From the NCBI GenBank assembly GCA_021776135.1, contig JAJFGL010000008.1, positions 36,596 through 100,595 of the forward strand: a DNA stretch of 64,000 nucleotides, read 5' to 3'. Origin of the DNA: Kiloniellaceae bacterium (GTDB taxonomy: Bacteria > Pseudomonadota > Alphaproteobacteria > Kiloniellales > J153). The translations under genes were made by a program, and so were the position numbers. The notes under the pieces are model-generated. The model was not told where the DNA came from, did not search any database, and saw only the letters and a list, made by a program, of their open reading frames with translations. Positions 1 to 64,000 of this stretch are shown piece after piece (positions within the stretch are counted from its first letter, which is position 1; each line of letters starts with the position of its first letter).

Positions 1-1598
1 CGGGAAGGGTCGCTTTCGAAGCGCGAAAAGGACTGTGTGATATCGACTTCGTAGCCGGTCTCGGCGCCGAGTTCGTCGAGGCTCGCGCCCAGGCGGACGC
101 GCTCGGCCAGGGCCAAGGCGATCTCGCGTGCCTTTTCCGCGCGCCGGGCGTCCTGCCACAGTTTAACGACCTCGTCGCGCACCTCGCCGAGCGGGCGAAG
201 CTGAGACGATGTCACGCTGTTGACGTTCAGGATAAAGAAGTCGCCGCCGCTGGTTTCGGTCATGAGGCTGTCCTGGCCGGGCGCCGTTTCGAAGGCGACC
301 TCCAGGAAGCGCTCGGGCGGAAATCCTTCCACCGGCTTGCCCTGGCTGTCGTTACCATCGCGGCCGATAGCCGCGATGCGCCGCACCTCCAGGTTCAGGC
401 TTCCCGCCGCTTCGTTGAGCGAGGCGCCCGAGGCCAGTTCGTCATCGAGTTGGTTGGCGAGGGAAACCATGCTGTCGATGGCGCGCGACATGGCCATTTC
501 CTTGGTCAGCTCCTCGCGGACCTCTTCTAAATTGGCCTCCACGCCGGGCTGGATTTTCCGCACGCGCAGGATATGCCAGCCGAAACTGGTTTCGAAAGGC
601 GCGCCGATCCCGCCTTGCGCGAGATCGTAGGCGGCGCCGCTCAAGCCTTCCGGCAAGCTGTCGGGCTCTATGGCGCCCAGGTCCACGGGCGCTTCGCCGG
701 TCAGTTCCTGCGCGACCGTTTCGAAACTGGCGCCTTCGCTCAAGCGGTCCATGGCCGCTTTCGCGGCGTCTTCGTCGTCGAACACGATCTGGTCCACGTC
801 GCGCCGCTCAGGTGTCGCGAAATCGTTTCGCCGCGTCTCGAATTCCTGCTCCACGTCGGAGTCCGAGACCGAGACCTCGGCGGCCAGGTCTTCGGCGCGC
901 AGGTGAACATAGGCGATGGCCCGGTATTCCGGCGCCATGAATTCGTTGGAAAATTCCTGGTGAAAAGCCTGAAGCGCCGGTTCGTCGGGCGCCGGCAGAT
1001 CGACGATTGAAACGTTGGGCACCCGCAACATGCGTGCGGTCCGGGTTTCCTCCCGGTAGGAATAGAGCGTTTCCGCGAGCAGACGCGGCGCCGTACCGGA
1101 TTGGGAAACCGCGCCAACCAAATGCTGACGCTGGATATCGCGGCGCATGCCTTGGATAAACTCCTGCTCGCCTATATTCGCCCTTTGAAGCGTTTGAATG
1201 AAGCGGTTCCGGTCGAACTGGCCGGTGCTGTTCTTGAATTCCGGTTCTTCAGCGATTTGCCGCTTAATCAAATCGTCCGAAACGGCGATGCCAAGTTCCG
1301 CGATCTTCCGGTCGAACAAGGCGCCCCCCACCATCTGCTCGACCACGCGATCGACCACGCCAAGGGCCCGCGCTTGCTCGATATCGAAGCGGCTGCCCAG
1401 GCGGGCGCTGAGGCGGTTCACTTCGCGGGTCAGGTTCCTGGAGAACTCCCGCGGCCCGATCTCCAGATCGCCAACCGTCGCGATGGGGGCGTCGGGTTGG
1501 GTTGCCTGGAAGACATCGCCAATGCCCCAGACCGCGAAGCTGGCGATAAGAACGCCGAAAATGGCGAAAGTGACGATCTTAATGACGATTTTGCGCAT
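1..1598 (-). CDS. ppiD: Peptidylprolyl isomerase D / SurA-N-domain periplasmic chaperone (PpiD-like), C-terminus runs off the window
   Basis: Minus-strand open frame read by eye from ATG at 1598 (MRKIVIKIVTFAIFGVLIASFAVWGIGDVF...), N-terminal TM anchor, parvulin-like segment (LGAIEPDSLPEGLSGAAYDLAQGGIGAPFETSFGWHILRV). Absent from ORF track because it is open at the window edge. Confidence 0.88.
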   Translation of the reverse strand, partial: MRKIVIKIVTFAIFGVLIASFAVWGIGDVFQATQPDAPIATVGDLEIGPREFSRNLTREVNRLSARLGSRFDIEQARALGVVDRVVEQMVGGALFDRKIAELGIAVSDDLIKRQIAEEPEFKNSTGQFDRNRFIQTLQRANIGEQEFIQGMRRDIQRQHLVGAVSQSGTAPRLLAETLYSYREETRTARMLRVPNVSIVDLPAPDEPALQAFHQEFSNEFMAPEYRAIAYVHLRAEDLAAEVSVSDSDVEQEFETRRNDFATPERRDVDQIVFDDEDAAKAAMDRLSEGASFETVAQELTGEAPVDLGAIEPDSLPEGLSGAAYDLAQGGIGAPFETSFGWHILRVRKIQPGVEANLEEVREELTKEMAMSRAIDSMVSLANQLDDELASGASLNEAAGSLNLEVRRIAAIGRDGNDSQGKPVEGFPPERFLEVAFETAPGQDSLMTETSGGDFFILNVNSVTSSQLRPLGEVRDEVVKLWQDARRAEKAREIALALAERVRLGASLDELGAETGYEVDITQSFSRFESDPS

Positions 1599-1827
1599 AT
1601 TTCCGTTTGAATCCGATTGTGCGGCAGGGTGGAATTCTTGCCTCGTAACGCTATATGGCGGCGGCGCGGCATCTTAGAAAGACCCTAGCCGCCCGGCAAC
1701 AAGGAAAGCCGCCCAGCAGCTGGGAAAAACAGGCTCCGCGTCCGGCGCTTGGCCCCGGCGTGCCAGCGTGTTAGTACCCGTTTCCGAAGCCAAAAGACAG
1801 GGTTTCAGGGTATTTTCGAGGTCTCCC

Positions 1828-2574
1828 ATGGCGCGTCAGCTTATCGCCGGCAACTGGAAAATGAACGGGTTATCCGGCCCCGGATCGGAACTGGCCAAGG
1901 ACCTGGCGGCGCGGGCCAAGGCCGGAACCCCGCCGGGGACCGAGCTGTTGGTGTGCCCGCCGGCCCCGCTTTTGTTTCAAGTCGCCGGGATTCTCAAGGG
2001 AACCGGCATTGCCTTGGGCGGCCAGGATTGCCATGGCGCGGCCAGCGGCGCCCATACCGGGGATATCAGCGCCGCCATGCTGGCCGATGCCGGCTGCGGC
2101 TATGTCCTCGCCGGCCACTCCGAACGGCGCGCCGATCACCATGAAAGCGATACCGCGGTCAAGGCCAAGGCGGCGGCGGCCCAGGCCGCCGGCCTGACCC
2201 CCATCGTCTGTGTCGGCGAAACGCAAGACCAGCGCCGGGCCGGCGCCGCCCTGGACGTGATCGAAGCCCAGGTCAGGGGTTCCGTGCCAGAAACTCCCGG
2301 TGCGGGCCTGGCGATCGCCTATGAGCCGGTTTGGGCCATAGGCACGGGCCTGACGGCCAAGCCCTCCGATGTCGGGGAGGTTCATGGCCATATCCGGGGC
2401 CTGTTGAAAACCCTGTTCGGGCCGGAGGCGGGGGCGGCGATCCGCATCCTCTACGGCGGTTCGGTCAAGCCCGCCAACGCGGCGGAACTCCTGGCGGTAG
2501 CGGACGTGGATGGCGCCCTGGTTGGGGGGGCGAGCCTGTCGGCGGACGATTTTTGGGCCATCGCGGCCAGATGA
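1828..2574 (+). CDS. tpiA: Triosephosphate isomerase
   Basis: MARQLIAGNWKMNG..., VLAGHSERR, AYEPVWAIGTG, ILYGGSVKPANA motifs; ORF 1768..2574 trimmed to the conserved start. Confidence 0.97.
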   Translation: MARQLIAGNWKMNGLSGPGSELAKDLAARAKAGTPPGTELLVCPPAPLLFQVAGILKGTGIALGGQDCHGAASGAHTGDISAAMLADAGCGYVLAGHSERRADHHESDTAVKAKAAAAQAAGLTPIVCVGETQDQRRAGAALDVIEAQVRGSVPETPGAGLAIAYEPVWAIGTGLTAKPSDVGEVHGHIRGLLKTLFGPEAGAAIRILYGGSVKPANAAELLAVADVDGALVGGASLSADDFWAIAAR

Positions 2575-2648
2575 TCCTGGTGTGTCCGGCGCCAAGGACC
2601 TACATAGCCACCCAGGGGCGGCCAAGACGATGAGGAAAGACGGCAACC

Positions 2649-2978
2649 ATGATTAACGTAGTACTCGCGATTCACCTCATGCTGGCGCTCGGCCTGATCG
2701 GGGTGGTCCTGCTTCAGCGGAGCGAAGGCGGCGGCCTGGGCATCGGCGGCGGCGGTGGCGGCGGTGGCGGCATGGGCGGTTTTCTGACCGGCCGCGGCAC
2801 GGCCAACCTCTTGACCCGCACGACGGCGGTTTTGGCCGCCTGCTTCATGGTGACCTCTATCGTGCTGAGCATCCTCGCCGGCCAGGGCCGCGAGCAGCGC
2901 TCCATCATCGACGATATTCCGACCATCGGCGCCCCCGCCGAAACGGAACCGAGCGGACCCAGCGTCCCGGTTCAATAA
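2649..2978 (+). CDS. secG: Preprotein translocase subunit SecG
   Basis: Two TM segments, LQRSEGGGLGIGGG...LTRTTAVLA typical of SecG; next to tpiA. Confidence 0.93.
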   Translation: MINVVLAIHLMLALGLIGVVLLQRSEGGGLGIGGGGGGGGGMGGFLTGRGTANLLTRTTAVLAACFMVTSIVLSILAGQGREQRSIIDDIPTIGAPAETEPSGPSVPVQ

Positions 2979-3066
2979 AGCAGAAAATGGACGGCGTTTG
3001 CCGGTTGGAAATTTTTGCACCGACGGGGCAAAGGAGGCTTGCCCGAAGCGCCGCTTGTCACGATAG

Positions 3067-4701
<1,635 letters not shown>

Positions 4702-4772
4702 GCGCGGTCTCAAGCCGCCCGGCCCGGCCCGGAGCTTCACGCCCTGGCCGATAAAGGAAAGCAGGAAGGCCC

Positions 4773-5630
4773 ATGACCCAGACCCGCCACGTCAAGATCG
4801 GCCCGCTCACCCTGGGCAACGATTTGCCCTTTGTCTTGATCGCCGGGCCTTGCGCCCTGGAAAGCCGTGCCCATGCCCTGGAAATGGGACAGGCCCTTAG
4901 CGAAATGGCGGGCAAGCTCGGCATCGGCCTGATCTATAAGACTTCCTTCGACAAGGCCAACCGGACCAGCCTGAAATCGAAACGCGGTATCGGCCTGGAG
5001 AAGGCGCTGCCAATTCTGGCCGAGGTTCGCGAGACCTACGGTTGCCCGGTCCTGACCGACGTGCACACGGCGGAACACTGCGCGCGCGCCGCCGAGGCGG
5101 TGGACGTGTTGCAAATCCCGGCCTTCCTGTGCCGCCAGACCGATCTGCTGATTGCCGCCGCCGAGACCGGCAAGGCAATCAACGTCAAAAAGGGCCAGTT
5201 CCTGGCCCCCTGGGACATGAAAAACGTGGCCGACAAGATTTTAGAGTCAGGCAACCCCAACGTCCTGGTGTGCGAGCGCGGCACCAGTTTCGGCTACAAC
5301 ACCCTGGTCTCCGACATGCGCGCCCTGCCGATCCTCAAGGCGCAAACCGGCTGCCCGCTTGTGTTCGACGCCACCCATTCGGTGCAGCAGCCGGGCGGGC
5401 AGGGTGCGACCTCCGGCGGCCAGCGCGAATTCGTGCCGGTCCTGGCCCGCGCCGCCATATCGCTCGGCGTCGCGGCGGTCTTCATGGAAACCCACCAAGA
5501 CCCCGACAGCGCCCCCTCCGACGGCCCTAACATGGTACCTCTAAAGGATTTGCCGGCCCTGATCGAAACCCTCATGGCCTTCGATAAGCTGGCCAAGGAA
5601 CGTCCGGTCGAAATCGCCGCGTCTCCTTGA
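4773..5630 (+). CDS. kdsA: 3-deoxy-8-phosphooctulonate synthase
   Basis: FVLIAGPCALESRAHAL, YKTSFDKANRTS, DATHSVQQPGGQG motifs. Confidence 0.97.
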   Translation: MTQTRHVKIGPLTLGNDLPFVLIAGPCALESRAHALEMGQALSEMAGKLGIGLIYKTSFDKANRTSLKSKRGIGLEKALPILAEVRETYGCPVLTDVHTAEHCARAAEAVDVLQIPAFLCRQTDLLIAAAETGKAINVKKGQFLAPWDMKNVADKILESGNPNVLVCERGTSFGYNTLVSDMRALPILKAQTGCPLVFDATHSVQQPGGQGATSGGQREFVPVLARAAISLGVAAVFMETHQDPDSAPSDGPNMVPLKDLPALIETLMAFDKLAKERPVEIAASP

Positions 5631-5804
5631 GGAGCGGCGGCAAGACCGGCGTTTTTAACGGAACGCCTTGACCGGCCAACTTTTCGTGCCGCATCTCAGG
5701 CCAAAATGAGAACTACTGATCTGAGTCAATGAATCTGGACGAAATATAGCCGCAGCTTCGAATCCACGGGTTTGTCTATTAGGAATGTCAGTAAGGGGAT
5801 TGAC

Positions 5805-7013
5805 ATGAAAACAGCGGCGCGGATCGAGGATCAGGTGGAGAGCTACGATCTGATCGTCGTGGGCGCGGGGCCTGCGGGCTTGAGTTTTGTCCGGGCGCTG
5901 GAAGGATGTGGCCTCGACATCGCGGTGGTCGAGCAGCTACCGCGTGCGGTGCTCGCCGATCCACCAATCGACGGTCGAGATATAGCCCTCACTCACCGCT
6001 CCGAGGCGATCCTGCGCGGCCTCGGTATCTGGCCAAACATACCGGCGGAAGAAGTCTCTTTCATTCGCCACGCCAAGGTAATTAACGGCGGCTCTCCTTA
6101 TGCCTTGCATTTCGATCACCAGGAAACCGGTAAGGAATATCTTGGGGCTATTGTTGCGAACAATCTGATCCGCCGCGCCGCCTTTGCCGCGTTTCGGGAA
6201 ACCGCCGGGGCCACGTTGTTCGATGGGCACTCGGTGGTTGCGTCAGGCGCTAATGAAGACGTGGCCTGGGCGCACCTCGACGACGGCCGCCGCTTGCAGG
6301 CGCCGTTGCTGGTTGCCGCCGACAGCCGTTTCTCCGAAACCCGGCGGCGCTTCGGTATCGCGGCGCGAATGCGCGATTTTGGGCGAAGCTGCATTGTCTG
6401 TTGCATGGAACACGACGAGGGGCATGGCGGCACGGCCTTCGAATGCTTCCATTATGACCGCACACTAGCGATACTCCCGCTGGCTGGACGGCGAAGCTCC
6501 GTCGTCATCACCCTGCCTAGTAGTGACGCCGCGGAAGTGATGGCGATGAGCGAAGAGGCATTCAACCGGGATATAGCGGCCCGCTTCGCGCATCGTCTTG
6601 GCTCTATGCGCCTAGCGGGCGGACGTCACATCTACCCCTTGATCGCCGTCTATGCCGACCGCTTTTTCGGCCGCCGCTTCGCGTTGATCGGCGATGCCGC
6701 CGTGGGTATGCATCCGGTTACCGCACATGGCTTTAACCTTGGTTTGCGTAGCGCCGCCACCCTGGCCGGCGAAATCCGGAAGGCCCAGGCGAGTGGTGAC
6801 GATATTGGTGCGGACCGGGGGCTGCGGCGATACCATCATGCTCATGATCGTGTGGCGTGGCCAATCTACTTGGCCACCAACGTGCTGGTTGGCCTGTATA
6901 CCGACGACCGGTCACCGGCACGCTTTGCCCGGGATGCCCTGCTGCGTCTCGGCAATCTGCTACATCCGGCGCGCCATGCGATCATGCGGCAACTGACCGA
7001 CAAAGCCGCCTGA
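5805..7013 (+). CDS. FAD-dependent UbiH/COQ6-family hydroxylase, probably UbiM-type
   Basis: GAGPAGLSFVRALEGCGLDIAVVEQ dinucleotide-binding motif, DGRDIALTHRS, GDAAVGMHPVTAHGFNLGLRSA; start at internal Met (5805) preferred over 5772. Confidence 0.8.
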   Translation: MKTAARIEDQVESYDLIVVGAGPAGLSFVRALEGCGLDIAVVEQLPRAVLADPPIDGRDIALTHRSEAILRGLGIWPNIPAEEVSFIRHAKVINGGSPYALHFDHQETGKEYLGAIVANNLIRRAAFAAFRETAGATLFDGHSVVASGANEDVAWAHLDDGRRLQAPLLVAADSRFSETRRRFGIAARMRDFGRSCIVCCMEHDEGHGGTAFECFHYDRTLAILPLAGRRSSVVITLPSSDAAEVMAMSEEAFNRDIAARFAHRLGSMRLAGGRHIYPLIAVYADRFFGRRFALIGDAAVGMHPVTAHGFNLGLRSAATLAGEIRKAQASGDDIGADRGLRRYHHAHDRVAWPIYLATNVLVGLYTDDRSPARFARDALLRLGNLLHPARHAIMRQLTDKAA

Positions 7014-7022
7014 GGCTGGAAG

Positions 7023-7238
7023 TTATTCCGCCGGCTCGGGGGACTTGGTCGTTGTTTGCGTCACCCCAACGGGCGCCAGCAGCCAGGCGAAAAAGGCCGT
7101 CGCCACCAGGGCACCCAGGATCTGCGCGGCGATGAAGGCCGGGGCGTGTGCCGGGGCAATGCCGGAAAAGGTATCGGTGAAAGAGCGTGCGAGGGTGACC
7201 GCCGGGTTGGCCAAGGAACGCCCGGTTTCTATCGTCGG
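7023..7238 (-). pseudogene. C-terminal remnant of an aquaporin/MIP-family channel
   Basis: Frame reads TIETGRSLANPAVTLARSFTDTFSGIAPAHAPAFIAAQILGALVATAFFAWLLAPVG; retains one NPA box and last TM helix only; begins immediately after acr3 stop. Confidence 0.75.
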
Positions 7239-8321
7239 TTAGCTCGCCGGGAACCAGGCGCGGGTGCGGTTGGCGAAGGCCACGAGCGAAAGCATGACCG
7301 GTACCTCGACCAGGACACCGACCACGGTCGTCAAAGCCGCGCCGGAGTTGAGCCCGAACAGGCTGATGGCGACAGCGACGGCGAGTTCGAAGAAATTCGA
7401 TGTCCCGATCAGGGCGCAAGGCGCCGCGACGTTGAAGGGTATGCGCCAGGCCCAGGCGGCGGCGTAGGCGACGGCGAAAATGCCATAGGATTGGATAATC
7501 AGCGGCACCGCGATCAAGGCGATCAAGGTAGGGCGGTCGATAATGATCTGGCCCTGAAACCCGAACAGCAGCACCACCGTCGCCAGGAGCCCGAGGACCG
7601 AAACAGGCTTCAACGCGCCGGTAAAGCGCGCGACCGCCGCCTCGCTGCTCTCGCCGTGGCGGGCTTGGGCCACCAGCCGGTGCCGGGTCAAGGCACCGGC
7701 GGCCAGGGGGATCACCACATAAAGGCCGACGGAAAGCAGCAGAGTCTCCCAAGGGACGACAATATCCGTCACTCCCAGAAGCAGGGCGACAAGGGGGGCG
7801 AAGGCGAAGATCATGATGACATCGTTCACTGAAACCTGGACCAGGGTGTAGGTCGCGTCACCCCGGGTCAGCTGGCTCCAGACGAAAACCATGGCGGTGC
7901 AGGGCGCGGCGCCGAGCAGGATCAGGCCGGCGATATACTGCTGCGCATCGGCGGGGGCGATCAGGTCGGCGAAGATTACCTCGAAGAACAAGACCCCGAG
8001 CGCGGCCATGGTGAAGGGCTTGATGAGCCAATTGACCACGATGGTTACGACCAGACCCTTCGGCCGGTCACCTATGTGGCGCAGGCTGGCGAAATCGACG
8101 TTCACCATCATCGGGTAAACCATGGCCCAGATGAGGACGGCGACGACCAAGTTGACCGAGGCGTATTCGAGACTGGCGAGGACTTTGAACATACCCGGAG
8201 CCAGGTTTCCCAGGATCACGCCGGCGGCCATGCACAGCGCCACCCAAACCGATAGCCACTTCTCGAAGAAACCGATACCGGCGGGGGGCCGTGTGGATAT
8301 GGCGAGGGAATCGTTGGTCAT
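7239..8321 (-). CDS. acr3: ACR3-family arsenite efflux transporter
   Basis: [77 protein letters not shown] motifs. Confidence 0.95.
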
Positions 8322-8325
8322 GGCG

Positions 8326-8841
8326 TCATCCTAAGGGATTTAAGGTAGAGGCGGGGACTTCGGCCTGGCCGATGCTGTCGAGGCGTGTTTTTAAATTGGG
8401 TACATCCAGGGGCAACTCGATGAATTTTTCGAGGCGCCCGAGCAGCACCCGGTAAGCCGCCTCGAAGGCGGCGGCCACGGCGGCTTCACCGCGCGCGGCG
8501 GCTGGGTCGGGCAGGCCCCAATGGGCGGTCATGGGAGTCCCGAACCACACCGGGCAGGTCTCGCTCGCGGCGCTGTCGCACAGGGTAAAAACAAAGTCGA
8601 AGGCGGGAGCATCCGGCCCGGAAAATTCGTCCCAGGATTTCGAGCGCAGGTCTCCGGTCTCGTAACCGAGCTTTGTAAGCAGAGCAAGCGCGCCAGGATG
8701 AACCTTGCCCTTGGGCTGACTGCCGGCGCTGAAGGCCCGGAACTTGCCCGCGCCGATCCGGTTCAGGATCGCCTCGGCCAGGATGCTGCGCGCCGAATTG
8801 CCGGTGCAGAGGAACAGCACGTTGCGGTATGTGGCGGTCAC
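8326..8841 (-). CDS. arsC: Arsenate reductase, LMW protein tyrosine phosphatase type
   Basis: [23 protein letters not shown]-loop, HWGLPDPA; between arsR and acr3. Confidence 0.92.
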
Positions 8842-9179
8842 GCTTCCGCGCTCTCATGGTGGCGCAGGTCGCCGATGCCCGCGCAGAGTTCCGGCTGCCC
8901 GTGGCAGCAATCCTCGGTCAGGAAGGACAACAACTGCCTCATGCCTTCCGCCTCCACCGCGTAGTAGACGTGACGCTGGACCCGCCGGGAGCGTAGCAGG
9001 CCGGCACGCTCCAAATGCGCCAAGTGAAACGACAGCGCCGAGGGCGCGGCTCCGATCCGGGCCGCGATCTCCCCGGCCGAAAGCCCGGAAGGGCCGTGCC
9101 TGACCAGCAGGCGGAACACCCGCAAACGGTGTTCCTGCGCCAGCGCCGAAAGGGCGGTTATGGCCGTGTTGTCATCCAT
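8838..9179 (-). CDS. arsR: ArsR/SmtB-family transcriptional regulator
   Basis: LAQEHRLRVFRLLVRHGPSGLSAGEIAARIGAAPSALSFHLAHLERAGLLRSRRVQRHVYY winged helix; 4-bp overlap with arsC. Confidence 0.93.
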   Translation of the reverse strand: MDDNTAITALSALAQEHRLRVFRLLVRHGPSGLSAGEIAARIGAAPSALSFHLAHLERAGLLRSRRVQRHVYYAVEAEGMRQLLSFLTEDCCHGQPELCAGIGDLRHHESAEA

Positions 9180-9223
9180 ATTTCAATAGTTCAACAATTA
9201 TTGAAATATGTCAAGACGTCTGG
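9180..9223 (-). promoter_or_regulatory. Predicted arsR promoter/operator
   Basis: Perfect 9-bp inverted repeat ATTTCAATA-N10-TATTGAAAT (9180-9207) directly abutting arsR ATG; on the minus strand TTGACA lies 17 nt upstream of AACTAT. Confidence 0.6.
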
Positions 9224-9268
9224 ATACTTCCGCCAGGCTATCGAACTTCACTTGGCAGCTACGCCGTT

Positions 9269-9348
9269 GCGTCCTTCGACAGGCTCAGGATGAGGAAGAC
9301 TGTGTGTGGCATAAATATTTTCATCATCCTGAGCCTGTCGAAGGACGC
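9269..9348. repeat. Intergenic inverted repeat (GCGTCCTTCGACAGGCTCAGGATGA arms)
   Basis: 25-bp arms GCGTCCTTCGACAGGCTCAGGATGA / TCATCCTGAGCCTGTCGAAGGACGC read directly; related copy at 63776-63860. Confidence 0.9.
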
Positions 9349-9385
9349 AGAATGCCAATCCAAGCCTTGTGCCCTTAGCCCCGGT

Positions 9386-10264
9386 TCAGTTGCCGCGCCG
9401 GTAGACCGTCAGGTTGCGATACATGCCCGCGACGTTGAGCTTTAACCATTTGCCGTAAGCGCCCCAGTCCTTGTAGGCCTCCATCTTGACCTCGGCCTGG
9501 ATCCGTTCGAGAGGAACGCCCGCTTGCATCCGGCTCAAGACTTCCGCGCGCAACTCTTCCACATAGCGGCGGTACGCCCCGGCGTCCGCGCGCTTGCCTA
9601 GCTTGCCGTGGCCGGGCGCCAGGATGTCGAAGTCCATGGCCTCCAGCCGCTTCAGGGACTCGATCCAATCCCCGAGGTAGGAATTGGGCATGTCTCGGTA
9701 GGGCAGCAGGCCGACGGTGACGAAATCGACCGCGTACACGGCCCGCTCGTCGGGAAAGAGCATGACGATGGAGTCGTCGGAATGGTTCTTGCCCAGGTAG
9801 CTCAGCTCCACCCGCTTGCCACCGAGCGCGATCGTCATGCGGTCGGCGAAGGTGATGTCGGGGATCGCTGTCGGCCGCCCCTCGCCGGCGATGTGCGCCA
9901 TGGCGTTGACGTGCGCCACGACCGTGGCGGTATCGGCGAAGACCTCGCCGCCGGCGATATGGTCGGCATGATTATGGCTGTAGATGAGGTACTTGACCGG
10001 CACGTCGAAACGCTTGGCCAATTCGCCTTTCAACCAGGTGGCGGCCTCGGAATTAATCGGGTCGGTCACGATAATACCCTCGGGCGTCACCAGGAAAACC
10101 GAGTAATGGAAGTTGTTCTGGAAGCGGTAGAGATCGCCGGCGATCTGCGTAATCGCGCGTTTCGGTTGGCTTTGGGCCAAGGCAAGGCCGGCGCCAAGTG
10201 TCATGACGGCGGCCAAGGCCGCAGCCAGAAACGGTCTTATCATTCTTTTCATGGTGTCCTCCAC
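9386..10264 (-). CDS. MBL-fold metallohydrolase, secreted
   Basis: Signal peptide (FLAAALAAVMTLGAGLALAQ), YSHNHADHIAGGEVF zinc motif, LAPGHGKLG. Confidence 0.88.
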   Translation of the reverse strand: MEDTMKRMIRPFLAAALAAVMTLGAGLALAQSQPKRAITQIAGDLYRFQNNFHYSVFLVTPEGIIVTDPINSEAATWLKGELAKRFDVPVKYLIYSHNHADHIAGGEVFADTATVVAHVNAMAHIAGEGRPTAIPDITFADRMTIALGGKRVELSYLGKNHSDDSIVMLFPDERAVYAVDFVTVGLLPYRDMPNSYLGDWIESLKRLEAMDFDILAPGHGKLGKRADAGAYRRYVEELRAEVLSRMQAGVPLERIQAEVKMEAYKDWGAYGKWLKLNVAGMYRNLTVYRRGN

Positions 10265-10363
10265 ATGCGGTCAGTGCCGGGCGGTCCGCTAAATATAATC
10301 CCTTAGCGTGCCGGGGGAAGATATCACCGCCGCGCGCTCTGGGACAGGCTCGCGCGATTGTGA

Positions 10364-11707
<1,344 letters not shown>

Positions 11708-11740
11708 GCGGGCGGCCCTGGGCGGGAGACGCGTAGCCCG

Positions 11741-13372
11741 ATGAAGGTGTGTGCGGGGGCAGACTTCGACTATATCGTCGTCGGAGCAGGCTCCGCGGGC
11801 TGTGTGCTGGCGGACCGCCTGAGCGCCAGCGGTGAGCATCGGGTACTGGTGCTGGAGGCTGGAGGTTCGGACCTCAGCTTCTGGATCCGGATGCCGATCG
11901 GCTATGGCAAGGTTTACTACGACGCCCGCTTCAACTGGAAATACCTGAGCGAGCCGGAAGAGGCGCTGGGAGGCAAGCCGAGCTACTGGCCGCGCGGCAA
12001 GGTGCTGGGTGGCTCGTCCTCGATCAACGCCCTGGTCTATGCGCGCGGGCATCCGGGCGATTTCGACGACTGGGCGGCGGACGGCGCCACCGGCTGGGAC
12101 TGGGGCTCGGTCGCCCCCTATTTCAAGCGCATGGAAGATTGGGCGGGCGGCGCGGACGAGCGGCGCGGCGCCGGCGGCCCGCTGCCGGTCGCCGATATCC
12201 GCGGCGAGGTGCATTCCTTGTGCCAAAACTTCTTACAGGCCGCCCGTGAGGCGCATTTGCCGGTCACCGAGGATTATAACGGGGTCCAGGTGGAGGGCGC
12301 CTCGATCTACCAGATCACCACGAAGAACGGGTTACGCGCCTCGGCCGCCCGGTGCTATCTCAAGCCAGCCATGAAGCGGGTGAATGTGAAGGTGCTGACC
12401 CGCGCCCATGCCACACGGATAGTCATGGAGGACGGCCGGGCGGTGGGGGTGGCGTTCACGCGCGGCGGTGAGACGCGGGTAGTGCGGGCGCGGCGCGAGG
12501 TGATCGTTTCCGGCGGCGCGATTAACTCGCCTCAGCTCTTGCAGCTTTCGGGCATTGGGCCGGGAGAAGTGCTGCAACCGCTGGGCATCGAGGTGCGCCG
12601 CGATGCCCCCTCGATAGGGCGTAATTTACAGGACCATCTTGGCCTCGACATGCATTACCGTGCGACGGTGCCGACGCTGAACCAGGTACTGCGGCCGTGG
12701 TGGGGTAAGCTTCGGGCCGGCTTGCAGTTCCTGTTGCTGCGGCGCGGACCCCTGACCCTGAGCGTCAACCAGGGGGGTGGCTTCGTGCGCACCCGGCAAG
12801 AGCTGACGCGGCCGAACCTGCAGCTCTATTTCTCGCCTGTCAGCTACACCCGCGCGCCGCCGGGCGAACGGCCCATGATGAGCCCGGACGACTTCCCGGG
12901 TTTCCTCCTGGGATTCAGCTCCTGCCGTCCGACCAGCCGGGGAAGTATCCACATCCGCTCGGCCGATCCCTTCGCGGCGCCGGAGATACGTCCGAACTAT
13001 TTGAGTACGCAAGAGGACCGGGCGGCGATGTTGGAAGGGGCGCGTTTCATCCGCCGGCTGGCGGCGACCCCGGCGATGCGCTCCGTCATCGAGACCGAGA
13101 TCAGCCCCGGCCCCCACGCCGAGAGCGACGAAGATATCCAGGCGCATATCCGCGATAATGCCTGGACTGTGTTCCACGCGAGCTGTACCTGCCGCATGGG
13201 GAGCGACCCGGAAACCTCCACCGTCGATCCGCGTCTGCGGGTCCATGGCGTAGAGGGCTTGCGGGTGGTTGACGCCTCGGTATTTCCCAGCGTGACCAGC
13301 GGCAACACCAACGCGCCGACCATCATGGTCGCGGAGCGGGCCGCGGATCTCATTCTCGAAGATGCGCGATAA
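11741..13372 (+). CDS. GMC-family FAD oxidoreductase (choline dehydrogenase-like)
   Basis: DYIVVGAGSAGCVLADRLSA, WPRGKVLGGSSSINALVYARG, VSGGAINSPQLLQLSGIGP, DASVFPSVTSGNTNAPTIMVAERAADLI. Confidence 0.93.
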   Translation: MKVCAGADFDYIVVGAGSAGCVLADRLSASGEHRVLVLEAGGSDLSFWIRMPIGYGKVYYDARFNWKYLSEPEEALGGKPSYWPRGKVLGGSSSINALVYARGHPGDFDDWAADGATGWDWGSVAPYFKRMEDWAGGADERRGAGGPLPVADIRGEVHSLCQNFLQAAREAHLPVTEDYNGVQVEGASIYQITTKNGLRASAARCYLKPAMKRVNVKVLTRAHATRIVMEDGRAVGVAFTRGGETRVVRARREVIVSGGAINSPQLLQLSGIGPGEVLQPLGIEVRRDAPSIGRNLQDHLGLDMHYRATVPTLNQVLRPWWGKLRAGLQFLLLRRGPLTLSVNQGGGFVRTRQELTRPNLQLYFSPVSYTRAPPGERPMMSPDDFPGFLLGFSSCRPTSRGSIHIRSADPFAAPEIRPNYLSTQEDRAAMLEGARFIRRLAATPAMRSVIETEISPGPHAESDEDIQAHIRDNAWTVFHASCTCRMGSDPETSTVDPRLRVHGVEGLRVVDASVFPSVTSGNTNAPTIMVAERAADLILEDAR

Positions 13373-13384
13373 AGGGGGCCGGTT

Positions 13385-14488
13385 ATGAAAATCAAGACGA
13401 TCGAGAGCTTCTGCACCGAGTTTGTCGGCTTTGTCCGGGTCACTGCCGAAGATGGAACCCAGGGTTGGGGTCAGGTCGCTACCTACAACGCCGACATCAC
13501 GGCCGCGGTGCTGCACCGGCAAGTGGCGCCCTGGGTGTTGGGGCAAGACACGGCCGATCTGAACGACCTGCTCGATATCGTCACCGAGCGCGAGCATAAG
13601 TTTCCGGGCTCCTATCTGCGGCGTGCCATGGCCGGGTTCGACACCGCGGTCTGGGATGCGCGCGGCAAGCGCGCGGGCAAGCCGGTCGTGGAGCTTCTGG
13701 GTGGCACAGCAGGAACGATCCGGGCCTATGGATCGTCCATGAAGCGCGACATCACCCCCCTAGCCGAGGCCGAGCGTATGAAGCGGCTGCGCGGCGAACA
13801 AGGCTTCGATGCCTTTAAGTTTCGCGTCGGCGCCGAGTGCGGGCGCGACCGGGACGAATGGCCGGGGCGAACCGAGGAGATTATCCCCACCATACGGAAC
13901 CATTTGGGGTCCGATGTTGACCTGCTGGCGGACGCGAATAGCTGCTACTCGCCGAAACGGGCCATCGAGGTTGGGCGCATCATGGAAGACAATGGCCTGG
14001 GGCACTACGAGGAACCCTGTCCTTATTGGGAACTGGAGCAAACCAGGGAGGTTACGAAGGCGTTGACCATCGACGTGACCGGGGGCGAGCAGGATTGCGA
14101 CCTGACGATCTGGGCGCGGATGATTGACATGCGGGCCGTCGATGTGGTGCAGCCGGATATCTGCTATCTAGGCGGCCTTTCGCGGACGCTCAAAGTGGCG
14201 CGTCTGGCCGAGACGGCGGGGCTGCCGGTCACACCGCACTGCGCTAATCTGTCCATGGTGACGCTGTTCACCATGCATCTGCTGCGCGCCATTCCGAATG
14301 CCGGAAAGTATCTGGAGTTCTCAATCGAGGGGCCGGACTACTATCCTTGGCAAGAGGGGCTCTTCGCCCGCTCGCCCTACGAGATCGCGGACGGCAAGGC
14401 GACAGTCACAGATGCGCCCGGCTGGGGGGTCGAAATCAACCCCGACTGGCTGGCAAGATCGAGTTATCGGCAAACATCGGCTGTTTAG
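13385..14488 (+). CDS. Enolase-superfamily (mandelate racemase/muconate lactonizing) enzyme
   Basis: AKLxK-like barrel architecture, FDAFKFRVGAE, DVDLLADANSCYSPKRAIEVGRIMEDNGLGHYEEPCPYWELEQTREV, TPHCANLSMVTLFTMHLL. Confidence 0.88.
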   Translation: MKIKTIESFCTEFVGFVRVTAEDGTQGWGQVATYNADITAAVLHRQVAPWVLGQDTADLNDLLDIVTEREHKFPGSYLRRAMAGFDTAVWDARGKRAGKPVVELLGGTAGTIRAYGSSMKRDITPLAEAERMKRLRGEQGFDAFKFRVGAECGRDRDEWPGRTEEIIPTIRNHLGSDVDLLADANSCYSPKRAIEVGRIMEDNGLGHYEEPCPYWELEQTREVTKALTIDVTGGEQDCDLTIWARMIDMRAVDVVQPDICYLGGLSRTLKVARLAETAGLPVTPHCANLSMVTLFTMHLLRAIPNAGKYLEFSIEGPDYYPWQEGLFARSPYEIADGKATVTDAPGWGVEINPDWLARSSYRQTSAV

Positions 14489-14519
14489 GGATTAATCCTG
14501 ATTGAAACAGTCCTGGCGT

Positions 14520-14765
14520 GTGGGGAAAAAAGGGCCGGCATGAAAATGCCGGCCCTTACCGTTTCGCTTGAAGGCGAAGATGTGAGTTCCCCTACTTGAT
14601 TTCTTGATCTCGCCGCTCGCCAGCTTGGCCTGATAATCGGCAATCAAGGCCTTGCCCTTGCCTTCGCCGAACATGTAGGTCTAGGTCTTGAGTCCGTAGT
14701 AGGACCAGGAAATCATGGTCGAAAAAGCGAACAGTACCGCCGCGATGGCGAGCACGCAGCCGAAG
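14520..14765 (-). pseudogene. Degenerate 3'-end duplicate of AGCS-family sodium:alanine symporter
   Basis: Near-identical stretches to 15950-16280 ([24 protein letters not shown]); carries Trp-to-stop (GLKT*TYMFG vs [10 protein letters not shown]), an internal deletion and a 1-nt frameshift before the stop; copy of the terminator hairpin is retained. Confidence 0.85.
14529..14560 (-). terminator. Rho-independent terminator of the AGCS remnant
   Basis: Minus strand AAGGGCCGGCATTTTCATGCCGGCCCTTTTTT. Confidence 0.75.
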
Positions 14766-14968
14766 CTGGCGACGTGATCTTCTTCGATGCCTATGTTTCT
14801 CATGAATCTTCAGCCAACACCGGTACCCGCAGCCGGCGGAACGTCTTCCTGACCTTCAACCGGGAATCGGACGGCGACATGTGCGAGAAGTACTACCGGG
14901 ACAAATGGAAAAACTACGCGCCCAACCGGGCCGGCGAGGCCCGCGAGGACGTTTCCTTTAGAATCTGA
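14766..14968 (+). pseudogene. C-terminal remnant of a phytanoyl-CoA dioxygenase (PhyH)-family protein
   Basis: EAGDVIFFDAYVSHESSANTGTRSRRNVFLTFNRESDGDMCEKYYRDKWKNYAPN resembles the C-terminal part of PhyH dioxygenases (xGDxxFFDxxxxHxSxxN...R); upstream coding sequence missing. Confidence 0.7.
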
Positions 14969-14983
14969 TATCCGGGCCGCGGG

Positions 14984-15730
14984 TCAGGCGGTGGCTGTCG
15001 TGAGCGCCTGGGTCACATCCTCGATCTGAGTCACGACCGAGATTTGGCGCGTCGAGGTGATGTCGCAGCCGCGATCCTCGAAAGCGTCTTTCGCAGGATG
15101 ATTTTTCTGCCAGTCAGCGACCGTGGAATCGCGCTCGCGCACAAGTTCCTCGATCTGCGGGCGGAACAGGCGCAACATGGCGGAGATCCAGATGTTGGCG
15201 GGCCATGACGGCCAGGAGAGATCCATCTCGAAGCGGTCCAGCATCTTGATCACGTCTTCCGATGCGTACCAGTTGTCGGCGGTGATCCAGCGGTTGGTGG
15301 TGAACAGGCCGATGGGGAAACCGGAGCTATCCATGGAAATGGCGATGAGATGGCTGAGCTTGTCGTCTCGCTCATTCATGAACTTGGCTTCGGACTGTTT
15401 GACCGGGCGGCACTCCTTCGGCATGCCCTTTTCCCTGAGGAATGTATGAAAGTGGCCGTGCTCCCCTTCCCGGTGGGAGTGGTAATAAAACTGGGAATGG
15501 CTTTCCGAATCGAATACGTCGCCCTTGGGGTAATGGTCCAACTCATAGAATTCTCCCTGGCCGCGAAGAACCTCGGCGACGACATTGGTGTTGCTTTTCC
15601 GTAGCACCCTGTAGCATTCCAGGACTTCTTCCCCCGCGTTCGCCATCGCCACAAGCTGCTCGCGGGGTAGTTTCTTCAGATCGACCATGCTTGCCTCCAA
15701 GATCTCGATATCTGGAACACGGATTGCCAC
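14984..15730 (-). CDS. Conserved hypothetical protein (possibly DUF6969-like), His-rich motif
   Basis: 248-aa ORF with non-random composition, QFYYHSHREGEHGHFHTFLREKGMP and TNRWITADNWYASEDVIKMLDRF; no recognised catalytic family. Confidence 0.7.
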   Translation of the reverse strand: MAIRVPDIEILEASMVDLKKLPREQLVAMANAGEEVLECYRVLRKSNTNVVAEVLRGQGEFYELDHYPKGDVFDSESHSQFYYHSHREGEHGHFHTFLREKGMPKECRPVKQSEAKFMNERDDKLSHLIAISMDSSGFPIGLFTTNRWITADNWYASEDVIKMLDRFEMDLSWPSWPANIWISAMLRLFRPQIEELVRERDSTVADWQKNHPAKDAFEDRGCDITSTRQISVVTQIEDVTQALTTATA

Positions 15731-15874
15731 TCACGGGTCTTTGGCATTGCACGCATGTGATGGTGAAAATGGATTGATCTGGATCAATCCTTCTTTTCAC
15801 GAAGTATCACGAGTTGTTGAAACCCAGTATAGCTACCGTTGCCGGTCTCAGCCTGCGCGCGTGGCAATAAGAGG

Positions 15875-15912
15875 AAAAAAAGAGCCGGCACGACCATGCC
15901 GGCTCTCTTCCC
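15875..15912 (-). terminator. Rho-independent terminator of agcS
   Basis: Minus strand AGAGAGCCGGCATGGTCGTGCCGGCTCTTTTTTTCC. Confidence 0.75.
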
Positions 15913-15952
15913 TTTCGCTTGAGGGTGAAAGAGATTTTCACCAGGCGGCGGA

Positions 15953-17455
15953 TTACTTGATTTTCTTGATCTCGCCGCTCGCCAGCTTGGCCTGATAATC
16001 TTTTAGCAAGGCCTTGACCTTGGGCATCAGGAAATAGAGGCCGATAATGTTGGCGATCGCCATGGCGAAGATCATGGCGTCGGAGAAGTCGATCACCGGC
16101 CCCAGGCTCATGGAGGCGCCGATGACCACGAAGACGCAGAAGATCGCCTTGAAGACCAGTTCCTTGGCCTTGCCTTCGCCGAACATGTAGGTCCAGGCCT
16201 TGAGTCCGTAATACGACCAGGAAATCATGGTTGAAAAGGCGAACAGCACCGCCGCGATGGCGAGCACGTATCCGAAGCCGGAGAAATTGGCCTCGAAGGC
16301 CTTGGAGGTCAGGGCAATGCCGGTCACGCCGTTATCGGGCACCCAGGAGCCGGTGATGGTGATCACCAGGGAAGTCATGGTGCAGATAACCACCGTGTCG
16401 ATAAAGGGCTCGAGCAGGGCCACGTAACCTTCGGTGACCGGGTGTTTGGTCTGCACCGCCGAATGGGCGATGGAGGCCGAACCGATTCCGGCTTCGTTCG
16501 AGAAGGCGGCGCGCTTGAAACCTTGGATCAAGGCGCCGATGGCGCCGCCGGCGACGGCGGTCGGGGAGAAGGCGCCGCCGATGATGGCGCTGATGGCGTT
16601 GGGAATCTCGCCGAAGTTCACCACGATAATAATCAGGGCCGCGCCGACATAGAGCACCGCCATGCCGGGCACGATCTTTTCCGTGACCCGGGCGATGGAC
16701 TTGATGCCGCCGATGATGACGATGCCGACTACGGCGGCCATGATCAGGCCGAACAGCCAGCCTTTACCCTCGAAGAAGGGAATGATGCTGGAGATCTGCG
16801 CGAAGGACTGATTGGCCTGGAACATATTGCCGCCGCCAAGGGCGCCGCCGATGCAACAAATCGAAAAGAATATCGCCAGGAACTTGCCGAGCCTGGCCTT
16901 GCCGTCCTCCGACAAGCCCTTGGACAGATAATACATCGGCCCGCCGGATACGGTGCCGTCTTTGTACTCGTTTCGGTAGTGCACGCCGAGTGTGCACTCG
17001 GTGAACTTGGACGCCATGCCGAGCAAGCCGGCCAGGATCATCCAAAAGGTGGCGCCGGGACCGCCCAGATAGACCGCCACGCCGACACCGGCGATGTTGC
17101 CCAGGCCGACCGTGCCCGACAGCGCCGTGGCCAGGGCCTGAAACGGCGTTACCTCGCCGGCGTCGTTGGGATCGAGATAATCGCCGCGCACCAATTCGAT
17201 GGAATGCTTGAAACCGCGAAACTGGATAAAACCGAAATAGACGGTGAATACGACCGCCGCGATGACCAGCCAGGCGACGATCAAAGGAAAGTTGGTTCCG
17301 AAAACCGGCACCGAATAAAATACGGTATTGACGATTGGATTCACGATCGGCGCGATAGCTTCGCTAATGGCCTGATCGATCCCGCTTTCTTGGGCGTAGG
17401 CCACCCCGGCCGTCAGCGGTAAGCCGGCGCAAGCCAGCAGTAAACGTTTCAACAT
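15953..17455 (-). CDS. Alanine/glycine:cation symporter (AGCS family)
   Basis: [62 protein letters not shown]; start set at [11 protein letters not shown] with signal-like N-terminus (17455). Confidence 0.93.
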
Positions 17456-17502
17456 GAGTCTTCCCCCTGTTCCGATATGTCTTATTTTCTGAAATTTATG
17501 GA

Positions 17503-17934
17503 TTACGGCACGATGGTCACGGGCACCGGAGACGCCTGCGCCAGGGTGATCGCCAAACCGCCAAGCAGCCGGGCGGTGAAAACCGAATCGCCGGTGCGGC
17601 CGACGAAGATTTGCACGGCGCCGGTTTCCTTGGCGATCGTACACAACAGTTCGCCGACATGGCCGTGACGGACCTCGGTTTGGGTTTCTATGCCCGATGC
17701 CTTCAACTTGGCCGCCACGGGCTCGACCATGGCGCGGGCACGTTCCAGTTCCTCCTCACGCCGTTTGTGACGCTCGGCCAGTTCCTCGGGGGTGTGGAAG
17801 CTATAGGCGGACCATTCGAGAATATGGACCACGCACAGCCGCGCGCCGGCCATCTTGGCCCGTGAAGCGGCGAAATCGATGGCGCGATTCGATGAATCCG
17901 TGCCATCGAAGCCGACCAGGTAAGTATCGCTCAT
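17503..17934 (-). CDS. Universal stress protein UspA-family
   Basis: [41 protein letters not shown] ... [33 protein letters not shown]. Confidence 0.9.
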
Positions 17935-18315
17935 GTATCGTTCCCTCCTTGACTTTCGGCAAACCAGGCTTGTCCGGCGGAAGGTAGGGGATCGTGAAGC
18001 ATCGCGTATCGGGACAAGTAACCTGTAAGCATCAGGCCTATGGATCGTTGAACCTTCCACTTGCCACTATAGAAGAAACGGCGAAGAAATTCCTATTTCA
18101 AAATATCGGGAGATCATCCATTAAAAAATATGTGTGTATTTAGTGAAAACAACCGAAGCGGCACCCGCCGTCTTCCTTGGCTGCGCGCGTGGCGCCAGGC
18201 GTCGCGCGGCGAATTCGGTACTTGCAAGACCACCGTTCCGGCCTTACTTGAAAAGAGCCGCGCGGCTGGACCCCAGTGGCGCGAAAAATTCGATTTCCAA
18301 CGAAAGGAGCTAGGC

Positions 18316-18465
18316 GTGGCGCGTAAGCCCAACTACAAATTCGACCGTCAACAACGCGATAAAGCTAAGGCCGAGAAAAAAGCCGCGAAGGAAGAACGAA
18401 AGGCCGAGCTTAAAGAGGAGGCCAACCCGGAAAGCCCGGAGGATCCGGCGGCGGCCGAGGTTTAG
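18316..18465 (+). CDS. Small Lys/Glu-rich conserved hypothetical protein
   Basis: GTG start after AAAGGAG; ARKPNYKFDRQQRDKAKAEKKAAKEERKAELKEE. Confidence 0.6.
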   Translation: MARKPNYKFDRQQRDKAKAEKKAAKEERKAELKEEANPESPEDPAAAEV

Positions 18466-18571
18466 TTCCAGTTTTGCCGGCCCGGCCCCCGGAGGGCTGG
18501 GCGGTACTGTCCGGCTGATTTCGACTCCACGTTTCGTTTTTTGTTGACCCCGCGAATCGGTCTGTGATTCC

Positions 18572-18910
18572 ATGGCGGTCATGGCTGTGTTGCGCGAAAT
18601 TCGGGTCAAGGCCCGCCAGATTCTACCGCCTGTCCTGGCCGTCTGCGTGATGGGATACTTCGCCTATCATTCCATACAGGGCGATCGGGGATATCTAGCC
18701 CTGCTGCGGGTCGAGAGGGACTTGGCCCAGGCGCAGGCGACCGAGGCGCGCTTGCGAACCGAGCGGACCCGCCTGGAACGCGATGTGAATCTCTTGCGCC
18801 TGGACGGTTTAGACCGGGACCTGCTTGAGGAACGCGCCCGCGCGATCCTCAACTACGGCCTGGAGGACGAATATACGATCCTGCGGCAAATACCCCCGGC
18901 AGATAATTAA
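18572..18910 (+). CDS. ftsB: Septum formation initiator FtsB/DivIC family
   Basis: Single TM followed by coiled coil; LLEERARAILNYGLEDEYTIL; located before pdhA as in many alphaproteobacteria. Confidence 0.85.
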   Translation: MAVMAVLREIRVKARQILPPVLAVCVMGYFAYHSIQGDRGYLALLRVERDLAQAQATEARLRTERTRLERDVNLLRLDGLDRDLLEERARAILNYGLEDEYTILRQIPPADN

Positions 18911-19039
18911 CCGATATCATAGTAATTTGTTATTTTTAGTTATTTTTCAATAAGTTATTATATATTGCGAAACATCTTGGGACACCTTATCCTTTCATAG
19001 ATAGACTATCGGGGCTGGAGGTTATCCTCCGGTCCGAAT

Positions 19040-20119
19040 GTGGGGGGCGTCATGACGAAAAAGCCAAGCAGGGCATCGCCATCGCAGGCGGCGAAAAAGG
19101 CATCGCCATCGAAGGCGGCGAAAAAGACATCGCCCCGGCGTGCGGCGCCGGCCAGCGGCGGCGCCAAGCCCGAAGAGCTCCTCACCTATTACCGCGCCAT
19201 GCTCGAAATCCGCCGGTTCGAGGAAAAAGCCGGCCAGATGTACGGCATGGGCCTGATCGGCGGGTTTTGTCATCTCTATATCGGTCAAGAAGCGGTCGTG
19301 ATCGGCATGCAGGCGGCGGTCACGGACCGCGATACCGTCCTTACCTCCTACCGCGACCATGGCCATATGCTGGCCCGCGGCATGGACCCCAAGGGCGTGA
19401 TGGCGGAACTGACCGGCCGCCGGGGCGGCTACTCCAAGGGTAAGGGCGGCTCCATGCACATGTTCAGCCAGGAAAAAGGATTCTATGGCGGCCATGGCAT
19501 CGTCGCGGCCCAGGTGCCGATCGGAACCGGTATCGCCTTCGCTCATAAATACAAGGACGAGAATGCGGTTTGCCTGACCTATCTGGGCGACGGCGCCATC
19601 AATCAGGGCCAAGTCTACGAGTCCTTCAACATGGCGGCGCTCTGGCAATTGCCGGTCGTCTACGTGATTGAGAATAACAAGTACGCCATGGGCACTTCCA
19701 TCGAACGCGGTTCGGCGCGCACCGACCTTTACCATCGCGGCCATGCCTATGGGATTCCGGGCGCGCAGGTCGACGGCATGGATGTGGTCGCGGTCAAGAA
19801 GGCGGGCGAACTGGCCGTCGCCCACGCCCGCTCCGGCAAGGGGCCCTATATTCTGGAGATGCACACCTACCGCTACCGCGGCCATTCCATGTCGGACCCG
19901 GCCAAATACCGCACCAAGGAAGAGGTCCAGAAGGTCCGCCAGGAACGCGATCCGATCGAACGGCTGCGCGGCGTCCTCTTGGATGAGGCCGGTGTCGAGG
20001 AGGCCAAGCTCAAGGACATCGACCGCAAGGTGAAGGCCATCGTCACCGAGGCGGCCGAGTTCGCCCAGCATTCTCCCGAGCCGGATGCCTCGGAGCTTTA
20101 CACGGATGTTTACGCGTGA
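19040..20119 (+). CDS. pdhA: Pyruvate dehydrogenase E1 component subunit alpha
   Basis: MLEIRRFEEKAGQMYGMGLIGGFCHLYIGQEAVVIG, GDGAINQGQVYESFNMAALW, YRYRGHSMSDPAKYRTKEEV. Confidence 0.96.
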   Translation: MGGVMTKKPSRASPSQAAKKASPSKAAKKTSPRRAAPASGGAKPEELLTYYRAMLEIRRFEEKAGQMYGMGLIGGFCHLYIGQEAVVIGMQAAVTDRDTVLTSYRDHGHMLARGMDPKGVMAELTGRRGGYSKGKGGSMHMFSQEKGFYGGHGIVAAQVPIGTGIAFAHKYKDENAVCLTYLGDGAINQGQVYESFNMAALWQLPVVYVIENNKYAMGTSIERGSARTDLYHRGHAYGIPGAQVDGMDVVAVKKAGELAVAHARSGKGPYILEMHTYRYRGHSMSDPAKYRTKEEVQKVRQERDPIERLRGVLLDEAGVEEAKLKDIDRKVKAIVTEAAEFAQHSPEPDASELYTDVYA

Positions 20120-20170
20120 TCCGGGCGCCGGGAATGACTTGCCACTGGATTGTCCGCCCGGAGGGGACCC

Positions 20171-21553
20171 ATGCCGATTGAAATCCTGATGCCGGCGCTG
20201 TCGCCGACCATGACCGAGGGCAAGCTGCTCAAGTGGCACAAGAACGAAGGCGATGCGGTCGCCTCCGGCGATGTCATGGCTGAGATCGAGACCGATAAGG
20301 CGACCATGGAAGTCGAGGCGGTCGAGGAAGGCAAGCTCGGCAAGATTCTGGTCGCCGAGGGCACCGATAACGTTGCCGTGAACGCGCCCATCGCCTTGTT
20401 GCTGGAGGACGGCGAAGATGCTTCGGCCCTAGACGCGGCGCCGCTTGCCACCGCGCCAGCGCCAGCCACCGCGCCAGCGCCAGCCGCCGAAACCGCTGCT
20501 GCCCCGGAAGCCGCCCCGGCGCCGGCCACGTCTGCGCCCGCGCCCGCCGAAACCGAATGGGACGGCCCGAGCGTCACCCTGACGGTACGCGAGGCCTTGC
20601 GCGACGCCATGGCCGAGGAAATGCGCCGCGACCCGGACGTCTTCCTCATGGGCGAAGAGGTCGCCCAGTACCAGGGCGCCTACAAAATCAGCCAAGGCTT
20701 GCTGGAGGAATTCGGCGCCAAGCGGGTGATCGATACCCCGATCACCGAACACGGTTTCGCCGGTGTCGGCGTCGGCGCGGCCTTCTACGGCTTAAAACCG
20801 ATTGTCGAGTTCATGACTTTCAACTTCGCCATGCAGGCGGTCGATCATATCGTCAACTCGGCGGCCAAGACCCGTTACATGTCCGGCGGTCAAGTCAGCA
20901 GCCCGATCGTTTTCCGGGGCCCGAACGGGGCGGCGGCCCGGGTCGCGGCGCAGCATTCTCAGTGCTACGCCTCTTGGTATATGCACCTGCCAGGCTTGAA
21001 GGTGGTGGCGCCCTGGTCGGCGGCCGATGCCAAGGGCCTGCTGAAATCGGCGATCCGGGATCCCAACCCGGTCGTCTTCCTCGAAAACGAGGTCATGTAC
21101 GGACAAAGCTTCGAGGTGCCCGATACGGACGATTGGACCGTGCCCATCGGCAAGGCCAAGATCGTGCGTCCCGGCAAGGACGTGACCATCGCCGCCTTCT
21201 CGATCATGGTCGGCAAGGCCCTGGAGGCGGCCGAGGCCCTGGCCGCCGAGGGTATCGAGGCCGAGGTCATCGATTTGCGCAGCCTCAGGCCGCTCGACAC
21301 CGCCACCATTGTCGACTCGGTCAAGAAGACCAACCGCCTGGTGTTCGCCGAGGAAGGCTGGCCCTCGGCCGGTGTGGGGGCGGAGATCGCCGCCCTGATG
21401 ATGGAACATGCCTTCGATTGGCTGGACGCGCCGGTCAAGCGGGTATGCGGGGCCGACGTGCCCATGCCCTATGCCGCCAATCTCGAAAAGCTCGCCCTGC
21501 CGCAGGCCACGAATATCGCGGAAGCGGCGAAACAGGTTTGCTACGCGAAATAA
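20171..21553 (+). CDS. pdhB: Pyruvate dehydrogenase E1 component subunit beta with N-terminal lipoyl domain
   Basis: [30 protein letters not shown]...[12 protein letters not shown] followed by transketolase-like beta domain. Confidence 0.96.
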
Positions 21554-21571
21554 ACCCAAGGATCGTCGATA

Positions 21572-22879
21572 ATGACCGTCAACATCCTCATGCCCGCCCT
21601 CTCGCCGACCATGACCGAGGGCAAGCTGCTCAAGTGGCACATGAAGGAAGGCGACGATGTCGCGTCCGGCGATGTGCTGGCGGAAATCGAGACCGATAAG
21701 GCGACCATGGAGGTTGAGGCGGTCGAGGAAGGCAAGCTCGGCAAGATCCTGGTCGCCGAGGGCACCGACAACGTGCCCGTGAACGCCGCCATCGCGATAC
21801 TGCTGGAGGAGGGCGAGGACGCTTCGGCCATCGCCGATGCCCCGGCGCCCGCCGCGCCAACGCCAACGCCCGCCGCGCCCCCGCCGGCGGCCAAGGCGGC
21901 CAAGGCGCCCGAAGCGCCCGCCACACCAGCGCCTGTTGCGCCAGCGTCAACGCCTAGCGCCGCGCCCGGCGGCCGCATTATCGCCAGTCCCCTGGCCAAG
22001 CGCATGGCTAAGCAAGCCGGGCTCGATCTGGCGGCGCTCAAGGGCAGCGGCCCCAACGGGCGCATCGTGAAGCAGGATATCGAGGCCGCCTTGGCCGGCG
22101 GCGCGCCAAGCGCCGCGCCGGCGCCCGCGCAAGCCACGGCGCCTTTGGCGGCGGCCAGCGGTCCCGGCGCCAAGCAACTCGCTGACATGCTGGGCATGGC
22201 CCACACCCAGGAACCCTTGAGCAAGATGCGCCAGGTCATCGCCCGGCGCTTGAGCGAAGCCAAGCAGACGGTGCCGCATTTCTACCTGACGGTCGATTGC
22301 CGGATCGATGAGCTGTTGCGGCTGCGCAAGGAATTGAACGGGCGTTTCGAGGGCATCAAGATTTCGGTCAACGATTTCGTTATCCGCGCCGCCGCCCTGG
22401 CGTTGAAACAAGTCCCGGCGGCCAATGCCTCCTTCGACGATAGCGGTATCTTGATGTACGAACACGCGGATGTCTCGGTCGCGGTCGCGACCCCCAATGG
22501 ACTTATCACACCGATCATTAAAGCCGCCGAGACCAAGGGCCTCTCGGGCATCTCCAGCGAGATGAAGGATCTGGCCCTGCGCGCCCGCGACGGCAAGCTG
22601 AAGCCGGAGGAATACCAGGGCGGCACCTTCTCGGTCTCCAATCTGGGCATGTTCGGGGTGAAGGAATTTTCCGCCATCATCAACCCGCCCCAGGGCTGTA
22701 TCCTGGCGGTCGGGGCGGGCGAACCGCGCGCGGTCATAAAAGACGGCGCGGTCGCGGCGGCGACGGTTATGTCCTGCACCCTCTCGGTCGATCACCGGGT
22801 GGTCGACGGCGCCATCGGGGCCGAGTTCCTGGCCGCCTTCAAAAAGCTGATCGAGTACCCGGCGGCGATGTTGCTGTAG
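21572..22879 (+). CDS. pdhC: Dihydrolipoamide acetyltransferase (E2) of pyruvate dehydrogenase
   Basis: Lipoyl domain, Ala/Pro linker, E3-binding domain (ASPLAKRMAKQAGLDLAALKGSGPNGRIVKQDIEA), catalytic SVDHRVVDGAIGAEFL. Confidence 0.97.
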   Translation: MTVNILMPALSPTMTEGKLLKWHMKEGDDVASGDVLAEIETDKATMEVEAVEEGKLGKILVAEGTDNVPVNAAIAILLEEGEDASAIADAPAPAAPTPTPAAPPPAAKAAKAPEAPATPAPVAPASTPSAAPGGRIIASPLAKRMAKQAGLDLAALKGSGPNGRIVKQDIEAALAGGAPSAAPAPAQATAPLAAASGPGAKQLADMLGMAHTQEPLSKMRQVIARRLSEAKQTVPHFYLTVDCRIDELLRLRKELNGRFEGIKISVNDFVIRAAALALKQVPAANASFDDSGILMYEHADVSVAVATPNGLITPIIKAAETKGLSGISSEMKDLALRARDGKLKPEEYQGGTFSVSNLGMFGVKEFSAIINPPQGCILAVGAGEPRAVIKDGAVAAATVMSCTLSVDHRVVDGAIGAEFLAAFKKLIEYPAAMLL

Positions 22880-22996
22880 AGAGGTTCCATGGTAAATTCA
22901 CCTGCCAAACGCGCTGCAGTTACAAATGACTACAAAGGCTGGCTGAGCTAGGTAATTGAGTCGTGTTTTTCCAATATTGGTGCTTGGAATAGCGTG

Positions 22997-23094
22997 ATGC
23001 AAAAAGTCAGCCTAGCGAAAAGACTCCCGTAGTTCTCGCCCACTGGAACTCAAAGGTGGTCGGCGAACTGAACGAATACGAGATCAAGGTCTAG
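22997..23094 (+). pseudogene. Truncated, frameshifted N-terminus of a cupin-domain protein
   Basis: MQKVSLAKRL... in one frame then AHWNSKVVGELNEYEIKV* in another; pattern resembles the start of small cupins (KVNLAEKL..F.EHWSPKVVGELNGQ.VKLVK). Confidence 0.5.
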
Positions 23095-23104
23095 GAGCGA
23101 GATA

Positions 23105-23557
23105 ATGGTTGGATATATTCTCCTGTGGGCCGTGTCCGTTTTATTAGGCGCGTTACCGCTTATCATAGATGTGATAATTCCTGCGGAAATCTGGCAGGCG
23201 ATGAATCCGAATAACTTCAATGTATACTACGATGAATATATTTATATTGGGCTGGTTCCCGCGATTATTACTTCTTTGAGTTTCGTTTTGAATGCTACGG
23301 ATCGATCACAATCTCATCTGATAGCAGGTCTTTCTATGGCAGCTATAATTATTTTCTTAATTGTTTTTATGTGCGCTGCTTCAATGACGTTTGGGGTGAT
23401 GTACCTTTGGTCGCGCAATGCGATAGAATTAAATAGAGTTTTCCTCGGATTTATTCAAACAAACGAGAGGTTATTTTATGCATCACTTATTATGCTTAGT
23501 GGATGTTTGTTCTTAACACTTGTCTATTCTTTAACGCTCAAGAAACGAGCAAGCTAA
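23105..23557 (+). CDS. Hypothetical membrane protein (about four TM helices)
   Basis: 150-aa hydrophobic ORF in locally AT-rich DNA, no recognised family. Confidence 0.6.
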   Translation: MVGYILLWAVSVLLGALPLIIDVIIPAEIWQAMNPNNFNVYYDEYIYIGLVPAIITSLSFVLNATDRSQSHLIAGLSMAAIIIFLIVFMCAASMTFGVMYLWSRNAIELNRVFLGFIQTNERLFYASLIMLSGCLFLTLVYSLTLKKRAS

Positions 23558-23571
23558 AAAGCGAGGAGAAA

Positions 23572-23742
23572 ATGCTTGGAAATCTTGCGGAAATGAATCT
23601 GCTCATTGGAATCTGCGGATGGTTACTGGGCTTGATTATTCTCTATTGGCAGTACCGCACAGATAATCCTTACGCAGACCCGATTGAAGCTTTTATATTT
23701 GAGATGCGAACTTGGCTGCGCTTGCAGCCTACCAAGAAATAA
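23572..23742 (+). CDS. Small hypothetical membrane protein
   Basis: MLGNLAEMNLLIGICGWLLGLIILYWQYRTDNPYADPIEAFIFEMRTWLRLQPTKK; internal ATG of ORF 23503..23742; ends 6 bp before lpdA. Confidence 0.5.
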   Translation: MLGNLAEMNLLIGICGWLLGLIILYWQYRTDNPYADPIEAFIFEMRTWLRLQPTKK

Positions 23743-23747
23743 ACGTC

Positions 23748-25160
23748 ATGGCCGACACCAACTTCGACCTGATCGTGATCGGCGGCGGGCCGGGCGGTTA
23801 TGTGACCGCGATCCGCGCGTCGCAACTGGGCGGCAAGGTCGCCCTGGTCGAGCGCGAACACCTGGGCGGCATCTGCCTCAACTGGGGCTGCATCCCAACC
23901 AAGGCGCTGCTGCGGACCTCGGAAATTTATCACTACATGACCCACGCCGGCGATTACGGGCTAAGCGCCAAGGAGGTCGGCTTCGATCTGGCCAAGGTGG
24001 TCAAGCGCTCCCGCGCCGTGGCCCGGCGTTTGAGCGGCGGCGTCGCGCACCTGATGAAAAAGAACAAGGTCACGGTCTTCGACGGCCACGGCAAGCTGGA
24101 CGGGATCAAGGGTAAGGACCGCAAGGTCCATGTGTCCAAGGACGGCAAAGCGCTCGCCGATCTCACGGCCAAGAACGTGATCCTGGCCACCGGCGCCCGG
24201 GCGCGGCAACTGCCCGGCCTGGAAGGGGACGGCAAGCTGGTCTGGACCTACAAGGAAGCCATGGTGCCTGAGGTCATGCCGAAGTCCCTGTTGGTCATAG
24301 GCTCCGGCGCCATCGGGATCGAGTTCGCCAGCTTCTACCGCACCCTCGGCGCCGAGGTGACCGTGGTCGAGGTGCTGCCGCGCGTGTTGCCCGTGGAAGA
24401 CGAGGAAATCTCCGCCTTCGCCCACAAGGCCTTCGAGAAGCAGGGCATGAAGATACTCACCAACGCCACGGTCAAGAGCTTGAAGAAGAGCGCCAACAGC
24501 GTCACCGCGACCGTCGAGAAGGATGGCAAGTCCAGCGAGATCACGGTTGATCGCGTTATCTCCGCCGTCGGCATCGTCGGCAATGTGGAGGACCTGGGCC
24601 TGGAAGGCACCAAGGCCAAGGTCGAGCGCAGCCATGTGGTCACCGACCAATGGATGGCGACCGGCGAACCCAATGTCTATGCCATCGGCGACCTGACCGG
24701 GCCGCCCTGGCTGGCCCATAAGGCCAGCCACGAAGGCGTCATCTGCGTCGAGAAACTGGCCGGGCAGAACGACGTGCATCCCCTCGACGTGCTGCGCATC
24801 CCCGGCTGCACTTACTGTCACCCGCAGATCGCCAGCATCGGGCTATCCGAGGCCAAGGCGAAGGAGGGCGGGCGCAAGATCAAGGTCGGCCGCTTCCCCT
24901 TCATGGGCAACGGCAAGGCGATCGCGCTCGGTGAGGATCAAGGCCTGGTCAAAACCATTTTCGATGCCGCCACCGGCGAGTTGTTGGGCGCCCATATGGT
25001 CGGCGCCGAGGTCACGGAACTCATTCAAGGTTACGCCGTCGCCATGCAGTTGGAGACCACCGAGACCGACCTCATGCACACGGTCTTCCCGCACCCGACC
25101 TTGAGCGAAATGATGCACGAAAGCGTCCTTGACGCCTACGGCCGGGTTATCCATTTCTAG
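23748..25160 (+). CDS. lpdA: Dihydrolipoyl dehydrogenase
   Basis: MADTNFDLIVIGGGPGGYVTAIRASQLGGKVALVEREHLGGICLNWGCIPTKALL, HPHPTLSEMMHE-like HTVFPHPTLSEMMHESVLDAYGR. Confidence 0.96.
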   Translation: MADTNFDLIVIGGGPGGYVTAIRASQLGGKVALVEREHLGGICLNWGCIPTKALLRTSEIYHYMTHAGDYGLSAKEVGFDLAKVVKRSRAVARRLSGGVAHLMKKNKVTVFDGHGKLDGIKGKDRKVHVSKDGKALADLTAKNVILATGARARQLPGLEGDGKLVWTYKEAMVPEVMPKSLLVIGSGAIGIEFASFYRTLGAEVTVVEVLPRVLPVEDEEISAFAHKAFEKQGMKILTNATVKSLKKSANSVTATVEKDGKSSEITVDRVISAVGIVGNVEDLGLEGTKAKVERSHVVTDQWMATGEPNVYAIGDLTGPPWLAHKASHEGVICVEKLAGQNDVHPLDVLRIPGCTYCHPQIASIGLSEAKAKEGGRKIKVGRFPFMGNGKAIALGEDQGLVKTIFDAATGELLGAHMVGAEVTELIQGYAVAMQLETTETDLMHTVFPHPTLSEMMHESVLDAYGRVIHF

Positions 25161-25182
25161 GGCATGGGGTATAAAGCAAAGG

Positions 25183-25340
25183 GTTAACCACAGAGGCACA
25201 GAGACACAGAGAAAAAAAGATCCAGGACTAAGACACGAAAGCACTAGAGCGTGGCGGCGGGATGGATCAAACTCGTTGAATCCGTAGTGGTAACATTTGC
25301 GACTTTCTCTGTGCCTCTGTGCCTCTGTGTCTCTGTGGTG
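25183..25340. repeat. Palindromic interspersed element, copy 1 (CACAGAGGCACAGAGACACAGAG arms)
   Basis: TTAACCACAGAGGCACAGAGACACAGAGAAA at 25184 and inverted TTTCTCTGTGCCTCTGTGCCTCTGTGTCTCTGTGGTGAA ending about 25341. Confidence 0.85.
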
Positions 25341-25350
25341 AAAACAAGAA

Positions 25351-25499
25351 CTTAACCACATAGGCACAGAGACACAGAGGGATCAGGTCCGGAACGAAAA
25401 CGCAAAGGCTTTGGATCGCGCTCTCGGGATGGACAGACCCATGAGAACCCCAATTATTTTTTCTTGAGTTTCTCTGTGCCTCTGTGTCTCTGTGGTGAA
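25351..25499. repeat. Palindromic interspersed element, copy 2
   Basis: TTAACCACATAGGCACAGAGACACAGAGG at 25352 and inverted TTTCTCTGTGCCTCTGTGTCTCTGTGGTGAA ending 25499. Confidence 0.85.
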
Positions 25500-25527
25500 A
25501 TCGAACCTGAAAGAAAAACCGAAAGCA

Positions 25528-26481
25528 ATGTCTGCTAGTATCGATAAAACCCGCATCCGCCATCCTGAAAAGGCGGGCAAGCCCGACAACCCGATCCGGC
25601 GCAAGCCGTCCTGGATCCGGGTCAAGGCGCCGGTGTCGCCGGTCTATCACGAGACCCGCAAGATCATGCGCGCGCACAATCTAAGCACGGTTTGTGAGGA
25701 GGCGGCTTGCCCCAACATCGGCGAGTGCTGGGCCAAGCGCCACGCGACCATGATGATCATGGGCGAGGTCTGCACCCGCGCCTGCGCCTTCTGCAATGTG
25801 GCGACCGGCAAGCCCGGCGCCCTGGATCCTTTCGAGCCGGTCAACGTCGCCGATGCCGTGGCCAAGCTGGGGCTGGAACATGTGGTCATCACCTCCGTCG
25901 ACCGCGACGATTTGGACGACGGCGGGGCCGGGCATTTCGCGGCGGTGATCGGGGCCATACGCAAAGCCACGCCCGCTACCACCATTGAAGTGCTGACCCC
26001 CGATTTTTTGCGTAAGGACGGCGCCGAGGATGCTGTGGTCACAGCCAAGCCCGATGTCTTCAACCACAACCTGGAAACCGTGCCGAGGCTTTACGCCAGC
26101 GTCCGGCCGGGCGCGCGTTACTTCAACTCTCTGCGTTTATTGCAGCGGGTCAAGGAACTGGACCCCTCCTTGTTCACCAAGTCCGGCATCATGGTCGGCC
26201 TGGGCGAGAGCGAAGAGGAGGTGCTTCAGGTCATGGACGATCTGCGTTCCGCCGATGTGGATTTCCTGACCGTGGGGCAATACCTGCAACCCACACCCAA
26301 GCACCACGCCATCGACCGCTTCGTCACGCCGGAGGAGTTCAAGCGTCTCGAATCCCTGGCTTACGCCAAGGGCTTTCTCATGGTCTCGGCCACGCCGCTC
26401 ACCCGCTCGTCCTATCATGCCGGCGAGGACTTCGCCCGCCTGCGCGCCGCCCGCGAAGCCAAGTTGGCCGCCGGGGCCTAA
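25528..26481 (+). CDS. lipA: Lipoyl synthase
   Basis: [39 protein letters not shown] radical-SAM cysteine motifs; ATG at 25528 favoured over GTG 25492 located inside repeat. Confidence 0.96.
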
Positions 26482-26501
26482 CGCGGGATCGTATCAGCCT
26501 C

Positions 26502-26948
26502 GTGCCGACCCATGCGGAAAAGCGCGTCCTGCCCTACACGCCGAAGCAACTCTTCGACATGGTCGCCGATATAGAGCGCTATCCGGAATTCTTGCCCTGG
26601 TGCCTGGCGACGCGCATACGCAAGCGCGAGGGCAATGTCATCGTCGCCGACATGGCGATCGGCTTCAAGGTGTTCAGGGAACGCTTCACCACCCGTGTCG
26701 CGCTCAATCCTGAACAAAACCGCCTCGACGTGACCTATGCCGAGGGGCCGTTCAAGTACCTAAACAATCACTGGGTGTTCGCGGAACATCCCGATGGCTG
26801 CGAGATCGATTTCTATGTCGATTTCGAATTCCGCTCGCGGCTTTTGCAAAAGGCCATAGAGGTGTTGTTCACCGAAGCCGTGCGCCGCATGGTCGGCGCT
26901 TTCGAAACCCGCGCCCACAAGCTTTACGGGCCGCCGGCCGTGCGCTAA
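26502..26948 (+). CDS. COQ10/START-like ubiquinone-binding protein (RatA-type)
   Basis: YTPKQLFDMVADIERYPEFLPWCLATRI, FVDFEFRSRLLQKAIEVLFTEAVRRMVGAFETRA. Confidence 0.9.
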   Translation: MPTHAEKRVLPYTPKQLFDMVADIERYPEFLPWCLATRIRKREGNVIVADMAIGFKVFRERFTTRVALNPEQNRLDVTYAEGPFKYLNNHWVFAEHPDGCEIDFYVDFEFRSRLLQKAIEVLFTEAVRRMVGAFETRAHKLYGPPAVR

Positions 26949-26960
26949 TGCGCCATGCCC

Positions 26961-27692
26961 TCAGAATGATTGCCCGGCCTGGGATAGGGCGGCGTAGAGG
27001 GTCAGGATCATGAAGGTGTTGAAGGCCGCATGGGTTACGATCGCGGGCCAGATCGAACCGCTGCGTTCCGCGATCCAGGCCAGGGCCAGGCCAACCAGTG
27101 TCAGGGCCGGGATCAGAACCGCCACCCCGTGCAGGACCGCGAAGACCGAGGCGCTGACAATCGCCGCCGCGCCAAAACCCAGGCGCCGGCGCAGCCACCC
27201 ATAAAGAAGGCCACGGAAGGCGATCTCCTCGGCGAAGGGCGTTAGGATGCCGCCCATGACGATCATTCCCAGCAGCGCGGGCCAGCTAAATCCGGCGGGC
27301 GCCAGCGCCGCCACCTGCGGATTATCGAAGGGGATATCGAGGAGCCTCGGGATCGCCGCATTGATTATGGCCACGGCCGGCATCAGACCCAAGGCCACGA
27401 ATACCGCGCGCCGGATCCAGGCGCGCGGGCAGGACACCAGCCCCAAGTCCGCCCAGGATAGGCCGTGGCGGCGAAGTATGAGCCGGTGCACGCAGATCAA
27501 GAGAATCAGCGATTGAAAAAAGATAACCGCCAGGGTGATGACCAGCATCTGGGTTTCGCCATGCTCCGCGCGGCCGCCGCGCGCGGCGCCGGCGATGCCG
27601 CCGAAGAACAAAGCCATCAGGCGCAGCGCGCCCAGATTGACGATCAGGAAGAGCAACAAATCGCCGGCCGTGACCCGGCTGCGCCAGTCCAT
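26961..27692 (-). CDS. CPBP-family intramembrane metalloprotease
   Basis: TPFAEEIAFRGLLYGWLRRRLGF and AVLHG motifs; internal start at MDWRSRVTAGD. Confidence 0.88.
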   Translation of the reverse strand: MDWRSRVTAGDLLLFLIVNLGALRLMALFFGGIAGAARGGRAEHGETQMLVITLAVIFFQSLILLICVHRLILRRHGLSWADLGLVSCPRAWIRRAVFVALGLMPAVAIINAAIPRLLDIPFDNPQVAALAPAGFSWPALLGMIVMGGILTPFAEEIAFRGLLYGWLRRRLGFGAAAIVSASVFAVLHGVAVLIPALTLVGLALAWIAERSGSIWPAIVTHAAFNTFMILTLYAALSQAGQSF

Positions 27693-27700
27693 AGGCGGGC

Positions 27701-28195
27701 TCAAGGTACGGCGCCGGCGAGCAGGCTGAGGGCCGCGCTCACGGCGGCCAGGCGAACCGCGCCGCGGTCGCCGGAAAACAGGTGGCGCTGGTGCCGTGGC
27801 GCGGCGCCGCTTCGCGCCAGGCCCAGGTAGACCAAGCCCACCGGCTTGGTGGCAGTCGCGCCGCCCGGCCCCGCGATCCCGGTGACCGAAACCGCGACCT
27901 GGGCCCGCGAGTGGGCGAGGGCGCCGCTTGCCATGGCCTCCGCCACCTCGGCGCTGACCGCGCCCTGGGCTTCGATCAAGCCGGGCAGGACGCCAAGCGC
28001 CTCGATCTTGGCCGCGTTGGAATAGGTCACGAAACCGCGCTCGAAAACATCCGAAGAACTGGCGATCTCCGTCAGGCAGGCCGCGATCAGGCCGCCGGTG
28101 CAGGATTCCGCCGCGACTATCTGCAGGCCCGCGCGCCGGTAACACTCCAGCACCTCGGCGGCCTTGGCCAGCAGTTCGGGGGTGAAGAGGCTCAT
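27701..28195 (-). CDS. pncC: CinA-family nicotinamide-nucleotide amidohydrolase
   Basis: IVAAESCTGGLIAACLTEIASSSDVFERGFVTYSNAAKIEALGV, SVTGIAGPGGATATKPVGLVYLGL. Confidence 0.92.
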   Translation of the reverse strand: MSLFTPELLAKAAEVLECYRRAGLQIVAAESCTGGLIAACLTEIASSSDVFERGFVTYSNAAKIEALGVLPGLIEAQGAVSAEVAEAMASGALAHSRAQVAVSVTGIAGPGGATATKPVGLVYLGLARSGAAPRHQRHLFSGDRGAVRLAAVSAALSLLAGAVP

Positions 28196-28674
28196 GGTTC
28201 CAGCAGCGCCAGGGCCGCCAGAGTCGCGGCCACGGCATAGACGGCGGCAGCCATGTCGTCGAGCATGATACCCAGTCCGCCCTTGATCCGCCGGTCGAGG
28301 AGGCTCACCGGCCAGGGTTTGAGAATATCGAACAGGCGGAAAAACAAAAAAGCGATGGCGTAGGCCCCCAGGTCGAGAGCGAAGGGCACCAGGGTCAGCC
28401 ACATGCCGGCGACCTCGTCGATAACGACCTTGCCGGGATCGGCTTGGCCCAGGCTTTCGGCGTAGCGCCCGCTTGCCCATATGCCGGCCAGGAAGGCCGC
28501 CGCCGCCGCGCCCAGCAGCGCCCAGCGCCCGCCAAGGGAGACAATGACAATGGCGAAGGGCAGGGCCGCCAGGGTGCCCCAGGTGCCCGGTATGCGGGGC
28601 AAAAGACCGCTGCCGAACCAGGTCGCGATCAGGCTCGCCGGGTGCCAAAAACTAAGCGCGCGCGCGGCGGTCAT
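28192..28674 (-). CDS. pgpA: Phosphatidylglycerophosphatase A
   Basis: [37 protein letters not shown]. Confidence 0.93.
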
Positions 28675-29840
28675 GGTTCCGCTGCCGGCAGCCGGATGGT
28701 GGCCACCGCCTGGGCGGCGATGCCCTCGCGCCGGCCGGTGAAACCGAGTTCCTCCGTGGTCGTGGCCTTGACGCTAATTCGATCCGGGCTGATCTCCAAA
28801 AGCTCGGCGACACGCGCGGTCATGGCGTCCCGGTAGGGGCCGATCTTCGGTCTTTCGCAGATCAGGGTGATGTCGGCGTGAACAATGGCGCCTTTTCGGG
28901 CGCGCGCCAGTTCCGCCGCGTGGCGCACGAAGAGGGCGGAGTCCGCGCCGCGCCATTGCGGGTCCGAGGGCGGAAAGCAATCGCCGATGTCGCCGGCGCC
29001 CAGGGCGCCTAGTAGGGCGTCGGTCAGGGCGTGCAGGCCCACGTCGGCATCCGAATGGCCCAGCAGGCTGGCGTCGTGCGGAACCGCGACGCCGCACAGC
29101 ATGACCCGGTCGCCGGGGCCGAAACGGTGGACGTCGAAACCCTGGCCGACCCGGGTCTCGAAGGCCGCGCCGCCGCTAAGCCAACGTTCGGCCCGCATCA
29201 AGTCCTCCTGGGTGGTGATTTTGAAATTCTCCGGCGCGCCCTTGACCAAGTGTACCGCGAGTCCGGCTTGTTCCGCGACCGCCGCGTCGTCGGTCAAGTT
29301 CCTGCCGCGCGCCGCCTCGTGGGCGGCCAGGATGGCGGTGAAGCCGAAACCCTGAGGCGTTTGCGCGCGCCACAAACCAGCGCGTTCCACCGTTGCCGCG
29401 ATGGTATCCCCCGCGCCGCCGCGTTTGAGGGTATCGATCACCGGTAAGGCAGCGATGGCGCCCGGCGCGTTATCCAGGCCGCGCAGAACCCGGTCTATGA
29501 CCGCGGCGCCGATCAAGGGGCGGGCGCCATCGTGAATCAAGACCCGCGCCGGGGCGCCCGGCGCCAAGGCCAGGAGGCCGTTGCGTACCGATTCTTGGCG
29601 GGTCGCGCCGCCGGCGATAGCGTCCGGCAATTCAAGCCCTTGGGATGCGGCGGCGTAAGCGTCCCCGTCGCCGGGGTGAATGACGGCCTGAACCGTATGG
29701 ATTCCGGGGTGGCGGCGAAAGGCCTCCAGCGCATGGCGCAGGACCGGCCGCCCCGCGAGGATGGCGTATTGCTTGGGAAGTGCCGCGCCAAACCGGCTGC
29801 CGCGTCCCGCCGCGACAACCAAGGCGACCGTGCCGGTCAT
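28671..29840 (-). CDS. ispDF: Bifunctional IspD/IspF (MEP pathway)
   Basis: [21 protein letters not shown] (IspD) fused to [57 protein letters not shown] (IspF). Confidence 0.95.
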
Positions 29841-29939
29841 GGGGGATACCTCGAATCTTTGGACCGGGCGGAGCATAGTGTCATGGCGCGCTGGGCCAAG
29901 AGGGACTTTCCGCGCGCTCCTGTATGGATATAGTGCGGC

Positions 29940-30740
29940 ATGCCAAACGCCGTCCTGATGAGCCTATCGGCCCTGGCCGCCCTGATCCCGGCCACGGTCT
30001 GGTCGTTCAAGGGCGCCGCCGCGCACCGCGACGGGGTGTTTTGGGCGGTGGCGGCGGTGGCCGTGGCCGGACCGGCGGCGATCTGCGCGGTACAGCTATC
30101 CGGTCCCTGGCAAAGCGGTCTGTCCCTGGCTTTGTGGATGTCCATCGCGGTCAGCATGACGATCTTCATCGGCCTGTCGCTTGGGGCCCGCGAGGCTTGG
30201 CGCCTTATGCCCCTGGTGGCGCCCTACCTGCTGCTGCTCGGTATCCTGGCCACCCTGGGCAGCACCGCCGCGCCCGCCGCTCCCTTGGCCGCCGCTCCCG
30301 ATGCCTGGCTCATGCTGCATATAGCGGTTTCCCTATCGACCTATGGCTTATTTACTCTGGCGGCGGTTGCCGGGGCCGCGGTGTTGTTGCAGGAACGGGC
30401 GGTCAAACGTAAGCAGCCCAACGCCTTGACCCACCGCTTGCCCTCGGTCGTCGGCGCGTCGCGCCTTCAGGGCCAACTGCTCGCCGCCTCCGCCTTGGTT
30501 CTGGCGCTCGGCATTATCACCGGCATGGCGGAACAGTACCTGACCAGCGGGCAAGTCTTGGTCTTCGACCACAAGACTCTTCTGTCTATCCTCGCGTTTG
30601 CCGTGATCGGCTTGCTCCTGATCCTCCATGGCCGCAGCGGCCTGCGCGGGCAACATGCGGCGCGCCTTATCCTAGTCGCCTATTTGCTTTTGACCCTGGC
30701 TTATCCTGGGGTCAAGTTCGTCACCGGCATTCTGCTCTAA
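29940..30740 (+). CDS. Cytochrome c assembly protein family (CcsA/YpjD-like) membrane protein
   Basis: Multi-[87 protein letters not shown]. Confidence 0.85.
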
Positions 30741-30813
30741 AAGAGCTTTCTTTCGCCGCTTCGGCTCGGTAGAAACGCCTAGCAAATAGGCAACCGCATA
30801 TAGCGCTTAAATA

Positions 30814-31800
30814 ATGAGCATTTCCATCGGACCTCTGCGCCTGGACGCGCCGGTTATCCTGGCCCCTATGTCGGGCGTGACGGATGCGCCATTCCGCAGT
30901 GTTGTCAAAGGCTTGGGCGCCGGTCTTGTGGTGTCTGAGATGATCGCCAGCCAGGCCATGATCCGGCGCACGCGCGACTCCATCAAGCGGGCCCGGAATG
31001 AGGCCGAGGCCTATCCCTTGTCGGTTCAGCTTGCCGGTTGCGAGCCCGAGGTCATGGCCGAGGCGGCGCGCCTGTGCGCCGATCTTGGCGCCAAGGCGGT
31101 CGATATCAACTTCGGCTGCCCGGTCAAGAAAGTGGTGAATAAGGAGGCCGGCTCGGCCCTGATGCGGGATCTGCCCGCCGCCGCGCGCATTCTGGCCGCC
31201 ACCGTGGGGGCGGTTGAGTTGCCGGTGACCCTGAAGATGCGCACCGGTTGGGACACGGACAACCGCAACGCGCCGGAACTGGCCCGTATCGCCGAGGATT
31301 GCGGGATCCGCATGATCGCCGTCCATGGCCGCACCCGGTGTCAGCTTTACAAGGGCGCCGCCGATTGGGCCTTCGTGCGCCGGGTAAAGCAGGCCGTCGC
31401 CATACCGGTGATCGTCAATGGCGACATTAAGACCCTGGAAGGCGCGGCGCGGGCCCTGGACGACTCCGGCGCCGACGGCGTGATGATCGGGCGCGGCACC
31501 TACGGTCGGCCCTGGTTCCCGCGCCAGGTCATGGCCTTTCTCGCCCGGGGCGCGCGCTTGCCGGACCCGGCCCCGGCGGCGCAGCTCGACATCGTCTTGG
31601 ATCATTACGAGGCCATGCTGGCGGAACATGGCACAAGGCGCGGCCTGCGTATCGCGCGCAAGCATCTTGCCTGGTACACCAAGGGCTTACCAGGCGGGGC
31701 TGAGTTTCGGGATCGCTTGAACCGGCTGGAGAACCCGGCCGCGGTCAAGACCGCCTTGCGGGACCTCTATGGTCCGCAATTGGCCCTGGCGGCGGCCTGA
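30814..31800 (+). CDS. dusB: tRNA dihydrouridine synthase DusB (NifR3)
   Basis: [64 protein letters not shown]; directly upstream of ntrB. Confidence 0.96.
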
Positions 31801-32885
31801 TGGCCGATCCCGCGGCAATCCTTAGCGCCCTGCCGGACCCGGTGATCGTGATCGACGGCGAAAATGCCATCGCCCATGCCAATCCGGCGGCGGAGCAGTT
31901 CTTTCACGCCAGCTTGGCGGCCTTGGCCGGGCGCCGCCTGGACGCCTTGCTGCCGTCCGATGGGCCGGTTCAAGGCTTGGTGGCCCAGGTTCGGCGCGCC
32001 GGCCAGTCGGTCACGCAATACGGCGTCGCCATCGAATCGCCGCGTATCGGCACCCACCTCGTCACCCTCGGCGTGTCGGGGTTCCGGTGCCCACAAGATG
32101 GCGAGGAAGCCATCGTGGTATCGATCCACGAGCATTCCATGGCGCGTAAGATCGACAGCCAGTTGACCCACCGCAAGGCCGCCCGGTCCATAACGGCGAT
32201 GTCGGCGATGCTGGCCCACGAGATCAAGAATCCGCTTTCCGGCATCCGCGGCGCGGCGCAATTGCTGGAGCAGGGGGCCGAGGCCCCGGACCGGGAACTG
32301 ACCCAGCTTATTTGTGGCGAGACCGACCGCATCGTCGCCCTGGTGGACCGCATGGAAATGTTTTCCGACGACCGGCCCCTGGTCCGCGAGGCGGTCAATA
32401 TCCACGAGGTTCTGGACCATGTCAGGCGCTTGGCGTTAAGCGGCTTCGCGGCCCACGTCAGTTTCAAGGAAAACTACGATCCTTCTCTGCCGGCGGTTTT
32501 CGGAAACCGCGATTTACTGATCCAGGCGTTCCTCAACCTGGTCAAGAACGCAGCCGAAGCGGTTCCCGGCCTGGGAGGAGAGATCGTGCTCTCGACCGCC
32601 TACCGCCAGGGTATGCGCCTGGCGGCGCCGGGCCAGGACACGCGGGTCGAGCTGCCGCTGTGTATCGGCCTGCAAGACAACGGCTCCGGTATTCCCGAGG
32701 ATTTGAAGGCTCATCTCTTCGAAGCCTTCGTGACCGGAAAGCCCGGCGGCAAGGGTCTTGGGTTGGCCCTGGTGGCCAAGGTCGTGGGCGACCACGGCGG
32801 CGCGATCGAGATCGATAGCGTGCCCAGGCGCACCAAGGTACGCATAATGTTACCCATGGCGCCAAGCGGGAGTAATGGCCCATGA
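31800..32885 (+). CDS. ntrB: Nitrogen regulation sensor histidine kinase NtrB (GlnL)
   Basis: PAS domain, [22 protein letters not shown]-box, N/G boxes; overlaps dusB stop. Confidence 0.95.
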
Positions 32886-34324
32886 CCGGCGAGACGATCC
32901 TGGTGGCCGACGACGACCGGGCGATACGCACGGTCTTGAGCCAGGCCCTGGGCCGGGAGGGCTACGATGTGCGGACCACGGGCACGGCGGCGGGCCTGTG
33001 GAAGTGGATCGAGGCGGGCGAGGGAGATCTGGTCATCACCGATGTGGTCATGCCCGACGCGGATGGCCTGGACCTGCTGCCCCGCATTACCAAGCTGCGG
33101 CCCTCCTTGCGGGTCATCGTCATGAGCGCCCGCAGCACGCTTTTAACGGCGGTCAAGGCGACTGAACGCGGCGCCTTCGAATACCTGCCCAAGCCCTTCG
33201 ACTTGCGTGAGCTGGTGGCGGCCGTTGGCCGAGCGCTGTCGGAGCCCGCGGCGCGGGCGGCGGGCGCGGAGGCCGGCCAACAAGAAGGGGAGGAGGTCGA
33301 ACTGCCGCTCATCGGCCGCTCCCCGGCCATGCAGGAGATATACCGGACCCTGGCCCGGCTCATGGCGACCGATCTGACGGTTACGATCTACGGCGAATCC
33401 GGGACCGGCAAGGAATTGGCGGCGCGCGCCCTCCATGACTACGGCCGCCGCCGCCACGGTCCCTTCGTCGCCATCAACATGGCCGCGATCCCGCGCGAGT
33501 TGATCGAAAGCGAGCTTTTCGGCCATGAGCGGGGGGCCTTTACCGGGGCGGCGTCGCGCACCGCCGGGCGCTTCGAACAAGCCGCCGGGGGGACCTTGTT
33601 CCTGGATGAAATCGGCGACATGCCGCTTGAGGCCCAGACCCGTTTGCTGCGGGTCTTGCAGGAGGGCGAATACAACCGGGTCGGGGGCCAAGTGGCCTTG
33701 CGGGCCGACGCCCGGATCGTGGTCGCGACCCACCGGGATTTGCGCAGCCTGGTCCGCCAAGGCTTGTTCCGGGAGGATCTGTTTTACCGGCTGAATGTGG
33801 TGCCGCTGCGTCTGCCGCCCCTGCGCGAGCGGGCCGGGGACGTGCCCGAACTGGTTCGGCATTTCCTTATCCAGGCCGAGGCCGAGGGCTTGCCCCGCAA
33901 ATCTCTCGACGGCGCGGCGGTCGAGGTTCTCAAGGCCCAGCGCTGGCCAGGAAACGTGCGCGAGTTGGAGAATCTGATACGCCGCCTGGCGGCGCTCTAT
34001 AGCCAGGACACCATCGGCGCCGAAACCGTCCGGGCCGAGTTGGCGGAAGCCCCGGCCGGCGCCGGGGGACCGGCGGAGGAAAGCTTGTCGGTGGCGGTCG
34101 AGCGCCACATGAGCAGTTATTTTCATGGGCACGGGGACAGTTTGCCGGCCCCCGGCCTCTATGACCGGGTGCTGCGGGAGGTCGAGCGGCCGCTGATCGA
34201 TTTGACCTTGGCCGCGACCCGTGGCAATCAGATTCAGGCCGCCCGCTTGCTGGGTTTGAACCGGAATACCCTGCGAAAAAAAATACGAGACCTGGACATT
34301 CTGGTGATTCGCGGACTTAAATAG
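32882..34324 (+). CDS. ntrC: Nitrogen regulation response regulator NtrC
   Basis: Receiver domain, [24 protein letters not shown], Fis-type HTH ([20 protein letters not shown]). Confidence 0.97.
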
Positions 34325-34353
34325 GCTGTGGCATAATTACAACAGACGACGGG

Positions 34354-36699
34354 GTGGCGCTTAGGGATCTAAGCGGCGGTCTAAATATGACACAAACGAT
34401 CGAAACCGCTGAGCGCACCTCCGAGCGGGCTGCCAAGGAAACGCCCGAAACGCCGGGTATTCTGGCGCGCCTGGTCGCCTGGGCGCATCGTTCCGGTCTG
34501 GAGCGAAAGCTTGCCATCGCCTTCCTGGCCGGCGGCGCCGTCTCCGGCACCGCCACGCTCATGGCCATGACCGGCAATTTCGCGGTCGCCGCCGATCCCC
34601 GCTCGTTGCTTCTACTGCTCAACCTGGATCTGATACTTCTCCTTGGTTTGGGGGCCTTGGTCGCGCGCCGGCTGGTGATTCTTTGGGCCGAACGCAAGAA
34701 AGGCCTGGCCGGATCCCAGCTGCATACCCGCTTGGTCGCGCTCTTCAGCCTGGTCGCGGTGACGCCGACCGTCGTGGTCGTGGTGTTCTCGTTCCTGTTA
34801 TTCGATTTCGGCTTGCAAGGTTGGTTCAGCGAGCGGGTGCGCACGGCCATCGAAGCCTCCACGGCGGTGGCGCGCTCCTACCTGGAGGAACACAAGAACA
34901 CCATCCGCTCGGACGCCTTGGCGATTTCACAGGATTTGAACCGGCTCGGCGTTTCTTTGGCCCTCAATCCAGCGCGTTTCAGCCGCGTTCTCGCGAACCA
35001 GGTGGGCGAGCGGTCCTTGACGGAAGCCACGGTTTTCGATCGCTCCGGACGGGTGATTGGACGGGCTGGATATAGCCTGATGCTCGATTTCGACCCCGAG
35101 GTGCCGGACTGGGCCATGAACCGCGCGAACGCGGGGGAAGTGGTGGTCCTGACGACAGATGCCGACGACCGGGTCCGCGCCCTGTTGCGCCTGCAAGGTT
35201 TCACTAATACCTACCTATTCGTCGGCCGCTTGGTCGATCCCCAGGTCTTGGCCCATATCGACCGGACCAACAACGCGGCCCTGTTGTATCAGGAGTTGGA
35301 GGGCAAGCGCTCCGACCTCCAGATTACCTTCGCGCTAATTTTCGCTGTCGTGGCGCTTCTGGTTTTGTTGGCCGCCGTCTGGGTCGGTCTCGCCTTCGCC
35401 AATCAACTGTCCCGGCCGATCGCCCAATTGATCGATGCGTCGGCCCGGGTCGGCGCCGGCGACTTAAACGTGCGGCTCCAGGATTTCGACGGCGCGGCGG
35501 AAGTCGGTTCCCTGGCCCGCGCCTTTAACAGCATGACCGGCGAGCTTGGGAGCCAACGTCACGAACTGCTGGAGACGAACCGCGAGCTCGACAACCGGAC
35601 GCGCTTTATCGAGGCCGTTCTGGGGGGCGTGTCGGCGGGGGTTATCGGCATGGACAGCCGCGGCGAGATTACCCTGCTCAATATTTCGGCCTGCAAGCTA
35701 TTATCCATCGAGGCGGACAGCCTGATCGGTAAAACCCTGGACGACGCCTTGCCTGAAATGGCAAGGCTCCTGAAAAACGCGGCGCGCCGGCCGGGCCGGG
35801 TGGCCGAAAATACCGTCAAACTGAATCGGGACGGCGGCAGCGAACGTCATTTCCTGGTTAGGATCGTGGCCGAGTACGACGAAACCGCGATCATCGGCTT
35901 CGTCGCGACCTTCGACGACGTGACGGAACTGCTTTCGGCCCAGCGTAAGGCGGCTTGGGCCGATGTGGCGCGCCGGATCGCGCACGAGATCAAGAATCCG
36001 CTGACTCCGATCCAGTTGTCGGCGGAGCGGCTGAAGCGCAAATACCTGGATGAGATAAAGAGCGACCCAAAAACCTTTCAGACCTGTACCGACATCATCA
36101 TCCGGCAAGTTGGCGATATCGGCCGCATGGTCGATGAATTCTCGTCTTTCGCGCGCATGCCCGCACCGGTCATCGCCGAGGAGAACCTGCAAGACATGCT
36201 GGACCAGGCGCTGTTCCTGCAAAGGAGCGCCCATCCGGAGATCGCCTTCACGGTGGAAGCGCCAAGCGACGCCTTCACCTTGGCCTGCGACCGCGAACAG
36301 TTCGGGCGGGCGATCACCAACTTGCTTCAGAACGCCTGCGACGCCATAGGACGCCGGCCGGCGCCGGCTAGCGGCGTCATGCCGCCCGGCGTGGTCACCA
36401 TCCGGATTGCCCAGGAAGGCCGCGAGCGGGTGCTCGAGATCGGCGACAACGGTGTCGGCCTGCCGGTCAAGGAACGCAGCCGCCTTACCGAGCCTTATGT
36501 GACCACCCGGGAGGAGGGGACCGGCCTCGGCCTCGCCATCGTCAAGAAGATCTTGGAGGACCACGGCGGCAGTCTGCGGCTATCCGACCGGCCCGGCGGC
36601 GGCGCCTTGGCGACCATGGTCCTGCCGCGCGCGGCCAAGCCGGACATCGGGGCCGTGAAGCCGGACTCGCATCCAAAGGCGGTGTCCCATGGCGCGTGA
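34354..36699 (+). CDS. ntrY: Sensor histidine kinase NtrY
   Basis: N-terminal TMs, [32 protein letters not shown]; followed by ntrX. Confidence 0.95.
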   Translation: MALRDLSGGLNMTQTIETAERTSERAAKETPETPGILARLVAWAHRSGLERKLAIAFLAGGAVSGTATLMAMTGNFAVAADPRSLLLLLNLDLILLLGLGALVARRLVILWAERKKGLAGSQLHTRLVALFSLVAVTPTVVVVVFSFLLFDFGLQGWFSERVRTAIEASTAVARSYLEEHKNTIRSDALAISQDLNRLGVSLALNPARFSRVLANQVGERSLTEATVFDRSGRVIGRAGYSLMLDFDPEVPDWAMNRANAGEVVVLTTDADDRVRALLRLQGFTNTYLFVGRLVDPQVLAHIDRTNNAALLYQELEGKRSDLQITFALIFAVVALLVLLAAVWVGLAFANQLSRPIAQLIDASARVGAGDLNVRLQDFDGAAEVGSLARAFNSMTGELGSQRHELLETNRELDNRTRFIEAVLGGVSAGVIGMDSRGEITLLNISACKLLSIEADSLIGKTLDDALPEMARLLKNAARRPGRVAENTVKLNRDGGSERHFLVRIVAEYDETAIIGFVATFDDVTELLSAQRKAAWADVARRIAHEIKNPLTPIQLSAERLKRKYLDEIKSDPKTFQTCTDIIIRQVGDIGRMVDEFSSFARMPAPVIAEENLQDMLDQALFLQRSAHPEIAFTVEAPSDAFTLACDREQFGRAITNLLQNACDAIGRRPAPASGVMPPGVVTIRIAQEGRERVLEIGDNGVGLPVKERSRLTEPYVTTREEGTGLGLAIVKKILEDHGGSLRLSDRPGGGALATMVLPRAAKPDIGAVKPDSHPKAVSHGA

Positions 36700-38080
36700 T
36701 ATTCTGATCGTCGACGACGAGGCCGATATCCGCATGCTGATCGGCGGGGTTCTGAACGACGAGGGTTATGCGACCCGCGAAGCCGCCGACAGCGACGCCG
36801 CCTTGGCGGCCTTCGCGACCCGGCGCCCGAGTTTGATAATCCTCGATATCTGGTTGCATAACAGCCGCCTTGACGGCCTGGAACTGCTGAAGGTCATCCG
36901 GCGCGACGATCCGGCGATCCCGGTCGTGATCATCAGCGGCCACGGGACCATCGAAACCGCGGTCGCCGCGATTAAGATGGGCGCCTACGATTTTATCGAA
37001 AAACCCTTCAAGGCGGACCGCTTGACCCACGTCGTCGAACGCGCGGTCGAAGCCTCGCAGCTACGCCGGGAAAACGAGGAACTTCGCCTTCGCGCCGGAA
37101 CGGAAACTGAATTGATCGGCCACTCCAACGCCGCCAGGCTGCTACGCCAGGCCATCGATAAGGTGGCGCCGACGGGCAGCCGCGTACTTATTACCGGCCC
37201 CGCCGGAGTCGGCAAGGAGGTGGTCGCGCGCATTCTGCATGGCAAGTCGCGGCGCGCGAACGGCCATTTCGTGGTCTTGAACTGCGCGACCATGCACCGC
37301 GACGATTTGGACCGTGCCTTGTTCGGTTGCGAAACCGGCGTCGAGGGCCACGGATCCCTGGGCCGGGCCGGGCTCCTTGAACGCGCCCACGGCGGCACGC
37401 TTCTTTTGGACGAGGTGGCCGACCTGCCCCTTGAAACCCAGGCTAAAATCGTTCGGGTGCTGCAGGAAAATACCTTCGCGCGTATTGGCGGCGAAGACGT
37501 CGTCGAGGTCGATGTCCGGATAATCGCCTCGACCAGCCGCGATTTGCCGGCGCTGATTGGCGCCGAGCGTTTCCGGGAGGATTTGTACTATCGCTTGAAC
37601 GTCGTGCCCCTGCCGGTCGCCCCCCTGGCCAAGCGGCGCGAGGATATCCCCGACTTGGTCAAGCATTTCATGAACCGGGCCGCCGATGTCGCCGGCTTGC
37701 CGCCCCGGCGAATCACGGCCGATGCCATGGCCACGCTCCAGGCCTACGATTGGCCCGGCAGCGTGCGCCAGCTACGCAATATCATCGATTGGATCCTCAT
37801 CATGGCCCCGGGCGAAGCGGACAACGCGGTTGACGCGGCCATGCTGCCGCCCGATATCGGGGCCATATCGCCATCTTTCGTGCGCGGCGAGGCGGGGGCC
37901 GAGATGATGTCCTTGCCGTTGCGCGAAGCGCGGGGCATCTTCGAGCGCCGTTACCTGGAGGCGCAGGTTATGCGTTTCGACGGTAATATTTCCAAAACCG
38001 CGATCTTTGTCGGCATGGAACGCTCCGCCCTGCACCGCAAATTACGCTCCCTCGGTATCAACGCACCGGATCGGCCCTAA
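36689..38080 (+). CDS. ntrX: Response regulator NtrX
   Basis: MARDILIVDDEADIRMLIGGVLNDEGYATREAADSDAALAAFATRRPSLIILDIWL, AAA+ domain, Fis-like C-terminus. Confidence 0.95.
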   Translation: MARDILIVDDEADIRMLIGGVLNDEGYATREAADSDAALAAFATRRPSLIILDIWLHNSRLDGLELLKVIRRDDPAIPVVIISGHGTIETAVAAIKMGAYDFIEKPFKADRLTHVVERAVEASQLRRENEELRLRAGTETELIGHSNAARLLRQAIDKVAPTGSRVLITGPAGVGKEVVARILHGKSRRANGHFVVLNCATMHRDDLDRALFGCETGVEGHGSLGRAGLLERAHGGTLLLDEVADLPLETQAKIVRVLQENTFARIGGEDVVEVDVRIIASTSRDLPALIGAERFREDLYYRLNVVPLPVAPLAKRREDIPDLVKHFMNRAADVAGLPPRRITADAMATLQAYDWPGSVRQLRNIIDWILIMAPGEADNAVDAAMLPPDIGAISPSFVRGEAGAEMMSLPLREARGIFERRYLEAQVMRFDGNISKTAIFVGMERSALHRKLRSLGINAPDRP

Positions 38081-38106
38081 GTCTTACTATCCACTAGGAA
38101 ATCTTC

Positions 38107-39483
38107 ATGCAGGTCATCATCTGCGGCGCCGGCCAGGTCGGTTACAATATCGCCCGGTATCTTTCCGGCGAGGATGCGGATATCACCGTCATCGATCAGT
38201 CGCGGGAATTGATCGCCAAGATCACGGAATCTCTCGATGTGAAGGGGATGGTGGGCTTCGCCTCGCATCCAGATGTCCTGGAGCAGGCCGATGCCGCCAA
38301 CGCGGACATGGTGATCGCGGTGACCTATGCCGATGAGGTCAACATGGTGGCCTGCCAGGTTTGCCACTCCATTTTCGAAGTGCCGACCAAGATCGCGCGG
38401 GTGCGCAACCAAAGCTATTTAAGCGACATGTGGTCGGATCTGTTCAGCCGCGATCACATGCCCATCGACGTGATCATCTCGCCCGAGTTGGAAGTCGCAA
38501 AGGCAATCGAACGGCGGCTGCAAATACCCGGCGCCTTCGACGTGCATCCGCTCGCCAACGGCAAGGTTTCCATGATCGGTGTGCATTGCACGGAGGAGAC
38601 GCCGATTCTGAACACGCCACTGCGCCAATTGACGGCGCTGTTCCCGGAACTCCACATCGTTATCGTCGGAATTTGGCGCGACGGTCAAGGTTTCGTCCCC
38701 AAGCCGGAGGACGAACTGAGGGCCGGGGACGATGTTTACTTCGTCGCCGAGACCAGCCATCTGGCGCGCGCCATGTCCTCCTTCGGTCACGAGGAACAGG
38801 AGGCGCGGCGCGTCATCATCATCGGCGGCGGGAATATCGGCTTCAATTTAGCGACCGCGGTGGAAAAATCGCATCCCCATGTGAGCATGAAGATCATCGA
38901 GGTCAGCAAGGAACGGGCGGAGATCGTGGCGCAGTCCCTGGAACGGGCGATCGTCATTCACGGCGACGCCTTGGACACCGAAATTCTCGAGGAAGCCGGC
39001 GCCGCGACGGCGGATACGGTGGTCGCCATTTCCAATGACGACGAGGTCAATATCCTGACGTCGCTGTTGGCCAAGTCTTACGGGTGCCAGCGCGCCGTGA
39101 CTCTGATCAACAAGGCGTCCTACGGGCTCCTAGTCGGCCCCCTGGGAATCGACACGGTGGTCAGCCCGCGCGCCATTACCGTCTCCACGATACTGCAGCA
39201 TGTGCGCCGGGGCCGTATCCGCTCGGTCCATTCGATCAACGAAGGCTTCGGGGAAGTTATCGAGGCCGAGGCCCTGGAGACTTCCAGCCTGGTCGGGGTG
39301 CCGATACGCGACGCGGACTTGCCCGAAGGGGTGCTGGTCGGCGCCATCGTGCGCGAGGACGAGGTTATCATCCCGCGCGGCGATACCGTGGTTCAGGCCA
39401 ACGATCTGGTCATCATTTTCGCCGCCACCGCCGCGGTGAAAAAAATCGAGAAGATTTTCGCCGTCAAACTGGAATTTTTCTAA
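38107..39483 (+). CDS. trkA: Trk system potassium transporter TrkA
   Basis: MQVIICGAGQVGYNIARYLSGEDADITVIDQS; second RCK domain VIIIGGGNIGFNLA. Confidence 0.96.
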   Translation: MQVIICGAGQVGYNIARYLSGEDADITVIDQSRELIAKITESLDVKGMVGFASHPDVLEQADAANADMVIAVTYADEVNMVACQVCHSIFEVPTKIARVRNQSYLSDMWSDLFSRDHMPIDVIISPELEVAKAIERRLQIPGAFDVHPLANGKVSMIGVHCTEETPILNTPLRQLTALFPELHIVIVGIWRDGQGFVPKPEDELRAGDDVYFVAETSHLARAMSSFGHEEQEARRVIIIGGGNIGFNLATAVEKSHPHVSMKIIEVSKERAEIVAQSLERAIVIHGDALDTEILEEAGAATADTVVAISNDDEVNILTSLLAKSYGCQRAVTLINKASYGLLVGPLGIDTVVSPRAITVSTILQHVRRGRIRSVHSINEGFGEVIEAEALETSSLVGVPIRDADLPEGVLVGAIVREDEVIIPRGDTVVQANDLVIIFAATAAVKKIEKIFAVKLEFF

Positions 39484-39510
39484 CCCGGTCTTGGGGAGAC
39501 ATAGAGAAAC

Positions 39511-40374
39511 ATGCCGCGCGAAGCTTATGTCAACGGGCGCTATGTGCCGCACGGGCAGGCCAGTGTCCATATCGAGGACCGGGGCTATCAGTTCGCCGAT
39601 GGCGTCTATGAAGTCGTGACCATTCACCGTGGCGCGCTGATCGACGAGGAACCCCATCTCAATCGGTTGGAACGCTCCCTGGGCGAACTGCGCATCGCCA
39701 TGCCCATGAGCCGCGCGTCCTTGAAGCTGGTGGCGCGCGAGCTGATCCGGCGCAACGCGGTTTCCAACGGCATTGTCTATCTGCAGGTGACGCGCGGCGT
39801 CGCGCCCCGGAATCACCAGTTTCCGGGCCCCGTCCGCCCGGCCCTGGTCATGACCACCAAGCAAATGAAACCGCACACGGCGAAGCTGCTGGATCAAGGC
39901 GCCAAGGTTATCGCGGTGCCCGACATTCGCTGGGCCCGCTGCGATATCAAGTCGGTCTCGCTGCTGCCGAACGTGCTGGCCAAGCAGGCGGCCGCGGAAG
40001 CCGGCGCTTACGAGGCCTGGCAGGTCGATACCGAGGGCATGGTGACTGAAGGCAGCTCGACCAATGCTTGGATCGTGACCGGCGAGGGCACGGTCGTGAC
40101 CCGCGCCGTGAGCCAAGAAATTCTCAATGGGATCACCCGGGTCTCGCTCCTCAAGCTGATCGAAACCCAGGGCTACACCTTGGAAGAACGCGCCTTCAGC
40201 CTGGAGGAAGCCAAGGCGGCCAAGGAGGCATTTATTACCTCCAGCACCTCCTTCGTCATGCCGGTGACGCAGATCGACGACACCCCGGTCGGCAACGGGC
40301 ACCCCGGAATTTTGACCGGCAAGCTGCGCCGGCACTATCTCGACTTCATGGACCGTGCCGGGGACCGGATTTGA
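39511..40374 (+). CDS. dat: D-amino-acid transaminase
   Basis: AYVNGRYVPHGQASVHIEDRGYQFADGVYEVVTIHRG, TEGSSTNAWIVTG. Confidence 0.93.
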   Translation: MPREAYVNGRYVPHGQASVHIEDRGYQFADGVYEVVTIHRGALIDEEPHLNRLERSLGELRIAMPMSRASLKLVARELIRRNAVSNGIVYLQVTRGVAPRNHQFPGPVRPALVMTTKQMKPHTAKLLDQGAKVIAVPDIRWARCDIKSVSLLPNVLAKQAAAEAGAYEAWQVDTEGMVTEGSSTNAWIVTGEGTVVTRAVSQEILNGITRVSLLKLIETQGYTLEERAFSLEEAKAAKEAFITSSTSFVMPVTQIDDTPVGNGHPGILTGKLRRHYLDFMDRAGDRI

Positions 40375-41027
40375 AAGCCGGCCGGCCCAGCGCGCTTCTG
40401 TTCGATTGGGACAACACTCTGATAGATAGCTGGGGCGCTATCCATCACGCCCTGGCGGTCACGTTCCGGGCCATGGGGCGGGAGCCCTGGAGCTACGAGG
40501 AGACGGTGCGGCGGGTACGCGCCTCAACCCGCGATACCTTCCCGGTGCTGTTCGGCGATCGGGCGGAGGAGGCGACGGAGGTGTTTTACCGCAGCTTCGA
40601 GGCCGATCACCTGAAAAAACTGAGCGCCCGCGAGGGGGCCGAGACCATGCTTCGCGAACTGGCGGCGGACGCCGGGTTTTACCTGTCGGTGGTTAGTAAC
40701 AAAAAGGGCGATCTGTTACGGCGCGAGGCCGCGCACCTGGGCTGGGATGGGCTGTTTTCCCGCCTGGTCGGGGCCAACGACGCGGCCCGCGACAAGCCCG
40801 CGACGGAGGCGGTGGACATGGCCCTAGAAGGTTCCGGCCTGCGGGCCGGGCCGGGCGTGTGGTTCGTCGGCGATACCGATATCGACATGCAATGTGCGGT
40901 CAATTCGGGTTGTATTCCCGTGCTTGTGCGCCCATATCCCCCTGAACGCCAGGAGTTCGGAGAGGCTGAGCCGCAGGTTTACGTTCCCGACTGCGCGGCT
41001 TTATTGAAAAGACTGCGGAGTCTTTGA
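40371..41027 (+). CDS. HAD-family (phosphoglycolate phosphatase-like) hydrolase
   Basis: ALLFDWDNTLIDSW, LSVVSNKKGDLLRREAAHLGWD, WFVGDTDIDMQCAVNSG; TTG start overlapping dat stop. Confidence 0.9.
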   Translation: MKAGRPSALLFDWDNTLIDSWGAIHHALAVTFRAMGREPWSYEETVRRVRASTRDTFPVLFGDRAEEATEVFYRSFEADHLKKLSAREGAETMLRELAADAGFYLSVVSNKKGDLLRREAAHLGWDGLFSRLVGANDAARDKPATEAVDMALEGSGLRAGPGVWFVGDTDIDMQCAVNSGCIPVLVRPYPPERQEFGEAEPQVYVPDCAALLKRLRSL

Positions 41028-41160
41028 TTTTGCGTTCGGCGCGAAGCGTGTTACTCAGGTGGGTGCAGGATGCACAGGCCGCGAGGGTCCTTAAAAATAG
41101 AAACCGCTTGGCCGCGCGGCGGGACTGCCCGGTCAAGGATAAATGAAAAGGTCGGAATAA

Positions 41161-41412
41161 ATGGCCGCGGAAAGATCTCAGAATGTTCAGGATGTTTTTC
41201 TGAATCACATCCGGAAAAACAAAGTTCCCGTGACAGTGTTCTTGGTGAACGGCGTGAAGTTGCAAGGTATCGTCACCTGGTTCGACAACTTTTCCGTTCT
41301 TCTACGGCGGGATGCCCATTCTCAACTTGTCTATAAACACGCGATATCGACGGTGATGCCGGCGACGCCGGTTCAACTTTTCGATCCGCAGACGGAGACG
41401 CAAGACGCCTAG
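41161..41412 (+). CDS. hfq: RNA chaperone Hfq
   Basis: [62 protein letters not shown]. Confidence 0.98.
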
Positions 41413-41448
41413 CGCGCTTTCCTGCACGCGGGGCGGGGTGGCGAAGCC

Positions 41449-42738
41449 ATGACGCGCGCCCTGGTCTTGGTTCCCGATTTGCGTGGATTTCCCGTCAAGG
41501 GCCGCGACGCGGCCGCCCGACTCCATGAAGCCGCCGGTCTGGCGCGCGCGATCGATCTCGACATTATCCACGGCGAAACGGTTTCGATCGCCAAGCCGCG
41601 CCCGGCGACCGTGTTCGGGGGCGGGGTGGTCGAGCGTTTCAAGGACTTTATCGAGGCCGAGGAAATCGAGATCGTCATCGTCGATGGGGCGCTGACGCCG
41701 GTGCAGCAGCGCAATTTGGAAACCGCCTGGAACGCCAAGGTCATCGACCGCACCGGTCTGATCCTCGAGATTTTCGGCGCCCGGGCGCGAACCAAGGAAG
41801 GTCAGCTTCAGGTCGAACTGGCGGCGCTCAGCTATCAGCGCTCCCGCCTGGTGCGCTCCTGGACTCATTTGGAGCGCCAGCGCGGCGGGCGCGGCTTCCT
41901 GGGCGGACCGGGCGAGCGGCAGTTGGAAATGGACCGGCGGATCATCACCGACCGTATCGTCAGGATCGAAGCGGACCTGGAGCAGGTCAAGCGCACGCGC
42001 GAGCTGCACCGCGGCGCGCGCCGGCGCGTGCCTTATCCGGTGGTCGCCCTGGTGGGCTATACCAACGCCGGGAAATCCACACTCTTCAACCGCTTGACCA
42101 AATCGGATGTGGTGGCCGCCGACAAGCTGTTCGCGACTCTCGATCCGACCATGCGGCGGATTAAGTTGCCTTCGGGCCTGACGGCGATTCTTTCCGACAC
42201 AGTTGGTTTTATCTCGGACCTGCCGACGGATTTGGTGGCCGCTTTCCGGGCGACGCTGGAGGAAGTCACCAGCGCCGATCTCATCGTCCATGTCCGCGAC
42301 GCCGCCCACGCGCAGAGCGAGGCCCAGTGCGCGGATGTGAATGACGTGCTCACCAAGCTAGGCTTGGAGGAGCAGATGGAGGAAGGCTTGATCGAGGTTA
42401 TGAACAAGTCCGATCTCTTGACCCCGGCGGCGCGCGCCGGCATGACGGATCGTCTGCGCCACAATCCGGGCATGCTGCTGTGTTCAGCCTTGAGCGGGGA
42501 GGGGACGGAAGACTTGCTGGCGGCCATTGACCGCCACTTGACCAGGGAGCAAGCGCAGGTGGACTTGGCGGTGGCCTTGACCGACGGCGCCGCCATCGCC
42601 TGGCTTTACGACCACGGCCAAGTCCTGGCCCGGCGCGACGACGAGCGGAAGGCTTACCTGCGGGTCCGCCTAGACAGCGCGGCCCTGGCGCGATTCCAAC
42701 GCCGCCAGCATCAGCCGGCGCCGGCCGGGACGGCATGA
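41449..42738 (+). CDS. hflX: GTPase HflX
   Basis: ERQRGGRGFLGGPGERQLEMDRR, VALVGYTNAGKSTLFNRLTKSDV. Confidence 0.96.
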   Translation: MTRALVLVPDLRGFPVKGRDAAARLHEAAGLARAIDLDIIHGETVSIAKPRPATVFGGGVVERFKDFIEAEEIEIVIVDGALTPVQQRNLETAWNAKVIDRTGLILEIFGARARTKEGQLQVELAALSYQRSRLVRSWTHLERQRGGRGFLGGPGERQLEMDRRIITDRIVRIEADLEQVKRTRELHRGARRRVPYPVVALVGYTNAGKSTLFNRLTKSDVVAADKLFATLDPTMRRIKLPSGLTAILSDTVGFISDLPTDLVAAFRATLEEVTSADLIVHVRDAAHAQSEAQCADVNDVLTKLGLEEQMEEGLIEVMNKSDLLTPAARAGMTDRLRHNPGMLLCSALSGEGTEDLLAAIDRHLTREQAQVDLAVALTDGAAIAWLYDHGQVLARRDDERKAYLRVRLDSAALARFQRRQHQPAPAGTA

Positions 42739-43544
42739 ACTTCGACCCCCAAGCCGTGAGCGATATCATCGCCGAGGTGGCCCGCCAGGAGGTCATGCCC
42801 CGGTTCCGGTCCTTGCGCGATCACGAGATCACGAAAAAACAAGGCGGCGATCTGGTGACGGTCGCCGACGTGGCGGCCGAGAAGGCGCTGACCCAACGCT
42901 TGCAGGATCATCTCGCCGGATCCCTGACGGTGGGCGAGGAAGCGGTCGCCGCCGATCCGGCGGTGCTCGGCATGTTATCGCGGGACGGCCCCCTATGGAT
43001 TATCGATCCGATCGACGGCACCGGAAATTATGCCGGGGGCACCCCGACCTTCGCGGTCATGGTCGGCCTGGTGCGCGGTAACGAAACCCTCGGCGCCTGG
43101 ATTCACGATCCGGTGGGCGAGCGCACCGTGACGGCGGAACGCGGCGCCGGGGCTTGGCTGGCCGGCCGGCGCCTCAAGGTGGCGGCGCCGGATACGCCCA
43201 AGGCCATGCGCGGCACCCTGCACGCCAGCACCTTCGCCCCGGCGGAAACCGCGCGCCAGGTACAGTCGCGCCGGGACCGGGTTGGGGCGATCAAGTCCTT
43301 GCGCTGCGCCGGCCACGAATACCTGCGCCTGGCCCAGGGGCAAATTCACTTTTCGCTGTTCACCAAGCTCATGCCCTGGGACCATGTGCCGGGAACGCTT
43401 ATTCAAAGAGAAGCGGGCGGCCTTGCCTCGATCCTGGACGGCGCCCCATACCGGGCCGCCGATCACACCGCGTCCGGCCTCTTGATGGCGCCGGACGAAG
43501 CCTCGTGGCAAGAGCTCAGGGAAACGCTGTTCGGGCCTGAATAA
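42735..43544 (+). CDS. Inositol monophosphatase-family phosphatase
   Basis: VTVADVAAEKALTQRL, GEEAVAAD, PLWIIDPIDGTGNYAGGTPTFAVMVGL, LMPWDHVPGTLIQREAGG. Confidence 0.92.
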   Translation: MNFDPQAVSDIIAEVARQEVMPRFRSLRDHEITKKQGGDLVTVADVAAEKALTQRLQDHLAGSLTVGEEAVAADPAVLGMLSRDGPLWIIDPIDGTGNYAGGTPTFAVMVGLVRGNETLGAWIHDPVGERTVTAERGAGAWLAGRRLKVAAPDTPKAMRGTLHASTFAPAETARQVQSRRDRVGAIKSLRCAGHEYLRLAQGQIHFSLFTKLMPWDHVPGTLIQREAGGLASILDGAPYRAADHTASGLLMAPDEASWQELRETLFGPE

Positions 43545-43635
43545 CGTGGCCGCATGCTATGACTGCAATTGGCCCTAGTCGCCGCTGGCTGGGGGGAATA
43601 GTGTCACGCCAGTTGACCATCTAGTGAGTCTGGCC

Positions 43636-46083
43636 ATGGCAAAAGATCTTCCGAAAAAAACGCGGGTCGCCATTATCGGCGGGGGTATCGTCGGCTGTTC
43701 GCTGGCCTACCACCTGACCAAGCTGGGCTGGCGCGACGTGATCGTGCTGGAGCGTAAAAAGCTAACCAGCGGCACCACCTGGCACGCGGCGGGCCTGGTG
43801 CGCCAGGTTCTGGGCAGCATGACCCTGACCCGCCTGGCGCAATACTCCTTGAAGCTGTTCCAGGAACTGGAAGCCGAAACCGGGCAAGCGACCGGCCTTA
43901 AACAAAACGGCAGCATCGGCATCGCCACCAACGAGGGCCGCTGGGAAGAACACCGCCGGGCCGCCAGCATGGCCAAGTACCTGGACGTCGAGGCTCATTT
44001 GCTGGGCCCCAAGGAGATACAGGACCTCTATCCGCCCATGAACGTCGAGGACGTGATCGGCGGGGTTTATTTTCCCCAGGATGGCCAAACCAATCCCGCC
44101 GACACCGCCATGGCCCTGGCCAAGGGCGCGCGTCTGGGCGGTGCCAAGATTTTCGAGGATATCAAGGTCACCGGCATCTTGACCGCCAAGGGGCGGGCCA
44201 CCGGCGTGCGTACCGCGCAAGGCGATGTCGAGGCCGAGGTGGTGGTCAACTGCGCCGGCATGTGGGGCCGCGAGGTCGGCCTCATGGCCGGGGTCAATGT
44301 GCCGCTTCACGCCTGCGAACACTTCTACGTGGTGACCGAGCCCATGGCCGAGATGACGCCCACCTTGCCGGTCCTGCGCGACATGGACGCCAGTGCCTAT
44401 TTGAAGGAAGACGCCGGCAAGCTTTTGATCGGGGCCTTCGAGACCAACGCCAAGCCCTGGGGCATGGACGGCATTCCGGAAGATTTCTGCTTCGACGAAT
44501 TGCCCGAGGACATGGATCATTTCATGCCCATCCTGGAAGGCGCCATGCACCGGATACCGGCGCTGGAGACCACCGGCATCCGCACCTTCTTCAACGGGCC
44601 CGAAAGCTTCACGCCCGACGACCGCTATCACCTGGGCGAAGCGCCGGAGCTGCGTAATTTCTACGTCGCCGCCGGGTTCAATTCGATCGGTATTCAGTCT
44701 TCCGGCGGCGCCGGCAAGGCCCTGGCCGAATGGATCGTCGAGGGCGCGCCGACCATGGATTTGTCCGAGGTCGATATCCGGCGCGTCGAACCCTTTCAGG
44801 GCAACAAGAAGTACCTGGAGCTGCGCGCCGCCGAGGCCCTGGGCATGTTGTACGCCTTGCACTGGCCTTATCTGCAATTCGAATCGGCGCGCGGGATACG
44901 TGTTTCGCCCCTGCACGAGCGCTTGAAGGCGCGCGGCGCCTGTTTCGGCGAGGCCGCCGGTTGGGAGCGCCCGAACTGGTTCGCGCCCGCAGGCGTCGAA
45001 CCTAAATACGACTACAGCTTCAAGCGCCAGAACTGGTTTCCCTATGCCGCCGAAGAACATAGGGCGGTGCGCGAGGCGGCCGCCCTCTTCGATCAAAGCT
45101 CCTTCGCCAAGTTCATGGTCCAGGGCCGCGACGCGGAGGCCGTGCTGCAACGCATCTGCGCCAACGACGTGGCGGTCGAAACGGGCAAGATCGTCTATAC
45201 CCAGTGGTTGAACGAACGCGGCGGGATCGAGGCCGACCTGACCGTGACCCGCCTGGCCGAGGATCAATACTTCGTGGTGACCGGCGCCGCCGTGGGCCCG
45301 CGCAACCTGGATTGGCTGCGCCGCAATACCCCCGAGGACGCCCATGTGACCGTGACCGACGTAACCGGCGGCTATGCGGTCATGGGCATCATGGGACCCA
45401 ACAGCCGGGCCTTGCTGTCCGGGCTGACGGACGCCGATCTTTCCAACGAGGCGTTTCCCTTCGGCACTAGCCGGGAGATCGAGATCGGCCGCGGTTTCGC
45501 CCGGGCCCTGCGCGTGACTTATGTCGGGGAGCTGGGCTGGGAACTCTACGTGCCCAGCGAGTTCGCCGGCGGGGTCTTCGATGCGGTCGCGGACAAGGGC
45601 GCGGCCCACGGCCTGAAGATGGCCGGCATGCATGTCCTGGATTCTTGCCGTATCGAAAAGGCCTATCGCCACTGGGGCCACGACATCAGCGACGAGGATA
45701 CGCCCATCGAGGCCGGCTTGAGTTTCGCCTGCCGTTTCGACAAGAACATAGCTTTCATTGGCCGCGATGCGCTTGCGCGTCAGAAGGAGCGGGGCGTCCA
45801 AAAGCGCCTGGTCCAGTTCGCGCTCGATGACCCGGAACCGCTGCTGTATCACAACGAACCGATTTACCGCGACGGCAAGGTGGTGGGCTATCTGAGCTCG
45901 GGAAACTACGGTCACGCCCTGGGACGCGCCATCGGCTTAGGCTATGTGCGCCACCCCGATGGCGTCGATGCGGAATTCGTAAACTCAGGGAAATATGAAA
46001 TCGAGGTCGCGGGCGACCGCTTCAGCGCCCAAGCAAGCCTGCGCCCCCTATACGATCCCAAGTCGGAACGGATACGCGCATGA
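43636..46083 (+). CDS. Dimethylglycine/sarcosine dehydrogenase-like FAD oxidoreductase with GcvT C-terminus
   Basis: VAIIGGGIVGCSLAYHLTKLGWRDVIVLERKKLTSGTTWHAAGLV; C-terminal GCV_T (YVGELGWELYVPSEFAGGVFDAV). Confidence 0.93.
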   Translation: MAKDLPKKTRVAIIGGGIVGCSLAYHLTKLGWRDVIVLERKKLTSGTTWHAAGLVRQVLGSMTLTRLAQYSLKLFQELEAETGQATGLKQNGSIGIATNEGRWEEHRRAASMAKYLDVEAHLLGPKEIQDLYPPMNVEDVIGGVYFPQDGQTNPADTAMALAKGARLGGAKIFEDIKVTGILTAKGRATGVRTAQGDVEAEVVVNCAGMWGREVGLMAGVNVPLHACEHFYVVTEPMAEMTPTLPVLRDMDASAYLKEDAGKLLIGAFETNAKPWGMDGIPEDFCFDELPEDMDHFMPILEGAMHRIPALETTGIRTFFNGPESFTPDDRYHLGEAPELRNFYVAAGFNSIGIQSSGGAGKALAEWIVEGAPTMDLSEVDIRRVEPFQGNKKYLELRAAEALGMLYALHWPYLQFESARGIRVSPLHERLKARGACFGEAAGWERPNWFAPAGVEPKYDYSFKRQNWFPYAAEEHRAVREAAALFDQSSFAKFMVQGRDAEAVLQRICANDVAVETGKIVYTQWLNERGGIEADLTVTRLAEDQYFVVTGAAVGPRNLDWLRRNTPEDAHVTVTDVTGGYAVMGIMGPNSRALLSGLTDADLSNEAFPFGTSREIEIGRGFARALRVTYVGELGWELYVPSEFAGGVFDAVADKGAAHGLKMAGMHVLDSCRIEKAYRHWGHDISDEDTPIEAGLSFACRFDKNIAFIGRDALARQKERGVQKRLVQFALDDPEPLLYHNEPIYRDGKVVGYLSSGNYGHALGRAIGLGYVRHPDGVDAEFVNSGKYEIEVAGDRFSAQASLRPLYDPKSERIRA

Positions 46084-46134
46084 TGCGTTTTAGCTGGATC
46101 GATTCAATTTTCTTTATAGCCATTACTTGGAGGC

Positions 46135-46276
46135 CGCGCGTTCTTGGGTGCCGTGACAACTTGGCAAGGCTGTCACCCCCACCCCAACCCTCCCCCGTCT
46201 AAGGGGGAGGGAGTTAGAGAAAGAGCGCCGACATTTTCTCCCTCCCCCCTTGAGGGGGAGGGTTGGGGTGGGGGGA
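46135..46276. repeat. Palindromic GC-rich intergenic element, copy A
   Basis: GTCACCCCCACCCCAACCCTCCCCCGTCTAAGGGGGAGGGAG...CTCCCTCCCCCCTTGAGGGGGAGGGTTGGGGTGGGGG. Confidence 0.9.
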
Positions 46277-46364
46277 CTTGCGGTGTTAAGTATCCGTACC
46301 CAAGGGTGACATTGGAAATGAAAACAACAATCGCTTTCACTCATCTATGTTCAGGAGCACGATC

Positions 46365-47483
46365 ATGCTGGTAGGCGTTCCAAAGGAAGTCAAAATCCAT
46401 GAGTACCGTGTCGGCCTGGTGCCGGCCTCGGTGCGCGAGCTGATCCATCACGGGCACAAGGTCGTGGTGGAAAAGAACGCCGGGTCCGGTATCGGGTTCG
46501 AGGATAGCGACTACGAAGCGGTGGGCGCCCAGTTCGCGGCCACCGCGGACGAGGTCTTCGCCGCCGCCGATATGATCGTGAAGGTCAAGGAACCCCAAGC
46601 CGGGGAATACGGCAAGCTGCGCGACGGCCAGGTTCTTTTCACCTACCTGCACCTGGCCCCGGATCTGCCGCAGACCAAGGGCCTGATGGACTCGGGCTGT
46701 ATCGCCATTGCCTATGAGACCGTGACCAACGCCCGGGGCGGCTTGCCCTTGCTGGCGCCCATGAGTGAGGTCGCGGGCCGCATGTCCGTGCAGGTCGGCG
46801 CCCATTGCCTGGAAAAAGAACAGGGCGGTTCGGGCATGTTGCTGGGCGGCGTTCCCGGTGTCGCCGCCGCCAAGGTCGTGATTATCGGCGGCGGCGTTTC
46901 CGGCACCAACGCCGCGCGCATGGCCATGGGTATGGAGGCCCACGTCACGGTCATCGACCGTAACATCGCGCAGCTCTATTCCCTCGACCTGCAGTTCGGT
47001 CCCATGCTGAACACGATTTATTCGACCGTGGATGCGATCGAATCTTATGTGATCGGCGCCGACTTGGTGATCGGCGCTGTCTTGGTTCCCGGCGCGGCGG
47101 CGCCGAAACTGGTCACGCGGGATATGTTACGCAAGATGCGCCCCGGTTCGGTCTTCGTCGATATCGCCATCGACCAGGGCGGCAGCGCCGAAACTTCGCG
47201 CGGGACCACCCATACCAATCCGACCTATGTGGAGGAAGGCGTGGTTCACTACTGCGTCACCAACATGCCCGGCGCGGTCGCGCGCACCTCGACCTTCGCG
47301 CTCAATAACGCGACCTTGCCTTTTGTCCTGGCTCTGGCCAACAAGGGCTATAAGAAGGCGCTGACTGACGATTCCCACCTGATGAAGGGCCTGAACGTCG
47401 CCGGCGGCAAGGTGACCTACGAGGCGGTCGCCGAGGCTCATGGTTTAAAATACTCCTCGCCGGAGCAGGTTCTGGGCCTGTAA
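46365..47483 (+). CDS. ald: Alanine dehydrogenase
   Basis: [73 protein letters not shown]. Confidence 0.96.
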
Positions 47484-47492
47484 GCTACGGCC

Positions 47493-48800
<1,308 letters not shown>

Positions 48801-48968
48801 CTAACTGATTTATCTATTATATCGTCATCCCGGACCCCGATCCGGCATGACGATTGTTATTGGTTCTGTTCTGGCCTCATGCAATCCGGCCAATTGGGGC
48901 TATGCCGGCGGCCCGCGGCGGGGCTAGTCTAGGGTCAAGCATAAACCTTAATTGGATGGGTAATAGCC

Positions 48969-50288
48969 ATGTCGACCTTAAAGAAGATCCCGAATTCGCT
49001 CGAACAGCACTGGATGCCCTTCACGTCAAACCGGCACTTCAAGGCCAATCCGCGCCTGATCGTTGGCGCCAAGGGCATGTATTACACCACCCACAAGGGC
49101 GACACGGTGATCGACGGTTCCTCGGGCCTGTTTTGCGTTGCCGCCGGCCATGGCCGGCGCGAGATCGCGGACGCGGTCTACGAAGCCTTGAACGATTTGG
49201 ATTACGCGCCGCCCTTCCAGTTCGGTCATCCGGTCACCTTCGAATTGTCGCGCCGGATCGCGGCCCTGACGCCGGGCGATCTCAATCACGTCTTTTACAC
49301 CAACTCCGGTTCGGAATCGGTTGACACCGCCTTGAAGATCGCGCTCGCCTATCAGCGGGTGCGGGGCGAGGGGCAACGCACCCGCCTGGTCGGGCGCGAG
49401 CGCTCCTACCACGGCGTGAACTTCGGCGGCATGTCCGTGGCCGGCATGGTCAACAACAAGAAAGCCTTTGGTATCGGCCTGCCGGGGGTGGTGCACATGC
49501 GCCACACGGCCCTGCCGGAACACAAGTTTTGCGTCGGCCAGCCGGAAACCGGGGCTGAACTGGCCGAGGATCTGCAGCGCATGGTCGATCTGCACGGCGC
49601 CGATTCCATCGCCGCCTGCATTGTCGAGCCGATCGCCGGTTCGACCGGCGTTCTGGTGCCGCCCAAGGGATACCTGAAACGCCTGCGCGAAATCTGCGAC
49701 ACCCATCATATCCTGCTGATCTTCGATGAGGTCATCACCGCCTTCGGCCGCACCGGCAAGCAGTTCGGTTCCGACAGCTTCGGGGTGGAGCCCGATATGA
49801 TAACCATGGCCAAGGCCCTGACCAACGGCGTGGTGCCCATGGGCGCGGTCGCGGTCCACGATAAAATTTATGACACCATCACCAACGCGGCGCCCGAGGC
49901 CGCGGTTGAGTTATTCCACGGCTACACCTATTCGGGCTGTCCGGTGGCCGCGGTCGCCGCCCTGGCGACCCGCGATATTTTCGAGCAGGAAAACCTGGTT
50001 GAGCGCGCCGCCGCCATGGCCCCCAAGTTCCTCGATATGCTGTACAGCCTGAAGGACTTGCCCGTGGTAACCGATATCCGCGGCTACGGTTTGCTAGGTG
50101 GGGTCGACCTGGCGACCAAGGACGCGCCGGGCGTGCGCGGCCTGGCGGTCACGCAACAGTTCTACGACGCCGGTTTGATGGTCAAGATGACCGGCGACAG
50201 CGCGCTCATCTCGCCGCCCCTGGTCAGTGAGGACAAGCACCTCGACGAGATTTTCACCAAGCTGCGCGACGTGCTGAAAACCCACTAG
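48969..50288 (+). CDS. Class III omega-amino acid:pyruvate aminotransferase (BauA-like; possible taurine:pyruvate aminotransferase)
   Basis: NSLEQHWMPFTSNRHFKANPRLIVGAKGMYY, LLIFDEVITAFGRTGKQFGSDSFGVEPDMITMAKALTNG; linked to ald and xsc. Confidence 0.85.
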   Translation: MSTLKKIPNSLEQHWMPFTSNRHFKANPRLIVGAKGMYYTTHKGDTVIDGSSGLFCVAAGHGRREIADAVYEALNDLDYAPPFQFGHPVTFELSRRIAALTPGDLNHVFYTNSGSESVDTALKIALAYQRVRGEGQRTRLVGRERSYHGVNFGGMSVAGMVNNKKAFGIGLPGVVHMRHTALPEHKFCVGQPETGAELAEDLQRMVDLHGADSIAACIVEPIAGSTGVLVPPKGYLKRLREICDTHHILLIFDEVITAFGRTGKQFGSDSFGVEPDMITMAKALTNGVVPMGAVAVHDKIYDTITNAAPEAAVELFHGYTYSGCPVAAVAALATRDIFEQENLVERAAAMAPKFLDMLYSLKDLPVVTDIRGYGLLGGVDLATKDAPGVRGLAVTQQFYDAGLMVKMTGDSALISPPLVSEDKHLDEIFTKLRDVLKTH

Positions 50289-50320
50289 GCTTACCGGATC
50301 GGGGGGGCCGACACCGCAAG

Positions 50321-50462
50321 GCCCCCACCCCGGCCCTCCCCCTCAAGGGGGGAGGGAGGAAAAGGCGGTGCGCTCTCCCTCTAACTCCCTCCCCCTTAGA
50401 CGGGGGAGGGTTGGGGTGGGGGTGACAACCGCGCCAAGTGATCGCGGTTTCCCAAGACACGT
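50321..50462. repeat. Palindromic GC-rich intergenic element, copy B (inverted relative to A)
   Basis: CCCCCACCCCGGCCCTCCCCCTCAAGGGGGGAGGGAGG...CTCCCTCCCCCTTAGACGGGGGAGGGTTGGGGTGGGGGTGAC. Confidence 0.9.
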
Positions 50463-50533
50463 GGCTTGCCGGGCGGCCAGCGCCACCCTAAACTTAGGGC
50501 CAGGGGGAAACTGGGGCCAGGGTATCTGGCCTC

Positions 50534-52036
50534 ATGGGGCCAATGCCCACCTGGGTCCGGTGTATGCGCGAGCTTATCTTTCCTGTTCGCCACGATGGCG
50601 AGCTTGGCCTTCAGGCCCAGATCAGGCGTCATCTGGTGGATGCCATACTGGCGGGGCATTTGCCGGCCGACAGTCCCTTGCCCTCCTGCCGGCGCATGGC
50701 GCAATCCCTCGGCGTATCCCGCAACACGGTGGTTTTGGCCTATCAGGCCCTGGCCGACGAGGGATTCCTGCTGTCGCGGGAGCGGGTTGGGTATTTCGTC
50801 AATGCCGAGATGTTTGACGAAGCGGTCCAACCCAAGGCCCAAGCCCAGGAACCGGCGGATATGGACGGCGGGGACGATTGGAGCCAACGGCTGCGCCTGC
50901 GTCCCTCGGACCAGGAACAGATCGTAAAGCCCACGAATTGGCGTCAATACCCCTATCCTTTTATCTACGGCCAGGCCGATCCCAACCTGTTTCCGGTCGC
51001 CGCCTGGCGTCTGTGCGCGCGCCAGGCCATGGCCGTGGAGGCCATCAAGCGGTGGAGCGAAGACCGCGTCGACGAGGACGATCCACGCTTGATCGAGGAA
51101 GTGCGCACCCGGGTTCTGCCGCGCCGGGGTATCCGGGCGGCGGCGGACGAAATCCTTATCACCATGGGCGCGCAGAATGCTCTGTACCTGATCGCGCGGC
51201 TGCTCGCCGGGCCCGGCACGACGGTGGGGGTCGAAAATCCGGGCTATGTGGACGCCCGTAATATTTTCGGTTTGACGGGCGCGCGGGTGCGCCCCATTCC
51301 GGTTGACCACGCGGGCATGGTGGTCGGTAAAGCCCTGCATCGCTGCAATTGCGTCTATGCGACGCCCAGTCACCAATCGCCGACCACGGTGACCATGCCC
51401 ATGGAACGCCGGGTGGCGTTGCTGGAAATTGCGGCCAAGCGAAATATTACCGTGATCGAGGACGACTACGAAGCCGAGGCTAACTTCGTCGGCTCGCCGA
51501 CCTCGGCCCTGAAATCCATGGACCGGGATCGAAGCGTCGTTTACCTGGGCTCCTTCTCCAAGAGCCTCGCGCCCGGTTTGCGGATCGGTTACATGGTCGC
51601 GCCGCCCGCTTTCATTAAGGAGGCGCGGATGCTGCGCCGCTTGATCCTGCGCCATCCGCCCTCGAACAACCAAAGAACCGTGGCCCTGTTCATTTCCGGG
51701 GGTTACTACGATGCCCTGGTCGGCCGGCTGCAACGGGTTTACCGCGGCCGCTGGGCGGCCATGGCCGAGGCGCTCAATACCTACCTGCCGGATTCGGCTT
51801 TGCCCCCGTCATTCGGCGGCACCAGTTATTGGGTGCGCGGGCCGGAAACCCTGGATGCCGGCGCCTTGGCGCAAAAGGCCCTGGAAAAGGGGATCGTCCT
51901 GGAGCCGGGGGCGATGTTCTTCCACGGCGGCAAGGCGCCTAAGAATTATTTCCGCCTCGGGTTTTCCGCCCTTCCATCCGAGAAAATACCGGAGGGAATC
52001 GAAACCCTGGCGAAAATAATTCGCGCCGAAGCTTAG
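50534..52036 (+). CDS. MocR-type (GntR HTH + aminotransferase class I) transcriptional regulator, TauR-like by context
   Basis: GntR HTH (LQAQIRRHLVDAILAGHLPADSPLPSCRRMAQSLGVSRNTVVLAYQALADEGFL) fused to fold type I aminotransferase domain (YLGSFSKSLAPGLRIGYMVAP). Exact start uncertain. Confidence 0.88.
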   Translation: MGPMPTWVRCMRELIFPVRHDGELGLQAQIRRHLVDAILAGHLPADSPLPSCRRMAQSLGVSRNTVVLAYQALADEGFLLSRERVGYFVNAEMFDEAVQPKAQAQEPADMDGGDDWSQRLRLRPSDQEQIVKPTNWRQYPYPFIYGQADPNLFPVAAWRLCARQAMAVEAIKRWSEDRVDEDDPRLIEEVRTRVLPRRGIRAAADEILITMGAQNALYLIARLLAGPGTTVGVENPGYVDARNIFGLTGARVRPIPVDHAGMVVGKALHRCNCVYATPSHQSPTTVTMPMERRVALLEIAAKRNITVIEDDYEAEANFVGSPTSALKSMDRDRSVVYLGSFSKSLAPGLRIGYMVAPPAFIKEARMLRRLILRHPPSNNQRTVALFISGGYYDALVGRLQRVYRGRWAAMAEALNTYLPDSALPPSFGGTSYWVRGPETLDAGALAQKALEKGIVLEPGAMFFHGGKAPKNYFRLGFSALPSEKIPEGIETLAKIIRAEA

Positions 52037-53217
52037 GTTTTTTCGAGCGTGTGGCGGGCGATGACCAGCTCTTCATCGGTGGGAATGACCCAGGCCGTTA
52101 CCGGCTTCGCGGGATCGGTCAAGCAAGGGCCGTGCCGGGCGTTCGCGGCTTGGTCGAGCTCAATGCCCAGCCAGCGCGCGCCGGCGCAGACCGTGGCGCG
52201 GACCGGCGCCGCGTTCTCGCCCACGCCGCCCGTGAAGACCAAGGCGTCCAGCCCCCCCAAGGCGGCGGCCAGGGACCCCATCTCGCGCCCGATACGGGTG
52301 CAATACAGCTCGACCGCCTCGGCCGCCTCGGGCCTTGTGGAGGCCAGCAGGGTGCGCATGTCGCCGCTGATTCCCGACACGCCGAGCAAGCCGGAGCGGT
52401 CGTAGAGAAGCGTGCTCAAGGCCGCCGCGTCGAGCCCTTCACTGTCCAGCAAGTACAACAGCACGCCGGGATCGAGCGCGCCGCAGCGGGTGCCCATAAT
52501 CAGGCCGTCCAGGGTCGAGAAACCCATGGTGGTGGCGATGCTCCGGCCATCCAGGATCGCGCACATGCTGGCGCCGTTACCCAAGTGGGCGACAATCAAG
52601 CGGCGCGGCAAGACCTTGCCCGGAACCGCTTGGGCGAGGGCGCCCACGACATATTCGTAAGACAGGCCGTGAAAACCGTAACGGCGCAACCCCGCCTCCC
52701 CGTAGGCGCGCGGCAGGGCCAGCCGGGTCGCGCAAGGGGGCTGCGTGGCGTGAAAGGCGGTGTCGAAGCAGGCGACCTGCGGCATGTCCGGCCGCCGCTT
52801 GGAAAGCGCCTCTATGGCGGCCAGGTTGTGCGGCATGTGAAGCGGGGCGAGAGGGGCGATCCCGGCCAGCTTTTCCATGACCGCCGCCGTGACCCTTTGG
52901 GGGCCACTGAAATGGGTGCCGCCATGGACCACGCGGTGCCCGGCGGCCACGATCCGCGTATCCGCGTTGTCCCGCTCGAACCAGTCCAGCAGCAGCTCCA
53001 GAGCCCCGGCATGGTCCCGCGCGCGGCGCAGCTCCGACTCGCCGGGGGGGTGGGAAAAGCCCGCGCCGGGCAGATTGTGGAGCCGTAACGCCGGCGCGCC
53101 GTCAAGACGCTCGATTTGGCCGCGAAGCAGCGGCACGGGATCGCCTTTGGACGCCACGAAAAGCGCGAACTTCAAGGAGGAAGAACCGGCGTTGAGGACC
53201 ATGACCGCGTCGCGCAC
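52033..53217 (-). CDS. ackA: Acetate kinase
   Basis: MVLNAGSSSLKFALF, AGHRVVHGGTHFSGP, HLGNGASMCAILDGRSIATTMGFSTLDGLIMGTRCG, VFTGGVGENAAPVR. Confidence 0.95.
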   Translation of the reverse strand: MRDAVMVLNAGSSSLKFALFVASKGDPVPLLRGQIERLDGAPALRLHNLPGAGFSHPPGESELRRARDHAGALELLLDWFERDNADTRIVAAGHRVVHGGTHFSGPQRVTAAVMEKLAGIAPLAPLHMPHNLAAIEALSKRRPDMPQVACFDTAFHATQPPCATRLALPRAYGEAGLRRYGFHGLSYEYVVGALAQAVPGKVLPRRLIVAHLGNGASMCAILDGRSIATTMGFSTLDGLIMGTRCGALDPGVLLYLLDSEGLDAAALSTLLYDRSGLLGVSGISGDMRTLLASTRPEAAEAVELYCTRIGREMGSLAAALGGLDALVFTGGVGENAAPVRATVCAGARWLGIELDQAANARHGPCLTDPAKPVTAWVIPTDEELVIARHTLEKT

Positions 53218-53236
53218 GAGATTATTCCTAACTATT

Positions 53237-53986
53237 TCAGGCCAGTAAGGCGCGAGCCAGAACCGCCAAGGAAAGCAGGGCGAGTAAAACTACCACGAAT
53301 CGGCGGAACGTCGCTGGCGGAGTGTGGAGAAAGCGCCGCTTTCCCAGGGCGATGCCGATCAGGACCGGGCCGGCGAGCAGGGCCGCCAGGACCAACGCCT
53401 CCTGGGTCACGAGGCCCTTGGCGCCGGCCATGCCAAGCCCCATGACATCCAGCACGAACAGAAAGGCGATCAGGGAGGCGCGCGATACCGCGGCCGGCGC
53501 CGGGCCGGAAAAATAAAACAGAATCACCGGCGGCCCGCCGATTCCGGTCCAACCGTTCAGCAGGCCGGAAGCCGCGCCGGTACAGGCGGCGGGCAGGGGG
53601 CCCGGTATGGACTTGAGCGCGAAACCGCGCGCCATCAGGACGGTCGCGGTCAGCACCACCAGGGCGATGGCCACCCGCACCGGGTCCGGCGGCAGGCTGG
53701 CCAGCAGGTAAAGCCCGGCCGGCAATCCCAGGACCGCGCCCAGGAACAGCCAGCGCAGCGAACCCCAATCGGCCTGCCGCCAGACACCGGGCAGCAAGCC
53801 AACGCCGGCCACCAGTTCCAGCATGAACACGGCGGGCACCACCAGGACCGGCGGCAAGACAAGGGACATACCGCTGATCCAGATGAGCGACGACCCGAAA
53901 CCGCTATAGCCGCGCACGAAAGCGCCAATCGATACGGCTGCGATGGAAACCGTTATGGCCAGTGGGTCTAGGGCCACGGTGCCCAA
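53237..53986 (-). CDS. Sulfite exporter TauE/SafE family protein
   Basis: FVRGYSGFGSSLIWISGMSLVLPPVLVVPAVFMLELVAGVGLLPGVWRQADW; multi-TM; adjacent to xsc. Confidence 0.88.
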   Translation of the reverse strand: MGTVALDPLAITVSIAAVSIGAFVRGYSGFGSSLIWISGMSLVLPPVLVVPAVFMLELVAGVGLLPGVWRQADWGSLRWLFLGAVLGLPAGLYLLASLPPDPVRVAIALVVLTATVLMARGFALKSIPGPLPAACTGAASGLLNGWTGIGGPPVILFYFSGPAPAAVSRASLIAFLFVLDVMGLGMAGAKGLVTQEALVLAALLAGPVLIGIALGKRRFLHTPPATFRRFVVVLLALLSLAVLARALLA

Positions 53987-53992
53987 GGTTAA

Positions 53993-55747
53993 TTAGGGCG
54001 TCACATAATCCTTGTACTTGTCGAGCAGGCGGATCGGCTTGCTCAAGGCGTCGCGGCGGAAGGGGTCGCCCAGTTCGCGGCTGCACATGACTTCCAGGAT
54101 CGTGGTCTTGCCCTGTTTTTGCGCATCGCAAGCCTTGTCGAGGGCCTCGCCCACGTCGCCCAGGTGGTTCACGACCACGCCCTCGGCGCCCATGGATCGG
54201 GCGATCTCGGCGAAGCTGGGGTTCTTCAGGTTCACGCCCAGGAAGCGGGTGTCGTAGAAGTCCACCTGGTTCTTTTTCTCCGCCCCCCATTGCCGGTTGT
54301 GGAAGACAACGGCGGTTACGGGGATTTCCTCGCGCACGCAGGTCAGTATCTCGCCGAAGCTCATGCCCCAGGCGCCGTCGCCCACATAGGCAACCGCCGG
54401 CCGGTCGGGGGCCGCGACCTTGGCGCCGATGACGGTCGGAAAGGCATAGCCGCAGTTGCCGAAGCTCATGGCGGCGAAGAAGCTGTTCGGCTTGTTGAAG
54501 CGCAGGTAGCTGTTCGACACCGAGCAGATGTTGCCGATATCGGTCGAGACCATGGCGTTGGACGGCAGGGCCTTCTCCAACTCGCGCAGCATTTGCCTCG
54601 GGTGCATGAGTTCGGGATCCTCGGCGCAGACTTCCTGGCTCCAGGCGTCCTTTTCGCTCGCCCAGCCGTCCAGTTCGGACTCCCAGGCCGCCTTCTGGGT
54701 TTCGATTTCGTCCATACGCGCCGGGGCATTGGCCCGGCACGCCATTTCCCGGTTCTGCAAGCGGTCGAGCAATGCCACGGCGGCGGCCTTGGCGTCGCCG
54801 CACACGCCGACGCCGATCTTTTTGACCAGGCCGAGCATGCGGTGATCGGTATCGACCTGGATGATCTTGGCGCCCTTGGGCCAGTAGTCCATCTCGTACT
54901 GGGGCAGGGTGCCGAAGGGGCCGAGGCGGGTGCCCAGGGCCAGGACCACATCGGCCTGGGCGATGAGCTTCATGCCCGCCTTGGAGCCCTGATAGCCCAG
55001 AGACCCGCACCACAGGGGATGCTCCGCCGGGAAGGAATCGTTGTGCAGGTAGGAGTTGACCACCGGCGCCTTGAGATGCTCCGCCAGGGCGATGCATTCC
55101 TCGACCCCGCCGGCGAAGACCACGCCGCCGCCCGAGACGATGACCGGGAACTTGGCTCCGGCGAGCAGGCTGGCGGCCTCGTCGAGGCTGCCTTCGCCGC
55201 CGGCGCCGCGCTCGACCGGCCGGGGGCCGGCGATCTCGACGTCCACTTCGCCGTAAAAATGATCGCGCGGGATGTTGAGCTGCGCCGGGCCGCGCTCCGC
55301 CATGGCCATGTCGAAGCAGCGGCCTGTGGTTTCGGCCATGCGGCCGGGGCTGGTCACATGGCCCTGGTACTTGGTGATCTTGGAAAAGATCGGCAGTTGC
55401 TCGGTCTCCTGAAAGCCGCCCAGGCCCATGGTCTGGGACCCGGTCTCGGGGGTGATCGCCACCACAGGGGTATGGGCCCAGTAGGCGGCGGCGATGGCGG
55501 TCACGAAATTGGTGATCCCCGGCCCGTTCTGGCCGATGCAGACGCCGTGGCGGCCGCTGACCCGCGCATAGCCGTCGGCCATGTGGGCCGAGCCTTGTTC
55601 ATGCACCGTGGGGATAAAGCGGATCCCGGCGGCGGGGAAAATATCCAGGGCATCCATGTAGGCGGAGCCCACGATCCCGAAAACTTCGGTCACGCCCTGG
55701 GCGGCCAGGGTTTCCACGAAAGCCTCGCTAGACGTCATGCGGGTCAT
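53993..55747 (-). CDS. xsc: Sulfoacetaldehyde acetyltransferase
   Basis: ThDP enzyme MTSSEAFVETLAAQGVTEVFGIVGSAYMDALDIFPAAGIRFIPTVHEQGSAHMADGYARVSGRHGVCIGQNGPGITNFVTAIAAAYWAHTPVVAITPETGS characteristic of Xsc. Confidence 0.93.
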   Translation of the reverse strand: MTRMTSSEAFVETLAAQGVTEVFGIVGSAYMDALDIFPAAGIRFIPTVHEQGSAHMADGYARVSGRHGVCIGQNGPGITNFVTAIAAAYWAHTPVVAITPETGSQTMGLGGFQETEQLPIFSKITKYQGHVTSPGRMAETTGRCFDMAMAERGPAQLNIPRDHFYGEVDVEIAGPRPVERGAGGEGSLDEAASLLAGAKFPVIVSGGGVVFAGGVEECIALAEHLKAPVVNSYLHNDSFPAEHPLWCGSLGYQGSKAGMKLIAQADVVLALGTRLGPFGTLPQYEMDYWPKGAKIIQVDTDHRMLGLVKKIGVGVCGDAKAAAVALLDRLQNREMACRANAPARMDEIETQKAAWESELDGWASEKDAWSQEVCAEDPELMHPRQMLRELEKALPSNAMVSTDIGNICSVSNSYLRFNKPNSFFAAMSFGNCGYAFPTVIGAKVAAPDRPAVAYVGDGAWGMSFGEILTCVREEIPVTAVVFHNRQWGAEKKNQVDFYDTRFLGVNLKNPSFAEIARSMGAEGVVVNHLGDVGEALDKACDAQKQGKTTILEVMCSRELGDPFRRDALSKPIRLLDKYKDYVTP

Positions 55748-55880
55748 GGCCGGTTCCTTTCTCGTGCAAGCAATATGAAGGTCTCACACCCAGGCCGGGG
55801 CCATGGGAGCGTGTCGGTGGCATGTTAGCGTTTGGGCCAAGACTGAAAAGAGCCAGATGGAAATCGCCTGTAGGGCCAGG

Positions 55881-56148
55881 CTAGAGCGTTTTCCGATCAT
55901 ACGGACCCACTCGACCGGTAGTTCGCGTCTGCTGGCTAGGCGCGGGCCGCGCCGCGGTCTTCACGACCGCAAGCGGCCCGCAACGACGTCCAGCGGGCGC
56001 GAACTACCGGCCTGCGGTGGGCCATATCCGCTCATCGGCGTCGCTCCGCCGCTTGCCCGATGCCCCGCATCGCGCGGCGCGGTGCAGCTTAGCCAAGTGA
56101 ACGGATCTGGCCCATCGAGTGGGTTCGTATGATCGGAAAACGCTCTAG
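55881..56148. repeat. MITE-like element with 34-bp terminal inverted repeats and nested internal palindromes
   Basis: CTAGAGCGTTTTCCGATCATACGGACCCACTCGA (55881-55914) vs inverted copy at 56115-56148 with one mismatch; inner arms CCGGTAGTTCGCGTCTGCTGG / CCAGCGGGCGCGAACTACCGG. Confidence 0.92.
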
Positions 56149-56216
56149 GCCTTGCCTCTTAGTCTGGGCCGGGTATCCTCATTCATAACTCCCGACGACA
56201 AACAGGTAAGGCAGCC

Positions 56217-57086
56217 ATGACTAAAGTCGCGTTCATCGGTCTCGGCGTCATGGGCTATCCCATGGCGGGTCATCTTCAAAATAAAGGTCACCAGGTGACC
56301 GTCTATAACCGCACCGCCGCCAAGGCGGAGAAATGGGCGGCGGAATTCGGCGGCGCCATAGCCAAGACGCCGCGCGCGGCGGCCGAGGGCGCGGATATCG
56401 CCTTCACCATGGTCGGTAACGACGACGATGTGCGCGCCGTGGTGCTGGGGGAGGAGGGCGCTTTCGCCGGCTTGGCCGAGGGCAAGATCCTGGTCGATCA
56501 CACCACCGCCTCCGCCGATGTGGCGCGTGAGATATACGCCATCGGCAAGGAGCAGGGCATCGCGACCCTCGACGGCCCGGTGTCGGGCGGCGAGGCGGGG
56601 GCCGTGAACGGCGTTTTGACGGTCATGTGCGGCGGCGGCGGGGCGCCCTTCGATACCGTCAAGCCGGTCATCGACAGCTATGCCAGGGCTTGCACGCTTC
56701 TGGGCGGACCAGGCGCGGGGCAGTTGACCAAGATGGTCAATCAGCTTTGCATCGCCGGCTTGCTTCAGGGCCTGTCCGAAGCCATGAATTTCGGCCAGCG
56801 GGCCGGACTGGACATGCCGGCCGTGATCGAGGTGATCGCCAAGGGCGCGGCCGGATCCTGGCAGATGGAAAACCGCGCCCCGACCATGTGCGAGGGCAAA
56901 TACGATTTCGGTTTCGCGGTCGATTGGATGCGCAAGGATCTGGGAATCTGCCTGGCCGAGGCCAAGCGCAACGGCGCCCGCCTGCCGATGGCGGCCCTGG
57001 TCGATCAGTTCTACGCCCAGGTCCAGGCCCGCGGCGGTCAACGCTGGGATACCTCCAGCCTCATGCACTTGCTGGCGAACGATTGA
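56217..57086 (+). CDS. 3-hydroxyisobutyrate dehydrogenase-family NAD(P)-dependent oxidoreductase
   Basis: KVAFIGLGVMGYPMAGHLQNKGHQVTVYNRT, DGPVSGGEAGAVNGVLTVMCGG, GAGQLTKMVNQLCIAGLLQGLSEAM. Confidence 0.94.
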   Translation: MTKVAFIGLGVMGYPMAGHLQNKGHQVTVYNRTAAKAEKWAAEFGGAIAKTPRAAAEGADIAFTMVGNDDDVRAVVLGEEGAFAGLAEGKILVDHTTASADVAREIYAIGKEQGIATLDGPVSGGEAGAVNGVLTVMCGGGGAPFDTVKPVIDSYARACTLLGGPGAGQLTKMVNQLCIAGLLQGLSEAMNFGQRAGLDMPAVIEVIAKGAAGSWQMENRAPTMCEGKYDFGFAVDWMRKDLGICLAEAKRNGARLPMAALVDQFYAQVQARGGQRWDTSSLMHLLAND

Positions 57087-57204
57087 CGCGGCAAGCCTGG
57101 GCGTGAGAGGGCTTCATTATTCTTAGCCGTCGCCCAGGAACTCGATCCGGGATTGCCCAATATATCTTCGCGGACCCGCCCGAAGAGGATCTTGGCACCG
57201 CTAA

Positions 57205-57345
57205 CCCCCCACCCCAACCCTCCCCCTCAAGGGGGGAGGGAGAAAAAAGACAGGGCGCTTCATCTCTCTCCCTCCCCCTTGGATGGGGGAGGGGCGGGGT
57301 GGGGGTGACGGCCTCGCCAAGCCTTCACGGCATTCGAAGACGCGC
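57205..57345. repeat. Palindromic GC-rich intergenic element, copy C (same orientation as B)
   Basis: CCCCCCACCCCAACCCTCCCCCTCAAGGGGGGAGGGAG...CTCCCTCCCCCTTGGATGGGGGAGGGGCGGGGTGGGGGTGAC. Confidence 0.9.
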
Positions 57346-57486
57346 CGCTTTTCTGTGTCGATAACTTCGCGGGAAGCTTGGCCTCACCGATAGGAAGTAT
57401 CTGGCCCTAATCTGCATGTCTCCCTAAGCTGTAGGCTCTTAGTGGGGGAAAGGGGTTTCGTCTCATTAAATATCAGGGAGGATGCA

Positions 57487-58410
57487 ATGAAGAAGGCATG
57501 TTCAATGCTAGGTTACCTGCTGGCGGCAGCGGGAATTTTTGGGATGGCGTCAACGGCCGGCCATGCCCAGTCCAATTCTTGGACCTTCACCGAAAACAAC
57601 AACAACGTCATCAAGGCGCAACGCGACGGCGGCGTCATGGCCGATTCGGGCGAGGTCAAGATCGATTTCTTCGGCCACATGGCCTTCCGGGTCGTCTCGC
57701 CGCGCGGCACTTCGATTATGATCGACCCCTGGCGCAACGATCCTTCCGGGTATTGGGGCGTTTGGTTTCCGAATGAGTTCCCCGCCGTGCCGGTCGACAT
57801 GGTGCTCTCCACCCACGCCCATTTCGATCACGATGCGGTTTACAAGCCCCACGCCAGCATGGTGCTGGAGCGCCTGGGCGGCGATTTCGCCCTTGGCGAC
57901 GTGAAGGTCACCGGCCTGGCGGACAAGCATATGTGCGCGGCCAAGGGCTGGTACAAATGGACCGACGCGGCGGCGGAATTCGCCCAGGATTTCTGCCCCC
58001 CGGATAACTTCATGCACATGGATAACTATATCCAGGTGGTGGAAACCGGCGGCTTGAGAATCGCCCACTGGGGCGATAACCGGCCCAACCCGGCCGATCA
58101 TGTCATGGCCAAGTTGCAGAACGTGGACGTTTTGATCCTCACCATAGACGGGTCGCAGCATATCTTGAGCTACGGCGACATCGCTGATGCCATCGCCAAC
58201 ATCAAGCCGAAGATCGTGATCCCCGGCCACTACTACACCAAGGGCGCGTCCAGCGTTCTGACCACCTTGAGCGACGCCGAGGATTGGGTAAGCAAGCAGT
58301 CCGATGTCGTCAGGCTGACAAACTCAAGCCTGAGCTTGAAGGCGAGCGAGGTCAAAAAAATGACCGGCACCAGCGTCTATTATTTCGGCGCCAACTTCAC
58401 CACCGAATAA
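57487..58410 (+). CDS. Secreted MBL-fold metallohydrolase (UlaG/beta-lactamase-like)
   Basis: Signal peptide MKKACSMLGYLLAAAGIFGMASTAGHAQ; STHAHFDHDAVYKPH; HWGDNRP; VIPGHYYT. Confidence 0.87.
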   Translation: MKKACSMLGYLLAAAGIFGMASTAGHAQSNSWTFTENNNNVIKAQRDGGVMADSGEVKIDFFGHMAFRVVSPRGTSIMIDPWRNDPSGYWGVWFPNEFPAVPVDMVLSTHAHFDHDAVYKPHASMVLERLGGDFALGDVKVTGLADKHMCAAKGWYKWTDAAAEFAQDFCPPDNFMHMDNYIQVVETGGLRIAHWGDNRPNPADHVMAKLQNVDVLILTIDGSQHILSYGDIADAIANIKPKIVIPGHYYTKGASSVLTTLSDAEDWVSKQSDVVRLTNSSLSLKASEVKKMTGTSVYYFGANFTTE

Positions 58411-58421
58411 GCGGACGAAAT

Positions 58422-58455
58422 AAATGAGGGCCGGCGAAACACCCGGCCCTCATTT
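58422..58455. terminator. Perfect 13-bp hairpin, probable (bidirectional) terminator
   Basis: AAATGAGGGCCGGcgaaacacCCGGCCCTCATTT. Confidence 0.75.
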
Positions 58456-58645
58456 AAACGGGGAAAAACTGATTGAACAGCGCCGGCCGTCTGGCAGGGT
58501 GCGATAACAGGCATCGGGATGGTTCGGCCGATCGATGCGGAAACGCACATGAGAGGGCAGGGGATCAACTCTGCGAATAGCTGTGCTTCTGCCGGCCGGC
58601 GTCGTTGTAATCGACGTGGCGATCGTCGAAGCCGTAGCGGTCTAA

Positions 58646-58807
58646 ATGCAGAAAAAGATCATCCGAGACTTCATCAGCGGCGACGGGCGAAAGAAGGTGG
58701 ATGGCTGGTTACCGCACTACATGGCGTTCCCGTTTAAGGCCTACACGAAGGGCGGCGGGGGACGGCTCACCGACAATACGGCCCGCATTAAGTCGCTGAT
58801 TTCCTGA
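58646..58807 (+). CDS. Possible 53-aa small protein or gene remnant
   Basis: MQKKIIRDFISGDGRKKVDGWLPHYMAFPFKAYTKGGGGRLTDNTARIKSLIS*, followed by hairpin + TTT at 58830-58860; below ORF-track cutoff. Confidence 0.3.
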   Translation: MQKKIIRDFISGDGRKKVDGWLPHYMAFPFKAYTKGGGGRLTDNTARIKSLIS

Positions 58808-58829
58808 AACCGGTGGCGGTAGGCGGGAG

Positions 58830-58860
58830 CGGCCCTCTCACCCGAACGGGAGGGCCGTTT
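58830..58860 (+). terminator. Probable terminator hairpin
   Basis: CGGCCCTCtcacccgaacgGGAGGGCCGTTT. Confidence 0.55.
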
Positions 58861-58921
58861 CCGGCCCAAAGTTGCCTGTCGTCGCGTTCGCGACGAACGA
58901 CCTTTTCTCCCCTCATCTTGT

Positions 58922-59497
58922 TCAATCGCGTCTGTAGATGCTCATCACCACGCCATTCGAAGTGGATGCAGTTTTCCTGAGGCTTACGTTCGTAGGGACG
59001 GAACCTTCGTCGAATAAGCGTTTTCCCGCACCCACCACGACAGGAAACGTCCATAGCCGAAACTCATCAATGAGCTGGTGGGTGAGTAGGGTCTGGAGAA
59101 GTTGCGAGCTGCCGTGAACTTGTAGCAGCGGACCATCGCTTTCCTTGAGTTTCGCGATTTCCGCTGGCACGTCACCTGTGATTTGTACCGAGTTTTCCCA
59201 ATCGAGGCCATTTGCGCGCGATGTCGCGACATACTTGGTTGCGTCGTTGAGCTTTTTTCCATGGACGGACTCGGGGGCGTTTGGCCAGTACCCGGCAAAG
59301 GCATCGTATGTCTTACGACCAAACAGAAGGTCAAACGGTTGCGACATCGCCTCGTGCTCTACCTGCTCCATCACCTCGGACCAGTAGCTGGCTGCCCAGC
59401 CGAAGCCACCAGAAGTATCTTCTTCACGCATGCCAGGTGCCTGCATCTGCATAACGCCGTCAAGCGTGATAAACGTCAAAACAGCGAGGTCTCTCAT
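58922..59497 (-). CDS. Dihydrofolate reductase-family (RibD C-terminal-like) protein
   Basis: MRDLAVLTFITLDGVMQMQAPGMREEDTSGGFGWAASYW, LLFGRKTYDAFAGYWP, LLQVHGSSQLLQTLLTHQLIDEFRLWTFPVVVGAGKRLF. Confidence 0.92.
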   Translation of the reverse strand: MRDLAVLTFITLDGVMQMQAPGMREEDTSGGFGWAASYWSEVMEQVEHEAMSQPFDLLFGRKTYDAFAGYWPNAPESVHGKKLNDATKYVATSRANGLDWENSVQITGDVPAEIAKLKESDGPLLQVHGSSQLLQTLLTHQLIDEFRLWTFPVVVGAGKRLFDEGSVPTNVSLRKTASTSNGVVMSIYRRD

Positions 59498-59507
59498 TTT
59501 CGACTCC

Positions 59508-59879
59508 TTAGCTTACGCTCTTTTTTCTTTTTCGGTTTTTTAGGCGGAAGCGCTTGAACAGACTCGACGCCTTGCCGCCGACGATCCAGCGCATCGCAGG
59601 ATCACGCCCGAGCCGGTCGGCGTCGTTGACATCTTCGTATCCGGCCAATCGGCCATAGACCGACTGGCGCAGGAGGCCGATCAGACGATGCCAGCCGTTC
59701 TTGCCCGTTCTCATGTCAGCGATCAGGTCTCCCGACAGTGCAGTCAGGCCAAGGGCCTCGTCCAGTTCGCGATAGGCGAGCAGACCAGCATCGGAGGTGA
59801 CCTGTGAACCATGGAACTCCAGCCTGAGCCGCCGACCCGAGTCACCCTTCGGATTCCGCGTCCAAACCGCCCTCCACAT
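59508..59879 (-). mobile_element. Truncated IS1380-family-type transposase (N-terminal part only)
   Basis: LEFHGSQVTSDAGLLAYRELDEALGLTALSGDLIADMRTGKNGWHRLIGLLRQSVYGRLAGYEDVNDADRLGRDPAMRWIVGGKAS, then unrelated Lys/Arg-rich tail; catalytic remainder absent. Confidence 0.82.
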
Positions 59880-59980
59880 GATCTACGCCTCTGATTTCTA
59901 TATCAGAATCAGACGCAAAGAGCATCAGATAGATGGGTCACCTGGGTAATGCGGGTTAAAATTATCGGCGCTCCTTGATA

Positions 59981-60778
59981 TTAGCCCGCCGCTTCGACCG
60001 CCCGCTTGGCCATGACGCCGATCAGGTGGGCGCGGTAGCCGGCGGAGGCATGGAGGTCGGCGTTCAGATCGCTATCGGGAATGCTTATCCCGGCCAGGGC
60101 CTCGGCGCTGAAGTTTCCGCCCAGGGCGCTTTCCATGGCCGCGGCCCGGAACACGCCGTTCTGGCCGGCGCCGGTAACCGCGACCCGCACCCCACCCGCG
60201 CCCTTGGAAACCATGACCCCGACCACCGCATAGCGCGAGGCCGGGTTCGGGAATTTGGCGTAGCCTGCTTTCTCCGGCACCGGAAAGGATACCGAGAGGA
60301 CGATCTCGTCGTCGGCGAGGGCGGTCTCGAACAGGCCGGTGAAAAAGTCGTCGGCGGCGAGTTCGCGTTTCGAGGTCTTCACGCTCGCGCCCAGTCCGAG
60401 CAGGGCCGCCGGGTAATCGGCCGCCGGGTCGTTGTTGGCGATTGAGCCGCCCAGGGTGCCCTTGTTGCGGACCTGCGGATCGCCGATGCTTTCGGCGGCG
60501 GCGGCCAGGGCGGGGATCTTGGACTTTACCGTCGCATTGCCCGCGACCTCGGCATGGGTGGTGCCCGCGCCGATAACAACGGCGCCGCCCGATTCCGAGA
60601 TGCCGCTCATGCCGGATATGCCGCCCAGGTCGATCACATCGGAAGGGCTGGCCAGGCGTTGCTTCATGGTCGGCAGAAGAGTTTGCCCGCCGCTCATCAG
60701 TTTGCCGTCCGATGCCTGGGTGAGCGCGCTCACCGCTTCGTCGATGGATTTCGGCCGGCGATAGTTAAAATCGTACAT
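59981..60778 (-). CDS. coxM: Molybdenum hydroxylase FAD-binding (CoxM-like) subunit
   Basis: MYDFNYRRPKSIDEAVSALTQASDGKLMSGGQTLLPTMKQRLASPSDVIDLGGI, IGDPQVRNKGTLGGSIANNDPAADYPAALLGLGA. Confidence 0.92.
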   Translation of the reverse strand: MYDFNYRRPKSIDEAVSALTQASDGKLMSGGQTLLPTMKQRLASPSDVIDLGGISGMSGISESGGAVVIGAGTTHAEVAGNATVKSKIPALAAAAESIGDPQVRNKGTLGGSIANNDPAADYPAALLGLGASVKTSKRELAADDFFTGLFETALADDEIVLSVSFPVPEKAGYAKFPNPASRYAVVGVMVSKGAGGVRVAVTGAGQNGVFRAAAMESALGGNFSAEALAGISIPDSDLNADLHASAGYRAHLIGVMAKRAVEAAG

Positions 60779-60791
60779 GTTGCGTTTCTCC

Positions 60792-63155
60792 CTATTCTGC
60801 GGCCTGGGCGCTGGATTGCAGCGCGCGCCAGACTTTTTCCGGCGTCGCCGGCATGTCGATATCGGTGCCGATGGCATCGACCACGGCGTTCAGCATGGCC
60901 ACGGGCGACCCGATGGCGCCGGCCTCGCCGCAGCCTTTCACGCCCATGGGATTATGCGGGCAGGGCTGGTTGGTTTCCTCGGTTCTGAAGGCGGGGAAGT
61001 TATCGGCCCTGGGCATGCAGTAATCCATCAGCGAGCCGGTAAGCAGTTGCCCGTCGCCGTCATAGACGCATTGCTCGTAAAGCGCCTGTCCGATGCCCTG
61101 GGCGAAGCCGCCGTGCAGTTGACCTTGGACAATCATGGGGTTCATGACGATTCCCACATCGTCGATTCCGACCATGTCCATGATCGTCACCACGCCGGTG
61201 TCGGGATCGACCTCGACCTCGGCGAAATAGGCGCCCGAGGGGAAGGTGAAGTTGGCCGGGTCGAAGAAGGCCGTCTCGTCGAGGCCGGGTTCCAACTCGT
61301 CGAGGGGATAGTTGTGGGGCACATAGGCCGCGAAAGCGACCTCGGCCATGGTTTTGGTTCTGTCGGTGCCCGCCACGGTGTAGGTGCCGTCCGCGTACTC
61401 CAGATCGTCGGCGGAAGCCTCGAGCAGATGCGCCGCGATCTTGCGGCCCTTTTCGATGACCTTTTGCGCCGCCTTGTAGATGGCGCCGCCGCCGACCGGC
61501 CCGGAACGCGAGCCGTAAGTCCCCATGCCGAAGGGCACCACGGCGGTATCGCCGTGAACGATCTCGATACTGTCGTAGGGCACCCCAAGCTGATCGGAGA
61601 CGATCTGCGCGAAGACCGTTTCATGGCCTTGGCCGTGGGAGTGACTACCGGTGAAGACGGTCACGCTGCCGGTCGGGTTGAACTTGATGTTGGCCGATTC
61701 CCACTGGCCGACGCCGCCGCCAAGGGCGCCGACAACCGCCGAGGGGGCGAGACCGCAAGCTTCGATCCAGCATGACAGGCCGAGGCCGCGCAGCTTGCCG
61801 CGCGACGCCGATTCCTGCTTGCGGGCGGCGAAGCCGTCGTAGTCGATGACCTCCTTGGCCCGGTCGAGCAGCAAATTGAAATCGCCGGAATCGTACTGCA
61901 CCAGGCAAGGCGACTGATAAGGAAACTGATCCTTGGGGATGAAATTCTTCCGCCGCAGCTCAGTGGAATCCATGCCCAGTTCACGGGCCGCCTTATCGAC
62001 CAGACGCTCGACCACGAAGGTCGCCTCGGGCCGCCCGGCGCCGCGGTAGGCATCGACCGGCGCCGTGTTGGTGAAGACGGTCTTGACCTCGCCGTAAACC
62101 GCCGGGGTCTTGTATTGCCCGGCCAGCAAGCAGCCGTAGAGGTAACTGGGCGTGGCGGTCGAAAAGATCTGATTGTGGGCGCCCACGTTGGCCAGGGTGG
62201 AAACCCTTAAGCCCAGGAAGGTGCCGTCCTTATCGACGGCGAGTTCGGCGTGCGTATCGTGATCGCGCCCGTGGGCGTCGGTCAGGAAAGCGGCCGAGCG
62301 GTCGGCCACCCACTTAACCGGGCGGCCCAGCTTGCGCGCCGCCCAGAGAGTGACGATCTCGTCGCGGTAAACGTAAATCTTGGAGCCGAAACCGCCGCCG
62401 ACATCCGGCGCCACGACCCGCAGCTTGTTTTCCGGGCCCAGGCCTATGAAGGCGGCCAGGACCAGCCGCGCCACATGAGGATTCTGGCTGGTGGTGTACA
62501 GCGTCATGGTCTCGGTGCCGCTGTCGTAATCGCCGATCGCCGCGCGGGGTTCGATCGCGTTGGGGATCAGGCGGTTGTTGTGGATGTGAATCTTGGTGAC
62601 ATGATGGGCATTGGCGAAGGCCGCGTCGGTGGCGGCCTTGTCGCCGATCTCCCAGTCGAAGCACAGGTTGCCCGGCGCGTCGTCGTGAAGCTGCGGCGCC
62701 GAACCGGCCAGGGCGTCCTTCATCTTGGTGACCGCCGGCTGAATATCGTAATCGACCTCGATCTGCTCGGCCGCGTCCCTGGCCTGAGCCAGGGTCTCGG
62801 CGACCACGACCGCGACTTGTTCGCCAACGAAGTTGACCCGGTCGGAGGCCAGGGCGCTGACCGCGGGAGAGGTATGAGGCTGACCGTTCTTCTGGGTCAC
62901 GACCCAGCCGCAGATCGGTCCGCCAATTCCGTCGGCGGCAAGGTCGGCGGCGGTGAAGACCCCGATCACGCCGGGGGCTTGCTTGGCCGCGCCCGTGTCG
63001 ATGCCGTTGATCTTGGCCCGCGCGTGGGGCGATAACAGAAAATAGGCGTAGGCTTGCCCGGTCAGGTCGATGTCGTCCGTGTAGCGGCCCTTGCCGGTGA
63101 GGAAGCGGTTGTCTTCCTTGCGGCGGACGCTGGCGCCAATTCCCGTTTCCGACAT
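60792..63155 (-). CDS. coxL: Molybdenum hydroxylase large subunit, CoxL form II type
   Basis: [25 protein letters not shown], Mo-site motif AYRGAGR (form II), [70 protein letters not shown]. Confidence 0.92.
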
Positions 63156-63159
63156 GGCT

Positions 63160-63627
<468 letters not shown>

Positions 63628-63775
63628 CGGTTATGTCTCCCCTTGCGGCGGTGCGGCCCAAACCGGGCCGGGTTTCTTATTGTCTCTTGGTCTTAAGTTT
63701 GTTGCCACGGGGCGCCGAGGTCAAGTCCAAGGCGCCCAGAGCCCGGTAATCGTATTTGACGTGGCAGTCCCGCCG

Positions 63776-63860
63776 GTGCGTCCTTCGTCCTTCGACAGGC
63801 TCAGGATGAGGATGAACAGGCTCAGGATGAGGATGAAACGTGTGTGGCATAAAGAAAAAC
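63776..63860. repeat. Degenerate copy of the CCTTCGACAGGCTCAGGATGAGGA element
   Basis: Shares GTGCGTCCTTCG...ACAGGCTCAGGATGAGGA...TGTGTGGCATAAA with 9266-9316, with an internal tandem duplication and loss of the right arm. Confidence 0.8.
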
Positions 63861-64000
63861 CCTCATCCTGGAGACCTTTGCGCGGCGCGCCTTGAGAGCC
63901 GGTATTCGATGGATATTTGTATTGAGCGGGGTTGCGGCGGTTGAATTGCCTGCTTGGCCTAGCGGATTGACCCCGTTTCGGCCTGTTTTCTTGATTTTAG

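Follow-up and report, generated by a model that had tools for sequence, protein, structure and literature searches.

How did a hypothetical gene come to lie between an intact symporter gene and a second, damaged copy of that gene's 3' end, which in turn abuts the end of a dioxygenase gene on the opposite strand? The question is raised by a region of the analysed stretch of 64,000 nucleotides (the window), which is part of contig C68 of a draft genome (G000; 3.96 Mb, 70 contigs, 97.9% complete) with relatives among Kiloniellaceae/Rhodospirillales genomes. The first-pass annotation had described the region as the junction of two gene corpses and as a duplication/deletion scar which trapped or delivered the hypothetical gene. 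From sequence comparisons, we give slightly better than even credence to the reading that the region is an insertion scar, left by one integration event whose cargo was a DUF6969 gene under putative FNR control. The features concerned are listed in Table 1.

Table 1. Features of the insertion region (window positions).
Feature	Position	Strand	Basis and remarks
AGCS 3' end, probably displaced, with terminator	14522..14767	-	BLASTN, tree, substitution pattern; 150-bp deletion, stop, 1-nt loss
Hairpin of the AGCS fragment, candidate DUF6969 terminator	14530..14557	-	12 bp stem, UUUC loop, U tract
AGCS/PhyH tail junction	14761..14774	+	about 7 nt common sequence, C[CT]GG[AC]GA
Clean 3' end of a 2OG-Fe(II) dioxygenase gene of the PhyH family (PF05721), last 66 codons	14768..14968	+	identity to intact relatives
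DUF6969 (PF22308) gene, 234 aa, probable ATG at 15686-15688	14984..15688	-	Pfam 2.7e-85, dN/dS, AlphaFold2
FNR/FixK-type box TTGATCTGGATCAA	15774..15787		85 bp upstream of the DUF6969 ATG; exact TTGATN4ATCAA
Terminator hairpin of the intact AGCS gene	15873..15915	-	fold -25.9 kcal/mol, z -5.8
AGCS family Na+:alanine/glycine symporter gene, intact	15953..17458	-	TIGR00835, PF01235
Universal stress protein (Usp) gene paired with AGCS	17503..18060	-	same pairing in G010 and in further families of this order

The region 14401-15000 was searched against the window with BLASTN and gave two significant matches in direct orientation to the 3' end of the intact AGCS gene, one to 16162-16284 (111/123 identical, 90%, E=5e-44) and one to 15873-16022 (115/152 identical, 76%, E=2e-24). 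A copy of the AGCS 3' end with its terminator, proposed for 14520-14765 on the minus strand, is thereby borne out, and its limits are refined to about 14522-14767 (246 bp). A third copy of this segment was not found in the rest of the genome. The lesions which had been read from the letters were recovered as well. An in-frame deletion of 150 bp (50 codons) lies between CCTTGNCCTTG repeats, which are found at 16012 and 16162 in the intact copy; a Trp codon has become a stop at 14681-14683 (TGG to TAG on the minus strand, CTA on the plus strand); and a base was lost in the T run at about 14600, causing the 1-nt frameshift. In a tree of the shared columns the fragment and the intact gene are sisters (SH support 0.906), each being the closest known sequence to the other, and the branch of the fragment is five-fold longer (0.116 vs 0.023). 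Own substitutions, determined relative to each other and to the AGCS gene of G010, a genome of another family, are distributed over the three codon positions as 3/3/2 in the fragment and as 0/0/3 in the intact gene. Small as these numbers are, the 3/3/2 pattern is one of relaxed constraint, and on this basis the fragment is decaying as a protein-coding sequence.

Just past the fragment the plus strand turns into the C-terminal end of a PhyH-family protein. This transition, formerly placed at about 14766, was refined to about 14768, where GGC is the first codon free of AGCS sequence. The tail is open to its stop codon at 14966-14968, without frameshift or internal stop, and is therefore a clean truncation and not a decayed copy. 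It is 67-69% identical to the intact PhyH of G186 and about 60% identical to those of G120, G335 and L121. The intact relatives reach PF05721 in Pfam; the tail itself scores 21.8 bits against the cut-off of 22 bits, and a complete dioxygenase domain is not present, as only profile positions 187-212 of 213 are covered. An intact gene of this PhyH subfamily was not found in the genome of the window. In the alignment, the short sequence at the junction is common to the window, the intact AGCS gene and the PhyH genes of G186 and L121, which stand in as relatives and are not the true donor. Of the "two gene corpses", the AGCS piece is indeed decaying, whereas the PhyH piece is cleanly cut, and its cut coincides with that of AGCS. 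Because of this coincidence, one crossover explains both ends better than two separate corpses do; a single illegitimate crossover may have truncated both the AGCS tail and PhyH.

The AGCS gene beside the fragment matches PF01235 (8.5e-126) and TIGR00835 (above cut-off). It is 88% identical in G010, where it also has a Usp partner, and it is absent from 8/8 other sampled genomes of the family, in which the scar is likewise missing. Close relatives were compared, and an empty site was found in G002, a genome of the same genus. There, ftsB follows MR_MLE directly after 135 bp (gene order eno, small ORF, GMC, MR_MLE, ftsB, pdhA), with no AGCS, DUF6969 or PhyH at this place, and DNA homology between the window and G002 ends at 14493, just past the MR_MLE stop codon. 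The state foreseen in the first-pass annotation, a full PhyH gene and a single AGCS gene at the site, was not found in the relatives; nearest to it is locus L121, in which DUF6969 is followed by PhyH in its intact form. A relative with AGCS but without the cargo at this site was not found, G002 being devoid of both alike.

Outside the genus, eno and ftsB are separated by 120-790 bp. Within the genus, the interval between them (window 11708-18572; L164, L165, L097) holds different cargo in each genome and is therefore an insertion hotspot. G001 (L164) carries a PAS histidine kinase-like ORF followed by a 74-bp eno-like scrap of 77% identity, G003 a radical SAM-like ORF (both ORFs were named from their translations) and G002 the GMC-MR_MLE pair. 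The eno scrap in G001 is a scar of the same type as that of the AGCS tail. At four-fold sites, the genome of the window and G002 diverge by 13-32%, varying from gene to gene, or roughly 7-16% per lineage. Since the AGCS fragment shows 8 own changes in 123 sites, the insertion event can be roughly estimated to date from about the time of the split from G002 or later, which fits its absence there.

Some further features of this neighbourhood were recorded. The GMC-MR_MLE block is located before the small ORF in the window and after it in G002 (window 11763-14493 and 18130-18465; L097). Four-fold site divergence is lower for GMC (13%) than for eno (32%), as if the block had moved or been transferred separately. 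At 9268-9350, next to the eno region, about 83 bp form an inverted repeat that is 84% self-complementary.

In the history which we prefer, a Usp-AGCS pair would have been gained between MR_MLE and ftsB. DNA carrying DUF6969 under FNR control and the terminal part of PhyH would then have integrated behind AGCS, one end being joined by homology within the AGCS 3' end and the other illegitimately at the about 7 nt common to PhyH and AGCS. Three parts would result: AGCS in full with its terminator, then the cargo, then the old 3' end of AGCS, now displaced; PhyH and the old tail would owe their truncation to the same crossover. Afterwards, the old tail would have decayed as coding sequence, while its terminator hairpin was kept. 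Overall, the empty site in G002, the lack of AGCS and scar in the other genomes of the family and the sister relationship of the two copies support the earlier proposal of a duplication/deletion scar tied to the arrival of DUF6969; the notion of two gene corpses holds for the AGCS piece only.

A donor in which AGCS adjoins DUF6969 and PhyH was not found, and the single step is therefore indistinguishable from a tandem duplication followed by an insertion. A breakpoint of donor DNA within the intact AGCS gene was not found either, as identity to G010 varies from 0.68 to 0.93 without a nameable step. If tandem duplication came first, AGCS would have been duplicated and a later insertion of DUF6969-PhyH, together with deletions, would have destroyed the distal 5' part and most of PhyH. 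This course is unlikely, yet it deserves to be taken seriously: tandem duplication is common, the two AGCS copies are sisters with no closer known sequence, and the loss of 150 bp at direct repeats is evidence that the tail does shed DNA. It requires at least two events, however, the meeting of both truncations at a common short sequence would be a coincidence, and a second copy of Usp is not present any more. That the draft assembly, with its 70 contigs, has joined strands of different strains or places is quite improbable, since the tail, with a stop, a frameshift and a deletion of its own, is no strain variant of its intact counterpart, linkage of DUF6969 and PhyH is also present in L115 and L121, and the left border lies exactly at the end of the homology to G002. 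Islands which use gene ends leave an intact gene, the cargo and the old 3' end in the same orientation. An integrase-borne island which used and restored the AGCS 3' end would fit this layout, but was rejected as highly improbable, because no ORF of the about 1.1 kb cargo was recognised as an integrase or transposase gene, nor any ORF in 14494-18130 as an integrase gene, 9-nt direct or inverted repeats were not found at the outer borders, and the 246-bp duplicate has an abrupt, non-homologous junction to PhyH.

In the preferred history of one integration event, the part of the displaced tail which would have been spared from decay is the hairpin. It folds at -23.1 kcal/mol (z -5.1) and differs from the hairpin of the intact gene by 6 substitutions, all of which are in the loop or preserve pairing, including one compensatory change from A-U to G-C. 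When 6 substitutions were placed at random in a simulation, all pairs were kept with P=0.003, a test that was chosen after the pattern had been seen. The hairpin appears to have been retained and could now end the DUF6969 transcript. As DUF6969 is the next minus-strand gene upstream of it, reuse as a terminator is the natural reading, and the hairpin was probably kept because it terminates this transcript. A terminator scan of the minus strand from DUF6969 to the fragment gave no hit; the same scan also misses the fragment hairpin, probably because the U tract overlaps the stem.

The hypothetical gene between the two AGCS copies, formerly given as 14984..15730 with 248 aa, is intact and lies where stated, and its start was revised. 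According to an alignment with 36 relatives the true start is probably 15688. The protein is a full-length match to PF22308 (E=2.7e-85, profile positions 2-201 of 201). Pairwise dN/dS values against relatives are about 0.17-0.25, by which measure the gene is intact and under selection. Residues invariant in the alignment of 36 relatives are, among others, H52, H70, H72, E76, H79 and H81, and this pattern of His and Glu suggests metal binding. An AlphaFold2 model was obtained with pLDDT 88 and pTM 0.89. No match in the PDB was found by sequence, and by fold the best Foldseek hit has an E of 0.94; given a confident model without PDB match, the structure could be new. DUF6969 was not mentioned in the literature searched.

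The palindrome upstream of DUF6969 occurs once in the window and is 1 of 10 such boxes in the genome; a reversed control pattern has 0 occurrences. One of the other boxes is located 38 bp upstream of hemN, and others are beside a cytochrome bd-like gene and a small cytochrome c. Genes for HemN and cytochrome oxidases are known targets of FnrN/FixK in the FNR/FixK regulon of Alphaproteobacteria (PMC4999443). With at most one mismatch to TTGATN4ATCAA, the box is present upstream of 11/13 distinct loci of the DUF6969 clade to which the window copy belongs, typically 82-85 bp from the start codon, and upstream of 0/54 other DUF6969 genes. DUF6969 is probably switched on by an FnrN-type regulator at low oxygen.

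This clade forms a single group (SH-aLRT 87) which is spread over several families, and the copies of G000 and G002 are not sisters. The second DUF6969 gene of the genome, a chromosomal paralogue on contig C4, has 47-48% identity to the window copy, groups with same-genus orthologues and has no FNR box. Among clade members DNA homology ends a few nucleotides from the stop codon and extends upstream, where there is any, for at most 90-170 bp; neighbouring genes differ between them. In G002 the clade gene is found within a prophage, where it separates the large terminase gene from the portal gene; it lies on the strand opposite to them and has an exact FNR box (L093 8003-11581). Relatives were not found in viral contigs, phage records or PHROGs, so that the prophage copy is an exception and DUF6969 no phage family. 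Relatives on plasmids are below 60% identity only and are carried by large replicons. The FNR-box clade is, to judge from these contexts, one that travels widely, as a single gene and into varied surroundings.

Partners of the gene were looked at in other genomes. In the groundwater genome L121 (5073-10622), cytochrome c, DUF6969, an intact PhyH, ubiV, ubiU and ubiT follow one another, a possible anaerobic gene neighbourhood undescribed for DUF6969. In L115, DUF6969 is directly followed by the last 56 codons of a PhyH gene. Relatives of PhyH stand next to ubiTUV in G241; in G120 and G335 they neighbour a NorB-like gene accompanied by an NsrR-like regulator, and the one in G186 has a perfectly matching FNR box. 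FNR activates ubiUV and one ubiT promoter in E. coli (PMC10470549). The association of DUF6969 and PhyH is recurrent but rare (3/13 loci), and the two genes are on opposite strands in the window, in contrast to the same strand in L115 and L121, which requires either one more inversion or an association that arose independently. Being rare and variable in orientation, the association supports a shared regulon more than a fixed operon. The FNR/FixK box, the wide travel of the gene and the PhyH relatives beside DUF6969 or anaerobic-respiration genes had been missed in the first-pass annotation.

The clade was also considered as a marker of the UbiUVT pathway. This was rejected because the genome of the window, 97.9% complete and with its ten FNR boxes kept, has no match to UbiU, which is present in 6/8 other genomes of the family.

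A tentative wider reading, which we consider rather doubtful, is that the FNR-box DUF6969 gene travels as a self-contained unit among low-oxygen Alphaproteobacteria. It would bring its own oxygen-controlled promoter to many sites (prophage, metabolic loci), and its His-rich, probably metal-binding product, with a fold not in the PDB, would act together with a dioxygenase of the PhyH type and with the anaerobic metabolism of quinones or nitric oxide.

The layout of the locus resembles two known processes. Insertion with long target duplication has been described for restriction-modification genes (Nobusato et al. 2000, as cited in PMC3031569). As in that process, a foreign gene lies between direct host copies hundreds of bases long without a transposase, the duplicate flanking DUF6969-PhyH being direct and 246 bp long. 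Unlike there, the cargo is DUF6969 with its own FNR box and a cut neighbour, and decay has spared only the terminator of the duplicate. Homology-facilitated illegitimate recombination with orphaned 3' ends is known from Rhs and T6SS loci (PMC5361080) and from E. coli conjugation (PMC3240628). There, one end is anchored by homology, the other is a non-homologous join, and an old 3' end stays behind the cargo. In the window, the short common sequence at the AGCS/PhyH junction may mark the illegitimate end, and the homologous end would lie within the AGCS 3' end; in contrast to the Rhs/T6SS loci, an effector-immunity array is not present here, and a single event at a transporter gene would be concerned. 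The scar type is thus already known, and this scar is a readable case of single-gene uptake without transposase, with empty site, displaced tail, crossover point and decay. The mobile DUF6969 clade with its putative FNR control, on the other hand, is apparently undescribed. It represents a family of unknown function with a testable switch, whose relatives and partners are found near genes for anaerobic ubiquinone synthesis and NO reductase. Compared with PF22308 as a whole, the window copy is a full-length member but belongs to the separate FNR-box clade, and it resembles the FNR/FixK regulon (PMC4999443) and ubiUVT (PMC10470549) in the FNR-type palindrome upstream and in the position of DUF6969 or PhyH next to ubiTUV or norB in other genomes.
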